This document shows positions 1 to 64,000 of a stretch of DNA of 64,000 nucleotides, in pieces. The notes beneath the pieces are model-generated. The model saw only the letters and a list, made by a program, of their open reading frames with translations. It was not told where the DNA came from and made no database searches. Both the position numbers and the translations under genes were made by a program. Within the stretch, counting starts at the first letter, position 1. Each line of letters begins with the position of its first letter. The DNA is from Alphaproteobacteria bacterium (GTDB lineage Bacteria > Pseudomonadota > Alphaproteobacteria > Micavibrionales > Micavibrionaceae), in the NCBI GenBank assembly GCA_030147745.1, contig JASBUS010000061.1:1-64000 (forward strand), read 5' to 3'.

Positions 1-294
1 AATTTTTTTCGAATTTTTTTAATGCAATCTCTAAACTCTTTTCCGACTTTAAACACTGCACAAACTGCGTTTCCTTCGACCGTCTCAGCACCAGTTCAAA
101 ACCAGCACCGCGTCGGTGAAAGGGGTTATATGTCAGAACGCCCCCCCGCGTCAACAGCTAATATTCATTATTTATTAGTTTTTTTTAATTTTTTTTCTTT
201 TTACAGCAAAAACAATGCGTTAGAATAAAGCGCAATTTTCAAGAGGGCGAAATCGCCAGAAAAAAGGCCATATTCAGGGGGAATCACATCAAAA
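1..294. other. AT-rich intergenic leader
   Basis: I see no convincing gene here. A 68-codon open frame at 22-228 has no ribosome binding site, poor composition and long homopolymer runs, and I do not call it. The stretch has several T7-T8 runs and a C7 run near 140. A weak sigma-70-like -10 (TAGAAT, about 221-226) lies upstream of the exonuclease gene. A similar GCGTAGAATAAAA string recurs at about 1430, upstream of the polysaccharide-export gene. Confidence 0.5.
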
Positions 295-891
295 ATGTCT
301 AATATAATTATTATCTATGACACCGAAGCAACATGTTGGGCCAAAGCCGATGGCAAAACATCGAGTTGGTGGAGTGAAGATTGGCAAGAGCCAGAGATCA
401 TTCAAATCGCCGCGCTGAAACTTGATGCCCGTAACTTTAATCAAGTCGCCGCCCCCTTCAATGTCCTGATTAAACCAAGCATTAATCCGACCCTGTCGCC
501 TTATTGCACAAAGTTAACATCTATTACCGATGCGCAGCTTGCCAAAGACGGTGTAAGTTTTAAAGACGCCGCCTTAGCCTTCCAACATTATTGCGGCGGA
601 GAAACCCCATTAAGCTATGGCGATGATCATCGTTATCTGAACTATAACCGTGATGACCTTTATGGCTTATCCATTCCTCCGTTCATCGGACAAGACCTTC
701 GCCCGCTATTTATGGCGATTGATCCCGCGACCCAGCATATTAACAGTGGCCGCCTTGCCGCACATTTTGGCCTGAATGCAAAAATCCAAGAACATTACGC
801 TTTGGAAGACTGCCGTTCCATACAGGCTGCGCTCAAGCATTTCCAAAACCATCCAGAATTGTTATCCTATTTTAAGCGCCCATCCCCTTAA
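295..891 (+). CDS. DEDDh-family 3'-5' exonuclease domain protein
   Basis: A stand-alone exonuclease-fold protein of 198 residues, probably a nuclease acting 3'-5' on RNA or DNA. The first acidic motif is YDTEAT (D9, E11), a middle acidic patch is YGDDH (about residue 108), and the C-terminal H..D pair lies in HYALEDCRS. This is the DEDDh order seen in the ERI1, DnaQ epsilon and RNase T families. There is no second domain, so it resembles ERI1/KapD-type single-domain proteins more than a polymerase proofreading subunit. An AGGGGGAA ribosome binding site precedes the ATG. The next gene begins 15 bp downstream, so the two are probably cotranscribed. Fold and active site are visible; the substrate is not known. 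Confidence 0.8.
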   Translation: MSNIIIIYDTEATCWAKADGKTSSWWSEDWQEPEIIQIAALKLDARNFNQVAAPFNVLIKPSINPTLSPYCTKLTSITDAQLAKDGVSFKDAALAFQHYCGGETPLSYGDDHRYLNYNRDDLYGLSIPPFIGQDLRPLFMAIDPATQHINSGRLAAHFGLNAKIQEHYALEDCRSIQAALKHFQNHPELLSYFKRPSP

Positions 892-906
892 ACAGAGGAA
901 CCCCAA

Positions 907-1395
907 ATGCAAGACAGTTTTATTCGCCTATTTGAACATGCAACATCTTTGCCTTGGTATGCCTATTTGGCCGCCTTTATTGCAATGGTCTTGGTGTTCG
1001 GTAAAAAGAAAGAATGGGAATATGAAGCCAAACTTTTCCAAGGCGACAATAAGGGCATAAAGGGCGAGCTTGAAATCATCAAGTTTAAGAATAGCGACCC
1101 TGAAGGGATTTTACAGGGGTATTTCCTGCCAGAGCTCTATGGCAAGGAAATTGAAGTTTTGCTGAATGACAATGTGATTCAAAAACTACATATCCATGAA
1201 AATGGTCAGCGCTATGATATTCTCTATCCCCGCCTAGAACGCAAAAGCCAAGATTTATTCCGCCCGCAGCAAGCACGGCGCTTTAACCTTGTCCGCCTCT
1301 GGTTTGATGACCGCGTCCTGCCAAGCAATACAGACCAAGTCATTATCCGCGCGAATGGACAGGATATCGCCCAAGGGCAGATGCTGATTGACTAA
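907..1395 (+). CDS. Membrane-anchored hypothetical protein
   Basis: I do not recognise this 162-residue protein. It has one hydrophobic segment near the N-terminus (about residues 18-32) followed by KKK, so the C-terminal domain is predicted to lie in the cytoplasm. That domain is beta-rich and contains FLPELYGKEIEVLLND and a run of short hydrophobic strands, possibly a small beta-sandwich. The ribosome binding site AGAGGAA (894-900) supports the start. It follows the exonuclease gene after 15 bp and is likely in the same transcript. Confidence 0.6.
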   Translation: MQDSFIRLFEHATSLPWYAYLAAFIAMVLVFGKKKEWEYEAKLFQGDNKGIKGELEIIKFKNSDPEGILQGYFLPELYGKEIEVLLNDNVIQKLHIHENGQRYDILYPRLERKSQDLFRPQQARRFNLVRLWFDDRVLPSNTDQVIIRANGQDIAQGQMLID

Positions 1396-1492
1396 ATCCA
1401 AGCGCCCCCTTCACAGAATCGCATTTTTTGCGTAGAATAAAACTTCCTATCGCGTCTATCTTCTTAGGCGCTCCTCCAATGAAACAAGATTT

Positions 1493-4177
1493 ATGATGTT
1501 GCGCCAAGCCAAACACGGAAGATTTATGCCGCGTTACAGACCGCTTATTTGTGGGCTGGCTTTGGGCTGTGCGCTTTTTGTGCCTATTGGGCAGCCTGCC
1601 TTAGCCGATGCAATGAATGCCTTGGCCTTTTCAGGGCATAACCAACAAAATGCCGCGCAAAATTATGATGACCAAGCGCTTTACCAATTAACGCCGAACC
1701 AAACGCAAAGGCTGCGTTACAATGCACCGCCACCACTGCCACAAAACGCGCGCGCCGTCGCAACGCAGCTGCCCTATCAAAATATGCGCGCGGAGCCATT
1801 AATCAAACAGCGTCTTTGGAACCAGTCAGGCGAACAAGATTTTGCCGCACGTGCTTCGCTGCAGGCTACACCATCGGCATTAGAAAGTTTTTATTCCGCG
1901 CGCATATTGGAAGAGCTGACACAATATGGCTATGACTTCCTACAAAATAATATGAGCACGCAAGAAACGCCGCCGCCTTTAGGGTTAGTCGGCGATGCCT
2001 ATATGCTCGGCGTCGGTGACCGCTTAAATATTGCTTTAACGGGTCAGCGTAATGCCAGTTACCAAATTGATATCGATAGTAATGGGCAAATCCAAATTCC
2101 AGGTCTTAATCCCTTTTCGGCGAGCGGCAAAACTTTAGGGGCATTAAAGGGCGAAATTACCGCGGCCTTATCAGATGATTATAACCAAAGCGTTTATATT
2201 GCCTTAAGTGAAATGCGCCGCGCTGCAATTTTAGTGGCAGGCCATGTCAAAAAACCCGGCCGCGTCGTCTTAAGCAACCAGCACACCGTAATTGATGCCC
2301 TGATGCAAGCCGGCGGCATTGATAAAACAGGGAGCTTGCGCCAAATCCGCCTTGTGCGTGATGGGCAAGTGCAAATGGTTGACCTTTATAGCTTACTACT
2401 CCATGGCGCAGAGAATTTTAACAGCAACTTGAAAGATGGTGACCGCCTGATCGTTCCGCCAATTGGCCCAACGGTCGCGATATCAGGCGAAGTTAAACGT
2501 GCGGGCATTTATGAAATTCTGCCTGCCGTACAAGGCATGTGGCATACAGGGCAGGCGCGCGCGCAAAATTTATCATTGAATGACCTGCTTGATATGAGCG
2601 GCGGCCTACTATCCCCCGGCAAGACACGTTATTTAAAACTTGATATGCAAAGCAGCGGCGATGAACATATGAGCGAGATTGACGATCCGTTCGCGCGCGT
2701 CTTTAGTGATGGCAGCATATTATCGGTCTCCCGCAACAAAGAACGCCGCGAAGGCACAATTGAAATTACGGGCAAAGCCCTGTCGAGTGGCCTGCACGCC
2801 CTAAGCACGAATCGGACGTTACGCGCATTAATCAAAGACGACCGCAGCCTCGGCCGCGATGTGTACCCCTTAATTGCCGTGATTGAACGCTGGAACAAAA
2901 AGACGCTCGCCCCCGAATATGTCAGCTTCTCCCCTTTAATGGTGTTACAGAATAAATTTGATGCCCCGCTGCAAGATGGCGATATATTGCATTTCTTCTC
3001 TTATGCGCAAATTCAAATGCTCGCCCCCAATCAAGAAGCCGCGCCTTTCCCGCATATGGAAGAGAGCAAAAATAATATTGCCTATGGCGCAACCGATGAT
3101 GACGATTTAGCCGCCTTTGAACAAATCCCCGATCATATCCGCGCGATATTAAAGGAGCGCAGCGCTTTCATTCGTGGCGCCGTGCGCAATGCAGGGCATT
3201 ATCCATTAAGTGATGGCGCGACTTTAGCCAATATCATTTCCGTCGCGGGCGGCTTAACCCTAGAAGCCGATAAAAAGAATATTGAAATCACCCGCCGTGA
3301 AGATAGCCCGCGCCAAGCTGAATATGAAGAGCTGCGTAAAATCAAACGCCGCAATATAAATATCAATGAACAAGCGGCAGAGAATATCTCCATCACCGCA
3401 GGGGACACGATTCGGATTAATCAAAAATTCAACAAGATTTCAGACAACCATGTCCAAATCATTGGCGAAGTTAAAAATCCGGGGCGCTATGACTTAATGG
3501 CGGGCGATACTGTCTTGAGCCTGATTGAACGTGCGGGCGGCTTAAATAAATATGCCTATGCAGAAGGTGCAATCTTAAGCCGCAAGAGCGAGCGCCATAT
3601 TGAAGCGCAGCGTTATAAAAGCTATGCACGTAATTTAGAAGTCGCATTGGCCAATAAAATGCAATCCGACAGCCCGCCAAATGACGGGCAAATTGCGATG
3701 ACCCGTCAATTAATCGATCAACTCAATAAGACTGAAACCATCGGGCGCATCACCTTTGAAGCCGACCCTGATATTTTGGCGACACATCCAGAAGTGAATA
3801 TGCTGCTCGAACGTGGCGACCGTATATATATTCCGAAGCGCCCATTAACCGTTCGCGTCAGCGGTGAAGTCTTATCGCCAGCCTCCTTACAATTCCGCAG
3901 CGAAAAGAAAGCGCGCGAATATATATATGAAGCCGGCGGCTATACCCGCAATGCTGATAAAGACCGCGTCTTTGTCGTTTATCCCGATGGCAGTGCACAG
4001 CCGCTTTATTTAGGGAATTGGACACATAGCGTCCCCTTCATACCACCGGGGTCGAGCATTATTGTCCCGCATGATCCAAAACCATTTAGCTTCCTTGAAA
4101 GCGCCAAGGATATTACGCAGATTTTCACCAACCTAGCCGTCACAGGTTTCTTGGTCAGTGAAATTCAAGATGAATAA
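1493..4177 (+). CDS. Polysaccharide export protein with multiple SLBB domains (Wza/PES type)
   Basis: An 894-residue protein of the outer-membrane polysaccharide export family. A signal peptide-like segment ends at ALADA (about residue 39). A Poly_export domain starts at YMLGVGDRLNI (about 170). At least four SLBB-type modules follow, recognisable by repeated xGxVKxPGxY/L strings such as VAGHVKKPGRV, ISGEVKRAGIY, IGEVKNPGRY and VSGEVLSPASL. Classical Wza is under 400 residues, so this is a long, multi-SLBB version. A second ATG at 1526, preceded by GGAAG, may be the real start because it gives a cleaner signal peptide. It probably forms or gates the outer-membrane pore for an exopolysaccharide, and the adjacent glycosyltransferase supports that. 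Confidence 0.85.
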   Translation: MMLRQAKHGRFMPRYRPLICGLALGCALFVPIGQPALADAMNALAFSGHNQQNAAQNYDDQALYQLTPNQTQRLRYNAPPPLPQNARAVATQLPYQNMRAEPLIKQRLWNQSGEQDFAARASLQATPSALESFYSARILEELTQYGYDFLQNNMSTQETPPPLGLVGDAYMLGVGDRLNIALTGQRNASYQIDIDSNGQIQIPGLNPFSASGKTLGALKGEITAALSDDYNQSVYIALSEMRRAAILVAGHVKKPGRVVLSNQHTVIDALMQAGGIDKTGSLRQIRLVRDGQVQMVDLYSLLLHGAENFNSNLKDGDRLIVPPIGPTVAISGEVKRAGIYEILPAVQGMWHTGQARAQNLSLNDLLDMSGGLLSPGKTRYLKLDMQSSGDEHMSEIDDPFARVFSDGSILSVSRNKERREGTIEITGKALSSGLHALSTNRTLRALIKDDRSLGRDVYPLIAVIERWNKKTLAPEYVSFSPLMVLQNKFDAPLQDGDILHFFSYAQIQMLAPNQEAAPFPHMEESKNNIAYGATDDDDLAAFEQIPDHIRAILKERSAFIRGAVRNAGHYPLSDGATLANIISVAGGLTLEADKKNIEITRREDSPRQAEYEELRKIKRRNININEQAAENISITAGDTIRINQKFNKISDNHVQIIGEVKNPGRYDLMAGDTVLSLIERAGGLNKYAYAEGAILSRKSERHIEAQRYKSYARNLEVALANKMQSDSPPNDGQIAMTRQLIDQLNKTETIGRITFEADPDILATHPEVNMLLERGDRIYIPKRPLTVRVSGEVLSPASLQFRSEKKAREYIYEAGGYTRNADKDRVFVVYPDGSAQPLYLGNWTHSVPFIPPGSSIIVPHDPKPFSFLESAKDITQIFTNLAVTGFLVSEIQDE

Positions 4178-4238
4178 TCTAAAAATATCAGTTATACTCC
4201 CGCCCATAAAATAAAAAATATTCTTTAGGGAGAACTCA

Positions 4239-5045
4239 ATGAACGATAATAATACTGGGTCAGCGCGCCCTTTATATACAATTGTCACCATTACCAAAGA
4301 TAATTTAGATGGCCTTAAAACCACCGAAGCCAGCATTCGCAACTTGAATAGCCAAGATTATGAATGGATCGTAATTGATGGCGCATCGACCGACGGCACA
4401 GTCGATTACCTCAAAACCCTTAGCGATGTTACATATATAAGTGAAACAGATGGCGGCATATATGATGCGATGAATAAAGCCATTCCAATGGCGCATGGCC
4501 ATTACACCATATTCATGAATGCAGGCGACAGTTTCGCCCATAATGATGTGATGCGCAAAATCGCCCGCGCTCATCAATTCATGCCAAGCATGATTTACGG
4601 TGATGCGTTGGAACAATGCCCGACCAATCCTGACCAGTTGATCTTTAAAGCCGCCCGTAAGCATAACCAAATTGCACGCGGCTTATTCACCCATCATCAA
4701 GCGATATTTTATAAGACCGATTTTCTGAAGAACTTCACTTATAATACATTCTATAAAATCGCCGCGGATTATGACCTGACCTTACGCTTTTTGAAGGCGC
4801 ATCCAAAGGCGCTTTATATTCCAAAGCCAATCTGCATTTTTGCCGCGGGCGGTGTCTCACAATTAAATGAACGCCGCGGCCGCATTGAACAGCAAATCAT
4901 TCGCAAGAAAGAACTTGGCTATTCATTACTGCAAAACAAACAAATTGCGCTGACACAAGGCGTGGCAAGCGCCATTAAAAACCGCATGCCGCCAATTTAC
5001 TGGTGGCTGCGCAACCACACGCCAATAGCAAAAAGCGCCCAATAA
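4239..5045 (+). CDS. Family 2 glycosyltransferase (WcaE-like)
   Basis: A 268-residue GT-A glycosyltransferase. It has the N-terminal strand YTIVTITKDN, the nucleotide-binding IDGASTDGT motif (about residues 46-54), the DGGIYDAMNKAI stretch, and a DxD-like NAGDS site (about 93). The pattern resembles colanic-acid WcaE and similar EPS glycosyltransferases. AGGGAG precedes the ATG. It lies 61 bp after the SLBB export gene on the same strand, consistent with surface polysaccharide assembly. Donor and acceptor sugars cannot be read from sequence. Confidence 0.85.
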   Translation: MNDNNTGSARPLYTIVTITKDNLDGLKTTEASIRNLNSQDYEWIVIDGASTDGTVDYLKTLSDVTYISETDGGIYDAMNKAIPMAHGHYTIFMNAGDSFAHNDVMRKIARAHQFMPSMIYGDALEQCPTNPDQLIFKAARKHNQIARGLFTHHQAIFYKTDFLKNFTYNTFYKIAADYDLTLRFLKAHPKALYIPKPICIFAAGGVSQLNERRGRIEQQIIRKKELGYSLLQNKQIALTQGVASAIKNRMPPIYWWLRNHTPIAKSAQ

Positions 5046-5057
5046 CAAGGGCGCTTT
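5032..5057. terminator. Shared terminator of glycosyltransferase and clpA genes
   Basis: A perfect 9-bp stem (AAAGCGCCC / GGGCGCTTT) with an 8-nt loop overlaps the stop codon of the glycosyltransferase and lies just past the stop of the convergent clpA gene. The minus-strand transcript has a U-run after the stem, so it works best for clpA. Confidence 0.75.
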
Positions 5058-5084
5058 CGCAAAATTGATTGATATCGTTTTAAG

Positions 5085-7484
5085 TTATGCCAGCGCCTTA
5101 GGTGCTGGCAAAGCTTTTCGGCCCGGTTGTTTGATTTTAATGTCCAGCGCAGTATCATTATCATTCTCTGGCGCTTTGACGACAACAGTATCACCCGCAG
5201 CCAATGTCCCTTCACAGAAGGCATCCACAAGCGCTGATTGGAAATAATCTCTAATCGCTTTCTTCGCTGGGCGTGCACCTAGATTTTCTTTCAACGAAAC
5301 CTGTGCGATGAATTCTTTAGCCGATTGTTCAAATTCAACTTTGATACCCTTATCAGCCAAACCTTTAATTTGTGGCGCAAGGTGAATATCCAAAACTTTG
5401 ACAAAATCTTCGACCTTATCCAAATTATTGAATTCAACCACATCATCCATACGGGCAACAAATTCACTGCTGAACACTTGCTTAATCATTTCTTCACGCT
5501 GCTGGCCAACAGTTGTATCTACAGCGTTAAAGCCTATGCCATTAACCTGCTTCAAAGTTGCGCCAATATTTGATGTCATCACAACATAAACATTTTGGAA
5601 ATCAGCCACGCGGCCCTGACCATCGGTCAGCTTCGCATTATCCATGATCTGCAACAAAATTTTGTAAACAGACGGGTGCGCTTTCTCGATTTCGTCAAGC
5701 AACAAGACGCAGCTTGGGTTTTCACGAATATCATTGATAAGCTTACCGCCTTCTTCATACCCAATATAACCTGGGTCTGAACCAACCAAACGCTTAAATG
5801 ATGTACTCTCTTGATACTCAGACATATCATAGCGGATCATTGGTACGCCAAGTTCTTTCGCCAATTGTTGTGTCAGTTCAGTTTTACCAACACCTGTGCT
5901 GCCAGTAAACATGAACGCACCAAGCGTCTTATTTGTACGTTCATCCGCAAACAAGCCTGATTCAGCATTACGTACACGGCGTACTACTTTATTAATCGGA
6001 CCTTCTTGGTTAATGACATTCGCATTAAAGCGCTCAGTCATCGTCATAAGTTTTGCTTTAAGGTTCGGATCATTGATCAGACCAATTTCGCGGCCAAGTT
6101 TACGACTCATTTCCGCGACCACATCAGCTTCACCAATCACGCCTTTTGTACCGTTTTCAGGCACAAAGCCGTCGCGCTGCGCCGCCAAGGCCAAATCTAG
6201 AATATCAAGCGCCTTATCTGGAAGGCAGCGGTCATGAATGTGACGCGCTGAATAATCAACGGCCGCTTGGATAGCTTCATTCGACATACGTACGCCGCTA
6301 TGGTGTGCTTCATAAGCTGCACGCTTACCTTCAATCATTGTGATCGCCAATTCTTTGCTTGGCTCTTTCACAACAAGTTTAGATACGCGGCGCTCAAGCG
6401 CACCATCTTTTTCAAGCAATTTAAATTCATTGAATGTCGTTGCACCCATGACTGAGATTGGGTTCTTCTGGTCACTCAAATAGGTTTTAAGAATATTTGA
6501 TGCATCCATCTTATCCTTACCTACCGCGCCCGCGCCGCAGATCATATGAATTTCATCAATGAAAAGGATCGCATTATTGGCCTTCACATATTCAAGAACA
6601 TTCTTCATACGCTTTTCAAAGTCACCGCGATATTTTGTACCCGCAACAAGTGAGGCAATATCAAGGCTAACAACTTCACGGCCTTTTAATTCTTCAGGCA
6701 CATTACCATCGATAATATTTTGAACGATGCCATAAGCAAGTGATGTTTTACCAACGCCCGCTTCACCAACAAAAATAGGGTTACGCTTTTCTTTACGCAG
6801 CAATGTACGTACAGCTTGTTGAATTTCATCATCACGGCCAATGACTGGCTCGAAGCTAGATTCTTTCGCCTGCGCCGTAAGATTTTTAAGGAAGTTTTCA
6901 GCGGCATGTGCATCTTCTTCAGCTTCTGGCTGCGCTTGTGGCTGAGCCGCAGGGCCTTCCTGCGGTTTCGCGACAAGACCAGTGCCCATCATATGCGGAT
7001 CTTGAGTGAAATGAACCAATTCAAGATCTTTAATACTTCCATGTTGACCATAATCTAAGGCTATAGATGCAAATGTGTTTGAATCTTTAAGAATAAAGCT
7101 CATCAAATCCGAAATGGTAAAACCATTTTCTGTTTCACCCAAAACATTTTCCATTGGGTTATTCGCCATAAAATGCTCAAGCGCATCAAGACAATCGCGC
7201 AAATCTTGCGTATATTCCATTTGGCCGACATCTGGCTCTATATTGGATTCCTCATAAGTGTCCAAAACGGTGTTTTGCACTTTCTCAAGAAAGTCATTAA
7301 ACGCATCTTCATCTTTGATACCCATATGGAAAAGCGCTTCTGAAAAAGGCTGTGGGTGCGCCTGTGAAAGCATAACAAGCAAATCAAGCGATGTTGGGTC
7401 TTCATTCGGACAAGTGTCGAAATGATCCTCGATATAACGTTCAACATCAGCAATAGTGAAAAATTCTATTTTCTTTTGGCTCAT
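5085..7484 (-). CDS. clpA: ClpA-type AAA+ unfoldase with divergent N-domain
   Basis: A 799-residue two-ring Clp ATPase, predicted to unfold substrates for ClpP. D1 has Walker A GEAGVGKT (240-247) and Walker B ILFIDEIH (306-313). D2 has Walker A GSTGVGKT (528-535), Walker B VLLLDEIEKAH, the arginine finger in EFVARMD, and sensor-2 GARP. A ClpP-docking loop IGF (650-652) is present; E. coli ClpA has IGL. The N-domain (1-165) keeps the double-repeat outline but is far from usual ClpA. A Pro/Gln/Glu-rich linker (172-195) follows it. No clpS lies next to it; three paralogous small proteins lie directly upstream on the same strand. It may be a specialised paralogue rather than the housekeeping ClpA. 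Confidence 0.88.
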   Translation of the reverse strand: MSQKKIEFFTIADVERYIEDHFDTCPNEDPTSLDLLVMLSQAHPQPFSEALFHMGIKDEDAFNDFLEKVQNTVLDTYEESNIEPDVGQMEYTQDLRDCLDALEHFMANNPMENVLGETENGFTISDLMSFILKDSNTFASIALDYGQHGSIKDLELVHFTQDPHMMGTGLVAKPQEGPAAQPQAQPEAEEDAHAAENFLKNLTAQAKESSFEPVIGRDDEIQQAVRTLLRKEKRNPIFVGEAGVGKTSLAYGIVQNIIDGNVPEELKGREVVSLDIASLVAGTKYRGDFEKRMKNVLEYVKANNAILFIDEIHMICGAGAVGKDKMDASNILKTYLSDQKNPISVMGATTFNEFKLLEKDGALERRVSKLVVKEPSKELAITMIEGKRAAYEAHHSGVRMSNEAIQAAVDYSARHIHDRCLPDKALDILDLALAAQRDGFVPENGTKGVIGEADVVAEMSRKLGREIGLINDPNLKAKLMTMTERFNANVINQEGPINKVVRRVRNAESGLFADERTNKTLGAFMFTGSTGVGKTELTQQLAKELGVPMIRYDMSEYQESTSFKRLVGSDPGYIGYEEGGKLINDIRENPSCVLLLDEIEKAHPSVYKILLQIMDNAKLTDGQGRVADFQNVYVVMTSNIGATLKQVNGIGFNAVDTTVGQQREEMIKQVFSSEFVARMDDVVEFNNLDKVEDFVKVLDIHLAPQIKGLADKGIKVEFEQSAKEFIAQVSLKENLGARPAKKAIRDYFQSALVDAFCEGTLAAGDTVVVKAPENDNDTALDIKIKQPGRKALPAPKALA

Positions 7485-7661
7485 AGATACGCTCCCTTAA
7501 ATTTAGCAGTTTTTGTGTCCCTGAAACTTTTTGTCTTTTTTTATGTATAAGCTTTTTTCCTATATGACAAGATACAAATATAGTTCACATCTGCGTTATA
7601 TAAGAAGATGCGATTAAACTATATTTTTCATAAAAAGTAAAGAGGAAAATATGGAAAATTA
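7485..7661 (-). promoter_or_regulatory. Possible internal promoter of clpA
   Basis: This 177-bp AT-rich gap lies between the third paralogue and clpA. On the minus strand it contains TTGTCA (plus-strand 7565-7570) with TATACA/TACATA 15-17 nt downstream, a possible weak sigma-70 promoter. AAGGGAG precedes the clpA ATG. I see no hairpin that would stop read-through from the paralogues. Confidence 0.3.
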
Positions 7662-8210
7662 TTAAATTATTAAATTCTGGGGCTTAGACTTAGCCAGCGC
7701 GCCTTTGTCCACCTGTTCAGAATCAGCCTCTGCCGCAGATTCCGTATCTAAAATTTCTTCACGGCCATAGCTTAAAACATAGTTCTCAGCCATTTTTTCT
7801 TGCAAAATCCGCATGAAGCCACGATCCGCATAGCGGCCAATCTCATCAACGAAACGGTCAATCGCCGCATTGGCATCGTCAACGTCATCAATTTTATTAA
7901 AACGAAAACATTCATTAGTACGGTCGATATGCATCACATATAGCCCTGTCGTCGCGCCGACATCTGTTTCATAGTAACTTAGATGCATTGAGTTTTTACG
8001 CACGCGCACCCATTTTTTATTGCCCGATGTATACGGCTCGCCGAAATTGCAAATATATGGATCTGTTGACGAATAGCGTGATGGCATGGCTTTACCCGTC
8101 GCCGCTAAAACCTTTTTAAAGGCATCCCATTTATCAATAAATGTCGGCGGCGGCAGGTCTTTCGGATCAACCGCAACTTTAGGCCCAAAAATTTTGCTTA
8201 AAATCGTCAT
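7662..8210 (-). CDS. Tandem paralogue family, member 3 (unknown function)
   Basis: 182 residues, soluble, no signal peptide. It is homologous to the two genes upstream. The shared core is an N-terminal F..K[WF].AFK..L helix, then KKWVRVRKNSMHLSYYETD, a hydrophobic strand, and a C-terminal helix pair with A..AI..FV.EI..YAD. I do not recognise the family. The shared block K.W.R...NS..[LI].Y[YH] suggests an alpha/beta fold of about 130 residues with a variable charged tail. It is the last paralogue before clpA. Its position makes a ClpA adaptor or substrate role conceivable, but this is inference only. Confidence 0.75.
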   Translation of the reverse strand: MTILSKIFGPKVAVDPKDLPPPTFIDKWDAFKKVLAATGKAMPSRYSSTDPYICNFGEPYTSGNKKWVRVRKNSMHLSYYETDVGATTGLYVMHIDRTNECFRFNKIDDVDDANAAIDRFVDEIGRYADRGFMRILQEKMAENYVLSYGREEILDTESAAEADSEQVDKGALAKSKPQNLII

Positions 8211-8225
8211 CAGATAAAGTCCTAA

Positions 8226-8765
8226 TTATTCTACAAGCGCTGCACTTGGCGCTTTCAACGTCTGCGGTATAATGGCCTGCGCTTTTGGCGCTTCCAATAA
8301 AATCATGCCGCGTGACGCTTTCTTGAAGGTAAACGCTTTCTCTTCATTCAATGCCGTATAAAGCTCTCGCAAAACACGGTTTTCAGCAAAAGGCGCAATC
8401 AGTTTAACAAAATCACTAATCGCTTCTTCAGCAGACAAATACTCATAAACTTTATTAATACGGTAACATTCTGCATATTCATCAATATCAAACACAGCCA
8501 AACTGCCGCGTTCCCCTAAGTCTTTGTCATGATAACGCAGGTGAATACTATTCGGGCGCAATTGCAGCCATTTTTTGAATCCTTGATCAACTTGCGTCCC
8601 AAAACCACAAATAAAAGGGCTTGTATCACCAAATTTCTCAGGCGCATTTTTCGCAATGGCTGTTAAAATATTTTTAAAAGCGACAAATTTTTCCTTAAAT
8701 TCAGCTGGCTTTTGGTGAACAGGTTTACCCGCCTGCGCCTGAAATGTTTGGTCTAATTTCGTCAT
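8226..8765 (-). CDS. Tandem paralogue family, member 2 (unknown function)
   Basis: 179 residues, cytoplasmic. It aligns along its length with both neighbours: KFVAFKNILTAIAK, KKWLQLRPNSIHLRYHDKD and AEEAISDFVKLIAPFAE match the corresponding blocks of members 1 and 3. The N-terminal 20 and C-terminal 35 residues are not conserved. It starts 12 bp after member 1 and ends 15 bp before member 3, so the three are clearly one operon. No catalytic motif, metal-binding cluster or DNA-binding signature is visible. Confidence 0.75.
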   Translation of the reverse strand: MTKLDQTFQAQAGKPVHQKPAEFKEKFVAFKNILTAIAKNAPEKFGDTSPFICGFGTQVDQGFKKWLQLRPNSIHLRYHDKDLGERGSLAVFDIDEYAECYRINKVYEYLSAEEAISDFVKLIAPFAENRVLRELYTALNEEKAFTFKKASRGMILLEAPKAQAIIPQTLKAPSAALVE

Positions 8766-8777
8766 AATCTACACACC

Positions 8778-9305
8778 TTACTTAATGATTGGTTCAATCG
8801 TTTTCTTGTCTTTGTCTTGCGCGGTTTCTGGCTGCGCCTCCGCTTTTGGCTCAGCATCTTCTTCCTTAGTCAACAGCAAAGCTTCATCCATCAATACCGC
8901 TTTAACCGCATTCATATATTCGGCATCCGCATATTCATCCATGATATTTACAAAGGCCGTAATCGCTGCCTCCGCGCTATCAAATTCAAATTTACGTTGT
9001 AGAACAAAAGCCTGACGCGCCTTATCAAGCGTCATCACATAAAGGCTCTCACAGCTCTCAGTCGTCGTATCGTAATAACGAATATAAACAGCATTTTTCT
9101 CTAAACGCACCCATTCCTTAGTGCCGTCTTTAAAGCCTACGCGCGCATGGTTCAAAGACATGCTATCTGAGGTTCTATCGCGCTTTTGCTCTTTACCAAT
9201 ATATTTAAGGGTAGCTTTGAATATACGGAACTTATCTTCAAATCCTTCCGGAAATGCCGACGGGCGTTTAGCGCCCTTTTGAAATAGCTGCTTAAATATA
9301 CTCAT
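8778..9305 (-). CDS. Tandem paralogue family, member 1 (unknown function)
   Basis: About 175 residues, first gene of the operon leading to clpA. The family core is present: KFRIFKATLKYIGK, KEWVRLEKNAVYIRYYDTT and AEAAITAFVNIMDEYAD. An upstream in-frame ATG exists at 9317. I prefer 9305 because GAGG lies at good spacing and the resulting start MSIFKQLF matches MTILSKIF of member 3. A charged tail rich in E, K and A ends the protein. Function unknown. Confidence 0.75.
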   Translation of the reverse strand: MSIFKQLFQKGAKRPSAFPEGFEDKFRIFKATLKYIGKEQKRDRTSDSMSLNHARVGFKDGTKEWVRLEKNAVYIRYYDTTTESCESLYVMTLDKARQAFVLQRKFEFDSAEAAITAFVNIMDEYADAEYMNAVKAVLMDEALLLTKEEDAEPKAEAQPETAQDKDKKTIEPIIK

Positions 9306-9334
9306 ACCCGTCCTCATAAAATTTTATATCCCTG

Positions 9335-9363
9335 CTATAGCACCACATATTTTGTTATGTCAA
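9335..9363 (-). promoter_or_regulatory. Strong sigma-70 promoter of the paralogue-clpA operon
   Basis: On the minus strand, a perfect -35 TTGACA (plus-strand 9358-9363) is followed 17 bp later by CTATAG (9335-9340). The same place can be read as an extended -10 TGCTATAG. Transcription would start about 20 bp before the first paralogue. Confidence 0.6.
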
Positions 9364-9394
9364 TAAATTATGGTAAAAAACTTGACTCATTTTC

Positions 9395-9423
9395 TTGCTT
9401 TTTACAGCGGTTTTGGTTTATAA
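9395..9423 (+). promoter_or_regulatory. Candidate promoter of the U32 gene
   Basis: TTGCTT (9395-9400) and TTATAA (9418-9423) are separated by 17 bp and lie about 40 bp before the ATG at 9461. This is divergent from the clpA operon promoter. Confidence 0.4.
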
Positions 9424-9460
9424 CGCCTGATTACATCTAAGATGAAGGACATATAACGCC

Positions 9461-11203
9461 ATGGCGCTTAAAAAGCAGTATAAGAATAAATATGTAGCAA
9501 AATTGCCTGTTCCAGGTGCACGCCGCTCTGAACTCCTTATGCCGGCTGGCTCGCTTGAGAAGCTGAAATTCGCCGTACTTTATGGCGCAGATGCCGTTTA
9601 TATGGGTACGCCAGATATGTGTATGCGTGTGAAGTCCAAATTCTCACTTGAAGAAGTGATCGAAGGCGTTGAATTCTGTCACGCACATGGCGCACGTGCC
9701 TATTTGACCTTGAACCTAATCGCCCATAACCGCGACCTTGATAAACTACCTGAATATATTGAAACCATACGTACGGTTAAACCAGATGGCGTAATTATCG
9801 CTGACCCAGGTGTATTTAATTACGTACGTCAACACGCGCCTGAATTATCATTGCATATTTCAACGCAGGCGAATGTCACCAACTGGATGACCGTTAAATA
9901 TTGGCAGGACCAAGGCGCAGACCTTGTCGTGATGGCGCGTGATGTGAGCTTTGAAGAATTACGCGAAGTCCGCGAAAAATGCCCAGATATCATGATTGAA
10001 CAATTCGTACATGGTTCAATGTGTATGACATATTCTGGCCGCTGTATGTTATCGAACTTCTTATCAGAGCGCGGCGCCAACCAAGGCAGCTGTACAAATT
10101 CATGCCGCTGGAATTACAAACTCCATATTAAATTGAAAGACGGCACAGTTCAGGAACTAGAAATCAACGACGGCAACAAAGATTTGTTTGATTTCTTCCT
10201 TGAAGAAAAATTCCGTCCGGGTGACTTGATGCCGTTTGAAGAAGATATGCGCGGCTCATATATCCTCAACTCTAAAGACCTTTGCATCATGCCACGTTTG
10301 GATGATTACCTATCCATCGGCATCGACAGCTTAAAAGTCGAAGGCCGTGGTAAATCCGCTTATTATGCTGGCATTGTGGCACGTGCTTACCGTATGGCGA
10401 TTGATGCCTATTATGCAGACCCTGAAAATTGGGATCCACGCGATTATATGGCTGAATTAGATACCGTAGGTAACCGCGGCTATACACTTGCCTTCCATGA
10501 AGGCCGCCTCAAGAATATCTCGCATAACTACGAACATACCTCAACCATCGCAGAATGGGAATTTGCAGGTATCGTCCGTGAAGTGACTGAAGATGCATTC
10601 TTACTTGAGATTAAAAACAAACTTTCAGCGGGCGATGTTTTGGAATTCGTTCCGCCAAAATCAGCCGAGACATATTTAATTCGCTGCTATGAATATGAAG
10701 ACATGAAAACAGGCAAAGTCACTGAAGAAATTCATGCGGGCTACCAACCTGTTGTACGTATTCCATTCAGCAATTTTGACCATGAAAACTTGGCTGAAAT
10801 TAAAAAGAACATCACGCCTTACACCCTAATCCGCAAAGAGTCATCACTGACTGCAGCAGAATGGGAACGTTTGAAACTTGACCGCGTATCACAAAAGATT
10901 GAATTGAAACAAGCGCCCGATGACCTTTATGAAGGCCGCCTTGAAAAATTACAAGACGCGATTGATGCCGATGAAACAGGCCGCCAGATTAAATCTCCAC
11001 GCTTCGGCGTTGAAGGCTGCTGCGCACGTGGCTGTAATGGCTGCCGCGTATTCTGGGATGATCCAAAATACGAAAAAGCCCGCGCCCTATTGGCGGATCG
11101 TAAACAAGGTGCGTTACTATCAAATGCCGAAGCCCTAGAGGCCAAGGACATTGCCCGCAACCTTGAAAAAGAAGAACAAAGCACAAAAGATAAAGCCGCT
11201 TAA
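9461..11203 (+). CDS. U32 peptidase-family protein, TrhP/YegQ-like tRNA hydroxylation factor
   Basis: 580 residues. The N-terminal TIM-barrel-like U32 core starts at ELLMPAGSLEKLKFAVLYGADAVY, typical of the family. The conserved Cys block is HGSMCMTYSGRCMLSNF then NQGSCTNSCRW, followed by YILNSKDLC and SLKVEGR, as in YegQ (TrhP), which takes part in 5-hydroxyuridine formation at the tRNA wobble base. YegQ is about 450 residues; here there is an extra C-terminal part with a Cys cluster GCCARGCNGC (about 523-532), which could bind metal or an Fe-S cluster. RlhA is the alternative family member, but the length and motif order fit TrhP better. It has its own promoter and terminator. Confidence 0.8.
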   Translation: MALKKQYKNKYVAKLPVPGARRSELLMPAGSLEKLKFAVLYGADAVYMGTPDMCMRVKSKFSLEEVIEGVEFCHAHGARAYLTLNLIAHNRDLDKLPEYIETIRTVKPDGVIIADPGVFNYVRQHAPELSLHISTQANVTNWMTVKYWQDQGADLVVMARDVSFEELREVREKCPDIMIEQFVHGSMCMTYSGRCMLSNFLSERGANQGSCTNSCRWNYKLHIKLKDGTVQELEINDGNKDLFDFFLEEKFRPGDLMPFEEDMRGSYILNSKDLCIMPRLDDYLSIGIDSLKVEGRGKSAYYAGIVARAYRMAIDAYYADPENWDPRDYMAELDTVGNRGYTLAFHEGRLKNISHNYEHTSTIAEWEFAGIVREVTEDAFLLEIKNKLSAGDVLEFVPPKSAETYLIRCYEYEDMKTGKVTEEIHAGYQPVVRIPFSNFDHENLAEIKKNITPYTLIRKESSLTAAEWERLKLDRVSQKIELKQAPDDLYEGRLEKLQDAIDADETGRQIKSPRFGVEGCCARGCNGCRVFWDDPKYEKARALLADRKQGALLSNAEALEAKDIARNLEKEEQSTKDKAA

Positions 11204-11215
11204 TCAAGCGGCTTT
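11192..11215 (+). terminator. Terminator of the U32 gene
   Basis: The AAGCCGCT / AGCGGCTT stem overlaps the stop codon (loop TAATCA) and is followed by a short T-tract. Confidence 0.75.
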
Positions 11216-11300
11216 TGCCTTATAAAGGCGGCATTTGACAATTTACATAAATGGGCGTATAGTCCATTTCCAATTGAGGGTAATAAGCGGGGTCATTAAA

Positions 11301-12503
11301 ATGACAGAGCAGCAAGATACAGTTCAAAACGACCAAGGCGTCACACCCCTTTGGGGCAAAAAACTCCGCGCAAAAATTACGGCGCAGAAAAGCCTAAGCG
11401 CTGAAAAAATCATTGCCCGCGAAAGCGACCGAAATGCCACGCGCTTTAATGCACTCGCGCTCTATTTACAGCAAAATAAAGAGGCCCTTAGCCAGCGTTC
11501 AGACCTTACCCCTGAAACCCATGAATGGGTAACACAAGGCGGTTTAGATAAATTCTCTGGCGCGCGCCTATCTGCAATCTTCACCCATATGGCACAAAAT
11601 CATAATGCCGTGATGCGTTCAGATGCCGTCATCTGTAATAATCTGGCCTATAACGCCGTTAAAAAAGATATAAGACAACATGTCAAAACCCTGCCAAATG
11701 AAGCCGCACCGCGTAAAATGAATTTTGGTTTCGTCAGTATGGTGAAAAATGCCGATGACGCGCAAAAGGGCCTTGCCGTGACATTCCCTGTTGTGGCCGT
11801 TCCAAATAAAATTTCTCGCGTTAGCGATTTGTCCGCTGACCATCCATTGGTCACTACATTAGAAAAGCTCTATAGCCTCACCAATCATGACTGGCTACAT
11901 CATTTAAGCGTATCAGCCATGACCAAAGCCTATTGCGCATACACAAATGATGACCGCAAAGTTGAAAAATGGGCTGAAAAATATTTCGCCAATAACGCCG
12001 ATAAATATCCTGTCTTTGATTTTGGTGCAAACGAAACACTTTATGAAGGCTGGGCTTTATTGACCAATGCCCAAATCATGAAAGGTACGCCAGAAGGTAC
12101 ATTATTACGTGATGAAATCCTCATCACCGCCATGCAAATGATTAATCACGGTAAAGCCTATATTGAACAACATCAGCTTAGCGAAGATTCAATGAAAACT
12201 GCCTATTGGTTTATCCTACAAACCACCAAGGCGCTGCGCACCATCATGCCTGTCGATGGCTTTGAAATGCGCAAATTTATCGAAGCCGCCGCAAACCACC
12301 TGCCACATCCAGATCGCTATACCGATTTGCATATCGAACATATCAAATACCGCCTTTATGAAGGCCATGATGCCATGTGCATGTTGCAATCCCCACAGCT
12401 CGCTAATGATGAACTTCGTCAAAAGAAATTCCAGAACTTCCGCGACGATAACGCCAAAATCACAGCAGAACTTGTTGCGCATCTTGATCGAAGATTTGCT
12501 TAA
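11301..12503 (+). CDS. Hypothetical cytoplasmic protein
   Basis: About 400 residues. An upstream start at 11235 would add about 22 residues of non-protein-like sequence; ATG 11301 has AGCGGGG upstream and begins MTEQQD. The protein is mostly helical. A central HDWLHHLSVSAM segment (about residues 212-223) has three histidines close together, and ETLYEGWALL follows. I recognise no family. The histidine cluster is suggestive of metal binding, but there is no known motif. It stands alone between the TrhP terminator and a small membrane-protein gene. Confidence 0.65.
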   Translation: MTEQQDTVQNDQGVTPLWGKKLRAKITAQKSLSAEKIIARESDRNATRFNALALYLQQNKEALSQRSDLTPETHEWVTQGGLDKFSGARLSAIFTHMAQNHNAVMRSDAVICNNLAYNAVKKDIRQHVKTLPNEAAPRKMNFGFVSMVKNADDAQKGLAVTFPVVAVPNKISRVSDLSADHPLVTTLEKLYSLTNHDWLHHLSVSAMTKAYCAYTNDDRKVEKWAEKYFANNADKYPVFDFGANETLYEGWALLTNAQIMKGTPEGTLLRDEILITAMQMINHGKAYIEQHQLSEDSMKTAYWFILQTTKALRTIMPVDGFEMRKFIEAAANHLPHPDRYTDLHIEHIKYRLYEGHDAMCMLQSPQLANDELRQKKFQNFRDDNAKITAELVAHLDRRFA

Positions 12504-12546
12504 TCGTACGATACGCTTACAAAGTGACCTAATATAGGAGCAGATT

Positions 12547-13050
12547 ATGACTGAGCGTAACAAGACAAGCCATAGCAATCTGTCAAAAGCAAAGAATCCT
12601 TTATTTTTCTCATTCAGCCATTTATGCGCATTACTTATATCATCCAACCTTGCCATACTTACAACGGCACTTTTGTTCGATATAGTGATTACGTTATATA
12701 GCCTGCTTTCAAAAGCCAAGAATTCTGATCTTTTTATAGGCATCATAACAAAGCCCCTTGAAATTATTCTGATCACACATGCAAGCGCATCAATAGGCTT
12801 AATTGCTTTTTACTTCATTTCAATGATCTACCGAAAAAGACAATCTGCGCCCATAACTTATATAGCCACATCTACATTCATCGCTATATATAATGGGATC
12901 GCAATCTCTGTTTTAGTTTCAGGCGGGAGCATATTTAATATCGGGCTTTTGCTCATTCTCTCGGGGTTCACCTGCACTGGCTTTTTCACAGGCTTATATT
13001 TATACCTGCTCCTAAATGCACAAAAAATTCTAGATCGCCGCACATCATAA
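12547..13050 (+). CDS. Four-helix membrane protein, unknown
   Basis: 167 residues with four predicted membrane helices (about 27-52, 64-95, 105-125 and 130-155) and basic termini on the inner face. A good ribosome binding site, TAGGAG, lies 8 bp before the ATG. No family recognised. It starts 43 bp after the preceding gene and may share its transcript. Confidence 0.6.
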   Translation: MTERNKTSHSNLSKAKNPLFFSFSHLCALLISSNLAILTTALLFDIVITLYSLLSKAKNSDLFIGIITKPLEIILITHASASIGLIAFYFISMIYRKRQSAPITYIATSTFIAIYNGIAISVLVSGGSIFNIGLLLILSGFTCTGFFTGLYLYLLLNAQKILDRRTS

Positions 13051-13069
13051 ATTTCCGCTTTCTTAATTC

Positions 13070-13095
13070 ATATTTTTATGATATTATAAAAATAT
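13070..13095. promoter_or_regulatory. Palindromic operator of the ArsR/BigR-type regulator
   Basis: A perfect inverted repeat with 10-bp arms (ATATTTTTAT and ATAAAAATAT) and a 6-bp spacer lies 17 bp before the regulator start. The length and AT-richness match operators of ArsR-family sulfur sensors such as BigR. It probably overlaps the promoter, so the regulator would repress itself and the two carrier genes. Confidence 0.65.
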
Positions 13096-13112
13096 AAAAT
13101 GAAGGAAATGTG

Positions 13113-13406
13113 ATGATTGAAGATATAAGTGCCAATGCCGAACAAGCCGCGATGTTTTTAAAAGGCCTCGCTAACCCACAGCGTTTAATGATTCTCTGCC
13201 TCCTTGCTGAAGGGGAAAAAAATGTCAGTGAACTCATTGCCGCGACAGGCATTCCGCAAACATCCATGTCACAGCATTTAAATAAATTAAAAGATGAAAA
13301 TATTGTCGATTTTCGTCGTGAGCATCGCAGCTTATTTTACCGGCTTGAACACCCTGCCGCGTTAAAAATCATGACGGTGCTACATGATGAATATTGTGCG
13401 AAATAA
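13113..13406 (+). CDS. ArsR-family repressor, BigR/SqrR-like persulfide sensor
   Basis: 97 residues with a winged helix-turn-helix: LANPQRLMILCLL, then the recognition helix TSMSQHLNKLKDENIV, then the wing RREHRSLFYRL. Two cysteines, C29 in helix alpha-2 and C95 at the C-terminus, occupy the positions of the redox pair that forms a polysulfide bridge in BigR and SqrR. GTG at 13110 is also possible, but ATG 13113 has AAGGA six bases upstream. It is followed by two YeeE/YedE genes in one operon, as in other bacterial sulfide-responsive loci. Inference: hydrogen sulfide or persulfide relieves repression. Confidence 0.85.
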   Translation: MIEDISANAEQAAMFLKGLANPQRLMILCLLAEGEKNVSELIAATGIPQTSMSQHLNKLKDENIVDFRREHRSLFYRLEHPAALKIMTVLHDEYCAK

Positions 13407-13433
13407 ACAAAGTAAATTGATAAGGAGCCCCTC

Positions 13434-14012
13434 ATGTTCTTAAAACCTGTCCTTGCTTGGCCTTTAGGCGGCGCTCTACTTGCGCTCGCCTTTGTCAGCG
13501 CCATATTACTGGTCAAACCGATTGGCGTATCGACGCAATTTGTGATTGCCGATGCCGCCGTTTGGGATGTTATTAACCCTGACATCATCACCCCTGATGA
13601 AAATGCCAAATCAGGCTATAGCTCACCCAACGCTTACCTGAATAAAAGCGGCGGTAAATATGCAGCAAATGCAGCCAACCCCTTTAACTATAGCTTTGTT
13701 TTCGTCCTTGCAATGATGGGCGGCGCGTTTCTCTCTGCTCTCTTAAAAGGTGATAAGCCGCAAAGCCCATCTGAAAAAACCATGCCCGCGGTCTGGCGTG
13801 AACGCTTCGGGGAAAATGCGGCTTTACGTTATGGCGTTAGCTTCCTTGCTGGTTTCATCGTGCTTTATGGGGCGCGCCTTGCAGGCGGCTGCACCAGCGG
13901 CCATATGATGAGCGGCATGATGCAAACCGCCTTAAGCGGCTATATTTTCGCCCTTGGCGCTTTTGCCGCGGCGCTACCTGTCGCAATCATTGTCTTTAAC
14001 AAGAAAGGATAA
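13434..14012 (+). CDS. YeeE/YedE family sulfur carrier, N-terminal half type
   Basis: 192 residues, about four membrane helices. The family motif GGCTSGH with C153 sits in a membrane segment. In the TsuA/YeeE thiosulfate transporter such cysteines relay the sulfur substrate through the membrane. A periplasmic insertion of about 45 residues (40-85) follows the first helix. GGAG lies at the right spacing. TsuA is a single fused protein of about twice the size; here the function is split between this gene and the next, as in PmpA/PmpB. Confidence 0.85.
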   Translation: MFLKPVLAWPLGGALLALAFVSAILLVKPIGVSTQFVIADAAVWDVINPDIITPDENAKSGYSSPNAYLNKSGGKYAANAANPFNYSFVFVLAMMGGAFLSALLKGDKPQSPSEKTMPAVWRERFGENAALRYGVSFLAGFIVLYGARLAGGCTSGHMMSGMMQTALSGYIFALGAFAAALPVAIIVFNKKG

Positions 14013-14019
14013 TTTAATC

Positions 14020-14592
14020 ATGGAACTTACACTTGCAATTGTCCTTGGTGCTTTATTTGGTTTTGCCCTCAACCGTGCAGGCGCAACCAACCCACAAAAT
14101 ATCATCAACATGCTCCGCCTAAATGATACGAGCCTGATGAAAGCCATTCTTTTTGCGATTGGCCTCTCCTCGCTCTTCCTCTTTGGTGGCTTGGCACTTG
14201 GCTTTATTGACCCTGCCCATGTGTCGATTAAAAGCGCATATCTTGGTGTCTTCATTGGCGGCTTGCTGCTTGGTCTTGGCTTCGCTTTGGCAGGTTACTG
14301 CCCAGGGACAGGCCTTGCGGCTGCGGCAACTGGCCGTAAAGATGCTCTCTTCTTCGTGATTGGCGGCCTAATTGGTGCATTTGCCTTCACATTATCTTAT
14401 GGCTGGCTTGCGGAACATAGCAGCTTCCTCTTCGATAAAATCGCAGGCGGTGATGTCAGCTTAGCGGCAACAGGCAATGAAAAATATAAAGCCCTGATCC
14501 CAGTCAGCGGAACATTGATCGGCATCGTGCAAGGCATCGCCTTTATCGCCATCGCCTATCTCATCCCCACACATATCTTAAACAAAAAATAA
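14020..14592 (+). CDS. YeeE/YedE family sulfur carrier, C-terminal half type
   Basis: 190 residues counted from ATG 14020, which follows AAAGGAT; an upstream start at 13954 would overlap the previous gene. About five to six helices. The second family motif GYCPGT places C94 in the membrane, complementing C153 of the partner. The 7-bp spacing from the partner gene suggests a heteromeric channel for thiosulfate or persulfide sulfur under control of the upstream repressor. Confidence 0.85.
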   Translation: MELTLAIVLGALFGFALNRAGATNPQNIINMLRLNDTSLMKAILFAIGLSSLFLFGGLALGFIDPAHVSIKSAYLGVFIGGLLLGLGFALAGYCPGTGLAAAATGRKDALFFVIGGLIGAFAFTLSYGWLAEHSSFLFDKIAGGDVSLAATGNEKYKALIPVSGTLIGIVQGIAFIAIAYLIPTHILNKK

Positions 14593-14612
14593 AAGAGGCC
14601 TTCGGGCCTCTT
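14593..14612. terminator. Bidirectional terminator
   Basis: AAGAGGCC-TTCG-GGCCTCTT followed by TTTCTT: a UUCG-tetraloop hairpin between the sulfur operon (plus) and the convergent secreted protein (minus). Confidence 0.9.
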
Positions 14613-14616
14613 TTTC

Positions 14617-15027
14617 TTACAGCGCGCAGCTAAATTCTTCAGCGCCCCAATGGAAATCTTTAATCACTTTAATGCGGTAATTGTCTTCTACTGCGCCGCC
14701 ACTATTCTTAACCCGCGCCTGCAGCGAAAGCTTAGATACAACCTGAGGCGCAATATCCTCAGGCCCCTTTAATATCAGCTCACCATAGCCGCCTTTATCA
14801 AGAAAAATATAGCTATAACCGGGGCTTGGTACTGTTAAATCACCTTGCAAAAGCCAATAAGACTGTCCATCCATATCCCCCAATGCCCCAAGACTTAAAG
14901 ATGTGCTGCCACCTAATCGGGCATCGCCTTCCGCGGCTGTACAAGGAAACCATACTGGGTCACTCGCTTCCGCCGCCATAAGGGACAGAAAACTACACAT
15001 CATTACAATCGTCAAAAATCTCAACAT
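14617..15027 (-). CDS. Secreted hypothetical protein
   Basis: 136 residues with a Sec signal peptide (hydrophobic 3-18, cleavage near AAEA/SD). Two cysteines (in FPCTA and at FSCAL) could form a disulfide in the periplasm. The mature part is predicted to be mostly beta strand. No family recognised. It lies 3 bp after the stop of the first AIM24-type gene, so it is the last gene of that minus-strand operon. Confidence 0.65.
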   Translation of the reverse strand: MLRFLTIVMMCSFLSLMAAEASDPVWFPCTAAEGDARLGGSTSLSLGALGDMDGQSYWLLQGDLTVPSPGYSYIFLDKGGYGELILKGPEDIAPQVVSKLSLQARVKNSGGAVEDNYRIKVIKDFHWGAEEFSCAL

Positions 15028-15030
15028 GCT

Positions 15031-15726
15031 CTAATTCCGTTTTGTCTTTGTCACCACGCGGCGGAACGGATTCAACCATTCGATCAGTGACGGCATCGCG
15101 CGTGTCTGGATCCAAACGCGGCCTTGTCCACGGAAGCGCGTGATTAACCCTTCACCGCTAAAAAATAACGACTTATAACCGCCGAATTTATCAACGCTAT
15201 ATTCAAGGCCTTCGGTAAAGGCAACAATATGGTTGTTATCGATGGTAAATTCGTCATTGATTTGAATTTCAACAATGCCGCCATAGCTGTTAAAAAAGAT
15301 ATCGCCTTCGCCGCTACATTTAATCAAGAAAAACCCTGCGCCAGAGAAGAAGCCCTTAATAAAACCCTGAAATTTTGTGGTGGTTTCAATGCCCGAGCCC
15401 GAGGCCAAAAAGCTACTGCTTTGTAAGAATAATGCAGGCCCGCCTTCTGTTAAAAAAAGGCGTTTAATATCGCCCGGCACGGCGCTGCCAATCGTAATTT
15501 CTCCGCCTTTACCATCGGCGGTAAATTCGTTCAAAAACAAATTCTCGCCTGAAATTATACGGCGGAAACCGCCTTTAAGGCGCGTGCGCATTTTGACATG
15601 CGTGTCTTTCGCCTGCATCGCTGAAGCCTCAACCTTAATCATCGTGCCCGCGGGCAATTTCACCGTTAAGTAAGAGAAATCTGGCTGACCGCCAATGACA
15701 TATTCTAATGGTTTTACGTTGCTCAT
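15031..15726 (-). CDS. AIM24/TIGR00266 family protein, copy 3
   Basis: About 231 residues. The family is a beta-rich fold recognised by repeated glycine-rich hairpins: GTMIKVEASAM, FFLIKCSGEGDIFFNSYGG and FTIDNNHIVAF. The in-frame ATG at 15741 is less likely than 15726, which has AAGGAG upstream. It forms a tandem with two paralogues. The fungal AIM24 protein is linked to mitochondrial inner-membrane organisation; the bacterial role is not established. Confidence 0.85.
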   Translation of the reverse strand: MSNVKPLEYVIGGQPDFSYLTVKLPAGTMIKVEASAMQAKDTHVKMRTRLKGGFRRIISGENLFLNEFTADGKGGEITIGSAVPGDIKRLFLTEGGPALFLQSSSFLASGSGIETTTKFQGFIKGFFSGAGFFLIKCSGEGDIFFNSYGGIVEIQINDEFTIDNNHIVAFTEGLEYSVDKFGGYKSLFFSGEGLITRFRGQGRVWIQTRAMPSLIEWLNPFRRVVTKTKRN

Positions 15727-15746
15727 CTCTCGCTCCTTCATCCCGC

Positions 15747-16439
15747 TTATTGTTGGTGCTGCACAATCGGCTCTAACATCTGCCCGATGGCATGACCGAA
15801 GCCTGATGGGCTATGCGATTGACACCAAACTGTACCCTTACCTTTGAAACGGCAAATAATCCCTTCACCGCCGAGGATAGAACTAATCCAGCTTTTCCCT
15901 GCCTTGGAGAGCGAGAAGTCAAGCCCATCGTCAAAAGCAACAATATGACCTGTATCGACAATATATTCCCCATCAACCGCAACAGGGTAAATCGCCCCAA
16001 ATGAATTCAGTAAAACTTTGCCCTGACCGCTCATTTTCAGCCAGAATAATCCTTCACCTGAAAACATGCTCTTAAGGCCTTTCCAGCCTAAATCCATATC
16101 AATGCCTGTTTCATGCGCCAAAAACGATGTCGCCTGAACAATCAATCCACCGCCTGTTAATTCATGCGTCATAATATCGCCCGATAACACAGGCGCGATA
16201 TATAAATTTGCGCCGTCACGCGCCGCGCTATAATGGTTTAAAAACAGCCCTTCACCTGCAAAGGCACGTTTCGTCGCGCGCCATAAGCCGCGCTGCCCAC
16301 GTTTATGGGTGGTGGTTTCAACTGTTAAACCGCCCGACATTGCGACCATCGAGCCGCCCTCTGCCGTTATCTCTTCGCCAGCCTTAAACGTCAATCGCGC
16401 CAATGTATTGGCGGGGCGTGCAAGAATTTCAATATCCAT
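15747..16439 (-). CDS. AIM24/TIGR00266 family protein, copy 2
   Basis: 230 residues, collinear with the copies on both sides. Diagnostic stretches are EITAEGGSMVAM, GEGLFLNHY, GQGKVLLNSFGAIY and YIVDTGHIVAFDDGLDF. No transmembrane helix or signal peptide is visible. It starts 20 bp before the next copy's stop in transcript order, so the three are cotranscribed. Confidence 0.85.
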   Translation of the reverse strand: MDIEILARPANTLARLTFKAGEEITAEGGSMVAMSGGLTVETTTHKRGQRGLWRATKRAFAGEGLFLNHYSAARDGANLYIAPVLSGDIMTHELTGGGLIVQATSFLAHETGIDMDLGWKGLKSMFSGEGLFWLKMSGQGKVLLNSFGAIYPVAVDGEYIVDTGHIVAFDDGLDFSLSKAGKSWISSILGGEGIICRFKGKGTVWCQSHSPSGFGHAIGQMLEPIVQHQQ

Positions 16440-16460
16440 GATTTAAATTCCTTTCTTCAC

Positions 16461-17126
16461 TTAAACAGGCAAACGCGGGTTTATAAAGCGCGCCATATTC
16501 GTTAGGCTGCGGCTTTGTAAATAAACTTTGCCTTTGCCTTCAACGCGGGCAACCAAACCTTCACCGCTAAAGAAGCTTGAAAATAATCCGCCAGACATCG
16601 CCAATTTGATTTTAATGTCTTTTGAATAACCCAATATATGACTGCTATCGATGATATATTCACCATCGACCTCTTTCTCATAAATCGCGCCATAACCACC
16701 AATAAACACCGCGCCATTGCCCGACACATAGTTACGGAGCAAGCCTTCTCCCGCAAGCAGTGAGCTAAAGCCCGCCCATTTGACCTGTAACGTTACGCCA
16801 GGCTCACAGGCGACAAAGGCACCGCCTTCAATAAAAAAGCCGCCGCCTGAAAGCTTAATCGCTTTAATATCGCCGGGTGTATCTTGCGTAATGATAATTT
16901 TGGCGTCTTTACCTGTATTATTACTGAAATGCGATACAAAGAAACTTTCACGCCCCAAAAACTTACGGGCAAGCGCCCCGAAAAAACCGCCATTCATCTT
17001 GGCTTTTTGATCTAACCCCGCATCCATACTCGCCATCGCGCCTGATTCTGCAATCAGCGTTTCATGGGGGGATAGCGTGAATTCGATATAAGAAAAAGAC
17101 GGTGCGCCTTGAATGTTATGTTTCAT
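16461..17126 (-). CDS. AIM24/TIGR00266 family protein, copy 1
   Basis: About 221 residues, first of the tandem trio. Family blocks ETLIAESGAMASM, GNGAVFIGGYGAIYE and YIIDSSHILGY are present. ATG 17126 has GGAAGGA ten bases upstream and replaces an upstream in-frame ATG at 17153. The three copies differ enough to suggest old duplication with specialisation, possibly as parts of one hetero-oligomer. Confidence 0.85.
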   Translation of the reverse strand: MKHNIQGAPSFSYIEFTLSPHETLIAESGAMASMDAGLDQKAKMNGGFFGALARKFLGRESFFVSHFSNNTGKDAKIIITQDTPGDIKAIKLSGGGFFIEGGAFVACEPGVTLQVKWAGFSSLLAGEGLLRNYVSGNGAVFIGGYGAIYEKEVDGEYIIDSSHILGYSKDIKIKLAMSGGLFSSFFSGEGLVARVEGKGKVYLQSRSLTNMARFINPRLPV

Positions 17127-17329
17127 ATCATGGTCCTTCCGGCGAAAAATCATTCAGGCCTTATCATAACCTATCTCGGGTTGCGACTAAATGCCTAAAT
17201 CGGCTTATACACGGCGCAGCAGACGCATAATGTTTTTATTGCATCGCAACAGATATTCATTGTTTTTTCTCAAGCGAATCTTTATATAAATCTTAATTGC
17301 AATCGATAACTTATGGTGTGTCCCCTTAA

Positions 17330-18187
17330 ATGAACTTTTTCGAATTTTTTGAAAACTACAAAGCCTTTGTTGGCGCTTTCTCTATCGCTATGGCAACCGT
17401 CATTGCCGTAATCATCAACCTTAATCATTCGCGCCGCACGGAACATCGCCTGAAAAAAGAAAAAAACGCGACTTTTAGTTCCGCCATCGCCGCTGAATTA
17501 TTAGATAACGCCCATAACTTGATGGAACTTCACCTAGAAATTGCCCGTAAAGGTGCAAAATTACAGCGCATCAATCAGTTTAAATCTTTTAACTTTGAAG
17601 TGTACAAAAACGTCCTCACTGAAATTGGTCGCCTAGGCCCAGCTTTGTCTTTCATGGTCGTGGATATTTACGGTGACCTTCAGAAGATTAATAAATATTT
17701 GGAATTCACGCCTGAAAAAGACCTGAAAGCCGATAAACATGAAATCTTACATGATATCCAAATTGTTCTATCTAAGACCCTAACGGGCTCTGCCGTTATG
17801 TCCTTCTATGCGGATTATATGCTCGGTGCAAAATGGATGAACTCAGTCACCAATCAACGTATTCTCTGGCTCGAAAATACTTTCGACAGTTTCTGCCAAT
17901 ATGTAGATACAGCTGAGCAAGCGCATGACTTCTATCGTTTTGATGAAAATGTTGATTTCACACAGCGCTTACAAAATAAAACACACCAAGCCAAAGCCCG
18001 TGAATTATTTGTCAGCGTTGAGAAAATATTGCGTATGATCCCGAAAAAGCGTGCATGGCGCGTACAGTTGGTTTTACGTGCATTCTCTTACAAAATGCAG
18101 CGTACTTTGCTCGACTTCCTCGACCTAGAAACACCGCTTTACATTATCAAGTCAGAAAAAGAATATCGTGAATTTCTGCCAAATTAA
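17330..18187 (+). CDS. Membrane-anchored helical hypothetical protein
   Basis: 285 residues. One membrane helix (about 11-30) is followed by basic and charged helical sequence (RRTEHRLKKEKN), so the bulk is probably cytoplasmic. The remainder is alpha-helical with coiled-coil tendency. No family recognised. No clear ribosome binding site precedes the ATG, so the exact start is uncertain. Confidence 0.6.
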   Translation: MNFFEFFENYKAFVGAFSIAMATVIAVIINLNHSRRTEHRLKKEKNATFSSAIAAELLDNAHNLMELHLEIARKGAKLQRINQFKSFNFEVYKNVLTEIGRLGPALSFMVVDIYGDLQKINKYLEFTPEKDLKADKHEILHDIQIVLSKTLTGSAVMSFYADYMLGAKWMNSVTNQRILWLENTFDSFCQYVDTAEQAHDFYRFDENVDFTQRLQNKTHQAKARELFVSVEKILRMIPKKRAWRVQLVLRAFSYKMQRTLLDFLDLETPLYIIKSEKEYREFLPN

Positions 18188-18267
18188 CCGCGCTTAAATA
18201 TTTGTTAACCTTTGCACCCTTAATATTGTGGTAACAAGCACAATGAGATCTAGGGTGCGGAGGCTGC

Positions 18268-18573
18268 ATGGATCAATTCTTTATCTATATCTATCCCCTA
18301 GTAACGATTATCTCGGTCATCGGGTATTTACCACAAATAAAGACATTAATCACAACGCGCACAAATTGCGCGGATATCGCGTTATCATCATGGACGCTTT
18401 GGCTGGTGAGCTCTGCGATTTCGGTCGGCTATGGTCTATTTTACCTGAAAGACACCATGTTCATCATCACATGCGCGGCGAATTTATTTCTGGTTGGTAC
18501 CGTTATCGCCTTGGTCATATACCGCCGCCAGCAATGGACCGCACTAGAAAGCGCAAATGCGCTTAACGTTTGA
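18268..18573 (+). CDS. Three-helix PQ-loop/SemiSWEET-like transporter
   Basis: 101 residues with three membrane helices (about 6-22, 40-58 and 67-85). Helix 1 ends in the PQ-loop motif YLPQIKTL, and helix 2 has ALSSWTLWLVSS, as in SemiSWEET and MtN3-like proteins, which work as dimers and move sugars or small solutes. GGAGG lies just before the ATG. A competing frame at 18228-18566 is rejected because it lacks membrane character. Confidence 0.7.
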   Translation: MDQFFIYIYPLVTIISVIGYLPQIKTLITTRTNCADIALSSWTLWLVSSAISVGYGLFYLKDTMFIITCAANLFLVGTVIALVIYRRQQWTALESANALNV

Positions 18574-18586
18574 CCGTTAAGCGCAT
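18557..18586. terminator. Hairpin between SemiSWEET-like gene and spoVR
   Basis: A perfect 12-bp stem (ATGCGCTTAACG and its complement) with a 6-nt loop overlaps the end of the plus-strand gene. No U-tract follows on the plus strand, so it may act mainly as a shared 3' end structure. Confidence 0.55.
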
Positions 18587-18619
18587 CGTTTCGGGAGTTG
18601 AAACTGTTTTGCGCAAGAA

Positions 18620-20302
18620 TTAGTGACGATAAAGCGCACGTTCGTTTTTACGGCGCGCAGCTTCGTTCACTGGTGGTAATGGGCACTGAACCTCGCTCAC
18701 GACTTCATCATTAGCAACCGTTTGAATAATCACTGGATGCTCCCACAAACGGTGAATATGCTTGGTAATCTCGCTAATATGTTTTTGCTCAAGCGGCTTC
18801 TTATCATGCTGCTGGTGCTGAATAACCAAACGGCGGTCCGTTTTATCGTAATATTCAGCAACGCCCATAACCGGCATTAATTCGTCTAAGCGATATTGTG
18901 CTGATAATGTTTCGCGCACTTTATAGAAGCCTTGTTTATCGTGGATACCCAAAATCTCAATAAATCTGCTATCACTATCATCTTCCATTGCGAAGAAGCG
19001 GAAATCACGCATTAATTTAGGTGACAAATATTGCTGGATGAAGCTTTCATCCTTGAAATGGTCACGCGCATGTTTCATGGCTTCCAACCAATCTTGACCC
19101 GCAAGATAAGGGAAGAAGGTTTTGTCTTCTTCGGTTGGATTCTCACAAATACGCTTAATGTCATGGAACATCGCAAAGCCAAGCGCATAAGGGTTAATAC
19201 CGTTATAAATTGGCACTTCCTTAGGCTGACCATCTGGGCCCGCAACCGTAACTGTGTCATTAATGCCTGGCTGACGCACAACGCCACCATGCGAGTCCAT
19301 GAATTCAATCATCATACCATGATCGATCAATTTCAATTCTTCCAAATCATGAACGATTTGATGGTGCCAGAAAGATGCCCAACCCTCGTTCATCACTTGT
19401 GTTTGACGCTGCGGGTGGAAATATGTCGCAACTTCACACATCATGCGCATGATTTTACGTTTCCACTCTGGTAAATGCGGTGCATTATCCGCAATATAAC
19501 CAAGCAGATTTTGTTCCATACCACAGTCAATAGGCTGCTCTGGTTTATCTGCTTTACGGTTAAATTGGTCTTTCAAATTCACGCCAGAGAAAATATCTGT
19601 GTCGCTTTCATATTTAGTCGATTTCGCCTTAAAAAAGTGATTAGCCGAAACCGAATGTGTTTGCAGCGCATGGCAGCTATCAAGCAATTGTTCAACTTCT
19701 TGATACCCAAAGCGGCTTTCACATTCATAGATAAAATCGCGCAAATCACGTGAAAGCGGGATAATATCCGATGCATTTGTATATTCTTTGAACATATAGT
19801 TATCGCGGAAGAAGTTATTATGCCCAAAGCTCGCATGCGCGATCACCAAAATTTGCATCATAGGTGAGTTGCTTTCCATACAATACGCAATTGCAGGGTC
19901 ACTATTGATCACGATTTCAAACGCCAAGTTACGTGTGCGTTTATATTCATTTTCATGCTGCATACGCTTTTTCGCGAATGACCAGTGTTCATAGTTTACA
20001 GGCAAACCAACGCTTGTATAAGCATCAAGCATTTGCTCCGCGCTGATCACTTCAATTGTGTTCTCATATGTCTCTAGACCATATTTTTCTTTGGCAATAA
20101 TACCGCAGACTTTTTCGACCACGCCAAGCCATGTATCTGGCAAATCAGCACTCGGGCTAACGCCTTCTTTCAACAACACGGGATAATCCCATGTTTTGGC
20201 CTTATTTGCGTTAATGAATATTTGCCAGCCATCCTGATAATTATCCAATAACGTTTTGATCGACTTTAAATAGCCTTCTTCTTTTTTCTTGCTCTTCGAC
20301 AT
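18620..20302 (-). CDS. spoVR: SpoVR family protein
   Basis: About 560 residues, full length for the SpoVR/YcgB family. Typical stretches are the N-terminal helical region, IVIAHASFGHNNFF, NEGWASFWHH and NPYALGFAMFHDIKR. The exact biochemical role is unknown; in Bacillus it affects spore cortex, and in proteobacteria it travels with PrkA and YeaH in a stress or stationary-phase module, as here. ATG 20302 (GGAG upstream) is preferred to 20341. It ends the operon. Confidence 0.92.
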   Translation of the reverse strand: MSKSKKKEEGYLKSIKTLLDNYQDGWQIFINANKAKTWDYPVLLKEGVSPSADLPDTWLGVVEKVCGIIAKEKYGLETYENTIEVISAEQMLDAYTSVGLPVNYEHWSFAKKRMQHENEYKRTRNLAFEIVINSDPAIAYCMESNSPMMQILVIAHASFGHNNFFRDNYMFKEYTNASDIIPLSRDLRDFIYECESRFGYQEVEQLLDSCHALQTHSVSANHFFKAKSTKYESDTDIFSGVNLKDQFNRKADKPEQPIDCGMEQNLLGYIADNAPHLPEWKRKIMRMMCEVATYFHPQRQTQVMNEGWASFWHHQIVHDLEELKLIDHGMMIEFMDSHGGVVRQPGINDTVTVAGPDGQPKEVPIYNGINPYALGFAMFHDIKRICENPTEEDKTFFPYLAGQDWLEAMKHARDHFKDESFIQQYLSPKLMRDFRFFAMEDDSDSRFIEILGIHDKQGFYKVRETLSAQYRLDELMPVMGVAEYYDKTDRRLVIQHQQHDKKPLEQKHISEITKHIHRLWEHPVIIQTVANDEVVSEVQCPLPPVNEAARRKNERALYRH

Positions 20303-20347
20303 TAGCTGTCTCCGTTCGTTCAACGTCCCGTGTATACTCAATTTTTA

Positions 20348-21847
20348 TTATATTTTTGGCTCAAAGCGCATTTGTGCACCGCGGCTGCTTACACCAGCTG
20401 AAGGACCATTTTCCTTATTCGCAGGCGTAAAGAATTCGCGGAAAACCGTGTAAACATCACGTGTTTGCTTAATCCGGCCCATAAAGAATTTGCCCGGATT
20501 TTCACCTTCAATACGCTTATATGTTTCCCAAAGATCTGAGCGGTTAGGGTCGCCCCAAGCTTGCCCACTCTTTGTTTCAGCATAGAAAAACGCCTGCATT
20601 TGCGGTAACAATTCACCAATCAATGACATCGTTTTTGAATTGTCATTTGGTGAGTTATCGCCATCCGAGCATTGTGCTGTATAGATGTTATAATCAGCCG
20701 CACGATAACGCTCTTCAAGAATTTCTTTGGTCAACTCAAGCGCAGGAGATACAAGTGTACCGCCGCTTTCACGGTTGTTAAAGAATTCGTCCGATGTTAC
20801 TTCTTTTGCCGTTGTCGTATGCGCAATGTAAACAACTTCAACTTTGCCTTCGCCATACTTCTCTTGCAAGAAATGGTATAAAAGCCAATAGAAGATTGTT
20901 GAATCTTTCATCATCTCTTCATTGATCGAACCTGATGTATCACGTACACAGAACATTACGGCTTTATCCGCAGGCACTGGGCGTTCATCATAATTGCGGA
21001 AACGTAAATCTGTCGCCTTATTCCATTTCGGGATTAAGCCTTTAGATTTATCAAGCGCATCAATCTCGCTATCTAGACGGTCAATAATCGCGACATCATC
21101 TTCAGATAATACAGAACGATATTCATTATCCAAATTGCTGACAAGATCACTCATAGTCGACAATTTTTCTGCAACCGTCATAGCTTGATAAGTTTCATCT
21201 TGCGCTAGGTCGGGGTAAAGATCCTGATCCGCAACATAATTGCGGAAGATGTCATATTCTTCCTCAAGCTTTTTGATGATTTTCTTTTCAATCGGCTTAC
21301 GTGATGCTTTCTGACGCATTTTTTGCGATGTTTTCGAACGCACCAAATCCATACGGTTTGGCGTACCGTCTTTTACAAAGCCTGCGCGATGCTGTTCAGT
21401 TTCATCTGAATCTTGGCTTTTGCGTTCCAAATTCGGCAATTCCAAATCCTTAAAGATCATTTCTTTAAGTTCATCACCAGTCAGTTGGAAAACATAACCT
21501 TCTTCGCCATCGCCTTGGTCTGATGGTTCGCCTTCGCCTGAACCACCGCCGCCACCGCCGCCTGGCGGCTTAGGCAATTTATCACCTGCGTTAAATTCTT
21601 CGTTCCCTGGGTGAACACGACGGTTGATACCGCCACGACCATGCACGATGGAAGGTTCAAACAAGTCTTCTTTTGGTATTGGAATATCGACGCTTTCCTT
21701 GCCGATCTGCTCGACGCCCTTGCCGCTGCCCAAATATTGGTCAACCGCTTTACGGACGGATTTCTGATGGCGTTTTAACAAACGCTCACGGCTAGATACA
21801 TAGCGGTCAGACTGAGACTCACGTCGTCTATCAACTACTTTAGCCAT
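20348..21847 (-). CDS. yeaH: YeaH/YhbH family protein (DUF444)
   Basis: 499 residues. A basic N-terminal part (VDRRRESQSDRYVSSRERLLKR) is followed by a glycine-rich spacer (96-105). The C-terminal half is VWA-like, with the MIDAS string RDTSGS (near residue 304). The family always travels with PrkA and SpoVR. A GGGAG ribosome binding site is present. In E. coli, YeaG and YeaH affect survival under nitrogen starvation and other stresses. The start of the downstream spoVR gene lies 45 bp past its stop. Confidence 0.92.
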   Translation of the reverse strand: MAKVVDRRRESQSDRYVSSRERLLKRHQKSVRKAVDQYLGSGKGVEQIGKESVDIPIPKEDLFEPSIVHGRGGINRRVHPGNEEFNAGDKLPKPPGGGGGGGSGEGEPSDQGDGEEGYVFQLTGDELKEMIFKDLELPNLERKSQDSDETEQHRAGFVKDGTPNRMDLVRSKTSQKMRQKASRKPIEKKIIKKLEEEYDIFRNYVADQDLYPDLAQDETYQAMTVAEKLSTMSDLVSNLDNEYRSVLSEDDVAIIDRLDSEIDALDKSKGLIPKWNKATDLRFRNYDERPVPADKAVMFCVRDTSGSINEEMMKDSTIFYWLLYHFLQEKYGEGKVEVVYIAHTTTAKEVTSDEFFNNRESGGTLVSPALELTKEILEERYRAADYNIYTAQCSDGDNSPNDNSKTMSLIGELLPQMQAFFYAETKSGQAWGDPNRSDLWETYKRIEGENPGKFFMGRIKQTRDVYTVFREFFTPANKENGPSAGVSSRGAQMRFEPKI

Positions 21848-21930
21848 AAGGCAACTCCCTGATTTTTTGATTCACGCCTTCTGCACAAACGTCGGCACAG
21901 GCGTTTTTTTTATTATTTTAGTAGTAGATG

Positions 21931-21968
21931 TAAACGGGGCACGAGCGTTATAGCTGACGCCCCGTTTA
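21931..21968 (-). terminator. Hairpin between prkA and yeaH (attenuator candidate)
   Basis: A 10-bp perfect stem (TAAACGGGGC / GCCCCGTTTA) lies 10 bp after the prkA stop. A U-rich stretch (AAAATAATAAAAAAAA on the transcript side, in DNA terms T-rich on the opposite strand) is not directly adjacent. It may stabilise the prkA message or partly end transcription before yeaH-spoVR. Confidence 0.45.
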
Positions 21969-21978
21969 AAAAGATGGA

Positions 21979-23961
21979 TTAAGGCTGAATATGCGCGCAA
22001 GCGACTTTAATCATATTCGTTGTGTAGCCCTTAGCTTTCATGTTGTCGATGAAGCGGTTGAATTCTTCAGTTTGCTTCTCGTCACGGTTTGCATCATGAA
22101 TAATCAATGGCAAGATATCTTCCAGACGGCGCTCTACGCTCTGACGGATAACACTACCAAGTTTTTCATAGGCGTCCCAACGAACTTCTTGGCCTTGCGC
22201 ACGTTGCTTAAGCACATAGAAAACAACATCTTGACGGAATTGTTGTGGGTTCGAGATATTCGCACCGCGCTCAATTTCACCAAGCTTAGCTTCTAGCTGT
22301 GGACGACCAAGCAATTTACCTGAAACTTCTTTGTCGTTAAATTCAGTTTCTTGCAACCAAGATTCCGCCATAGAGATATAACGGTCAAAACGGTTTTGAA
22401 GGAAGCTGTCATCAGCATTTGTAAATGCTGTAACAATTTCTTCGCTCAAGAAACGCTTATATTCTGGTGCCATTTTCTCATCGATATAGGCAATCAAAGC
22501 ATCCTGATTTGGAACGCGTTTGTCACGAATGATACGGTCTTTCAACACTTCCATCAATGTGATTGGATCTGCTTCAAGAATACCTTGGTTTACACGTGCG
22601 TTGAAAGTTTCAGTCAATGTTTTGAAGTTGAAACGTGTTGATGCACCTGACATACCCAAATCTAGAGGCTCTCTCGATTTCAATTCTTTGTAGCTAGGTA
22701 CATTACGTTTCGCGCCTTCAGCCATACGACCATCAAGCACATCAGCAATAACGTCTGGAGCCGCATCGCCCATATAGTCTTCACCTGCTGGAAGAATACG
22801 AGATACAACCGCAAATTTCGCAAGCATGTCCAATGTTCTTGGTGCAATGGCTTTGTTGCTGTAACCACTTTCATCAAGCATTTTTTGGTAAATTTGCTTT
22901 TCTTCAGTGTAGCGCATTGAATATGGCACATTGACAATATTCACACGGTCAAGGATCGCTTCGTTTTTCTGATCAGCAGAGAAGCTCTTCCATTCGCTTT
23001 CGTTTGAGTGCGCAAGAATAAGTGCATCCAAAGGAATTGTACCGATTTGTTCTGTACCTGTATATTTACGGGCCTGCATTGCTTCCAAAAGTGGGTTCAA
23101 TACTTTTAGAGGCGCCTTGAACATTTCAACGAATTCCATCACACCTTGGTGACCTTTAGCAAAACCGCCAGAGAATAGATATGTATCCACATCATCCTGC
23201 GCTGTGCCTTCACCAAGCTTGTTGATGTCAACTTTACCAACCAATGTTGAAATATCTTGGTTGTTTTCGTCACCTGGTTCAACTTTGGCAACGCCAATTT
23301 GCTTGTCCATCGATGGATAAACTTTTACAACCTCAAACACTTCGTCAACGTTACCGCCGCCTTCTTCAAGACGCTTAAGCGCCCAAGGAGAAGCTGGCAA
23401 CTTCATGTAACGCTTAGGCACGTTATATTCGCTTGCAAGAATGTCTTTGATTTCCGGTGTATTGAATAGGCCTAGTGGGCTCTCATTGATCGGAGAGACT
23501 TCACCTTTATGTGGGCCTGATTTAACGCGCAGAACGTAAATCGGGTTTTGTTCCATAAGCTCTTTAACGCGCTCACCCAAAGATGATTTACCACCACCAA
23601 CTGGACCAAGTAAATAAAGAATCTGTTTAAGATATTCTGAACCTTCAGCAGCACCACGAACGTGAGAAACGATTTTCTCAATTGTTTCTTCCATGCCATA
23701 GAAGTCATCAAACGCAGGATAGCGTGCAATTGTTTTGCCCATGAAAATTGTGTTCATACGGCCTTTTTCTTTGGACGTATCAATGATCTCAGGCTCGCCA
23801 AACGCTTTCAACAAACGTTCTGCAGGACCTGCATATGCCATGTGATCTTCTTTACATAGGTTTAGGTAGTCACCTAAAGACAATACCTCTTCTTTGCGCT
23901 TATCAAAATCTGCTTTATAAGCATCAAAGATTGACGCGCTTTTCTTCGCCTCAGCCATCAT
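21979..23961 (-). CDS. prkA: PrkA family serine protein kinase (YeaG)
   Basis: 660 residues. An AAA+-like N-terminal domain has Walker A GPVGGGKSS (119-127), then the PrkA core with YTGTEQIGTIPLDALILAHSNE and DRVNIVNVPY, and a C-terminal kinase-like domain (about 420-660). The length is close to YeaG (644). First gene of the prkA-yeaH-spoVR operon. AGGGAG precedes two consecutive ATG codons, so the start may be either of them. Confidence 0.93.
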   Translation of the reverse strand: MMAEAKKSASIFDAYKADFDKRKEEVLSLGDYLNLCKEDHMAYAGPAERLLKAFGEPEIIDTSKEKGRMNTIFMGKTIARYPAFDDFYGMEETIEKIVSHVRGAAEGSEYLKQILYLLGPVGGGKSSLGERVKELMEQNPIYVLRVKSGPHKGEVSPINESPLGLFNTPEIKDILASEYNVPKRYMKLPASPWALKRLEEGGGNVDEVFEVVKVYPSMDKQIGVAKVEPGDENNQDISTLVGKVDINKLGEGTAQDDVDTYLFSGGFAKGHQGVMEFVEMFKAPLKVLNPLLEAMQARKYTGTEQIGTIPLDALILAHSNESEWKSFSADQKNEAILDRVNIVNVPYSMRYTEEKQIYQKMLDESGYSNKAIAPRTLDMLAKFAVVSRILPAGEDYMGDAAPDVIADVLDGRMAEGAKRNVPSYKELKSREPLDLGMSGASTRFNFKTLTETFNARVNQGILEADPITLMEVLKDRIIRDKRVPNQDALIAYIDEKMAPEYKRFLSEEIVTAFTNADDSFLQNRFDRYISMAESWLQETEFNDKEVSGKLLGRPQLEAKLGEIERGANISNPQQFRQDVVFYVLKQRAQGQEVRWDAYEKLGSVIRQSVERRLEDILPLIIHDANRDEKQTEEFNRFIDNMKAKGYTTNMIKVACAHIQP

Positions 23962-24289
23962 AAATCTCCCTGAAATTCATACTCGTTAAAATTTTTATTT
24001 TTTATACACTTAAGGAAAGGGGGCATATTTGTCAATGACGTTTCTTGAAATATTCATAAGTAATGCACCCCAAAGTTAACATAACAGCAACCTGTGAAAA
24101 TGGTTTTTTGTAACTTAATTTTATGATTATGGATATAAAATCCACAACAAATCCTCATTCAACCGCCCAAAGTATAACGAATCTGGAATATATAAATATA
24201 CTAATAAAACGGACGCTAGAATTAACATATTCACGCGCCCGTTTAGGATGTTTTTTTATCAAAAAACTCTGTTTATTTTTATAATATTT
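23962..24289. other. AT-rich intergenic region upstream of prkA
   Basis: No gene seen. On the minus strand there is a perfect -35 TTGACA (plus 24030-24035) but only a poor -10 (TAAGTG) 17 bp on, so a regulated promoter needing an activator is possible for prkA. A hairpin near 24208-24245 is described separately. Confidence 0.4.
24208..24245 (-). terminator. Probable terminator of the DUF481 gene
   Basis: AAACGG and CCGTTT arms, then a one-base mismatch and CGC/GCG pairs, form an interrupted stem followed by TTTTATTAG on the minus strand. Confidence 0.5.
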
Positions 24290-25354
24290 CTATGGCCATT
24301 CATAACCAAGCTTCAAGGAATAAATCGTATCATCCTCAACTGTGCCTGCCGCAGGTTCATTATCCCAGTCAAAATCAACCTGACCGGTTGCAACAATGCC
24401 GCGGCGCAGCGGAACACGTATGCCTGACTGACTTTCAAATAAATAGGCCTCTGTATTTTCGGCGGGCGTATTTAAACTATGCTCATGGAACAAACGGAAT
24501 AAATCATCATAGAATTTTTGATTATAGCCAAATGCCCAGTTATAGGTCCATTCAGAGTCATCCTTGTCATTCTCTAAACGTTCATGCAGATAACCAGGGC
24601 CGACCACAAATTTCATATCGAGATCTTCACGCTGGAAAATGTGATAACCCAAACCCGTTGTTGCATTGGTACGAAGGTCAATCTGCGCTAAGTCATCTTG
24701 CGTAAACTTCACTTTCGAACCAATAAACCAACGTGGCGAGAAATTATATTCATGGTTAATCGATAAGTGGCGGTTATCAACGCTCACCGTATCACCATCC
24801 TCTTCGCGGTTATATTCACCCTTAAATTTCAGATCATGCTTTTCAATTTTGGTCATCAATGTTGCATCAAGGTTCAGCGCACTATTCTCGCTATTACCGC
24901 GTTTAAGGTTATAACCCAAATTAACATTACCTGAGAAATCAGCGCCCCAGAAACCAAAGCCTTGCGCTGCATCGTCTGCTGCAGCATCTGGCGCAGCAAC
25001 AACTTTACTTGCAGCCTGCATGGCGATTTCCTGTGCCTGCGCATCATTTTGCGGTGCGATTGCCGTAACTGCAGCAACATCTTGCACGACTGGCGCAGCT
25101 TGCGCCTGCGCAATATAGCGGGCAATTTCAGCCGCACGATCTTGCCCATCAGCATATGCACCTTTTACCAAATCTAGTGGCAAATCAAATGTGCCATAAG
25201 TCGTTTTAATCGTGATCTGCTGATCCGCATAGCTGATGATTTCACCGCTAAAATGGTCGCCATTATGAAGAAAGACCTTATCCATCGCCTCAGCAGGCGC
25301 ACAAATAGCCAATGCGGATAGGCCACAAAGTAGAGAAAGAGAATTTTTAATCAT
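24290..25354 (-). CDS. DUF481 outer-membrane protein (YdiY-like)
   Basis: 354 residues. A signal peptide ends at APAEA. A small SH3-like domain (VFLHNGDHFSGEIISY, about 27-65) is followed by an Ala/Gln-rich linker and a C-terminal DUF481 beta-barrel of alternating strands, such as DFSGNVNLGYNLKRGNSEN and KFKGEYNREEDGD. The last residues are LGYEWP; a terminal aromatic is usual for barrels. E. coli YdiY is the best-known relative and is acid-inducible. It lies 10 bp after the antiporter stop on the same strand, so the two are likely cotranscribed. Confidence 0.85.
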   Translation of the reverse strand: MIKNSLSLLCGLSALAICAPAEAMDKVFLHNGDHFSGEIISYADQQITIKTTYGTFDLPLDLVKGAYADGQDRAAEIARYIAQAQAAPVVQDVAAVTAIAPQNDAQAQEIAMQAASKVVAAPDAAADDAAQGFGFWGADFSGNVNLGYNLKRGNSENSALNLDATLMTKIEKHDLKFKGEYNREEDGDTVSVDNRHLSINHEYNFSPRWFIGSKVKFTQDDLAQIDLRTNATTGLGYHIFQREDLDMKFVVGPGYLHERLENDKDDSEWTYNWAFGYNQKFYDDLFRLFHEHSLNTPAENTEAYLFESQSGIRVPLRRGIVATGQVDFDWDNEPAAGTVEDDTIYSLKLGYEWP

Positions 25355-25364
25355 GAGATTACGC

Positions 25365-27143
25365 TTATGCCTTGTGTCTGTTTGTTTTCACAACCTCAAC
25401 ATAACAAGGTTTGACGCCAGATAAAGCCTCTATACGGTGTTTATCAACGATATTTTCTGCTTCATCATAAGGAATGCCCGTTTGTTCAAGCAATCTACGC
25501 ACCAATTGCAGGCTTGATTCCAAGGTCTCAGGCACAACTGCATTTGCACCTTCTTCATAATAACATTCAATATGATGCGTATCACGCGAACGGATAATAA
25601 TGGGCAGCAACGCCCATTTTTCACGTAACGCATTCAAAATTTTGCGCGAAGATTCAAAATCATCAATCGTGATTACGGCGGCTTCGGCATCCTCGGCCTG
25701 TAATTTCTCCCACAGCATAATATTACGCGCATCACCACGAATAACTGGATAGCCTTCTTTCTTATATTTACTGACGACCAAACCATCTTTTTCAATGGCG
25801 ATATAGGGGATCTTTTGATCTTCTAGAATATTGGCGAGCGTTAAACCGACGCGGCCAAAACCCGCAATAATGATATGATCACGGCGCAATTCATCAAATT
25901 CAACATCGTCATCACGACGAACTTTTGAGAAACGATCGAACAAGAAAGACAAGCGCGTCGTAAATGGCGTTAACAAGAGCGAGACCGTCGCCACAACCAT
26001 GAAGAACTGCGCATCATCCTGCGGCATCAACCCGCCTGCAAGCGCAAGCCCAATCACAATCAAGGCAAACTCCCCACATTGCGCCAATAAAATTGCAGAC
26101 TTCGCGGCCTTAACACGCATGACCCCAAACATTCGCGCCAATGGGTAAAACAAAACAGTTTTCAGCGCAAAAATGCCAAAGACAGAGGCAAAGACCCAGA
26201 ACGGACGCTCCATAATTTCAGCAAAATTCGTCGCCATCCCCACAGATAAGAAAAATATCCCAAGCAGCATGCCCTTAAGCGGCTCAATAATCACTTCAAT
26301 CTCGTGACGATATTCCGTTTCAGCCAAAAGTAGCCCCGCCAAAAACGCCCCCAGCGCCGCAGATAAACCGAAATGGTGAGTAATCATCGCTGAGCCAATC
26401 ACCAAAAACAATATAATCGCGAGCAGCCATTCAACATTTTTCGACGGACTTAGTATACGCAAAGTGGGTTTAAAGAGTAACTTACCGCTGATAAAAATTG
26501 CGCTAATCACAAGCGTTGCCGAGCCCAGCGCCTTGAGCAACATTAAGGTCACACTATGGTCAGAAGATTTAACCGCAAAAGCGCCGACTAAAACCAATAT
26601 TGGTACAACCGCCAAATCTTGCATCAAAAGCACAGAGAAACATACGCGCCCCACTGGCCGCGAAATCAAGTGCCAATCACTTAAAAGCTGCATCACCACC
26701 GCCGTAGATGAAAGCGCAAATGCTGCGCCAATCAAGATAGATGTTGGCAAGCTGTTACCAAATTGCATCGCAATCGCAAAGATCACCCCCCCTGTAACCA
26801 AAATTTGTAACGTGCCTAGCCCCAACACATATTTACGAAGCTCCCAAAGGCGTGCAAAGGTTAATTCAAGACCAATCATAAAAAGCAGGAAGACAACGCC
26901 GAGCTCAGCCAACACAGGAATCAAACCACCATCGGTAATCACGAAATTTTTGAGAAACGGAATGTCATCACCAAGTGCACCTAAGCCAAATGGGCCAATT
27001 AACAAGCCACACATCAAATAACCAATAACAGGCGACACGCGCAGCTTTTGCAGCGCAGGGATAACCAAGCCCGAAAGGCCAAGGATCAATAGAATATCGG
27101 CCAAAAGATGCCACATATTATGTTCGGTCGAAATATCGGTCAT
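25365..27143 (-). CDS. CPA2 cation/proton antiporter with RCK domain (KefB/KefC-like)
   Basis: 592 residues. About 12 membrane helices (15-400) match the Na+/H+ exchanger fold; the motif GLELTFARLWELR and the GAAFALSSTAVVMQLL helix are typical. The C-terminal TrkA-N/RCK domain has the Rossmann string IIAGFGRVGLTLANIL and is followed by a DDxxS-rich regulatory region. The family moves K+ or Na+ out against protons; KefC is gated by glutathione adducts. No ancillary KefF/KefG gene lies beside it. It is divergent from the flippase operon. Confidence 0.9.
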   Translation of the reverse strand: MTDISTEHNMWHLLADILLILGLSGLVIPALQKLRVSPVIGYLMCGLLIGPFGLGALGDDIPFLKNFVITDGGLIPVLAELGVVFLLFMIGLELTFARLWELRKYVLGLGTLQILVTGGVIFAIAMQFGNSLPTSILIGAAFALSSTAVVMQLLSDWHLISRPVGRVCFSVLLMQDLAVVPILVLVGAFAVKSSDHSVTLMLLKALGSATLVISAIFISGKLLFKPTLRILSPSKNVEWLLAIILFLVIGSAMITHHFGLSAALGAFLAGLLLAETEYRHEIEVIIEPLKGMLLGIFFLSVGMATNFAEIMERPFWVFASVFGIFALKTVLFYPLARMFGVMRVKAAKSAILLAQCGEFALIVIGLALAGGLMPQDDAQFFMVVATVSLLLTPFTTRLSFLFDRFSKVRRDDDVEFDELRRDHIIIAGFGRVGLTLANILEDQKIPYIAIEKDGLVVSKYKKEGYPVIRGDARNIMLWEKLQAEDAEAAVITIDDFESSRKILNALREKWALLPIIIRSRDTHHIECYYEEGANAVVPETLESSLQLVRRLLEQTGIPYDEAENIVDKHRIEALSGVKPCYVEVVKTNRHKA

Positions 27144-27303
27144 GATGAATACAAATTGTGTGAAAGCGTTTAAATACGCCTATGAGTGTACGAGATACCC
27201 CCCTAAAAAGCCAGCGCTAAATTATTTTCCCGCCTGTGCGCAAAATCAGCTATAGTAAGACATCAGGCAGTTTCAGCCGCAATTTCACATCATTAAAACC
27301 ACT

Positions 27304-28710
27304 ATGAACGCCCATCACGCCAAATCCATTGCGACTAATGCTTCTTTCCTGATCAGCGCCCAGCTGATCGTGCGCATTTTACGTGGTTTTTACATCGTTT
27401 TACTGGTGCGTTATCTAGGGCCAGAGCTCTATGGCGTATTTCAATATGTTCAAAATTGGTTTGTGACCTTCACGCCGCTAACCTTGTTTGGCATTGGCGC
27501 ATTGCTCAGCCGTGAAATTGGCAAAGATCGCCAGAATGGTCAGCAAATTGTCACGACGACCTTTATCATCCGGTTAATGTCAGGTATTGCTCTTACCCTC
27601 GCTGCACTTGGTCTTGGCCTTATCACCGAACCTGATGGCGACATACGCCATTTAATGGTCATCCTCGCAGGCCTGCTTCTTATGCGTGCCCTCGTCAATT
27701 GGGTGAAGGAGATTTTCGTCGCCTATGAAAAAACGCAATATCATTTGGTACAGGTCACCTTATCAAACATTTTCCAAATTGGCCTTGGTCTTGCCATCAT
27801 GGCCAAAGGCGGCGGGCTTGATGCCTTAGCGCTCGCCTATATCGCTGCACTTTTTGCGGAGTTTTTGATCAGCTTTATATTCATTAACCGCAGAATCATC
27901 AAAATGCAGCTCGATATCAATCTTGCGAAAATCAAAACCATTATCCGCCACGGCTTACCGATTGGCCTAACCGTCGCGTTAAACCGCTGGATGATTTTTG
28001 GCCCGACCATTATTGGCCGCTACGCCTTTGACTATAAAAGCAGCCTTGGGCAGCTTTCCGTCATATTGCTGCTCCTCTTTTTTGCGTCCTTAGTGATTGA
28101 TGCCATTTTACATGCGGCGCTGCCCGTCTTAAGCCGTAGCCTAGAGCAGCAAAAACAAGGCAGTTCAAATTTCATTAATATCACTTTGAGCCTGAGCATC
28201 CCGCTCGCCACATGTTTAAGCCTGATTACCCTCACCTATAACCAAGCGATTATCGCCACGTTATTCGGCGCGGATTACCAAGCCGCAGGCGATATTCTCG
28301 ATTATGCAGTTTGGCTGCTCCTCCCCTATATCTGGATGACGACCATCGCGCAAATCTTCATATTGAAAGAAGATAGCCTACGCCTAACATTCTGGACATT
28401 GCTCGGCGTATTATGGATGGCGGGGTTATTACCGCTTCTTGTCATGAAATTTGACCTTATTGGCGCTATCTATGCCATGGCCGTCGGCATGACTATCACT
28501 TGCGGTGGACTAGCCTTCCACGGCTTCACGCGCGGTTACCTTCATAATTTCCATTTAGGCAAAACCATTGGCTTGTCACTGGGCGCCATATTGATTTACG
28601 CCATTACCGCGCAATTTACCGCACCTCTTTACGCGCTTATCGCCAGTATGATTTTGTTCACACCGTTTATTCTGCGTATTAGCAAACATAGCATCCATTT
28701 AATGCGTTAG
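27304..28710 (+). CDS. Wzx-like polysaccharide flippase
   Basis: 468 residues with about 12-14 membrane helices. The N-terminal pattern (SFLISAQLIVRILRGFYIVLLVRYLGPELYGVFQY) is typical of the MOP/Wzx family that flips undecaprenyl-linked oligosaccharides to the periplasm. First gene of a four-gene operon with two sulfotransferases and an exported CysQ-like phosphatase; the spacing to the next gene is 16 bp with GGAGGAG. No clear ribosome binding site is seen before its own ATG. Context suggests it delivers the glycan that is sulfated on the periplasmic side. Confidence 0.85.
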   Translation: MNAHHAKSIATNASFLISAQLIVRILRGFYIVLLVRYLGPELYGVFQYVQNWFVTFTPLTLFGIGALLSREIGKDRQNGQQIVTTTFIIRLMSGIALTLAALGLGLITEPDGDIRHLMVILAGLLLMRALVNWVKEIFVAYEKTQYHLVQVTLSNIFQIGLGLAIMAKGGGLDALALAYIAALFAEFLISFIFINRRIIKMQLDINLAKIKTIIRHGLPIGLTVALNRWMIFGPTIIGRYAFDYKSSLGQLSVILLLLFFASLVIDAILHAALPVLSRSLEQQKQGSSNFINITLSLSIPLATCLSLITLTYNQAIIATLFGADYQAAGDILDYAVWLLLPYIWMTTIAQIFILKEDSLRLTFWTLLGVLWMAGLLPLLVMKFDLIGAIYAMAVGMTITCGGLAFHGFTRGYLHNFHLGKTIGLSLGAILIYAITAQFTAPLYALIASMILFTPFILRISKHSIHLMR

Positions 28711-28726
28711 GAGGAGACGAAACCTT

Positions 28727-29662
28727 ATGACTTGGAAAATAACCGTACTCGTTTTAAGCCTAATCGCTTTATTCGCCATCAATATGAATTTGGAATATTT
28801 CGACAAAACGCCGAAAAAACATATTTTGATTATCGGCACAGCAAAATCAGGGACGACAGCCGTATATAAATCGGTCAAAGATGCGATTGGTGAAAATTTA
28901 ACATCCTATTTTGAACCCAATGCGTCAGACTTCAACGCCGCATTACGTTCCCGCGCGAAACAAATATTGGTCAAAATCACATTAATTGACCGCGCCCAAT
29001 ATAAAGACCTCTATGACGATATTCACCATTTTGACAAGAAAATCATGGTGATCCGCGACCCGCGCGATATTTTGATCAGTAACTTGCTTTACACCGTACG
29101 TTGGATGCGGTTCAGTAAAGACCCTGAACGTTTAAATATCTTCCTCACCGCCTTAAAAGAAAAAGAAGCAGACCCACAAAGCCATTCAGTCCTGTCGCTT
29201 TATCAATTACGCGACCGCTTGGAAAGCGAAGTGATGCAAAGCTGGGAATCCCCGCGCTCTTGGCAAGATGAATATAATGATTACGCCATCGCCATTCGCA
29301 TGATCCAGAAAAATCCTGACCTGCATATCCTGCGTTATGAAGATTATGTTGACGGAAAGCTTGAAGGGCTAAGCACCTATCTTGGCTTAGACATACAAGG
29401 GAATGCCGATGTCTCAACCTTAAAAGAGCAGCACAGCATTAAAAAATCTCTCCGTAATATTGCGCGCAGCAAAAGCTATGGCAATTGGAAAAACTGGTTC
29501 ACCGCACAAGATGTCGACGCCTTCCGCCCGCTATTTGAGCCCCTCATGACGGCATCAGGCTATAGCGATGATTGGACACTAAATGCCACGCCAGAAATCG
29601 ACCCTGCAAAATCATCCGCATATGTTACGCGGATTGTTTCCGACACTGAAATTACATGGTAA
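28727..29662 (+). CDS. Signal-anchored PAPS-dependent sulfotransferase
   Basis: 311 residues. A single N-terminal hydrophobic segment (5-20) follows a short basic start. No cleavage site is evident, so it reads as an anchor with the enzyme domain outside (inference from charge: one K before; K27, K30 and K31 after a slightly acidic stretch make it ambiguous). The 5'-phosphosulfate loop is GTAKSGTT (37-44) and the 3'-phosphate site is VIRDPRDILIS (108-118, with R110 and S118). These are the standard PAPS-binding signatures of the sulfotransferase fold. Ribosome binding site GGAGGAG. It shares the operon with the flippase, a second sulfotransferase and CysQ. Confidence 0.85.
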   Translation: MTWKITVLVLSLIALFAINMNLEYFDKTPKKHILIIGTAKSGTTAVYKSVKDAIGENLTSYFEPNASDFNAALRSRAKQILVKITLIDRAQYKDLYDDIHHFDKKIMVIRDPRDILISNLLYTVRWMRFSKDPERLNIFLTALKEKEADPQSHSVLSLYQLRDRLESEVMQSWESPRSWQDEYNDYAIAIRMIQKNPDLHILRYEDYVDGKLEGLSTYLGLDIQGNADVSTLKEQHSIKKSLRNIARSKSYGNWKNWFTAQDVDAFRPLFEPLMTASGYSDDWTLNATPEIDPAKSSAYVTRIVSDTEITW

Positions 29663-29699
29663 GATCAACGCGTAAAAACGGACAAGGACAAGGATAATC

Positions 29700-30629
29700 A
29701 TGACCAAGCTTTCCCGCCGCGATTTTATAGCCTTCGGGCTCGGCGCCGCCACAACCATTGGCGGGCTCGTCACTTTAGGCAAATGGCAAAGCCGTGATAT
29801 TCCAGTTACGCGCGCCGAAGGTAATAAAGTACAGCTTTTCCTGCATATCCCCAAAACGGGCGGCACGTCGCTGCGCGAACATATCATGAAAAATGTCAAG
29901 GCGAGCCAAATCGCCATGCCCGAAAGCCCAAGCAATATTTGGCATCTGCAAAAATATTACAGCCATTACCTCAATGACTATGATTATATTTATGTCCGCG
30001 GCCATTTCGCGCGGGACTGGACACGCTTCCTAACTGATTATACCGACCAGACCGAAGCCATTACTATGCTGCGTGACCCGATTGAACGCGTCCGTAGTGC
30101 TTATCAATATCAGACCACACATTGGGCGACCAAAGGCAGCTACGCCGAAAGCCTTGTTCAGCGCGCACCAGAAAATCTCGCCGCTGTTATTGACCTATTT
30201 GATCAAGACAATAAATCAGGCAAAGCCGACCAACATTTCCTCATGGAATTTAATGACGGCATTACCCGCCGCCTATGCGGTAAAAAATGGGCTGTCCCCT
30301 ACCGTCAGACCACCGCGGATATGTTAGAGGCCGCCAAAAATAACCTCGACAAGCATTTCAAAGTCATTGGTGTGACGGAGGAATATAATAAATTCCTTTA
30401 TCTCCTCCGCGTTGATTATGGCTGGAAGCTTAACCCATCAATCCGCAAAAATGCCACCGCCAAAAAACTTACCTTGAGCGAATTGGATATCGAGAAAATC
30501 AGCGACCTTAACCGCCTAGATTTAGAATTATATACCCACGCCAAGATGCGTGCCGATGCCCTTTTTGATGCTTTAAGCGCCGAAGAACGCGCCAATTACG
30601 ACCGTTTTATTAATCCCAACGCAGGATAA
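29700..30629 (+). CDS. Tat-signal sulfotransferase (heparan 2-O/family 2 type)
   Basis: 309 residues. The N-terminus has a twin-arginine motif SRRDFIAFG (5-13), a weakly hydrophobic stretch (11-27) and a following basic/polar region: a classic Tat signal, possibly retained as an anchor. The catalytic part is Sulfotransfer_2: HIPKTGGTS (49-57) is the PAPS phosphosulfate loop, RGHFARDW (100-107), and RDPIERVRSAY (125-135) is the 3'-phosphate site. Tat export implies that it folds with cofactor or structure before transport. A PAPS-dependent enzyme outside the cytoplasm is unusual in bacteria. It starts 37 bp after the first sulfotransferase and ends 4 bp before the phosphatase gene. Confidence 0.85.
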   Translation: MTKLSRRDFIAFGLGAATTIGGLVTLGKWQSRDIPVTRAEGNKVQLFLHIPKTGGTSLREHIMKNVKASQIAMPESPSNIWHLQKYYSHYLNDYDYIYVRGHFARDWTRFLTDYTDQTEAITMLRDPIERVRSAYQYQTTHWATKGSYAESLVQRAPENLAAVIDLFDQDNKSGKADQHFLMEFNDGITRRLCGKKWAVPYRQTTADMLEAAKNNLDKHFKVIGVTEEYNKFLYLLRVDYGWKLNPSIRKNATAKKLTLSELDIEKISDLNRLDLELYTHAKMRADALFDALSAEERANYDRFINPNAG

Positions 30630-30633
30630 TCCA

Positions 30634-31467
30634 ATGAAAATATTGCTGACAATGAGTTGCTTAATCTGTGCTTTGTTATTCACACCGCTGCACGCTAAGG
30701 CAAATGATTGGACAGCCGATGACATCATCGCGATTACCGACCAAGCCGGTGAAATTTTGCTGCGCCATTACAGTGCGCAGCCAAGCGAAGTCAGCTTAAA
30801 AGCTGATCACTCCCCTGTGACCGCCGCCGATAAAGAATCCAGTGCCTTCATCCTTGAAGCATTAAGCATTCTTACGCCAGATATTCCCGCCTTATCCGAA
30901 GAATCCGCCGCCACAGCAAAAATCACAGATCGTTTCTGGCTGATCGATCCAATGGATGGCACAAAAAGCTTTATCAACCGCACAGGGCAATTCACCGTCA
31001 ATATTGCCTTAATCGAAAACCAACAGCCCGTTTTCGGCGTTGTGCATATCCCGCTTAGTCACACGACATATTTCACAGACCGCGATGGCAATGCCTTTAA
31101 ACGTTTTGAAGGCGAAACCGCCCCTATCCATGTTCGTAAAGCAAGCAAGAAAGATGGTCTAACCTTAGTCGCGAGCCAACTGCACCGCACCCCCGCGGAT
31201 GAAGCCTTCATTGCCGCGAATAACATTAAAGATATTAAAACTATGTCGAGTTCGATTAAATTCTGCTTAATCGCCGAAGGGAAAGCGGATATCTATCCGC
31301 GCTATGGCACAACGATGGAATGGGATACCGCAGCAGGTCACGCGGTGTTAAAAGCAGCAGGCGGCCATGTTGTAATCCAAGGCAGCCAAAAAGACCTTCT
31401 CTATCACAAGAAGGACTTCAAAAACCCGCATTTCATTGCCTATGGGAATATTATTGATTATCCGTAA
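30634..31467 (+). CDS. cysQ: Exported CysQ-type 3'(2'),5'-bisphosphate nucleotidase
   Basis: 277 residues. Inositol-phosphatase-fold enzyme removing the 3' phosphate from PAP, the by-product of PAPS-dependent sulfation. Metal-site motifs: SEES (88-91), DPMDGTKSF (105-113) and WDTAAGHA (230-237), all intact. Compared with E. coli CysQ from memory, it has about 25 extra N-terminal residues that form a clear Sec signal peptide ending in HAKA/ND. The mature protein begins exactly where cytosolic CysQ begins. Start ATG follows AGGATAA, four bases after the upstream stop, so translation is coupled. The enzyme is therefore predicted to act in the periplasm, where the cotranscribed sulfotransferases would produce PAP. 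The Golgi enzyme gPAPP is the closest functional parallel. Confidence 0.9.
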   Translation: MKILLTMSCLICALLFTPLHAKANDWTADDIIAITDQAGEILLRHYSAQPSEVSLKADHSPVTAADKESSAFILEALSILTPDIPALSEESAATAKITDRFWLIDPMDGTKSFINRTGQFTVNIALIENQQPVFGVVHIPLSHTTYFTDRDGNAFKRFEGETAPIHVRKASKKDGLTLVASQLHRTPADEAFIAANNIKDIKTMSSSIKFCLIAEGKADIYPRYGTTMEWDTAAGHAVLKAAGGHVVIQGSQKDLLYHKKDFKNPHFIAYGNIIDYP

Positions 31468-31476
31468 AAGGAAAAA

Positions 31477-32241
31477 TTAAGCTGTAAGCGCTAAGCCCAA
31501 AGCTTGTGACACAAGCTTGGTATTGCGCGGGCTCAATTCGACTTCACGTAGTTGATCTTTATGAATATAAGTCACTGTTGCGCGATCTTTACCCGTCACT
31601 TGAATATCATAATCAGACGGGTCAGCCTTTTTCGCAAAACGAATAAAAGCCTGCGCCATAATATCTTCTGAACGCTTATCCGCTTTTGCTTGTGCTTGTG
31701 CATCAAGTGTTTCTTCACGCTCATTCAGCATGTCGATGATTTCACGCACCTGAGGATCTTTCAAACGGCGGATTGCTTCACGGCAAACACGAATTTTCTG
31801 GGTGAACTGATTCACCATTTTTTCAATTTCATGCGGCTTGCTTGCAAATGTGTAACTATTCGCGCGTGATGAAAATGTCTCTGTCTTACGGACCAAACAA
31901 TCCAAAGCTTGTTCAGGATTATTGCGTGGATTTGCAGGACGATAAAAAGAGCCACAATCACCGTTTCGAACTTTACCATCAATCGCCATATAGACATTCT
32001 TGGCTGTGTTCACAAGACTAACAAGGCATTCATCGGCATTATAGGCAATGACCGTGTTGTCTTTATCACGGACAATATCCTGCAACATTTTTGCAGCATC
32101 TTTGTAATTATGGATGGGAATAGACGGACCGAAGAAACGATTATCAAATTCGCGCTCGCCGCCATTTTTGCCCAAGACGTGCTTATCAAATGCATGTCCG
32201 GTCGCAATAAGTGCCAATAATGGATTAATTAAACTAGCCAC
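31477..32241 (-). CDS. Hypothetical protein
   Basis: 254 residues, mostly helical, no family recognised. The N-terminal 16 residues are hydrophobic but lack a good signal peptide pattern. There are four Cys (near 68, 97, 114 and 154). A charged coiled-coil-like stretch spans about 170-190 (LNEREETLDAQAQAKADKR). It is convergent with the sulfation operon, 9 bp apart, with no visible hairpin. Confidence 0.6.
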   Translation of the reverse strand: MASLINPLLALIATGHAFDKHVLGKNGGEREFDNRFFGPSIPIHNYKDAAKMLQDIVRDKDNTVIAYNADECLVSLVNTAKNVYMAIDGKVRNGDCGSFYRPANPRNNPEQALDCLVRKTETFSSRANSYTFASKPHEIEKMVNQFTQKIRVCREAIRRLKDPQVREIIDMLNEREETLDAQAQAKADKRSEDIMAQAFIRFAKKADPSDYDIQVTGKDRATVTYIHKDQLREVELSPRNTKLVSQALGLALTA

Positions 32242-32440
32242 AACGCCCCCGTGTGTCCTTAACCTGTTAAACTTTTTTATTTATTGTTAAGCACAGATTA
32301 GCATCAATATTACCTTATGGCAATATAAAATTGACATAAAATTACAATTTTTTATATTTATTATTTCTAATATTATATCAAGGGATTAGCGGCCTTTTAC
32401 CGCTAATAGATCATGGTTACGTAAAAAAGATGGCGTCTTT

Positions 32441-32755
32441 TTATTTCGGCGCGTAAAGGCAGGTGACCTTACCGTTCGAATCGAGCGTGATGACCGATTC
32501 CATATTTTCAGGTGTTTTCGCCACGCAGTCTGTAATCGATTGTTGCTGCTGCGCTGTAATCACTTGTGGTGCAGGTTCATCAAAATTGCCGAAAGCATGG
32601 TCAAGCACGAAACCAACACCGCCACATGTGCCGCCAGCCATCGCCCCGAAAAACAGCATATGTCTTATCGGTTTACCGTCAAAAGCACCAAGCTGCGCGC
32701 CAATGACACCACCGACCACGGCCGCAACCCCAGCAAAAGTTGTTGTTAAAATCAT
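32441..32755 (-). CDS. Small glycine-zipper membrane protein
   Basis: 104 residues. The first 55 residues form two glycine-rich hydrophobic helices (VAAVVGGVIGAQLGAF and MLFFGAMAGGTCGGVGFVL), resembling glycine-zipper proteins. The polar C-terminal half carries two Cys. AGGG lies about 9-12 bases before the ATG. A plus-strand frame on top of it (32463-32759) is a shadow. Function unknown. Confidence 0.55.
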   Translation of the reverse strand: MILTTTFAGVAAVVGGVIGAQLGAFDGKPIRHMLFFGAMAGGTCGGVGFVLDHAFGNFDEPAPQVITAQQQQSITDCVAKTPENMESVITLDSNGKVTCLYAPK

Positions 32756-32884
32756 CTGAAAAACCCTGTTTTAAAAATTATTGTTATGCGCTTTTCTAAC
32801 CACAGCACGGTGATATGTCAATACGCCACAATAAATAATCACTCCATTGAGATTTACCGCTAAAAAAAATTATCCAAGGAATGT

Positions 32885-32905
32885 ATACTATCCATCGTCT
32901 TAATA
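32885..32905 (+). promoter_or_regulatory. Possible promoter of the ECF sigma operon
   Basis: Just before the sigma gene, GGAAT...CGTC elements (about 32878-32900) recall ECF promoters, but the spacing is about 3 bp short. TATACT in the same stretch could instead be a sigma-70 -10. Weak evidence for autoregulation. Confidence 0.25.
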
Positions 32906-32920
32906 TTAAGGACGGCCGAA

Positions 32921-33457
32921 ATGAAGATGGATAATGAAGACGACATCATCAAACGCGCACAAAAGGGTGATGCCCGCGCCTTTGAACAGTTAATGGCACA
33001 TTATTATGATGTGATCTATGCCTTCGCCTATAAATATTGTGGGCGAGTCGCTGATGCTGAAGACATCACGCAAAATGCCTGCATCAAATTGGCGCGCTGT
33101 TTAGATCAGTTTCAAGGCAAGTCAGCCTTTTCAAGTTGGCTATACCGCTTGGTCATTAACTGCGCCAAGGATTGGTTTAAAAGCCAAAGCCGCCATCCTG
33201 AAAACCCAGACGCGATGGAGAGCGTCAAAACAAATGCCGAAGGGGAAGATGCCGTCTATAACCGTGAAATCCTCACCGCCATAGCGGCCCTGTCCGAAGG
33301 GGAGCGTGAAGCTATCCTCCTCGTCCATGCGGAAGGGTTATCGCATAAAGAGGCAGGCGATATTCTCGGCTGTAAAGAAAGTACAATTTCATGGCGCATA
33401 CATGAAGCGCGTAAAAAGCTCAGCGCGCAATTTGGAAAGGAGCAACATTATGGATGA
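32921..33457 (+). CDS. ECF-type RNA polymerase sigma factor
   Basis: 178 residues. Region 2 (DARAFEQLMAHYYDVIYAFAYKYCGRVADAEDITQNACIKLARCL) and region 4 (LSEGEREAILLVHAEGLSHKEAGDILGCKESTISWRIHEARKKL) are complete, with region 2 to 4 linker PENPDAMESVKTN. There is no extra domain. The stop overlaps the start of the next gene by 8 bp, which implies translational coupling and a regulatory link with the membrane-bound VWA protein. No classical zinc-binding anti-sigma is adjacent. Confidence 0.92.
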   Translation: MKMDNEDDIIKRAQKGDARAFEQLMAHYYDVIYAFAYKYCGRVADAEDITQNACIKLARCLDQFQGKSAFSSWLYRLVINCAKDWFKSQSRHPENPDAMESVKTNAEGEDAVYNREILTAIAALSEGEREAILLVHAEGLSHKEAGDILGCKESTISWRIHEARKKLSAQFGKEQHYG

Positions 33458-35690
33458 TCAAAAGCTCGACAAAATTTTAGAAAATTTAGACGTTCCAACG
33501 CCAGATGCGAACGCCAAAAAACGTGCGTTAAACCTTGCCCTGGCTGAATTTGAAGCTCATCAAAAAGAAAAAGAAAAAAAATCCCAAGGATCTGGATTCT
33601 TCCGTCGTCTTATCGGTATAGCAAATGATAAAACCGATACACAAAGGAGAGATCCAATGGCAGAGAAATCACACAAAAAATTCATTTACGGCGGCATGGC
33701 AACCGCCGCCGCCGTCATCATCGTTGCCGGCATAGGCCTCAATATGGCACCGCGATTTGGTATGGATCAAAGCGCCTATATGTCTACCGTTAGAACCGAT
33801 AGCACCGCGCAAGTTAGTAATAATTTTGCAGAAGCCGAAGGAAATTTTGTTCCCGTTCCTGTTGAGAATACAGGAAGGTCCTCGCTTGCACCTATACCAA
33901 AAGAGAAGCGTAATCTAGCCGCAGACGAAAGATGGAAAGAAGTTATAGAGAAAGCTGCAGAACCAAAACGTCAATATGCGGAAAAACGCGCCATGGATAT
34001 GCAAGCCGCGCCGACTGCCCCTGCCGCAGAAGGGATGACAGGCATATATCACAGCAAAAATGAAGCAACCGCGCAGCGCCTGAATATTCAGCCAATGCCG
34101 ATGCCGACTATTAAAACGATAGAAAGTGATAGCTTGGTTTTGGAAGAAGAAGTCCAACCACAATATTACCAAGATGTCGGCCGCGATAAATTTGAGGATT
34201 TCATCGAAAACCCATTTAAAATGGTGACGGCTGAACCTGTCTCGACATTCTCCGTCGATGTTGATACGGCATCTTATAGCTTTATGCGCAGCCAGTTAAC
34301 TAACGGCGTCCTACCGCAAAAAGATTCCGTCCGCATCGAAGAACTCATCAATTATTTTGATTATGATTACGCCGTGCCAGAAGATAAAGCGCAGCCATTT
34401 AAACCAAGCGTCACTATTACCGATAGCCCATGGCATGACGGCAAAAAACTCATGCATATCGGCATTAAAGGATATGATGTTGTTGGCGAACAGCCAAAGA
34501 GCAATATTGTCTTCCTGCTTGATGTATCAGGCTCCATGAATGCGCCAGATAAACTGCCTTTGGTGAAAAACTCAATGAAAATGCTGCTCGACAGCCTCAA
34601 CCCTGATGATACCGTGGCGATTGCCGTTTATGCCGGCGCAGCAGGCACAGTGCTTGAACCAACAAAAGTGTCAGACAAAGCCAAAATCATTGCGGCGTTT
34701 GATCGCCTCTCTGCAGGTGGGTCGACCGCAGGCGCAGCAGGCATTAATTTAGCCTATCAACTTGCCGAGCAGAACTTTGATAAAGACGCCGTCAACCGCG
34801 TCATCCTTGCCACGGATGGGGACTTCAATGTCGGCATCCAAAGCAATGACGAATTACAAGACTTCGTTGAGCGTAAGCGTGAAAAAGGCGTGTTCCTGTC
34901 CGTCCTTGGTTTCGGCAACGGCAATTATAATGACCATATGATGCAAACCTTAGCGCAGAATGGCAACGGTGTTGCTGCTTATATCGACAACCTTAACGAA
35001 GCGCGTAAGGTCTTGGTGGAAGAAGCAACCTCAACCCTCTTCCCAATCGCCAAAGACGTGAAAATTCAAATTGAGTTTAACCCAGCGCAAGTGTCTGAAT
35101 ATCGTCTGGTCGGCTATGAAACACGCGCCCTAAACCGCGAAGATTTCAACAATGATGCCGTCGATGCTGGTGACATTTGCGCAGGCCACAGCGTGACCGC
35201 CATTTATGAATACACCCCTGTGGGCGCACAAAAAATGGTTGATGACCTACGTTATGGCACAGCCGATAATAGCGAGCAGAAATACAATCTTGATAACATT
35301 CACAATAAGGCGAATTTTGATGCGGAAATTGCCTTCCTCAAAATCCGCTATAAATTACCGAATGAGGATGTATCAAAACTGATTACAACACCTGTCACCG
35401 CATCAGCCTTTGGCACATTGGTGAACCGCTGTTCAGAAGAAAAAATCAATGACGGCCTATGCGACATTGCCCCAGAAGTTAATACGGATATTAAATTCGC
35501 AGCCGCAGTCGCAAGCTTTGGTCAAATCCTTAAAGGCAGCAAATATACAGGACAAATGACCTATGACGATGTCATCGCCCTCGCCCAAAGCGGTAAAGGC
35601 GAAGACCTGTTCGGTTACCGCGCAGAGTTTATTCAACTCGTCCGCCTCGCCAAATCCGCCAGCGCAATGCAGCCAAATGGCCAGCCATAA
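33450..35690 (+). CDS. Membrane-anchored VWA-domain protein, putative anti-sigma partner (YfbK-like)
   Basis: 746 residues from ATG 33450, which follows GAAAGGAG; a longer upstream frame would overlap the sigma gene and is rejected. A cytoplasmic N-terminal 75 residues (helical, charged) is followed by one membrane helix (about 78-98), a periplasmic linker and an N-terminal YfbK-type domain. The VWA domain has the MIDAS motif DVSGS (from residue 358), and a C-terminal DUF3520-like region follows. The short cytoplasmic segment is in the right place to bind the cotranscribed sigma factor, but this is inference. Confidence 0.88.
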   Translation: MDDQKLDKILENLDVPTPDANAKKRALNLALAEFEAHQKEKEKKSQGSGFFRRLIGIANDKTDTQRRDPMAEKSHKKFIYGGMATAAAVIIVAGIGLNMAPRFGMDQSAYMSTVRTDSTAQVSNNFAEAEGNFVPVPVENTGRSSLAPIPKEKRNLAADERWKEVIEKAAEPKRQYAEKRAMDMQAAPTAPAAEGMTGIYHSKNEATAQRLNIQPMPMPTIKTIESDSLVLEEEVQPQYYQDVGRDKFEDFIENPFKMVTAEPVSTFSVDVDTASYSFMRSQLTNGVLPQKDSVRIEELINYFDYDYAVPEDKAQPFKPSVTITDSPWHDGKKLMHIGIKGYDVVGEQPKSNIVFLLDVSGSMNAPDKLPLVKNSMKMLLDSLNPDDTVAIAVYAGAAGTVLEPTKVSDKAKIIAAFDRLSAGGSTAGAAGINLAYQLAEQNFDKDAVNRVILATDGDFNVGIQSNDELQDFVERKREKGVFLSVLGFGNGNYNDHMMQTLAQNGNGVAAYIDNLNEARKVLVEEATSTLFPIAKDVKIQIEFNPAQVSEYRLVGYETRALNREDFNNDAVDAGDICAGHSVTAIYEYTPVGAQKMVDDLRYGTADNSEQKYNLDNIHNKANFDAEIAFLKIRYKLPNEDVSKLITTPVTASAFGTLVNRCSEEKINDGLCDIAPEVNTDIKFAAAVASFGQILKGSKYTGQMTYDDVIALAQSGKGEDLFGYRAEFIQLVRLAKSASAMQPNGQP

Positions 35691-35700
35691 AGAAACACAA

Positions 35701-35723
35701 AAAGGCGCGTTCATCGCGCCTTT
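35701..35723 (+). terminator. Terminator of the sigma-VWA operon
   Basis: AAAGGCGCG-TTCAT-CGCGCCTTT followed by TTT: a strong rho-independent hairpin just past the VWA stop codon. Confidence 0.9.
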
Positions 35724-35742
35724 TTTATGCTAAAATCATCGC

Positions 35743-36540
35743 ATGGATGACCCTATCTTCACCAACAACAATCAAAACACACAGACGCTGCGCCTTATGG
35801 CGATCAGTCTGATTTGTGCGATATGCATCAATATCCCACTCTATGGACAAATCTTTCAAACGGGATGGTCATGGGCATATAGCATATTACCCTTCGGTTG
35901 GGCGGCAGCTGGCCTTAGCTATATGGCGACCTTCTTTCATGAATTAGGCCATACCATTTGGGCGTGGTTCTATGGCTATCCAACCCTACCCATGTTTGAC
36001 TTTCAGCATGGCGGCGGCCTAGCCCTTTCCACATCAGATCAACAAATCTTGATCCTCCTGCCGATATGGGCAGCGCTTAGCTATGGCATTTGGTTTTTTA
36101 ATGATATAGCCCCGCTGAAATGGGCGCTCATCGCGCTTGGCCTTATCAATATAATCTTCGCCTTTAATGATGGGCATATGTGGTTCATAAATTTCTTTGG
36201 CCCTGCCGCGGAATCTTTGATCGCCGCGTTCTTATTGTTCCGCGCGTTATTTGACCTTGCCCCGCGTGGCCTGCTTGAGCGTTATTTTAACGCGATTATT
36301 GGCTTCGGGCTAATCATCTTTGTGTATATTGACGGCATTGGCTTGTTACAAAATGCGGCGCATCGCCACGCTTATTACCATCAAAAAGGTGCACATGGCT
36401 TTGGTGATTTTGATAAAATTGCGGATCAAAGCCCCTTATTTAGCTTTAATGGCATCGTGATATTCTGGCTCATTTTAAACACGCTATGCTTAATACTGCC
36501 ACTCATCATTTATCACCGTCAACAAGACTATACTGAATAA
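35743..36540 (+). CDS. M50-like membrane metalloprotease homologue
   Basis: 265 residues, six or seven membrane helices. The zinc motif HELGH (66-70) lies in a helix, as in M50 site-2-type proteases. A possible third site lies in NDGHMWFINFFGPAAES (about 142-158). No PDZ domain. It follows the strong terminator with a short gap and has no partner gene, so the substrate is unknown. Confidence 0.7.
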   Translation: MDDPIFTNNNQNTQTLRLMAISLICAICINIPLYGQIFQTGWSWAYSILPFGWAAAGLSYMATFFHELGHTIWAWFYGYPTLPMFDFQHGGGLALSTSDQQILILLPIWAALSYGIWFFNDIAPLKWALIALGLINIIFAFNDGHMWFINFFGPAAESLIAAFLLFRALFDLAPRGLLERYFNAIIGFGLIIFVYIDGIGLLQNAAHRHAYYHQKGAHGFGDFDKIADQSPLFSFNGIVIFWLILNTLCLILPLIIYHRQQDYTE

Positions 36541-36702
36541 ACAAAAGGGGCCGCCCCCCAGCGACCCCTTTAAACCCCTCGAAACGATGTGCTTCTGTTT
36601 GTCTAAAGTAATAAAATTTCCATAATTATGCAAGAAAAATATTTTAATTTCTCATAAACCCCTTATATTGAATAAAAAATTACCGATACAAAAATCACAG
36701 CC

Positions 36703-37710
36703 ATGCAAGAATATTTACAATTAAACCGCTATACCCCCCTTATTTCAGGCATCTTGCTTTGCAGCCTTCTGACCATTATCGCCAAATTTGGTGGTACGGC
36801 GCTGCATCTGCCGATTATGCTCTGCTGCTTAGGGCTTGGCTTTTTGGGGCATCCCTTCACGCAAAAGATGCCGCAGTTTAATGCGGGGGTTGGTTTTTCT
36901 GCTAAATTTATTCTGCGCCTTGGGGTGATATTGCTCGGCGCGCGTTTTGCCTTTGCGGATTTATCTGGCCTTGGCGGCGTCACGATCCTGCTGATCATCG
37001 CCGCGACTTTAGCGACCATCTTCATCAGCCTTGCTGCAGCCAAAATGCTCAAACTTTCGCATAATCTCGGCCTCCTACTCGGCGGGGCAACGGCGATATG
37101 TGGCGCATCAGCATCCTTGGCGATTGCCGCCCTACTGCCGCAAAATAAAGAGACCGATGAACAAACCGCCGCCGCCGTTATTGCCGTTACCGCGATTGGG
37201 ACATTGGCGATGATCCTTTACCCGTTCATCTTGCCGCTTCTTCCCTTTACAGATCAACAGGCCGCCTTATTCATTGGTGGGACTATCCATGATGTGGCGC
37301 AGGTTGTTGGCGCGGGCTATAGCCTATCGCATGATATTGGTGACGGCGCGATATTAGTGAAACTTATTCGCGTTTTCATGCTGATCCCTGTATTGGTCGT
37401 GCTCTCCCTCCTGATCCGCCATGACCATAGCGCAGGCGCAGGCACAAAACCGCGTTTTCAATTCCCGCTTTTCTTAATTGGCTTTATCGCTTTGCTTGGT
37501 TTGAATGCGATGGGGCTTATTCCCGATGCACTGCGCAGCAGTTTGAAAGATGCATCAAGCTGGGCGCTGATGATTGCCCTTACCGCGGTCGGGCTAAAAA
37601 CCCCGATCGGCAAGATCTTCATTCAGGCGCGCAAACCCTTCATTTTGGTGCTGATCAACAGCTTCGCGCTTATCGCGCTCTATGCCGCTTATATATTTCT
37701 GGTCGCTTAA
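36703..37710 (+). CDS. YeiH/UPF0324 family membrane protein
   Basis: 335 residues, about ten membrane helices. The conserved stretches GVILLGARF, GATAICGASASLAIAALLP and GGTIHDVAQVVGAGYSLS are diagnostic. Databases label the family putative sulfate exporter, without solid experimental proof. It lies 5 kb from the sulfation operon, which is noted but not used as evidence. It overlaps the convergent DUF3147 gene by 4 bp. Confidence 0.85.
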   Translation: MQEYLQLNRYTPLISGILLCSLLTIIAKFGGTALHLPIMLCCLGLGFLGHPFTQKMPQFNAGVGFSAKFILRLGVILLGARFAFADLSGLGGVTILLIIAATLATIFISLAAAKMLKLSHNLGLLLGGATAICGASASLAIAALLPQNKETDEQTAAAVIAVTAIGTLAMILYPFILPLLPFTDQQAALFIGGTIHDVAQVVGAGYSLSHDIGDGAILVKLIRVFMLIPVLVVLSLLIRHDHSAGAGTKPRFQFPLFLIGFIALLGLNAMGLIPDALRSSLKDASSWALMIALTAVGLKTPIGKIFIQARKPFILVLINSFALIALYAAYIFLVA

Positions 37711-38057
37711 AAACTCATCCCGAATTTCTTTAAGACCCAAACCATAATGAAATAAAGCGCAACCGTGACCGCGCAGGATGCCCCAAGCGCGACAAAGAAA
37801 TGCACACCATGGCGTAGCAAAGCCGGCAAAATCAAAAACATCGGCAGGGATGGCAGCACAAGCCAGAAGGTCGCTTCGGCATGATCGGCAATGCGGGCGC
37901 TGTCTTTGGTTTCAATCCAAATCCAGATCATCGCCAAAACCGATACAATCGGTAAAGACGCAATCAACGCCCCAAAAGCTGCGCTGCGTTTGGTGACTTC
38001 TGACACCGCCGCAATAATTAAACCAGATAATAACGCCTTAAATAATGCAAAACCCAT
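37707..38057 (-). CDS. DUF3147 family membrane protein
   Basis: 116 residues, four membrane helices, with the family pattern SEVTKRSAAFGALIASLPIVSVLAMIW. Function unknown. It ends 4 bp into the convergent YeiH gene and is 6 bp downstream of the ABC permease stop, so it may be the last gene of that operon. Confidence 0.75.
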   Translation of the reverse strand: MGFALFKALLSGLIIAAVSEVTKRSAAFGALIASLPIVSVLAMIWIWIETKDSARIADHAEATFWLVLPSLPMFLILPALLRHGVHFFVALGASCAVTVALYFIMVWVLKKFGMSF

Positions 38058-38063
38058 GGCCTA

Positions 38064-39437
38064 TTATGCCCCCTTATTAAAACGCTGTAGACGGTGATAT
38101 AAAAACCACCCCGCTAAACCACATTGCACCATCACAGGGCCGCAGCTATTAAAGAAGCCGCCAACGCCCGTCGGCATAATCATCGACAAACCGCCGCCAT
38201 ATAATATTTTATCGCGGAAGGCACTGCCCGACACAAAGGCATCATCCAATGTGAATGATATAGTAAGGAAATACACAAAGAAGTAATAACAACAGATTTT
38301 GAAAGACACAAAACGCTGCTTTTGCCCCATTAAAAAGCCATGTAGCACCAAACCATCACGTAAAGTGAACAGCAACATACCCAAGCCCAAGTTAAAGACG
38401 GAAAATTCGATCTCCCCTGCCTCGCCCTTAAAGACAAATGGCAGCAGCACCAATAACGGCAGCGCAAAAAACAGCGTTGCTGCCCAGCGCGGAATATCCA
38501 TATAAAGCTGCGCCCAATCCTTAGCCTGCCACGCCGCAAGGCAGCGCCTATAGGGCATAATGTCACGTGACGATTCCAGCATTTTGACATAGAGCAGCGA
38601 CACCACCACCCAGAAGGCAATTAAATACGGCATGCCTTGATCCAATCCACGCCATGTCATATCCATCCCTTGCGGATAAAGCCCCGCAACATAAACCGCC
38701 GCTGTAAAGACAAACGCCATCCAAACCAAAGGGGTGTTTTTATATTGCAGTTCAACGCGAATTAAACGCTGCAGGCCAACAACCACCCAAAACAAGACAA
38801 ACAGCACACTCAGCAAATCAAAGCTTGTCTGATTAATTTCAAGGCCGTGCCAATGCATCTTGCCCGATGATGAAAACCAATCAAACCCCATCACCGCCTG
38901 AAATGACCAATTCGCCATTACCATCCCAATGAAGAGCGGCACAATCACGCGCATACGGTCATTATGAATACTCGTCAGCGCCGTCAGCAGCGCGCTCGCA
39001 TGACCAAACACAGCCGATAAAATACTCGCCGCCAAAAACACCCAGACCGATGGCGTATTGCGCCCAAAGGCATTATCAGGATAATTCAGCGCCATAATCA
39101 ATAAAAGCGGTAAACCAAAATACCATGCATATGATGTCGCGCCGAAAAGCTTGCCAAACACCAATTGCCACGGCCCAATCGCCGACATTTTTTGGAAATC
39201 CCATGTATTGCCTTTAATCTCCGTACTCAAAGCATGGGCGGCCTCATATGTGCCAAAAATCCCAAGCACGATAAATGCAAATGGCATAGTGAAATGGAAT
39301 AAGTTTTCACCTGAGTTATCATCCCATAGCCCTGCAAAATACAAATACCCAATCAAGACAACAGGCATCGCCGCCAAGCGGAAGGGCGAAAATTTAAGCC
39401 ATAAATTACGGTGAAATTCTGGATTCAAAATAATCAT
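38064..39437 (-). CDS. ABC exporter permease (ABC-2 type, large)
   Basis: 457 residues with about 12 membrane helices. The N-terminal stretch EIKGNTWDFQKMSAIGPWQLVFGKLFG is typical of the cytoplasmic coupling region of ABC-2 permeases. It overlaps the ATPase gene by 4 bp (ATGA), so the pair is translationally coupled. Substrate not predictable. Confidence 0.75.
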   Translation of the reverse strand: MIILNPEFHRNLWLKFSPFRLAAMPVVLIGYLYFAGLWDDNSGENLFHFTMPFAFIVLGIFGTYEAAHALSTEIKGNTWDFQKMSAIGPWQLVFGKLFGATSYAWYFGLPLLLIMALNYPDNAFGRNTPSVWVFLAASILSAVFGHASALLTALTSIHNDRMRVIVPLFIGMVMANWSFQAVMGFDWFSSSGKMHWHGLEINQTSFDLLSVLFVLFWVVVGLQRLIRVELQYKNTPLVWMAFVFTAAVYVAGLYPQGMDMTWRGLDQGMPYLIAFWVVVSLLYVKMLESSRDIMPYRRCLAAWQAKDWAQLYMDIPRWAATLFFALPLLVLLPFVFKGEAGEIEFSVFNLGLGMLLFTLRDGLVLHGFLMGQKQRFVSFKICCYYFFVYFLTISFTLDDAFVSGSAFRDKILYGGGLSMIMPTGVGGFFNSCGPVMVQCGLAGWFLYHRLQRFNKGA

Positions 39438-40375
39438 GCGCTTTGCTCCTCTTTACCGAGATGCGCCAAATCCATATAGGCGGATTTTAAAGTTTTCTGC
39501 ATTGGGACGAAACGCAAGACAGGCAAGCCCTTCTCAATCAAATATTTCAAAAACGCCGTCTGCGCAGCAGCGTCGCCGCTGAAATTACACGTCACCATCT
39601 GGCCATTTTTCTGTAGCGAACCAACGCCCTGATAGGTCGAAATGATATGCATATACGCATCGCCCACAGGCTCGGTCAGGTTAATCTCAATCACCGTTTC
39701 CTCAACCGCCTGATGTTCCGCCAATTTAACATGGGAACGTATCTCCCCATCACGAATGACCAACATATCGGTACAATAATCTTCAAGCTCCGCCAGAATA
39801 TGGGATGACACCATAATCGTCATGCCGCGCTGCTGCAAACGGACAATAAAGGCGGATAAATGCACGCGCGCTTCGGGGTCTAGGCCAGAGGCCGGTTCAT
39901 CCAGCAGTAAAATTTTCGGCTCATGGATCATCGCCAAGCCGACGCCCAAGCGCTGACGATAGCCACGCGACAAGCTGCCCGCTTTTTTATCCAGATATTT
40001 GGTAATCTCGACATCTTCGGCGACGGCCTCGATACGTTCATTCAAGGCGCGTTCAGGCAGTTTTTGACACCACGCCATATAGGTTAAACATTGGCGGACG
40101 CTCAAATCATTATACAGCCCAAAAAAGTCCGATAAATACCCCATTTTGCGGTGGGCTTCGCGTGGGTTTTTGTGAATATCAACGCCATCAATCTCAATAT
40201 GACCCGATAGCGGGTTTTCCAAATTGGTTAAGCAGCGCAGCAAGGTTGTTTTACCCGCCCCGTTCGGCCCGACCAGCGCCGTGACGCTGCCTTCGGCTAA
40301 TTCAAAATTGATATCCTTTAACACCTGATGCGGCGGATATTCAAAATTTAATCCACGAACGGAAATAATCGCCAT
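39434..40375 (-). CDS. ABC transporter ATP-binding protein
   Basis: About 313 residues. Walker A GPNGAGKTT, signature LSRGYRQRLGVG, Walker B LLLDEPASGLDP and the H-loop SSHILAE are intact. The C-terminal 90 residues form an extra ACT-like/regulatory region as in CcmA- or GldA-type ATPases. ATG 40375 with AGGGGG upstream is preferred over 40414, since MAIISVRGLNFEYP is the natural start. Confidence 0.9.
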   Translation of the reverse strand: MAIISVRGLNFEYPPHQVLKDINFELAEGSVTALVGPNGAGKTTLLRCLTNLENPLSGHIEIDGVDIHKNPREAHRKMGYLSDFFGLYNDLSVRQCLTYMAWCQKLPERALNERIEAVAEDVEITKYLDKKAGSLSRGYRQRLGVGLAMIHEPKILLLDEPASGLDPEARVHLSAFIVRLQQRGMTIMVSSHILAELEDYCTDMLVIRDGEIRSHVKLAEHQAVEETVIEINLTEPVGDAYMHIISTYQGVGSLQKNGQMVTCNFSGDAAAQTAFLKYLIEKGLPVLRFVPMQKTLKSAYMDLAHLGKEEQSA

Positions 40376-40488
40376 GATATGCCCCCTATTTGGTTGTACA
40401 GCGCGCTCTATCATAACAATAAAGCCCCGTCGAGGCCACCCATTATGCTATAATAAAACAAGACCATAGAAGATATTAGGAGGGACAT

Positions 40489-40731
40489 ATGACTTTAACA
40501 GAACTCACCCTATTTTTTGGCTGGATGAGCGCCATCAATATCGGCTTGCTCTTCTTCTCGCTCATCATGATTTTGGCGTTAAAAGACAAAATTAAGCCGC
40601 TCCACGCCAAATTATTTAACCTGCAGCCCGAATATCTCGACCGCGTTTATTTTAAATTTCTTGCCTATTACAAGCTTGGCATTATCTTATTTAATCTGGT
40701 TCCGTATTTAACACTCAGATTATGTATGTAA
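40489..40731 (+). CDS. Small two-helix membrane protein (DUF6868-like)
   Basis: 80 residues with two hydrophobic helices (about 8-31 and 53-78) and the string YKLGIILFNLVPY. I believe it matches the DUF6868 family, with low certainty. An excellent ribosome binding site, AGGAGGG, precedes the ATG. It starts 6 bp before the CPBP gene, so the two are cotranscribed. Confidence 0.7.
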   Translation: MTLTELTLFFGWMSAINIGLLFFSLIMILALKDKIKPLHAKLFNLQPEYLDRVYFKFLAYYKLGIILFNLVPYLTLRLCM

Positions 40732-40737
40732 GGCTGT

Positions 40738-41391
40738 ATGCTGCAAAATTTTCTTAAAAACCCGATCGTCCTCGCGCTTGAATTTTTCATCCTCTGCATT
40801 GCTTTGCCGGGTTATATTATATTCACCAAAAGCGCGCCTTTTATGTTCAGCTTCCTTTGGGGCGCGACGCTTTATGGCTATATCATCATGCGGATTTGTT
40901 ACCCTGATGAATTAAAAGATGTTTTTAAATTCCGCCAAGTGAAACGCAGCTTCATGCCGCCCTTGTTGATCCGCTGGGTTGTGGCAACGATCGCCATGAT
41001 CGGGTTTCTTTATTGGTATGATGCGCCGCGGCTATTCTTCCTGCCGAAAACCAGCCCTGAAATGGTGCTGATGCTGCTGTTTCTCTATCCGATCATCTCC
41101 GCCCTGCCGCAGGAATTTATCTTCTGTAGCTTTTTCTTCCGCCGCTATAAACGCTTTTTCGGGACGGGCCGCAAAATGGTACTGGCGAGCGCGCTTATCT
41201 TCGCCTATGCCCATGTGCTGTACCTCAACCCCGTTGCCCCTGTACTTAGCTTCATTGGCGGTCTAATATTCGCGGAGACATACAGACGTACGCATTCCCT
41301 AGCGCTCGTCACACTTGAACATGGCCTATACGGCAATGCGTTATTCGTCATTGGTCTGGGCTGGTATTTTTACGGCGGGGCAGTCCACTAA
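40738..41391 (+). CDS. CPBP family intramembrane protease homologue
   Basis: 217 residues, about six membrane helices. The Abi/CPBP motifs are PQEFIFCSFFFRRY (E126, R135), HVLYLN (H159) and LEHGLYGN (H195, N200). The usual EE of motif 1 is QE here, which is a known variant. Some family members process membrane proteins or peptides; others are bacteriocin self-immunity proteins. The 3' end overlaps the convergent acyltransferase by 44 bp. Confidence 0.8.
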   Translation: MLQNFLKNPIVLALEFFILCIALPGYIIFTKSAPFMFSFLWGATLYGYIIMRICYPDELKDVFKFRQVKRSFMPPLLIRWVVATIAMIGFLYWYDAPRLFFLPKTSPEMVLMLLFLYPIISALPQEFIFCSFFFRRYKRFFGTGRKMVLASALIFAYAHVLYLNPVAPVLSFIGGLIFAETYRRTHSLALVTLEHGLYGNALFVIGLGWYFYGGAVH

Positions 41392-42421
41392 TTATCCGAA
41401 TAAGCGGGCGTTCAATGATTAAATAGGCGATATGCGCGCCAATTAAACAGGCGCATATCGTCAAACCACAAAACAGCCAAAGCGCCCCGCCATCAAATAG
41501 CCGCATCCAAATTAATTGCGCTGCGCCGATGATAAACGGATGCGCTAAATAAAGGGAATATGAACTATCCCCGAGCGCCGTCAAAACACGTGGCGGTTTA
41601 AGCGCTGCTGCCCCGCTTGGCAATGTCAGCGCCGCGACAAATACCATGCCTGTCAATGCCCGCAGCCATTCAAAAACGAAAGGCGAATAAAGCACATCAT
41701 ACCACAGATGTAACGTCACCAAGCCAAGCCCAAATAGACAGCCTGCCCATAACGTCCATGACGGCAAGCGTACACCCCGAATATACGCATAAGCGAGCCA
41801 CGCACCGATCAAAAATTCCAAGACAATTGGGTCAAACCAATAATTCAAAATCACCCATGGCTGCGGCAAGAAAAAACCGATCATAACAGTTAAGGCAAAA
41901 TAGAGGCTAAGCGCGACCATCATCTTACGCAGCGGCAAGGCAAGCAGCGCCGCGAGGATCAAATAAAAATACATTTCGTAATTGAGCGACCACCCCAAGC
42001 TGAGCAAAGGACGCACTGAATCCCCAAGCGGGCGAATATGCGGAATAAATAAATAGGACTGCACCACATGCCAAAAATCATAACGGGCAATTTGCACCGC
42101 ATGCGGCATGATCAACACCACACCAACCATTAACGAGGTATAAAACCAATAAATCGGCGCGATACGCACAAAGCGCCGCCATAAAAACGCCTTAAACGCG
42201 CCGCTCTGGCCAATCATTTTCTGCGCGGCATATACAATCACAAAACCAGAAATCACAAAGAAGATATCCACCCCGACCGAACCCGGATAAACCCGCCAGT
42301 CAAGAGCTGCGCCAGCCGAAGCCGCCATGCTCACAGCTTCATGCTGCACATGCCCAACCAACACCAAAAATGCCGCGAGCCCACGCAGAACCTGCAATCC
42401 AAATAATTTATCTTGCCCCAT
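41348..42421 (-). CDS. Acyltransferase 3 family membrane protein
   Basis: About 357 residues from ATG 42421 (AAGG upstream; a longer start at 42487 adds a non-family extension). Ten helices with the family motifs LQVLRGLAAFLVLVGH near the N-terminus (catalytic H) and FFVISGFVIVYA. These enzymes transfer acetyl or other acyl groups to surface sugars or lipids. Fits the other surface-glycan genes of the window, but no specific partner is next to it. Confidence 0.87.
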   Translation of the reverse strand: MGQDKLFGLQVLRGLAAFLVLVGHVQHEAVSMAASAGAALDWRVYPGSVGVDIFFVISGFVIVYAAQKMIGQSGAFKAFLWRRFVRIAPIYWFYTSLMVGVVLIMPHAVQIARYDFWHVVQSYLFIPHIRPLGDSVRPLLSLGWSLNYEMYFYLILAALLALPLRKMMVALSLYFALTVMIGFFLPQPWVILNYWFDPIVLEFLIGAWLAYAYIRGVRLPSWTLWAGCLFGLGLVTLHLWYDVLYSPFVFEWLRALTGMVFVAALTLPSGAAALKPPRVLTALGDSSYSLYLAHPFIIGAAQLIWMRLFDGGALWLFCGLTICACLIGAHIAYLIIERPLIRIISGLPRRKNTSPDQ

Positions 42422-42517
42422 AATGAAAACCTTTGTGAAACCAAAGTCGATGCCATCAGCATAACGCAAAGACAGCACTTTGGGCAAAGGCTTTTAAGTA
42501 TAGACTCTTCTGTATGA

Positions 42518-43003
42518 TTAGATATCAAGCGTTTTCGGCGCGATGCCATAGGCGGCATGTGCGCTTGTATAGTCAATACGCTTTTTCAAAAAGGCCGATA
42601 GGCGCTTTTCCATTTTCTTTGGACCATTTTGGTCAATCAATTCTTGTATGGTCTTGCGGTTGGCAGGAATGCTGCCAAAGCCGTTAGCGTGACGCTTTAT
42701 TGATATCAAATAATCACCCCATAATTTGCTATCCGCGCCAACATTTAAATAGCGATCTTGCGGCAGATATGTGCCTTCCGCGCCCTTAACCAAGAACTGC
42801 ACATAATCACGCGCATAGCCCAAATTATGCGTAAAAGCCGGATATTTAAAACCCGCCACATCACGAACCGCTTCAATATCCTCAACCATTAACGCCGCAT
42901 CCACAGCCGAGAAGATCTTCCCCTTCGCCGTATATATCGCGTTTTCAAATTCTTTCTTCAACGACGCAATCGCGCGCTGCTGTATCTGATAAGCCGAAGC
43001 CAT
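42518..43003 (-). CDS. Hypothetical protein
   Basis: 161 residues, cytoplasmic, helical with a long N-terminal helix rich in A, Q and K. No family recognised. GGGGAG precedes the ATG. It is separated from both neighbours by about 75-95 bp. Confidence 0.6.
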   Translation of the reverse strand: MASAYQIQQRAIASLKKEFENAIYTAKGKIFSAVDAALMVEDIEAVRDVAGFKYPAFTHNLGYARDYVQFLVKGAEGTYLPQDRYLNVGADSKLWGDYLISIKRHANGFGSIPANRKTIQELIDQNGPKKMEKRLSAFLKKRIDYTSAHAAYGIAPKTLDI

Positions 43004-43077
43004 CTCTCTTCTCCCCTTAAATCCATGTGAGGGCTAAGCTCTAGCAGAGCGGGTGAGATTATGTCAAGGGAGATGTT

Positions 43078-43644
43078 TTACAAACACGGATTCATAACGG
43101 GTGGGCGCGGGACAGAAAGTAATTCATCTACCCCTTGCGTTAAATTTAATATAAATTCATCATCCTGATTAGGCAGAAGATGCGGAGCAAAGCCATCACT
43201 GCACATCTCATCTTTTGATCTATATTTAACCTTATTAAACGCTTCAAAAGCCGCCGCCTCAAGATCTAATTTCGTGACTGGCGTAAGGCTATTTTCAACT
43301 ATAAACACTTCAATACGGTCTACAGCATCTTTTAGCGCAGCTTTCAAATTAACACGGCTATCATCATAACATTGTTCACTTTGCAACCTTATGTGAGAAT
43401 ACATCCGCCATGCACATTGAACTGCGCCTAACCCAGTGTCATCGACCCAAGCGACACCCCCATCTTTTGCTTCCATCGCCCTAACACCGCTTGCAAAACG
43501 TGCCGTTCTTAAACCTTCATGCGTTGTAATCTCAACATCAGGCCGCGCCGCAAGCGAAGCCCAAAGGTCATCTTCTGCCATAGAAGAATTTGTTCTAGCC
43601 ACAATCACAAGGCTCAACAAACAAAGAAATAGATAAAATCTCAT
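43078..43644 (-). CDS. Secreted hypothetical protein
   Basis: 188 residues. A Sec signal peptide with a hydrophobic core (4-16) and probable cleavage at SSMA/ED (22). Four Cys in the mature part (about 77, 92, 152 and 187), possibly two disulfides. No family recognised. Confidence 0.6.
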   Translation of the reverse strand: MRFYLFLCLLSLVIVARTNSSMAEDDLWASLAARPDVEITTHEGLRTARFASGVRAMEAKDGGVAWVDDTGLGAVQCAWRMYSHIRLQSEQCYDDSRVNLKAALKDAVDRIEVFIVENSLTPVTKLDLEAAAFEAFNKVKYRSKDEMCSDGFAPHLLPNQDDEFILNLTQGVDELLSVPRPPVMNPCL

Positions 43645-43697
43645 TTTATTACTCTAACCAAACCATAAGCCTACACACAACGAACTGATTTATATAA

Positions 43698-44126
43698 TTA
43701 TTTTTTTGATATTTTTAATGCGCTAGAGCCAAATATATTTCCTAACGCAAACCGAACTCCACTTAAGACAGCCAACAAAAAAGAAAAAGAGATCAGATAA
43801 CCAAAAAGAAGGATAGCAATAGACTCATGTCTCAATATGCAGGCATATCCCATAAAGCTCCAATTTGCCTTATTTCTAAAATATTTTTCACCAGACCGAA
43901 CATATGTCTTTACATCAGCCGCGTGTTTTTGCGCATCATAGGGTTCATAATCATTATCATTGCGCACATACTTTGTTTTATCATGCGCCTGACTACCCGC
44001 TGTATAAACACAGAAATCCTCACCTGTATTCGTACCTTGTAAAAACGGAATAGAAATAAATGACATAAATACGCATACAACAATTATTGTCCTATAACTT
44101 ACCAGAACCTTCAAAACCTTAAGCAC
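43698..44126 (-). CDS. Two-helix membrane protein, unknown
   Basis: 142 residues, with membrane helices at about 13-30 and 103-130 flanking a polar loop with Cys near 38 and 95. The loop is predicted periplasmic. It starts 3 bp after the guaA stop on the same strand, so it rides on the guaA transcript. No family recognised. Confidence 0.6.
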   Translation of the reverse strand: MLKVLKVLVSYRTIIVVCVFMSFISIPFLQGTNTGEDFCVYTAGSQAHDKTKYVRNDNDYEPYDAQKHAADVKTYVRSGEKYFRNKANWSFMGYACILRHESIAILLFGYLISFSFLLAVLSGVRFALGNIFGSSALKISKK

Positions 44127-44129
44127 GCT

Positions 44130-45704
44130 CTACTCCCACTCAATCGTACCCGGTGGCTTGCTCGTCACATCATAAACCACGCGGTTAATCCCGCGCACTT
44201 CGTTGATGATGCGGGTGGCGGCGCGGCCGAGGAAGTCGTGGTCGAAATGGAAGAAGTCGGCGGTCATGCCATCTACGGCGGTGACGGCGCGGAGCGCACA
44301 GACGTAATCATAGCTGCGGCCATCGCCCATAACCCCAACGGTTTTGACGGGGAGGAGCACCGCGAAAGCTTGCCAGATTTGGTCATAGAGCCCCGCATTG
44401 CGGATTTCTTCGAGATAGATGGTATCCGCTTTACGCAGGATATCGAGTTTATCTTTACTGACCGCCCCTGGGATGCGGATGGCAAGGCCAGGCCCTGGGA
44501 AAGGGTGGCGCTTAATGAAGCTGTCTGGCATGCCAAGCTCATGGCCAAGGCGGCGCACTTCGTCTTTGAATAGCTCACGCAGCGGTTCAACCAATTCAAG
44601 CTTCATATGTTCAGGTAGGCCGCCAACATTATGGTGGCTTTTGATCGTCTCGCTCGGCCCGCCAATGAAGGAGACCGATTCAATCACATCAGGGTAAAGC
44701 GTGCCTTGCGCCAGAAAATCAGGCTTTTTGCCAATTTCCTTGGCAATTTTATCCGCGCTTTCATCAAAGACATCGATGAATAATTTGCCGATTAATTTGC
44801 GTTTTTCTTCGGGGTCATCCACGCCTTCGAGCGCGCTAAGGAAGCGTTCAGACGCATCGACATGAACAAGGTTGATATTGTAATGTTCACGGAACATCGA
44901 CAGCACTTGTTCCGTCTCCCCCGCCCGCATAAAGCCTGTATCGACATAAATACAGGTCAGCTGCTTGCCAATCGCTTCGTGGATCAACACCGCCGTGACG
45001 GAGCTATCGACCCCGCCAGAAAGGCCGCAAATCACATGGCCGTCACCGACTTGGTCTTTGATGCGCTGCTGACTTTCGGCGCGAAAGGCCGCCATCGTCC
45101 AATCCCCGACGCAGCCACAAACATGATGGGTGAAGTTTTTAAGAAGCGCCGCGCCTTCAGGTGTATGCACAACTTCAGGGTGGAACTGTACGCCATAGAA
45201 TTTCTTATCATCATTGGCAATCACCGCATGCGGCGCACCTTCGGATGTTGCCACCACGCGAAAACCGTCTGGCAGCGCGGTGACGCGGTCACCATGGCTC
45301 ATCCACACGGTATGACGCCCGCCGACTGGCCAAATATGACGGAACAGCGCACAGTCATCTTGAATATCAATCACCGCGCGGCCAAATTCTTTATGATCAG
45401 AGCCCTCAACATTGCCGCCGAGCTGTTTCGCCATAGTTTGCTGCCCATAACAAATGCCCAGCACAGGCACGCCAAGGTCAAATAAACCTTCTGGCGCGGC
45501 AGGGGCATCAGGCGCAGTAACGGAACATGGCCCGCCAGACAAAATGATGCCTTTGGGGTTAAACGCCTTAATTTTATCAAGGCTTGCCTCATGAAATGGC
45601 CATACTTCGGAATAAACGCGGCTTTCGCGGACACGGCGGGCAATAAGCTGCGTCACTTGCGAGCCAAAATCGAGGATCAAAATATGGTTATGGGCGGCGG
45701 TCAT
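44130..45704 (-). CDS. guaA: GMP synthase (glutamine-hydrolysing)
   Basis: 524 residues, full length. N-terminal class I amidotransferase with nucleophile Cys in GICYGQQ (about 86) and H..E in FHPEV; ATP-pyrophosphatase domain with PP-loop GLSGGVDSS (230s); C-terminal dimerisation domain ending [18 protein letters not shown]. It converts XMP to GMP using glutamine and ATP in the cytoplasm. Divergent from rpsA across a 329-bp gap. Confidence 0.98.
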
Positions 45705-46033
45705 TTCGGCGGGTGCTCCTTCTTGGAAAAAAGCCTTATTTAATAGGTCGATAGAGTAGCGCGAAACGCCAGAAAAACCAAGGCTTTCTATCGGATTTTA
45801 TCGCTTAGCTGTGCAACGCTGATTAGCGGGTTTTCATAAAAAGAAAGATTCTTTCGCTTTTTTGATTCAAAGGCTTGATTTTTCTGGCTTAATGCCGTAC
45901 AACACACCGCGAGCGCACAGATTGCTATGGGCTTTGCCGTCTATTTTGGGGTTAGTTCCCCCGTATAAATAGCCGTCAAATGCCGCAAAACATAACTTTC
46001 TGTGTAAATATCAACTTGAAAGGAAACTAAAAT
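45705..46033. other. Divergent intergenic region between guaA and rpsA
   Basis: No gene seen. Plus strand: TTGATT (45875-45880) with TACAAC (45898-45903) at 17 bp is a plausible rpsA promoter, leaving a leader of about 120 nt. Within the leader is GGGG-TTAGTT-CCCC (45948-45961), followed by TATAAA. Minus strand: TTGGTT and TACTCT 17 bp apart could drive guaA. GAAAGGAAA precedes the rpsA ATG. Confidence 0.35.
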
Positions 46034-47743
46034 ATGGCACACGTAGCTGCTAATCTTAAAGACCGAGAAGACTCACTTGAGTTTGCGTCACTTTTGGCGG
46101 AATCACTCGGCGAAACACAAAATTTTGAAGGTAAGGTTGTTAAAGGTAAAGTCGTTGGCTTTGAATCTGACCTTGCTGTAATCGATGTCGGTTTGAAATC
46201 AGAAGGCCGTGTCGAACTACGCGAATTCACAAAACCTGGCGAAGAGCTAGACCTTAACATCGGTGACGTTGTTGAAGTCTTCATCGAGCGTATGGAAGGC
46301 CGCGATGGCATGACTTCCCTAAGCCGTGAAAAAGCACGTCGTGAAGAAGCTTGGGTTGAACTTGAAAAATCACACGAAGCTGGCGAACGCGTTACAGGTA
46401 TTATCTTTAGCCGCGTTAAAGGTGGTTTCACTGTTGATCTTGGTGGCGCGGTTGCGTTCCTACCGGGTTCACAAGTTGACATCCGTCCAGTCCGTGACGT
46501 ATCTCCATTGATGGGTACGCCTCAACCATTCTACGTTCTTAAGATGGACAAAACACGCGGGAACATCGTTGTTTCACGTCGTGCTGTTCTTGAAGAAAGC
46601 CGCGCAGAAGCACGTACAGACCTCATGGAAAATCTTGGCGAAGGTCAGGTTCTTCAGGGTGTTGTTAAAAACATCACAGACTACGGTGCGTTCATCGACC
46701 TTGGTGGTGTTGACGGTCTTCTACACGTTACAGACATCTCTTGGAAACGCGTTAACCACCCTTCAGAAGTACTTGAAGTTGGTAAATCAGTTGACGTACA
46801 AGTTATTCGTTACAACGAAGATACAGGCCGTATCTCTCTTGGCATGAAACAACTTGAACAAGATCCTTGGGAAGGCGTTGCAGCGAAATACGTTGTTGGC
46901 TCTAAATTCACAGGTCGCGTTACAAACATCACTGATTACGGTGCGTTTGTTGAACTTGGCGGTGGCATCGAAGGTCTTGTACACGTTTCTGAAATGTCTT
47001 GGACTAAGAAAAACGCACACCCAGGTAAAATCGTTTCTACTTCTCAAGAAGTTGAAGTTATGGTTTTGGATGTGGATCAAGAAAAACGCCGTATCTCTTT
47101 GGGTATCAAGCAGTGTCAAGATAACCCATGGACAAGCTTCGCAGCGAACCACAAAGTTGGCCAAGAGCTTGAAGGCGAAATCCGTAACATCACAGAGTTC
47201 GGCCTATTCGTTGGCATGCCTGGTGATATTGACGGCATGGTTCACCTTTCAGACGTATCTTGGGATGACCAAAGCGAAGACGCATTGAAAGCCTTCAACA
47301 AAGGTGATTCAGTGAAAGTTAAGATCCTTGACATCGACGCTGAAAAAGAGCGCGTTGCCCTAGGTATCAAGCAATTGTCTAAAGACCCATATGCAGGTGC
47401 ACTAGATGGCGTTGCCAAAGGTGCGGTTGTAACAGGTACAATTACAGAAGTTAACGACAAAGGCGTTGAAGTTTCTGTAAATGACAAGCTAACTGGCTTC
47501 ATCAAGAAAGCTGATCTATCTCGTGAGCGTTCAGAGCAACGCCCAGATCGTTTCGCTGTTGGTGAAAAAGTTGACGCAAAAGTTATCTCTATGGATGCAA
47601 AATCTCACAAGCTTGGCCTGTCTATCAAGGCACGCGAACTTGATGAAGACAAGAAAGCAATGGAAGAATTCGGTTCAACTGAATCTGGTGCTTCTCTTGG
47701 TGATATTCTTGGTGCCGCACTTGGTGAAGGCGACAAGAAATAA
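46034..47743 (+). CDS. rpsA: 30S ribosomal protein S1
   Basis: 569 residues with six S1 OB-fold repeats. Repeats 3-5 show the classic DYGAFxxLGGxxGLxHxSxxSW pattern; the first two are more divergent, as usual for the ribosome-binding end. The usual length is about 550-570. Codon choice is strongly biased to GTT, GGT, CTT and CGT compared with neighbours, as expected for a highly expressed gene. No cmk upstream or ihfB downstream is present. Confidence 0.98.
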   Translation: MAHVAANLKDREDSLEFASLLAESLGETQNFEGKVVKGKVVGFESDLAVIDVGLKSEGRVELREFTKPGEELDLNIGDVVEVFIERMEGRDGMTSLSREKARREEAWVELEKSHEAGERVTGIIFSRVKGGFTVDLGGAVAFLPGSQVDIRPVRDVSPLMGTPQPFYVLKMDKTRGNIVVSRRAVLEESRAEARTDLMENLGEGQVLQGVVKNITDYGAFIDLGGVDGLLHVTDISWKRVNHPSEVLEVGKSVDVQVIRYNEDTGRISLGMKQLEQDPWEGVAAKYVVGSKFTGRVTNITDYGAFVELGGGIEGLVHVSEMSWTKKNAHPGKIVSTSQEVEVMVLDVDQEKRRISLGIKQCQDNPWTSFAANHKVGQELEGEIRNITEFGLFVGMPGDIDGMVHLSDVSWDDQSEDALKAFNKGDSVKVKILDIDAEKERVALGIKQLSKDPYAGALDGVAKGAVVTGTITEVNDKGVEVSVNDKLTGFIKKADLSRERSEQRPDRFAVGEKVDAKVISMDAKSHKLGLSIKARELDEDKKAMEEFGSTESGASLGDILGAALGEGDKK

Positions 47744-47766
47744 TCCTTGCTGATTAAAGAATAATA

Positions 47767-47800
47767 AAAAGCCCCGCTAGCCCAGCTATGCGGGGCTTTT
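47767..47800 (+). terminator. Terminator of rpsA
   Basis: AAAGCCCCGC and its complement GCGGGGCTTT, 12-nt loop, then a T-run. Confidence 0.93.
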
Positions 47801-47926
47801 TTGTATCTTTTTGCGCCGCCCACAACTTAATTTAATTCGCTATATGAATCCATGCATCCACGTATAATCCACCAAAGCCTGAAGGAATTGAATCTCCAAG
47901 ATAAACTAATTTTTTATAAATCATTT

Positions 47927-47954
47927 TTGACGACGCTATAGAAAAAGATAAATA
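47927..47954 (+). promoter_or_regulatory. Candidate promoter of pyrF-trpF
   Basis: TTGACG (47927-47932) and TAAATA (47949-47954), 16-bp spacer, about 65 bp before the pyrF start. Confidence 0.4.
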
Positions 47955-48019
47955 CAAACAAGCTTGGCGCATGAATTCTTTTACGTTAAAATTAAGAAGA
48001 AACAAGAGAGTATAATACT

Positions 48020-48727
48020 ATGCCAAATCGTCCCAAAATCTATTGTGCCTGTGATGTCCCTGACCTACATTCTGCGTTAAATTTGGCGCAGCAAATGGAT
48101 GGCCTACCGATCGGCATTAAACTTGGCCTTGAATTTTTCATGGGTGAAGGCTTAAACGGCGTTGCGACCATTCGCCGTAAACATCCAGACACCAGTATTT
48201 TCCTCGACCTCAAATTCCATGATATTCCTAATACCGTGGCCAGCGCATTACGCGTCATCAGCGACATTGGCGTTGATTACACCAACCTACATGCCTCAGG
48301 CGGGTTAGAGATGATGCAGCGCGCCCTAGACGCCGTAAACAGCGTTCCAAACCCTGCGCGTTTGTTGGCCGTGACCGTCCTGACCGCACTTGATGACGAT
48401 GCCCTTGGCGCCGTTGGCCAGCAAGTTCCTGTGGCAGACCAAGTCGCGCGCCTTGCCCTTCTGACGCAGCAAGCCGGTCTTGCAGGCGTTGTCTGTTCAG
48501 CGCATGAAATATTGCCGCTACGCGCAGCCTGCGGTAATGACTTTATTTTAATGACGCCGGGCATCCGCCCTGAAGGCAGCGCAAATGACGATCAGAAACG
48601 GGTCATGACCCCACGTGACGCGTTATTAGCGGGCACTACACATATGGTGATCGGCCGCCCGATCACCCAAAGTGACAACCCACGTCAAGCCGCAGAAGAT
48701 ATCCTTGAAAGCATCCTGAATGCCTAA
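48020..48727 (+). CDS. pyrF: Orotidine 5'-phosphate decarboxylase
   Basis: 235 residues. Last step of UMP biosynthesis. The catalytic D-K-x-x-D lies in FLDLKFHDIPNT (residues about 55-66); a phosphate-binding region MTPGIRPEG and RP near the C-terminus (MVIGRPITQ) are intact. It overlaps trpF by 8 bp, so the two are translationally coupled. Confidence 0.96.
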   Translation: MPNRPKIYCACDVPDLHSALNLAQQMDGLPIGIKLGLEFFMGEGLNGVATIRRKHPDTSIFLDLKFHDIPNTVASALRVISDIGVDYTNLHASGGLEMMQRALDAVNSVPNPARLLAVTVLTALDDDALGAVGQQVPVADQVARLALLTQQAGLAGVVCSAHEILPLRAACGNDFILMTPGIRPEGSANDDQKRVMTPRDALLAGTTHMVIGRPITQSDNPRQAAEDILESILNA

Positions 48728-49367
48728 AGATACGCGCATTAAAATCTGCGGCATTAAGACACAGGCTGCGTTACAAAGCTGCATCACCTATGGCGCAGAT
48801 TTTATCGGCTTCGTGTTTTATCCGCGCTCACCCCGCGCAATAGATGTAGAGACACTCAAAACACTTAGCGCCCAAACGCCCGCCCCCATCCAAAAAGTCG
48901 GTTTATTCGTTGATGCTGATGATCAACTAATCAAAGATACTGCACCTTATCTTGATATTATACAGTTACACGGGAACGAAACACCCGCGCGCTGCGCCGA
49001 GGTTAAAACCCTAAGCGGCAAGGCGATTATGAAGGCGCTCGCTATTAAAACGGCGCATGACCTGACGCAAATTAGCGCCTATGAACCAATATGCGACTGG
49101 CTGCTTTTTGACGCTAAACCCAGTGATGACAAGACTTCGCTGCCTGGCGGCAATGGTTTAAGCTTCGATTGGACGATTTTGAACGATCAAAAATTTACCA
49201 AACCATGGATGCTTGCAGGCGGCCTGACCCCCAAGAATGTGCGCACGGCCGTAAACAGTTTACACCCTGACGCCGTTGACGTGTCATCAGGCGTCGAAGC
49301 GCTTGTTGGTGAAAAAGATGATCAGAAAATTGCCGCCTTTATCGCTGCGGCAAAAGCGCAAAATTAA
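48720..49367 (+). CDS. trpF: Phosphoribosylanthranilate isomerase
   Basis: 215 residues. N-terminal KICGIKT with the catalytic Cys, then FIGFVFYPRSPR, catalytic Asp in LLFDAK (near 134) and AGGLTPKNV. Tryptophan pathway step 3. It overlaps pyrF by 8 bp and the convergent MFS gene by 4 bp. trpB and trpA, which commonly follow in alphaproteobacteria, are absent. Confidence 0.96.
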   Translation: MPKDTRIKICGIKTQAALQSCITYGADFIGFVFYPRSPRAIDVETLKTLSAQTPAPIQKVGLFVDADDQLIKDTAPYLDIIQLHGNETPARCAEVKTLSGKAIMKALAIKTAHDLTQISAYEPICDWLLFDAKPSDDKTSLPGGNGLSFDWTILNDQKFTKPWMLAGGLTPKNVRTAVNSLHPDAVDVSSGVEALVGEKDDQKIAAFIAAAKAQN

Positions 49368-50593
49368 ACAGCCGGACTACGGCGGCGTATATGTTTCGCG
49401 GCGAAAGCGCGGCTTTGACTGGTCGTCAATAACATCGCTGCTGACAGCAAGATTGAGAAGACAATATACGAATTGAGCGACCAAAAGAGTAGCGGCACCG
49501 CAACCAAAGTTGCCGCAAGTCGGCCAACCCCTAATGAAAATTCACGCAAGGCAAGTTTAAAGATTGAACGCTGACGATACCAACGGCTCGCCAAACCCAT
49601 GCTGAAGAAATGCTGACCCGCCGTCCAAAACATCGATGAAAACGCATAAAGCATTGGCGTCTGCATAAATAACCAAGGCAGCCACCCCAAACATTTAAGG
49701 CCAATGCCAATTTCAAGATCATGATTTTGATTGCCATTACCATGGTCAACCTTATTCGCTAAATGCCCAACAATAGGGGACACCAATAATTTCAAACCAA
49801 TCTTCGCCGCGCCCAATAAACCAACGCCCATCGCGCTAACCGACATAAATTTGAGCCAAACAGGGGCAAGAAAATCCGCCGTGATTTGGAATGCACCTTC
49901 ATAGGCGGTCGCACAAATATTACGGCGCTGACTTTTAAATGTTTCAAGCGAGAAAGATTCGCCCGCACTGAAAAACACCATATGCATTTCACCGCGGCAA
50001 ATTTTACGATAAAGCAGGCCAACAACAATCGCCGTACCAATAAACATTGTGCTTAAACTAAACACCATGGCAACCATATGCAGATCATAGGTTAAAAATA
50101 CACCGCCAAGCACACTACCGAGTAATACACCTGCCGTAACACCTGCATCCGCCATACAAACTTCATTCGCGGCGTTATGGTCGCTCACGGAAAAAGACAT
50201 CATTAAATGAAACAACGCCCAATAACTGGCAACTGAAACCGAAAAAAGCAATGTTTGCAGCCACACAGGGCTACCGCTATCAAGGCTTAAGAAAATACCG
50301 CCGAGCACTAATTGTGAAGACAGCACCAAAAGCGCATAGGCTTTAAAAGAAATCTTCGTCGAAAGCCACAGCATGATCGGCATGATGACCATCGAAATAC
50401 CCAAGGCGCGGACAATAAAATGTTCCATCACGGGCCACATGCCAAGTGACGCAAAATCAAAGATCAAAAACAGCGTCATCGCCGTCATACCCGTTAATGC
50501 GACAAAAGCCCCTAAATAGAGGATACAGAGCGATAAGCTCTGAAATGGCGCAATAAAGGCGGCGTGAATCATGTGGAATAATTTGTCTTTCAT
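49364..50593 (-). CDS. MFS transporter-like membrane protein
   Basis: 409 residues, about 12 membrane helices, without strongly conserved MFS sugar motifs. A charged middle loop between helices 6 and 7 (RKICRGEMHMVF...QRRNICATAYEG) fits the family layout. The substrate cannot be inferred. Confidence 0.7.
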   Translation of the reverse strand: MKDKLFHMIHAAFIAPFQSLSLCILYLGAFVALTGMTAMTLFLIFDFASLGMWPVMEHFIVRALGISMVIMPIMLWLSTKISFKAYALLVLSSQLVLGGIFLSLDSGSPVWLQTLLFSVSVASYWALFHLMMSFSVSDHNAANEVCMADAGVTAGVLLGSVLGGVFLTYDLHMVAMVFSLSTMFIGTAIVVGLLYRKICRGEMHMVFFSAGESFSLETFKSQRRNICATAYEGAFQITADFLAPVWLKFMSVSAMGVGLLGAAKIGLKLLVSPIVGHLANKVDHGNGNQNHDLEIGIGLKCLGWLPWLFMQTPMLYAFSSMFWTAGQHFFSMGLASRWYRQRSIFKLALREFSLGVGRLAATLVAVPLLFWSLNSYIVFSILLSAAMLLTTSQSRAFAAKHIRRRSPAV

Positions 50594-50741
50594 AACGCCA
50601 TCTTATCTTGGTAAGATTAATGCATTCTTAATTTTTCGACGTGAAGTTCAACTAATTTCGGGAGGAATTGTGTTCTTTTATTACGCTTGATTATAGCATA
50701 TAATTGACCATCTGAAATCTGAATCTACATTGCGCAAAATC

Positions 50742-51314
50742 ATGAATCTTTACTTCCGCCTTCTCCGAATTTTATTGCTCCATTATATCTGCAAAAAAAC
50801 GCTGCATCCGATTACAGCGGCAAGTGCATTAACTTTCCGCGTGTGGCCATTTGATTTGGACATTAATGGACATATGAATAACGCGCGCTACCTCGCGCTG
50901 ATGGATTTAGGTCGCCTTGATTTAATCCTCAAAAGCGGTATGTTTAAAAAGACCCTCGACAATAAATGGATCCCTGTTTTAGGGGCGAGCACGATACGTT
51001 ACCGCATCCCACTTTTCCCATTTCAAAAAGTCAAAATGACCACAGAAGTTAAATATTGGGATGAGGGTTGGTTTTATATGGAACAGCGTTTCATCATCCA
51101 AGGCGGCAAGAAAGACGGCGCGGTTGCCGCAATTGCCCTTGTGAAAGGTGGCTTCTTTGATAAAGGCGACAGTAAAAAATTGCTCGAATCACAAAAATTC
51201 ATTGATGCCGCAGGCGATGATAACCGTCCAAAACCTGAATTGGATGAATATTTGGCAAGCTGGATTAAAGCGGAATCAGACTTACAAAATGTAACCGCGC
51301 AAGATAAAGCCTAA
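50742..51314 (+). CDS. Hotdog-fold acyl-CoA thioesterase family protein
   Basis: About 190 residues from ATG 50742 (a TTG at 50730 is also possible). The 4HBT-like pattern FDLDINGHMNNARYLALMDLGRLDL has the usual D..GH.NN site. A membrane-proximal hydrophobic N-terminus (about 1-15) resembles the THEM6-like subgroup. No ribosome binding site is obvious. Confidence 0.8.
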   Translation: MNLYFRLLRILLLHYICKKTLHPITAASALTFRVWPFDLDINGHMNNARYLALMDLGRLDLILKSGMFKKTLDNKWIPVLGASTIRYRIPLFPFQKVKMTTEVKYWDEGWFYMEQRFIIQGGKKDGAVAAIALVKGGFFDKGDSKKLLESQKFIDAAGDDNRPKPELDEYLASWIKAESDLQNVTAQDKA

Positions 51315-51316
51315 GT

Positions 51317-51991
51317 TTAAAATTCAAAACTTACGCGCGCCGCCACCCCGACATCGACCTTTTTATCTTCGGTATTATATTCAACCGATGGGCCAATACG
51401 GAGGTTCAAATCCTGACCGTTATAAATAACATCATGCAGTAATTCGTTACGCAAGGTTAAGCCTTGGTCTTGTGAGAACATCGCCTGCGCCAAGTTGGTC
51501 AGACAGCCTTTTTGAATAAAGCCCGTACATTCGTCTTTCGAGAAATCATAATCTGCACGTGTACGCGCATAAAATCCACTTTTCTCACCATCAAAGGCCT
51601 GACGATAACCAACTTCCCCACGCAGGTTCAAATGATTTTCCATCATATTGGCTTCCGCCTGAATACCAATTGATGATGTAATGCCGCCCGCGCGCGTGGC
51701 ATAAAGGACATCCGCCACGGCATTGACGCGATAATCTAAATCACCACCTGCTGTTTTTTCTTCAATAAGGTTTTTTGTCCCGCGCATCCCGATTTGGGCA
51801 TCACCATCAAAACTCACACCGCCATAGATTTCAACGCTGTAATCTGCATCCTCAGGCACGATATCCATCTGCGCACCAACCAGCTGACTGCCAATCGCTT
51901 CTGCGCCAAAACCTTGCATATCCATTGTGTCATTCACCCCGACAAAACCAACGGATGTTTCAACACTGTCTTTCTTTTCTTCTTCAGCCAT
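51317..51991 (-). CDS. Beta-barrel-like hypothetical protein lacking a signal peptide
   Basis: 224 residues. Alternating hydrophobic strands and a C-terminal ARVSFEF resemble an outer-membrane barrel, but the N-terminus (MAEEEKKDS) is acidic with no signal peptide. An in-frame stop seven codons upstream rules out a longer form. Two Cys near residue 155-162 (DECTGFIQKGC). It may be truncated, misexported, or a soluble beta protein. Confidence 0.5.
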   Translation of the reverse strand: MAEEEKKDSVETSVGFVGVNDTMDMQGFGAEAIGSQLVGAQMDIVPEDADYSVEIYGGVSFDGDAQIGMRGTKNLIEEKTAGGDLDYRVNAVADVLYATRAGGITSSIGIQAEANMMENHLNLRGEVGYRQAFDGEKSGFYARTRADYDFSKDECTGFIQKGCLTNLAQAMFSQDQGLTLRNELLHDVIYNGQDLNLRIGPSVEYNTEDKKVDVGVAARVSFEF

Positions 51992-52144
51992 AACGGCACC
52001 ACCACTACATTAGTAAATATAATTATCTGGATTATAGCCGCGCAAATATGAAAATCCCCTTAACAGCCGTGAAAATTGTGGACGCCATATTTTGACCAGA
52101 TCGCCGCCCTTGTCGATTTTCAGGAAACTGTTAACATCATCAGC

Positions 52145-52585
52145 ATGAAATGTGTCATCGAACCAGATTGCATCTTAAGCGGCCTTAGCCACAAGAAAAA
52201 TGCGGAACATAGCCTTCTGCATGCCCTTGCGGATGGGCGCTTTCGTTTACTGCTTTCTGCGCCGCTGCTTTATGCCTATGAACAGGCATTATATGATGCG
52301 CGTCATGACATTGGCCTAAAATTCCGCGAAATTGAAGAAACCCTATCTTTCTTCGCCGCTCATGCGGATTATGTGCCCTGCCATCCGCTTTGGCATGCGC
52401 AAATGAACAAACCAGAAAAAGATTTAACCATTAGCTGCGCTTATATCGGCGGGGCGGATATGGTCATTGTCGCCCGCCCAGATTTATACAAGGCCGCGAC
52501 CGATAAATTAAACATACAGGTTTTAAACGCGAAAAAAGCCGTCAAAGCCCTAACGCCCCCTGTAAAGAAACGAAAGGCCGCTTAA
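52145..52585 (+). CDS. PIN-domain toxin-like protein (COG1569/PIN_3 type)
   Basis: About 146 residues from ATG 52145; a TTG start at 52076 adds 23 unlikely residues. The PIN outline is there: VIEPDCILSGL, then LLLSAPLLYAYEQAL, then DLTISCAYIGGADMVIVARPDLY. However, the first acidic position of a typical DTN is EPD here, and the third (usually D in TGDxDL) reads ARPDLY, so the catalytic set is altered. It precedes the RHH gene by one base. Confidence 0.7.
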   Translation: MKCVIEPDCILSGLSHKKNAEHSLLHALADGRFRLLLSAPLLYAYEQALYDARHDIGLKFREIEETLSFFAAHADYVPCHPLWHAQMNKPEKDLTISCAYIGGADMVIVARPDLYKAATDKLNIQVLNAKKAVKALTPPVKKRKAA

Positions 52586-52586
52586 G

Positions 52587-52799
52587 ATGAGTCAATATCC
52601 CCTACGTCTACCAGAATCATTGATGCGCGCCACAAAACGCGCTGCCAAGGCAGATAAAACATCCATCAACCAATTCATCATCACAGCGATTGCCGAAAAA
52701 GTCGCGGCGCTAGAAACAGAAGCGATGCTTGAAAAACGCGCTATCATGGCCGACAAATCGCGCTTCATAAAATTACTAGATAACGTGAAGGAAGATTAA
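52587..52799 (+). CDS. Ribbon-helix-helix antitoxin-like protein
   Basis: 70 residues. The Arc/MetJ/HicB-type RHH fold is seen as YPLRLPESLMRATKRAAKADKTSINQFIITAIAEKVAALE, followed by a C-terminal helix that probably wraps the toxin. It begins one base after the toxin stop. It likely represses its own operon. Confidence 0.8.
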   Translation: MSQYPLRLPESLMRATKRAAKADKTSINQFIITAIAEKVAALETEAMLEKRAIMADKSRFIKLLDNVKED

Positions 52800-52803
52800 G
52801 CGG

Positions 52804-53151
52804 ATGAGCATCACCATTTACCACAACCCACGCTGTTCAAAATCACGTCAGGCGCTAGGCTTATTGCAGGAGCGCGGCATCACCCCAAATATCGTGGAGT
52901 ATCTCAACACACCACTCAACGAAGGCGACATCAAAAGCCTCGCCGCGTTATTAGGTGTTGAAAATGACCCACGCGCCATGATGCGCACCAAAGAAGACGA
53001 TTACAAAGCCAATAATTTAAAAGAAGCCAATACAGATGCCCTTTTCAAAGCCATGGCCAACTTCCCAAAATTGATTGAACGCCCCATCGTCGTTAAAGGC
53101 AACAAAGCCACCATCGCCCGCCCACCTGAGAAGGCTTTAGAAATAATTTAA
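52804..53151 (+). CDS. arsC: ArsC-family arsenate reductase-like protein
   Basis: 115 residues. The thioredoxin-like active site has HNPRCSKSRQAL (C12) and a conserved ERPIVV region near residue 93. Glutaredoxin-dependent type as E. coli ArsC or the YfgD/Spx branch. No arsR/arsB nearby, so a role in arsenate detoxification is only family-based. Four bases after the RHH stop, so possibly cotranscribed. Confidence 0.85.
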   Translation: MSITIYHNPRCSKSRQALGLLQERGITPNIVEYLNTPLNEGDIKSLAALLGVENDPRAMMRTKEDDYKANNLKEANTDALFKAMANFPKLIERPIVVKGNKATIARPPEKALEII

Positions 53152-53156
53152 GTCGA

Positions 53157-53831
53157 TTAATGTTTCTGCGCAGGCACATGCAGCGCCAGATCAATCGCAT
53201 AAAGCATATTCACAATCGCCTGTGCGCGGTCTTTATGGCTGTTGATATAGTGACTTGCATTTAAAAAGTCACAGCCGGCCTGCACATAAGATGCGCAATT
53301 TTCATGATTAACATTAGTCTTGCTCATCACGGTGTGTTTATCCATCGGCTTATGTTTGGCAATATCACCAGGGGTTAAAGCTTCACCGAATATGGCGAGG
53401 TCTACCGCATCCGACACATCAACGATTTTATCGTAATGCGCGCCGATGATTGGGTCACCACCGATGACTCTACGTGCCTCTTCCGCTTTATTGGCGTCAG
53501 TAAAAATTACACCATCCGCTTTGGCCTGCGCCGCGAGGGTGAGTGAGTTACGCACCAAAAGCACGATACCATTATGCGATGTAATCAACTGTAAACCTTC
53601 AAGGATTTTTAGCGACTCTTCGGCATCACCTTGGGGCACAAATTCAATGATATGACTGTTTTTCTCATATGGTGAGGCATTGATGGATAACAGCGCCAAA
53701 CGTAAATCGCGCACCATATCCATGGCTTTTTTCTCATCGCCTGCACCAAAAGCTTGCTCTTCAATCGTCCAGAACAAACCTGACGGCGCTGCACCTTTTT
53801 TCTTTTCTTTATTCCAGTCTTTTTCGCTCAT
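53157..53831 (-). CDS. ThiE/TenI-like TIM-barrel protein
   Basis: 224 residues. Partial resemblance to thiamine phosphate synthase: ADGVIFTD, GGDPIIGAHYD and DLAIFGEALTPG match strand ends of the barrel, but the phosphate-binding residues are not convincingly present. An N-terminal basic extension (KEKKKGAA) precedes it. Probably a divergent member with unknown reaction. Confidence 0.5.
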   Translation of the reverse strand: MSEKDWNKEKKKGAAPSGLFWTIEEQAFGAGDEKKAMDMVRDLRLALLSINASPYEKNSHIIEFVPQGDAEESLKILEGLQLITSHNGIVLLVRNSLTLAAQAKADGVIFTDANKAEEARRVIGGDPIIGAHYDKIVDVSDAVDLAIFGEALTPGDIAKHKPMDKHTVMSKTNVNHENCASYVQAGCDFLNASHYINSHKDRAQAIVNMLYAIDLALHVPAQKH

Positions 53832-53842
53832 TGCGCACCTAA

Positions 53843-54628
53843 TTAGCCTATGGAGTTGCCTCCTGTATATTTTTGAAGGCCTTTATAAAACACACTCCGT
53901 GCGATAAAAGCAAATAGAAATGCAACGCCATAAAGCGGGACAAGCAAGATCAGATTTTGCTCTGTAAAAATCTTCACAGGAAGCAAGCTCATAAAGCCAA
54001 CAGGCACAACCGTGAAGATAATCACTTTCGCCAACATCGGGAAGCCATGCTGCGGCATAGACGACAAGATGATAATAAATTCAAACAGAGATTCAGATAA
54101 CGCCGCTGAATTCGTCCGCCAAAAGCCAATTGACTGCACAATGATAATCAATGAAATAAACAAAATCGCCGCCGCCAATAAACTGGAAAGCAAGAAAAAC
54201 CATTCCACGACATCAAACTGCGCGACATAGCACATAAGGCATAAACCTGTGAGAATATCACCCGTCCCTTGCACACGGCAGTTGGAAAACACGGCAGAGA
54301 TCAACACACTCCCCGGGCGGCAGAGATATTTATCAAGCTCCCCACGGTCAATAATCTGGTTCAATATATAACCGCCGCCACATAAAAATGACGTTAGGCC
54401 AAAGGCCATGCAAACAATCGCGGTCAAGACCATCATTTCGCGCAAGGTCCAGCCATTCAAATTATCGGCGTAATTAAAGAAAAACACCCAGATCATCAAA
54501 AAGATAATATTCTGCACAAACATAAATATTGCAGGAATATAGCTCGTCACCCCTGCGGATAACGCCTCAACCGTATTCGCACGCAAGACCGCTTTGATAT
54601 ATGAGATTTGATTTATTTTACCGCCCAT
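53843..54628 (-). CDS. ABC-2 type exporter permease, component 1
   Basis: About 261 residues from ATG 54628 (GGAG upstream; the longer start at 54649 is less likely). Six membrane helices. It belongs with the next two genes to the COG3694/4587/4586 ABC export system. It starts one base after the neighbouring permease stop. Confidence 0.8.
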   Translation of the reverse strand: MGGKINQISYIKAVLRANTVEALSAGVTSYIPAIFMFVQNIIFLMIWVFFFNYADNLNGWTLREMMVLTAIVCMAFGLTSFLCGGGYILNQIIDRGELDKYLCRPGSVLISAVFSNCRVQGTGDILTGLCLMCYVAQFDVVEWFFLLSSLLAAAILFISLIIIVQSIGFWRTNSAALSESLFEFIIILSSMPQHGFPMLAKVIIFTVVPVGFMSLLPVKIFTEQNLILLVPLYGVAFLFAFIARSVFYKGLQKYTGGNSIG

Positions 54629-54629
54629 A

Positions 54630-55478
54630 TCACACTCCATATCGTCCAATATGTTTCAAGGCGATGCGATGCGCATACATACTTAACCCACATAAAGTCA
54701 CCATCCAAAACAGCTCTATACCAAGTAAAGCAGCGACATGAACAGGCATCACATCAAGCGCGGCTGTCCCTGGGTAGAAAAATATCGCGGCAAAAGGCAT
54801 GAATTTCACCACATCGTAAAACACTTCAGGATAAAGCGTAATCGGGAAGAGCAAACCGCCCAATAAGAAGCATAATTTTTGCACAATCCAATAGGCTGGT
54901 GAGGCTTCTTTAATCCAAAGCGTTGTTAAGGCGACCATGTAATTCAAACAGACAACACAGAATAACGCCGCCGCGACCATCACCGCCGCCAAGGCAATGC
55001 GCCCAACATCCAAAGCCCATTCACCCGTAATAATAAAGGCCGCAAGCATCGCCATTGGGAAGAACAAACTCGCCTGTCCAAGCGCTTTGCCATACCATTC
55101 CGCAAAAGCGCGGAATTGATAAGAGACAGGCCGCATCAACATTTGTTCAATCGCGCCTGATTTTATATCCATATAGGCATCATAGAATAAATGCCCGCCG
55201 CAAAAAATTATGCATTCCGTTATGGCGATATACCATACCAAATTCGCGTGGCTATACACCCCGCCGCCGAGCACATCATGCGGCACCATACCCCAAATGA
55301 TATGCCAGACCCATAAGATCATCGAAAAGGACAGGAATTTACCAATTAATTGGAAGCGATCCTTAATCCGTTCCTTATAGCCGTTTAAGAAAAAAAGCCC
55401 ACCCGATGCAAGATAGCAGCTCCATATTTGCGCTCTACCCATCTGGTTATTATATGCATGTCCCTGTTCATCTCGCAT
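54630..55478 (-). CDS. ABC-2 type exporter permease, component 2
   Basis: 282 residues, six to eight membrane helices. The cytosolic loop FYDAYMDIKSGAIEQMLMRPVSYQFRAFAEWYG is typical of COG4587/3694 permeases. It overlaps the ATPase gene by 11 bp and the other permease almost abuts it, so the three are one translational unit. Confidence 0.85.
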   Translation of the reverse strand: MRDEQGHAYNNQMGRAQIWSCYLASGGLFFLNGYKERIKDRFQLIGKFLSFSMILWVWHIIWGMVPHDVLGGGVYSHANLVWYIAITECIIFCGGHLFYDAYMDIKSGAIEQMLMRPVSYQFRAFAEWYGKALGQASLFFPMAMLAAFIITGEWALDVGRIALAAVMVAAALFCVVCLNYMVALTTLWIKEASPAYWIVQKLCFLLGGLLFPITLYPEVFYDVVKFMPFAAIFFYPGTAALDVMPVHVAALLGIELFWMVTLCGLSMYAHRIALKHIGRYGV

Positions 55479-56481
55479 CTTCTGATCCCTTTTGCATCAG
55501 GCTATCGCCTGTGTCATTTATTTGGGCAGATTGCACATAGAGAAGCTGAATCAATGCATCGAGTGGCATATTCTCAACTGAGAAATCCTGTATGTTATAT
55601 TTCGTCAATAATTCGGCCGTAACGCCGCGCAATGACACTTTGTTACGGTCAATTTTAATTTGTGTTTTACGCGCCGTGTTTAATTCAACATGGCAGCCTT
55701 CAGGCAAGCCCGCTAAATCAATCAAAGCCTCACTATGCAGCGTTAGAATTTTGAAACGGTCAAAATCCTCGCGCAGGCTTTGCAACGGCGCATCCTGTTT
55801 AATCACGCCATGATCAATCATAATCACGCGTTGACATATCTCTTCAATATCGCCGCTATCATGACTGGTGAGCATGATGCTGGCATTTTCCTCTTGCGCC
55901 AAACGCTGTAAATTTAAGCGAAGCGCAATTTTTGATTCAATATCTAGGCCAATCGTTGGTTCATCTAGAAAGATAATTTTTGGGCTGTGTAACAATGATG
56001 CTGCAATTTCGCAGCGCATTCGCTGTCCCAATGACAATGAACGTGCGCTTTGGTTCAAAAAGCCTTTAAGATCTAACATCTCATCCAATGTCGCAACGCG
56101 ATGTTCAAGTGCCTGCCCTTCAACGCCATACATGGCGCCAAGCAAACGGTAACTATCCATCACCGATAAATTCGACCAAAGCTGTGAACGCTGGCCAAAG
56201 ACCACGCCGACTTCACGTGCGAGTTTAGAGCGCTCTTCCCATGGCGTATAGCCTGCGACTTTAGCCGTGCCGCTATGTGGACAAAGTATGCCCGTTAGCA
56301 TTTTTAATGTCGTTGATTTGCCCGCGCCATTCGGCCCAATGAAAGCCACACTTTCACCAGCTTCAATGTTAAACGAAATATCTTTCACAGCTTCAAACAC
56401 AGATTTCTTACGTTTTAAGAAACCTATTTTTTCATACTGATCGAAATTTTTCGATAAGGCTTGAACTTCTATAATCGACAT
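55468..56481 (-). CDS. ABC-2 type exporter ATP-binding protein (COG4586)
   Basis: 337 residues. Walker A GPNGAGKST (about 49-57), Q-loop near VVFGQRSQLW, signature LSLGQRMRCEIA, Walker B IIFLDEPTIGLD and H-loop LTSHD. An additional C-terminal region of about 100 residues is normal for COG4586. First gene of the operon. Substrate unknown. Confidence 0.92.
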   Translation of the reverse strand: MSIIEVQALSKNFDQYEKIGFLKRKKSVFEAVKDISFNIEAGESVAFIGPNGAGKSTTLKMLTGILCPHSGTAKVAGYTPWEERSKLAREVGVVFGQRSQLWSNLSVMDSYRLLGAMYGVEGQALEHRVATLDEMLDLKGFLNQSARSLSLGQRMRCEIAASLLHSPKIIFLDEPTIGLDIESKIALRLNLQRLAQEENASIMLTSHDSGDIEEICQRVIMIDHGVIKQDAPLQSLREDFDRFKILTLHSEALIDLAGLPEGCHVELNTARKTQIKIDRNKVSLRGVTAELLTKYNIQDFSVENMPLDALIQLLYVQSAQINDTGDSLMQKGSEDAR

Positions 56482-56503
56482 TAAACTCTACTCACATTAC
56501 GGC

Positions 56504-56908
56504 TTAAACACTGAATAATGGATTTGTGGCCACAAAAAGACGCGCGGCATCTTTACCGCCAACAATATCCGAAAGCGCGAAACCCACACGACGTAATGTA
56601 TATTCCGCAGCCAAGTTTTTATTAGGCGCGCTCGCATATAATTTGACAAGGCCTAAATCATCATAAGCATAATCACGTACGCGCTTTAAGGCTTCAATCG
56701 ACAAACCTTGGCCGTCATAGGCCGCATCAATATTGACATCAACAACCCCACCCAAACCGTCTTTATCGGCCTTAAGCGTTAGGTTCACATCACCAATTTT
56801 GACATCGCCGCCCCGTAAATACACATTAAACACGGTATTTTGCGCGCCGCAGCTTTTGGCCTTTTTCAAGGTTAAACGCGCTGAAAATAATTTTAGATAC
56901 ACAGACAT
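56504..56908 (-). CDS. GNAT-like acetyltransferase domain protein
   Basis: 134 residues from ATG 56908, which follows GGAGGAAA; an upstream in-frame ATG at 56920 contains that ribosome binding site. The GNAT pattern is seen as VDVNIDAAYDGQGLSIEALKRVRDYAYDDLGLVKLYASAPNKNLAAEYTLRRVGF, with a weak Q/RxxGxG-like AYDGQGLS acetyl-CoA loop. It may be a divergent, perhaps non-catalytic, member. No partner visible. Confidence 0.6.
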   Translation of the reverse strand: MSVYLKLFSARLTLKKAKSCGAQNTVFNVYLRGGDVKIGDVNLTLKADKDGLGGVVDVNIDAAYDGQGLSIEALKRVRDYAYDDLGLVKLYASAPNKNLAAEYTLRRVGFALSDIVGGKDAARLFVATNPLFSV

Positions 56909-56976
56909 AATTTCCTCCATCTTGTTCTATGGAAGAGGTGAAAATCATATAAAAATTAAAGGGGGTATTTTATGAC

Positions 56977-57006
56977 TGTCAGCTCTTCCGGATTGGTGAG
57001 CTGACA
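56977..57006. repeat. Inverted repeat near GNAT gene
   Basis: A 9-bp stem (TGTCAGCTC / GAGCTGACA) with a 12-nt loop, no U-run on either side. It may be the 3' end of the small gene at 57022-57171 or a leader element of the GNAT gene. Confidence 0.35.
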
Positions 57007-57021
57007 TTGAAAAAAATTAAA

Positions 57022-57171
57022 TTACAGCCCGTTTTCGCCTTTGCGCGGTTTCTGAATCATATGAATATTTTGCATGAGATTCACAAAATTCAAACACGCG
57101 CGCAGCATCGTGCAAGACGCTTCGCGCGCCCAATATTTTGCTGTTGCTGTGTATGTGAATGTCTGTGACAT
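57022..57171 (-). CDS. Possible small protein (49 residues)
   Basis: A 49-codon frame on the minus strand, starting ATG at 57171, beginning MSQTFTYTATAKYW and ending KPRKGENGL. The middle part (CTMLRACLNFVNLMQNIHMI) could be an amphipathic helix. Only a weak GGA lies 9-11 bases upstream. It fills an otherwise empty gap of over 400 bp between the GNAT gene and the secretion genes. Unsure; no known family. Confidence 0.35.
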   Translation of the reverse strand: MSQTFTYTATAKYWAREASCTMLRACLNFVNLMQNIHMIQKPRKGENGL

Positions 57172-57236
57172 TTAAATATCCAAATTTTTCTACTGTAACC
57201 TCGCGCCCAGTCGAGCACTTGTTTTAAGGAAAACAT

Positions 57237-57253
57237 ATTTTGCATTGCAAAAT
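57237..57253. promoter_or_regulatory. Palindromic possible operator
   Basis: A perfect inverted repeat ATTTTGCA-T-TGCAAAAT (8-bp arms, one central base) located 66 bp upstream of the small minus-strand frame and 79 bp below the end of the dotF-like gene. Looks like a dimeric repressor site; the binder is unknown. Confidence 0.4.
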
Positions 57254-57281
57254 CAAGCGCTTTTTTTACAAGGTATAAAAA

Positions 57282-57309
57282 AACACTCCTGAAAGCCCTC
57301 AGGAGTGTT
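57282..57309 (-). terminator. Terminator of the T4BSS operon
   Basis: A perfect 11-bp stem (AACACTCCTGA and its complement), 6-nt loop, followed by TTTTTT on the minus strand. Confidence 0.9.
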
Positions 57310-57331
57310 CTAAAATTAGGGGATAGCAGAC

Positions 57332-58618
57332 TTACTGTGTCACGCTACCTTGCGCGCCGCGAACGGTCCATACGCCGTTCTCAAGGCCAATCGAGCTAAT
57401 ACGGCCCAGACCTTCAACAACGTCACCTACAGTCACTTTTTTGATGTCTGTGCTGCCGTCTTTCGCGATCCATGCTTGGTCTTGTGCAATACCTTTCAAG
57501 ACCCATTTATCCGCTTTAACGCTTGGCGCAGCTTTCGTGACGACTTTTGCACTTGGCATTGCCGGTGCAGCCATAGTCGCATCTGAACTACGCTTTGATG
57601 TGCTCACAACAGCGCTGCTTTTCACTGAAGACATTTCCGCTTTCACAGCTTTAAGCTCTTTTGACAAAGCAGATACATCGGCATCACGCTTTTCAACTTC
57701 GTTTAAGCTACGCTCAAGCTTATCCATACGCGCAGAGATTTTATCCATCTTCGCGGCAACACTATCAAGCTTGTTAAGCATTTCAGGTGAAACACTTGCT
57801 GTCGGCGCTGGCGCAGCTTGCATAACAGGCGCAGGTGCTTCCATAGCTGGTGCAGGAATATTCATCGCTGGCGCTGGTGCATTAATAGGCGCTGAGCCAG
57901 AGAAATCAGGCATAGCCATTGCTGGGGCTTCCATCATTGGAGCTTCCATAGCTGGCGCCTCCATAGCAGGTGCTTCCATCGCCGCAAAATCAGGCATTGA
58001 TGGTGATGGCACATCCATTGGCGCTGCACCAAAATCTGGCATTGGTGTTAAACCACCAGTTTCAGAGTCATCAGATGCACCAAATGTTGGGAATGATGGC
58101 GCTTCCATTGCAGGCACTGAATCATCTTCCATAACCATAGCGCTTGGCATTGGTGGCATATCGCCCATATTGCTGTTATCCATAGCCATATCAGACATTG
58201 ATGGCATTGAAGGGACAGGCGCGTTCGCCATATCCATATTGTCCATACCAGTATCTGCCATTTGTGTCGGTGCAGCTGGCGCATTCATATCATTAGCCAT
58301 TTGTTGTTGCTGCGGCGCTTTAGCGCCTTTATTGCCGCCACCTAACAGAAGGAAATATCCAGCAGCGCCACCAACAGCGAGCACCAATATAATAAAGATC
58401 AAACCGCCTGCGCCTTTTTTCTTTTTCGCAGGTTTTGCTGCCGCCGCTACATCTGCTGCGCCTGCGTCTTCATCCCATTCATCAAGGTCATCGCCCCATT
58501 CTTCTTCACCAGAATCTAGCGCATCAAGATCATCTAGACCGCCGTCTAAATCGCTATCCAGCTCGTCATCGAAGCCCATATCGTCAAAATCATCATCTAA
58601 ATTTTTATCGTCGCTCAT
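57332..58618 (-). CDS. DotF/IcmG- or TraP-like T4BSS protein
   Basis: 428 residues. A highly acidic N-terminus (1-55), a basic patch, one membrane helix (71-92), a long Met/Ala/Pro low-complexity segment with five-residue repeats (MEAPA, about 215-240), a coiled coil (about 285-330), and a compact C-terminal domain (last 60 residues, starting DKWVLKGIAQDQAWIAK) similar to the TraP/PilP-like end. The layout matches IcmG/DotF, and the gene follows dotI-dotH-dotG as in Legionella and IncI plasmids. Assignment rests on architecture and position; sequence identity is weak. A terminator precedes it. Confidence 0.65.
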   Translation of the reverse strand: MSDDKNLDDDFDDMGFDDELDSDLDGGLDDLDALDSGEEEWGDDLDEWDEDAGAADVAAAAKPAKKKKGAGGLIFIILVLAVGGAAGYFLLLGGGNKGAKAPQQQQMANDMNAPAAPTQMADTGMDNMDMANAPVPSMPSMSDMAMDNSNMGDMPPMPSAMVMEDDSVPAMEAPSFPTFGASDDSETGGLTPMPDFGAAPMDVPSPSMPDFAAMEAPAMEAPAMEAPMMEAPAMAMPDFSGSAPINAPAPAMNIPAPAMEAPAPVMQAAPAPTASVSPEMLNKLDSVAAKMDKISARMDKLERSLNEVEKRDADVSALSKELKAVKAEMSSVKSSAVVSTSKRSSDATMAAPAMPSAKVVTKAAPSVKADKWVLKGIAQDQAWIAKDGSTDIKKVTVGDVVEGLGRISSIGLENGVWTVRGAQGSVTQ

Positions 58619-58670
58619 TATAATCTCTTTCGTAGATCTAGGAATTACAACTTAGAAAATTATAAAAAAA

Positions 58671-58691
58671 CAGGCCTTAAATCAAGGCCTG
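58671..58691 (-). terminator. Internal terminator between dotG and dotF-like gene
   Basis: CAGGCCTT-AAATC-AAGGCCTG followed by TTTTTTT on the minus strand. A complete rho-independent terminator inside the operon. Confidence 0.85.
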
Positions 58692-58721
58692 AATCTTTGT
58701 AATCATATTTAAGTCAACGCT

Positions 58722-60224
58722 TTAATTCGCTTGAAGATTCAAACTTGCAGGATCAAAGCCCGCTGGCATTGTGTTTAGACCAGGTACACCATTCGGGAAC
58801 ATGTTAATCGAATTTGGTACAGCCTGCATTGAATTGCTCATCGCCTGCGTTGTTGTAGATCCAAACGGATTCATACCACCGACATTTTGAGGGTTCTCAT
58901 ATACTGCTTCGGTGAACAAGATACCAATTGGCGTGCCGGCTTCAACACGAACAAGAATCTCCGTTTCATCGCCTTCTTCTAACAACAGATCAGTCACAAT
59001 CTCAGAGGCTTCACTTACACCTTTCATCGCTTCTTCGCGAAGATCTAGATCTTCAGTTTCAGTCGCAACGGTTTCACCTGTTGTACTAACAATATTCGTT
59101 GTACCTGAATCCGCGATCGCTTCGGTCATGCCTTCGATGAATTTAGCTGCTGCTGGCAAAACAATACGCTTAAAGTAACGATGATTAACCTCTGTGGCCA
59201 AACCTGGAAGGGATGTACCTGGGTCAACCGCTACCGCGCTCATTGGATATGACTTACCGTCTTTGACAATCTGGTTGAAATTAATCACAAGATGTTCATC
59301 TTCACGAGAGAAACTACCCAAAATCTTAGAGCCTTCAAAATGACCAGTAAGAATTTGCGCCATAACAACACTTGGAACATCCGAATTCGCCTCAATCAAC
59401 ATCTGAGCGTAAAGAATATCACCTGGTGCAATCAAAGGCTTCTCATCAGTAAGCGCCATAGTGGCATCACCATTCATGCCATTTATGCCATTCATATTCG
59501 CCATATTTAAGCTATTCGCATATGCTGCAGCCTGCTTATCACGTTGTTGCTCAAAATAGGCGTCCTCTTTCATCACTACAATTTTTTCTAATGGACGATA
59601 TTCATGGCGCTGAGCTACAACGGCCATTTGTTCCATCATTTTTTGTGACAAATTGCTCAATGCTTTTGCACGCGCCTCTTTATTTGGATCTTCTGTGCGC
59701 GGCATCGCAGCCATTGCACGCTGATTTTGAATTTCCATCAAACGGCGGCGTTTATTTTCTTCTTCCTGACGGCGCATTCTTTTTTCTTGCAAGTCTTTCC
59801 ATTGCGCCATCGGATCTTCGTTATCTGCAAGTTCTTTTGCAACAGGCGCTAAGCTTGTTTGAATTGGGTCAACAGGAACAGGCACGAAACTTGTTTGCTC
59901 ATCAACTGCCTCTTCGTAATCCTGCTGGTTACGTGTTTCAAGCGCTTCACGGTATACTTCAGTGACTTCCTCACCGACTTCACCACGCACAGTCGCACCT
60001 GTACCAGTACGGATGGCAGAGTTTTCAATTTTAACATCGTTACTGCCGAAAATATTGACACTAACAATAATCACTACAATGCCGACAATAATCACGCCAA
60101 ATTTGAATAATGGATTTTTCTTCCATAATTCTTTGATGCCTTGACCGCTCTGAAAGTCAGCATCGACATCGAACTCATCCGCGCCGCCTTCAAATTCATC
60201 ATCAAATTGATCTTGATCACTCAT
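58722..60224 (-). CDS. dotG: DotG/IcmE (TraO) type IVB secretion core protein
   Basis: 500 residues. An acidic cytoplasmic start, one membrane helix (41-60), a charged helical linker (about 135-165, RMRRQEEENKRRRLME) and a C-terminal VirB10-like domain (about 265-450). That domain includes PLIAPGDILYAQMLIEANSDVPSVVMAQILTG and IVKDGKSYPMSAVAVD, the hallmarks of DotG. In Legionella the protein exceeds 1000 residues because of pentapeptide-like repeats; those are missing here, which is closer to conjugative TraO. It spans inner and outer membrane in the T4BSS core. Confidence 0.85.
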   Translation of the reverse strand: MSDQDQFDDEFEGGADEFDVDADFQSGQGIKELWKKNPLFKFGVIIVGIVVIIVSVNIFGSNDVKIENSAIRTGTGATVRGEVGEEVTEVYREALETRNQQDYEEAVDEQTSFVPVPVDPIQTSLAPVAKELADNEDPMAQWKDLQEKRMRRQEEENKRRRLMEIQNQRAMAAMPRTEDPNKEARAKALSNLSQKMMEQMAVVAQRHEYRPLEKIVVMKEDAYFEQQRDKQAAAYANSLNMANMNGINGMNGDATMALTDEKPLIAPGDILYAQMLIEANSDVPSVVMAQILTGHFEGSKILGSFSREDEHLVINFNQIVKDGKSYPMSAVAVDPGTSLPGLATEVNHRYFKRIVLPAAAKFIEGMTEAIADSGTTNIVSTTGETVATETEDLDLREEAMKGVSEASEIVTDLLLEEGDETEILVRVEAGTPIGILFTEAVYENPQNVGGMNPFGSTTTQAMSNSMQAVPNSINMFPNGVPGLNTMPAGFDPASLNLQAN

Positions 60225-60249
60225 AAGCTATATCCCACTCGGCTAATAA

Positions 60250-61425
60250 TTATTCTGAATCATCTTCAGTTAGACTAACACGCACCATTTGACCACCATC
60301 AGATAGCAACAACACAGGCGCATCATTTATTTCATATACATTCATCCCGTCACCTGAACGCACAGAGCTGCTCCAGCCTGGTGAAAGCAAAGTCAAAGGC
60401 GTTCTGACATAAGTTAAGCCATTTAACTTATAGGCACGCGTGCGTGCATCAGTACCGCTAACAACCAAAGCTTCTGCTGCTTGAGGCGGAACACCATCCA
60501 AGACTGATGCCATATTCGCACTGCCCGCTGTAATACTTAACGATGAGTTGATTAACGGTGCTTCCGCTTCTGGACCATATTCAGGAATACGAAGATCTAA
60601 ACGGTAGTAGACTTTGTCTCTACGTGTATTCAAAGAAATAACGATTGGTGTCTTTAAACCAATCAGACGCATAGACAAATTGCCTTTGGCAAAATGTGTT
60701 GTTGGCGTAATACGGAAAATATTACCGCCTGGATCAGGCTTGATAATATCAAATTCACCCGCCCAAGTCATATCAAGCACTGGCCATGGCGCGCCCGTTA
60801 CATCGACAACTGAAACTGTTGTCACATGCCCCATTGCAACATCAATTGAATCAGGAATCTGACCTGGGTCAAGTGATAAAGTCTTCACACCAACCTCTGG
60901 TGTCGGACGATTATACATCAACGTATCAATGGATTGACGGTTTTCGTCATAAATCTCCATAAAGCGGCGAATTTCTTCAGGCTTTAAAGGGAACATGCTA
61001 TCAAGCGCTAGGCCATAGGCTTCTTCATAAAATTGTCTTTTCTCTTTTTCAGCACGTGCACGAAGCTGCTCTTCACGTGACAAGCCCCCAACTTCATCTT
61101 CGCTCATGCCAGGGATTGGCGGCGGCTGATTCATGCCGCCCTGTTGTGGCAAGGCCATACCTGGCATCGCCATTTGGTTCATCTCAGGCACGGCAGCCTG
61201 TTGCCCTTTACCTTTTTCTTCAACCTTTGGCGCTGGTAAGCTGTTTAATAAACTTTCAAAGCTACCAAAAGACGGCGGCGCCGCTTCAGCATCATCACCA
61301 ACAACGCTCGGTGCTGGTGGCACTTGTGCATATGTTGAACTAGCTGTTCCACCGATCATTAGCGCGGCAAACGCGACATAGACGGATAAATGTTTAATTT
61401 TCTGACGAGAATTTTGAAGCATCAT
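60250..61425 (-). CDS. dotH: DotH/IcmK (TraN) outer-membrane T4BSS core protein
   Basis: 391 residues. A Sec signal peptide (about 14-33, cleaved at TYA/QV). A low-complexity Gln/Met/Pro part (60-110) is followed by the IcmK core with SLDPGQIPDSIDVAMGHVTTVSVVDVTGAPWPVLD, where the VSVVDVTGAPWPI-like string is diagnostic. C-terminal YVRTPLTLLSPGWSSSVRSGDGMNVYE. It lies 25 bp before dotG. Confidence 0.88.
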   Translation of the reverse strand: MMLQNSRQKIKHLSVYVAFAALMIGGTASSTYAQVPPAPSVVGDDAEAAPPSFGSFESLLNSLPAPKVEEKGKGQQAAVPEMNQMAMPGMALPQQGGMNQPPPIPGMSEDEVGGLSREEQLRARAEKEKRQFYEEAYGLALDSMFPLKPEEIRRFMEIYDENRQSIDTLMYNRPTPEVGVKTLSLDPGQIPDSIDVAMGHVTTVSVVDVTGAPWPVLDMTWAGEFDIIKPDPGGNIFRITPTTHFAKGNLSMRLIGLKTPIVISLNTRRDKVYYRLDLRIPEYGPEAEAPLINSSLSITAGSANMASVLDGVPPQAAEALVVSGTDARTRAYKLNGLTYVRTPLTLLSPGWSSSVRSGDGMNVYEINDAPVLLLSDGGQMVRVSLTEDDSE

Positions 61426-61613
61426 TACGATTATACCTTAAATAACCTAACCCATTCACTTTGAAGAGCAATAAGAGAAACCTGAAAAACACAAATATAG
61501 AACTTGCGCAGAGTAAGCCTAAATCTTAACGCCCATTATGTCACCTAAAAAAAGAGGTTATCCCATATTGTTTAAACAGCTCTTTTTATAAACCAACCTT
61601 AAAAATTACAAAA

Positions 61614-62363
61614 TTAACCGTAATAAGAAATCCACTGTTCGATACCCACACCGTTCGGGCTTTCCAATTTCGGCACACGCACAACAGTCAATGTCACACG
61701 CAAAGAATCTGTTTTACGCTGCTGACCTGACTGATAAGTCACAATCAACGGCACTTCAATACGCCATGTATAACGGCCATTTTCAAGACCTTCCCACAAC
61801 AATACTGGTGCAGCGCGCGGTGCAGCCGTCACAACCTGACGGTTATTTTGCACCATTTCAAGAATACTCGAACGCTCCAAAGCACCTGTGAAACTCTCCC
61901 AGCCAGTACGCGTAAAGTTACGCGAAGATTCTTGCAGACGGCGACGATAATCATGGAAACCAAAAGTCAAAACTTCCGTTGCAGCTTGCGCCACCCACGA
62001 CATCAACGCTGGGCTAGACAAGTTTGGCTGAGACAACGAAACCATCGGCACTAATCGACCATCAACAGTTGTCGCAAAATAACGATCCTGTGGTTGGTGC
62101 ACGCTTATCACATAAAACATTGCGCCGATTAACAGAATTACACAAATAACAAGCCCCATCACAACTTTTTGCAAAGCGCGATAACCATCACGGTAATATT
62201 CGTTACGAATAACAACAGCGCCTACACCCTTTTCAAAAGGATGAACTTCTTTCGCATCACCAGAAGCTGGAGCAACTGAGGCAGCTGGCGCGCCTTTTTG
62301 TTTTCCCATACGCTTAACTGGCTTTTGTGAATTTTCGGCAATTTTTTGTTGTGGTTCTGACAT
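61614..62363 (-). CDS. dotI: DotI/IcmL (TraM) inner-membrane T4BSS protein
   Basis: 249 residues. A basic, Ala-rich cytoplasmic part, then RNEYYRDGYRALQK (about 53-66), a single membrane helix (68-87) and a periplasmic domain with YFATTVDGRLVPM (95-107). These are family signatures of IcmL/TraM, which stabilises the inner-membrane complex with DotJ. No dotJ is seen. A 188-bp gap separates it from dotH; a weak start codon context (GGGTACAAACA) precedes it. Confidence 0.88.
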   Translation of the reverse strand: MSEPQQKIAENSQKPVKRMGKQKGAPAASVAPASGDAKEVHPFEKGVGAVVIRNEYYRDGYRALQKVVMGLVICVILLIGAMFYVISVHQPQDRYFATTVDGRLVPMVSLSQPNLSSPALMSWVAQAATEVLTFGFHDYRRRLQESSRNFTRTGWESFTGALERSSILEMVQNNRQVVTAAPRAAPVLLWEGLENGRYTWRIEVPLIVTYQSGQQRKTDSLRVTLTVVRVPKLESPNGVGIEQWISYYG

Positions 62364-62497
62364 TGTTTGTACCCAAAAAAGTCAAGAGATTAGACGTAAA
62401 AACATCCCGCACTCTGGCACAAAAGCCGCAGAACACGAGAGAAATAGCGCACTTATATGGTATAATAGCGGACAAAATACCATCCAAGCTTATATAA

Positions 62498-62526
62498 ATG
62501 ATACGCCACCCTTAACGGCATAGCAA
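62498..62526 (-). promoter_or_regulatory. Candidate promoter of dotI-dotH-dotG operon
   Basis: Minus strand: TTGCTA (plus 62521-62526), 17-bp spacer, TATCAT (plus 62498-62503). Confidence 0.45.
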
Positions 62527-62624
62527 GCAGATTAATCTCTATATAATTGTGCAAACACAAAAATTTAAAAAACTTTCGTGCATTATTTGATGCCCTATGA
62601 TAAAATTTAAACTCAAATAATTGG

Positions 62625-62661
62625 TCTGCGGGAACATTTTACCCTTAAGGGTATCCGCAGA
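62625..62661 (+). promoter_or_regulatory. Leader hairpin before the partial exported-protein gene
   Basis: Outer arms TCTGCGG and CCGCAGA enclose an inner palindrome ACCCTTAAGGGT. It ends at the first base of a seven-codon frame (62661-62684, MLLVFGD) that stops four bases before the main ATG. A translational or transcriptional control is possible. Confidence 0.4.
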
Positions 62662-62688
62662 TGTTGCTGGTTTTTGGTGATTAGGGGC

Positions 62689-64000
62689 ATGATAAATTAC
62701 AAAAAACAGACCGTAAAACGCACATTATCTGTGCGAATCATGCTGAGCATTAGCTTTGCGCTAACGTTGCTCCTGTTTACAGGGGGCGCGGCGCGCAATG
62801 CTGAGGCCTGCTGTTCATGTTGCTTATTCACAGACCATATGAACGAACACCAAGACACAATCAGCACAATCCAAGATGCAACAGCGGATGCCATTGAAGC
62901 ATTAGTCAACTTTCTATATGCAGATAGTCCAAACACATTTTGGGAGGCTATGGTTCTTCCGCAGCTCCGCATCATGACCCTAGAGCTTAGCAGCCTAATT
63001 TCAAACTTCCCTGCAGCCTTTGGCGGTATGCTTGACGGTGAATCGAGTCAATACGCAATACAAAAATTAGAAAGTCTACAAGGTGAAATCGCACGCAGAC
63101 AAATCCCTGCTGTGTCTATGTGTCAATATGCCACATTATCAAAATCCTTAGAAGCTTCTGAAGTCGCGCGCCACGAGACTGCACGCGTATTTGCAATGAT
63201 GGGCACAAAAAGACATAGCCTGAACAGTGACTTTGTTGGTGCTGATGCCCCGACCGACGATATCACCGCACGCTACAATCAATTTAAAAACAAATATTGT
63301 ATGGATGTTGCCGGTTCTGTCGATTTTGGGGGCCTCTTAAATGGCGTTTGTAATGGTGTCGCTAACACTGACAGCGCATCAGGTGGTCCAGACGGCCCAA
63401 ATGATAAAGCCGTTGACTCAAATCTACACACAGTTGTGCGTAAGAAAAACCGTGACGTTGACTTTGCACAAATGCTCGGCCTTCCAAAGACCCTTAATGT
63501 CGCAATGTTCCCAGGCTACGGCCCTGGAGAAAGCCGCTCACAAATCGAAGATATCGTCGCGCTCGGCAAAAATTTATATGGAACAAATGCAACAATACGC
63601 TTCCCCGTAGAAAATTTGAAAGCCTCTGCCGACGAAAAAAACTTAGAACGCTACAAATTACTTAAATTACGCGCTCTACAAGCCAAAAGAAACGCTGCTT
63701 ATTACAGCTTTGCTAACTATATTGGTATGAAGTCCGCCACCGATAAAGCTGACGGCACGGAGCTCGCAGCTAAGGCGCCTGTAGAAAACTTACTCAATGC
63801 ACTTGGAATCGATAATTCAGCCGATAACGGTACGAATGATTATTTTAACAAACTTGGCTTAGGCTTAAATGAATCAAGCCCAAGCTACTGGGCACAAATG
63901 GATATTTTAACGAAGAAAATTTATCAAAATCCGAGTTTCTTCGTAAATCTATACGACAACCCATCAAATGTAAAAAGGCAGCAAGCCGCACTAGAATCAA
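62689..64000 (+). CDS. Cys-rich exported protein, T4BSS-linked (partial, runs off the end)
   Basis: At least 437 codons, open through the last base of the window. A basic start and long hydrophobic core (19-35) form a signal peptide with cleavage near NAEA/CC. The mature start is CCSCC, a very unusual Cys cluster (41, 42, 44, 45). The rest is mainly helical, with more Cys at about 145, 204 and 219 and a GPGESRSQIEDI stretch. AGGGG lies directly before the ATG. No known family recognised. It is divergent from the dotI operon, so it may be an accessory of the secretion system. The C-terminus is missing. Confidence 0.7.
   Translation, partial: MINYKKQTVKRTLSVRIMLSISFALTLLLFTGGAARNAEACCSCCLFTDHMNEHQDTISTIQDATADAIEALVNFLYADSPNTFWEAMVLPQLRIMTLELSSLISNFPAAFGGMLDGESSQYAIQKLESLQGEIARRQIPAVSMCQYATLSKSLEASEVARHETARVFAMMGTKRHSLNSDFVGADAPTDDITARYNQFKNKYCMDVAGSVDFGGLLNGVCNGVANTDSASGGPDGPNDKAVDSNLHTVVRKKNRDVDFAQMLGLPKTLNVAMFPGYGPGESRSQIEDIVALGKNLYGTNATIRFPVENLKASADEKNLERYKLLKLRALQAKRNAAYYSFANYIGMKSATDKADGTELAAKAPVENLLNALGIDNSADNGTNDYFNKLGLGLNESSPSYWAQMDILTKKIYQNPSFFVNLYDNPSNVKRQQAALES

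Follow-up and report, generated by a model that had tools for sequence, protein, structure and literature searches.

In the 64,000-nucleotide stretch of Micavibrionaceae DNA analysed here (the window, whose positions are used throughout), we identified an operon that probably encodes an extracytoplasmic module for PAPS-dependent sulfation with local removal of PAP. Its four plus-strand open reading frames form the tight tandem claimed by the original prediction; the gaps recomputed from the ORFs are exactly 16, 37 and 4 bp, and the gene products fall in the families proposed there, since PF01943, PF00685, PF03567, PF00459 and TIGR01331 all score above cut-off (Pfam and NCBIfam). We compared this genome (G000) with two congeners (G001 and G002), three species in all, the genomes carrying the module being metagenome-derived and from one genus. 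The features are:

27304-28710, plus strand: gene 1, Wzx/MOP-type flippase, 468 aa (PF01943, E 1.2e-17)
28727-29662, plus strand: ST1, PAPS-type sulfotransferase, 311 aa, with an N-terminal anchor (PF00685, 37.5 bits)
28739-28783, plus strand: hydrophobic anchor of ST1 (residues 5-19), Kyte-Doolittle 2.6-3.0 across 15 residues, with no charged residue in three species
28835-28858, plus strand: ST1 5'-phosphosulfate loop GTAKSGTT, residues 37-44, invariant in three species
29054-29080, plus strand: ST1 3'-phosphate motif RDPRDILIS, residues 110-118, invariant in three species and aligning with SULT2A1
29700-30629, plus strand: ST2, PAPS-type sulfotransferase, 309 aa, with a predicted twin-arginine signal (PF03567, 30.1 bits, cut-off 22)
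29700-29789, plus strand: ST2 predicted twin-arginine signal, residues 1-30, SRRDFIAF plus a hydrophobic core, RRDFIAF being invariant in three species
29844-29873, plus strand: ST2 5'-phosphosulfate loop HIPKTGGTSL, residues 49-58, invariant
30003-30005, plus strand: ST2 His102 (GHF), candidate catalytic base, invariant, aligned with His142 of HS2ST (GHV) in a weak alignment
30072-30098, plus strand: ST2 3'-phosphate motif RDPIERVRS, residues 125-133, with the R, P, R and S positions conserved
30634-31467, plus strand: exported CysQ, predicted PAP phosphatase, 277 aa (TIGR01331, 272.4 bits, cut-off 228.8)
30634-30702, plus strand: CysQ predicted Sec signal, residues 1-23, predicted cleavage AKA/ND (SQA/AD and ANA/AD in the congeners)
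30946-30963, plus strand: CysQ metal site DPMDGT, residues 105-110, with D105, D108, G109 and T110 invariant in seven IMPase/CysQ sequences

The four genes and their order were kept in both congeners searched, and so were the N-termini of ST1, ST2 and CysQ when the starts in these relatives were checked. The maximum Kyte-Doolittle value over 15 residues was 1.6-3.0 at the N-terminus versus 0.6-1.4 in the rest of each protein, and the N-terminal cores of CysQ and ST1 contained no charged residue in any of the three species, despite up to 13 of 15 residues differing. The signals are thus conserved by property and not by sequence, which supports export of ST1, ST2 and CysQ. Purine runs resembling Shine-Dalgarno sequences stand ahead of most operon start codons (AGGAGG precedes the ATG of ST1); no alternative ATG, GTG or TTG lies between codon 1 of ST2 and its domain in G000, and CysQ has no alternative start past codon 14 in G000 and none at all in G001. 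A case that mis-assigned start codons simulate the export signals could be built on the starts being predicted and on an internal ATG at ST1 codon 20 (present in G000 and G001, missing from G002). However, the missing later starts, the ribosome-site-like sequences and the hydrophobicity kept despite sequence drift all speak against it, and for ST2 and CysQ it is already contradicted; we consider mis-called starts an unlikely source of these N-termini, and a purely artefactual origin of the signals scarcely credible.

ST1 (81% and 72% identical to its congeners) has the traits of the anchored sulfotransferase originally claimed, with PF00685 above its cut-off of 22 bits and an uncharged hydrophobic N-terminus in three species, in which 5-8 of the 15 anchor residues are identical between species. 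The topology charge rule gave -1, -3 and 0, the last, in G002, being ambiguous; a periplasm-facing orientation of ST1 in the inner membrane is weakly supported. AlphaFold models of ST1 and ST2 built from three-sequence alignments had mean pLDDT values of 41 and 37, too low to use.

ST2 (76% and 63% identical to its congeners) carries a [ST]RRDFIAF motif across the three species, followed by a core with a Kyte-Doolittle value of 1.6-1.7, and the genome encodes TatC. These points uphold the twin-arginine signal claimed for it, although the Tat profiles remained below their cut-offs (PF10518, 13.5 against 22.7; TIGR01409, 12.5 bits against 16.7), which leaves the conserved motif and the hydrophobic core as the basis of the Tat call. 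The nearest solved relative of ST2 in a profile search was HS6ST3 (5t03, E 5e-10), whose RDPVSRYLS is matched by the RDPIERVRS of ST2; heparan sulfate 6-O-sulfotransferase is a Golgi enzyme. HS2ST, with whose His142 the candidate base of ST2 aligns, is inactivated by H142A (PMC6094399).

The last gene probably encodes a true CysQ, that is, a PAP phosphatase. Besides TIGR01331, it matched PF00459 (169 bits, cut-off 27), the HisN and IMPase models fell far below their own cut-offs, and its best solved match was CysQ 3b8b (E 4.7e-59); the operon CysQs of both congeners reached 264.8 and 267.0 bits with TIGR01331, again above 228.8. E89, W230 and D231 are invariant like the four residues named above for the DPMDGT motif, giving the IMPase metal site E, DPxDGT, WD. 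The Sec signal claimed for this protein was borne out by an MK or MR start, an uncharged core and an AxA-type cleavage site in three species; G000 and G002 share 3 of the 15 core residues, and no substitution introduces a charge. A second CysQ in the same genome (C36, 263.6 bits with TIGR01331) has no signal and is 39% identical to the operon protein. In the tree the operon CysQs formed one clade (97/85) with the cytoplasmic CysQ on another branch, and on this basis we rejected the idea that the exported copy arose from the genome's other CysQ by recent duplication. Among 56 related CysQs of other genera, not one had a clear start-anchored signal. Three CysQs (L050, L057 and L103) had hydrophobic codons upstream, which we judged to lie probably upstream of the true start.

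Regarding the supply of PAPS, the genome encodes CysD and CysNC and shows no PAPS reductase, the sole PF01507 match in each g1 genome being CysD. Three further sulfotransferases of the genome have N-termini without a hydrophobic stretch. Export of the operon sulfotransferases and CysQ, and their link to PAPS, are thus well supported by the conserved signals, the CysQ score, PAPS synthesis without a reductase, and the signal-less second CysQ and other sulfotransferases. The acceptor, the orientation of ST1 and the exit of PAPS, which the original prediction also covered, did not reach that standing.

Gene 1 (78% and 62% identical to its congeners) is the Wzx-like flippase claimed (PF01943, 64.7 bits against a cut-off of 28.2); its match to NF041871 (25.4 of 800 bits) does not fix the substrate type, and no glycosyltransferase is found among the four operon genes. 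Going by the Wzx family of gene 1 alone, the acceptor is most likely a flipped, lipid-linked glycan. In the mechanism that we propose, cytoplasmic CysD and CysNC would produce PAPS, which a putative carrier would bring into the periplasm. There, an ST1 bound to the inner membrane by its anchor and an ST2 that Tat has exported in folded form would sulfate an envelope molecule, most likely the lipid-linked glycan that Wzx flips. CysQ, exported by Sec, would hydrolyse PAP to AMP and so relieve product inhibition; this AMP might also act as the counter-substrate when PAPS enters, a role proposed in the Golgi. Families, PAPS-site motifs, conserved signals and PAPS synthesis are here read from the sequence, as are the lack of a PAPS reductase match and the second, signal-less CysQ, while we infer the periplasmic orientation of ST1, the substrate, the carrier and the activity.

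Alternatively, the sulfotransferases could be tethered to the inner membrane but keep their active sites on its cytoplasmic face and sulfate the glycan before the Wzx flip, only CysQ being exported, for salvage. This reading makes a PAPS carrier unnecessary, agrees with what is assumed for Wzx/Wzy systems like synechan, the model placing sugar modification on the cytoplasmic face (PMC8205485), and has precedents in cytoplasmic sulfotransferases beside flippases within the same family (G001 C12 and G022 C255); the indecisive charge balance of ST1 in G002 and its internal ATG in two species also fit. However, it gives no purpose to a twin-arginine motif kept on ST2 in three species, it does not account for the exported CysQ that the operon also encodes, and the genome's other sulfotransferases are untethered; we consider it rather unlikely. 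Less likely again is that the exported CysQ scavenges as a 3'-nucleotidase or phosphatase (for instance on 3'-phosphonucleotides or CoA fragments of prey), with exported sulfotransferase-like proteins that are PAPS-independent or merely bind a ligand. Micavibrio relatives are predators, the IMPase family is versatile and a carrier was not found, yet CysQ exceeds a curated PAP-phosphatase cut-off in three species with the HisN and IMPase models far under theirs, both sulfotransferases keep their PAPS-site motifs, and an operon shared with two PAPS-type enzymes speaks against unrelated salvage.

The original prediction held that a PAPS carrier is needed and not seen, and indeed no linked carrier was recognised near the operon, nor any match to the UAA/SLC35B carrier family in the genome. 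The operon is flanked, also in the congeners, by a CPA2 antiporter (25365-27143) and a YeiH-type protein (36703-37710). We set aside their conserved position as evidence for a linked carrier: unrelated genes (sigma-factor and vWA) separate YeiH from the operon and move with it as well, so the linkage of these neighbours is no sign of function. In five relatives outside the genus, KefB-like homologues occur in other neighbourhoods, and the operon is absent. The MOP-family gene 1 might itself be the PAPS (or PAPS/AMP) carrier, making the operon, by itself, a bacterial equivalent of Golgi sulfation and giving a bacterial PAPS route over the inner membrane, a possibility that we hold to be distinctly improbable. 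Still more so is periplasmic sulfation fed by PAPS from outside, from lysed prey or neighbours via the outer membrane, with no inner-membrane carrier; it would suit predatory relatives and an unrecognised carrier, but the cell makes its own PAPS, and PAPS is scarce and unstable outside cells.

Among the genomes searched, the module was found only in one genus, a scan of the whole collection with ST1 returning nothing beyond the two congeners. No ST2 relatives were found in viral contigs or phages, and the plasmid relatives were all Priestia proteins (26-30% identical), the best of which has its annotated start close to its sulfotransferase domain.

PAPS chemistry in bacteria is, to our knowledge, regarded as cytoplasmic, and in the literature searched we found no published report of periplasmic PAPS sulfotransferases or of a bacterial PAPS transporter. 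A conserved operon in which both sulfotransferases and the PAP phosphatase bear export signals leads one to expect PAPS in the periplasm of a bacterium, which in turn calls for a bacterial PAPS carrier. Extracytoplasmic sulfation by this module, if true, would mean an undiscovered bacterial route for PAPS across the membrane and a bacterial version, reached independently, of the logic of Golgi sulfation; it would be simple enough for rebuilding in E. coli and a possible means to sulfate exported glycans in bacteria.

Compared with known systems, the operon shares with bacterial sulfated-polysaccharide clusters (e.g. xss/synechan) sulfotransferases encoded with a Wzx flippase; for those, the model places the modification in the cytoplasm, ahead of the flip (PMC8205485), whereas here there are export signals and a PAP phosphatase. 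The periplasmic arylsulfate sulfotransferase AssT likewise acts beyond the bacterial cytoplasm, as our model proposes for the operon, but it needs no PAPS and belongs to a different fold family (PF05935), to which neither ST1 nor ST2 had a match in the Pfam search, both matching PAPS-type families only. The operon CysQ resembles bacterial CysQ (TIGR01331) in its full-length match and intact metal site, and differs from the second CysQ and the 56 relatives in its predicted cleavable Sec signal. In mammals, BPNT1 resides in the cytosol and BPNT2 in the Golgi, with a possible PAPS/AMP antiporter (PMC8551643). The Golgi parallel, part of the original prediction, is stronger than first thought, given the HS6ST match of ST2 and the BPNT1/BPNT2-like pair of cytoplasmic and exported phosphatases. 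As in lumenal sulfation (HS6ST/HS2ST, gPAPP/BPNT2, SLC35B), the sulfotransferases bear predicted N-terminal membrane or export signals, a dedicated IMPase-superfamily PAP phosphatase is predicted from its signal to share their compartment, and PAPS is made in the cytoplasm, where a separate PAP phosphatase is also found; the operon differs in serving a bacterial envelope, with Tat and Sec targeting and no UAA-family carrier found. The exported arrangement looks convergent with that of the Golgi, the common ancestry of the enzymes themselves being old.

The operon (27304-31467, + strand) proved to be the four-gene tandem of the original prediction, on one strand with gaps of 16, 37 and 4 bp, and the families claimed for it were borne out by Pfam and NCBIfam: Polysacc_synt (PF01943) for the Wzx-type flippase of gene 1, Sulfotransfer_1 (PF00685) for gene 2 (ST1), Sulfotransfer_2 (PF03567) for gene 3 (ST2) and CysQ (TIGR01331, 272 bits against a cut-off of 229) for gene 4, whose closest solved structure was CysQ 3b8b (E 4.7e-59). 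The host assembly measures 2.39 Mb in 101 contigs and is 98.6% complete. Both congeners in the search set, G001 and G002, have the identical four-gene set, gene order and flanking genes, and scanning for ST1 across named genome contigs gave matches in these two only (Alphaproteobacteria bacterium ARS11 55527 and Micavibrio sp. UBA2705). Relatives other than these congeners yielded no operon orthologues; ST2 had weak, partial matches in two members of a different family within the order, and one further weak match in a class-wide sample. Since the congeners share the operon and the searches found no orthologue in other relatives, it is a trait at the level of the genus in a Micavibrio relative, known from metagenome-derived assemblies, for which base composition and synteny argue against contamination. 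Directly after the operon, on the opposite strand, a 254-aa protein without Pfam match (31477-32241) is kept in all three congeners (identity 75% and 48%).

The export signals foreseen for the operon enzymes were compared among three species of one genus, which carry all the comparative weight. Operon CysQ begins with MK or MR, followed by an uncharged core of 15 residues and an AxA-type site, with predicted cleavage at AKA|ND, SQA|AD and ANA|AD. Between the window's genome and G002 only 3 of the 15 core residues are common (whole protein, 60% identical), and none of the 12 substitutions introduces a charge. ST2 has [ST]RRDFIAF in all three species, then a glycine/alanine-rich hydrophobic core, and TatC is encoded in the genome. 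Tat profiles matched ST2 below cut-off only. No alternative start would remove the signals of ST2 (window's genome) or CysQ (G001). In the predicted ST1 anchor a short basic tail precedes an uncharged core; the charge difference (-1, -3 and 0) points to N-in/C-out in two species, the third being neutral. Two of the species, but not the third, have an internal ATG at codon 20 of ST1; the first ATG is preceded by a strong ribosome site.

None of the three further PF00685 proteins of the genome has a hydrophobic N-terminus, and the second CysQ (263.6 bits) lacks a signal. Among 56 CysQ loci from other genera of the order and phylum, none had a clear start-anchored signal; in three, hydrophobic codons lie in frame ahead of the probable start. 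The operon CysQs formed one clade (97/85) in a maximum-likelihood tree, apart from the genome's own cytoplasmic CysQ; the exported copy is therefore not a recent duplicate of it. In a genome of another genus of the family (locus L041), a signal-less CysQ adjoins a sulfotransferase-like gene, a pairing like that of the operon but cytoplasmic. Many relatives have long-frame PF00685 matches of about 800 aa; at locus L089 (2477-4894) an 805-aa TPR-sulfotransferase fusion adjoins flagellin-like genes.

Both ST1 and ST2 retain the 5'-phosphosulfate and 3'-phosphate motifs, and operon CysQ retains every IMPase metal-site residue. Against solved structures, ST1 had weak SULT matches only, and structure prediction gave no usable models. 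The ST2 profile first matched heparan sulfate 6-O-sulfotransferase 3 (E 5e-10) and weakly HS2ST (E about 0.06). In HS2ST, His142 of the GHV motif is the putative catalytic base, and H142A has less than 1% activity (PMC6094399); the invariant GHF of ST2 aligns with it, weakly, making His102 a candidate base.

PAPS appears to be made for sulfation, because the genome encodes CysD and a CysN-CysC fusion, and a PF01507 search of the nearly complete genome revealed neither a PAPS nor an APS reductase, CysD being the single match in each genome of the genus. Two adjoining YeeE/YedE-type sulfur transport proteins (PF04143; 13434-14592) are compatible with use of reduced sulfur in a genome without detected reductase. 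A second, stand-alone APS kinase in G001 (contig C9; locus L030, 7713-13969) adjoins a polysaccharide cluster with flippase and glycosyltransferase. All three congeners encode a putative sulfate export transporter of the YeiH type (PF03601; TIGR00698 154 bits, below cut-off; window 36703-37710, L014 1015-2016, L015 2382-3392) some 5 kb downstream of CysQ, beyond sigma-factor and vWA genes. A large SLBB/Wza-GfcC polysaccharide export protein, through which a surface polysaccharide might leave the cell, is encoded close to the contig end and is followed by a family 2 glycosyltransferase (1493-5045).

The operon probably performs PAPS-dependent sulfation outside the cytoplasm, as families, motifs, conserved predicted export signals, PAPS synthesis and two CysQ types support at the sequence level. 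PAPS would cross the inner membrane via a carrier, ST1 and ST2 would transfer sulfate to a molecule of the envelope (in the simplest case a lipid-linked glycan that the Wzx protein presents), and exported CysQ would convert PAP to AMP. A search covering one known carrier family, UAA/SLC35B, gave no match in the genome, and any specific carrier is much less likely than extracytoplasmic sulfation itself. In mammals BPNT1 is cytosolic and BPNT2 a Golgi enzyme, and PAPS may be swapped for AMP by the PAPS transporter (PMC8551643); local PAP hydrolysis would therefore relieve inhibition and may feed transport. Such reasoning would also account for the presence of a second, exported CysQ in the operon.

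Our literature search, weak evidence since few subscription papers were covered, returned nothing on PAPS sulfotransferases in a bacterial periplasm, on export of CysQ by bacteria or on bacterial transporters of PAPS. The AssT family is periplasmic, yet PAPS-independent and unrelated to the operon sulfotransferases. Cytoplasmic sulfotransferases adjoining flippases also occur in the same bacterial family. For synechan, and in the general Wzx/Wzy model, modification is assigned to the cytoplasmic side, ahead of flipping (PMC8205485), whereas the operon enzymes carry predicted export signals.
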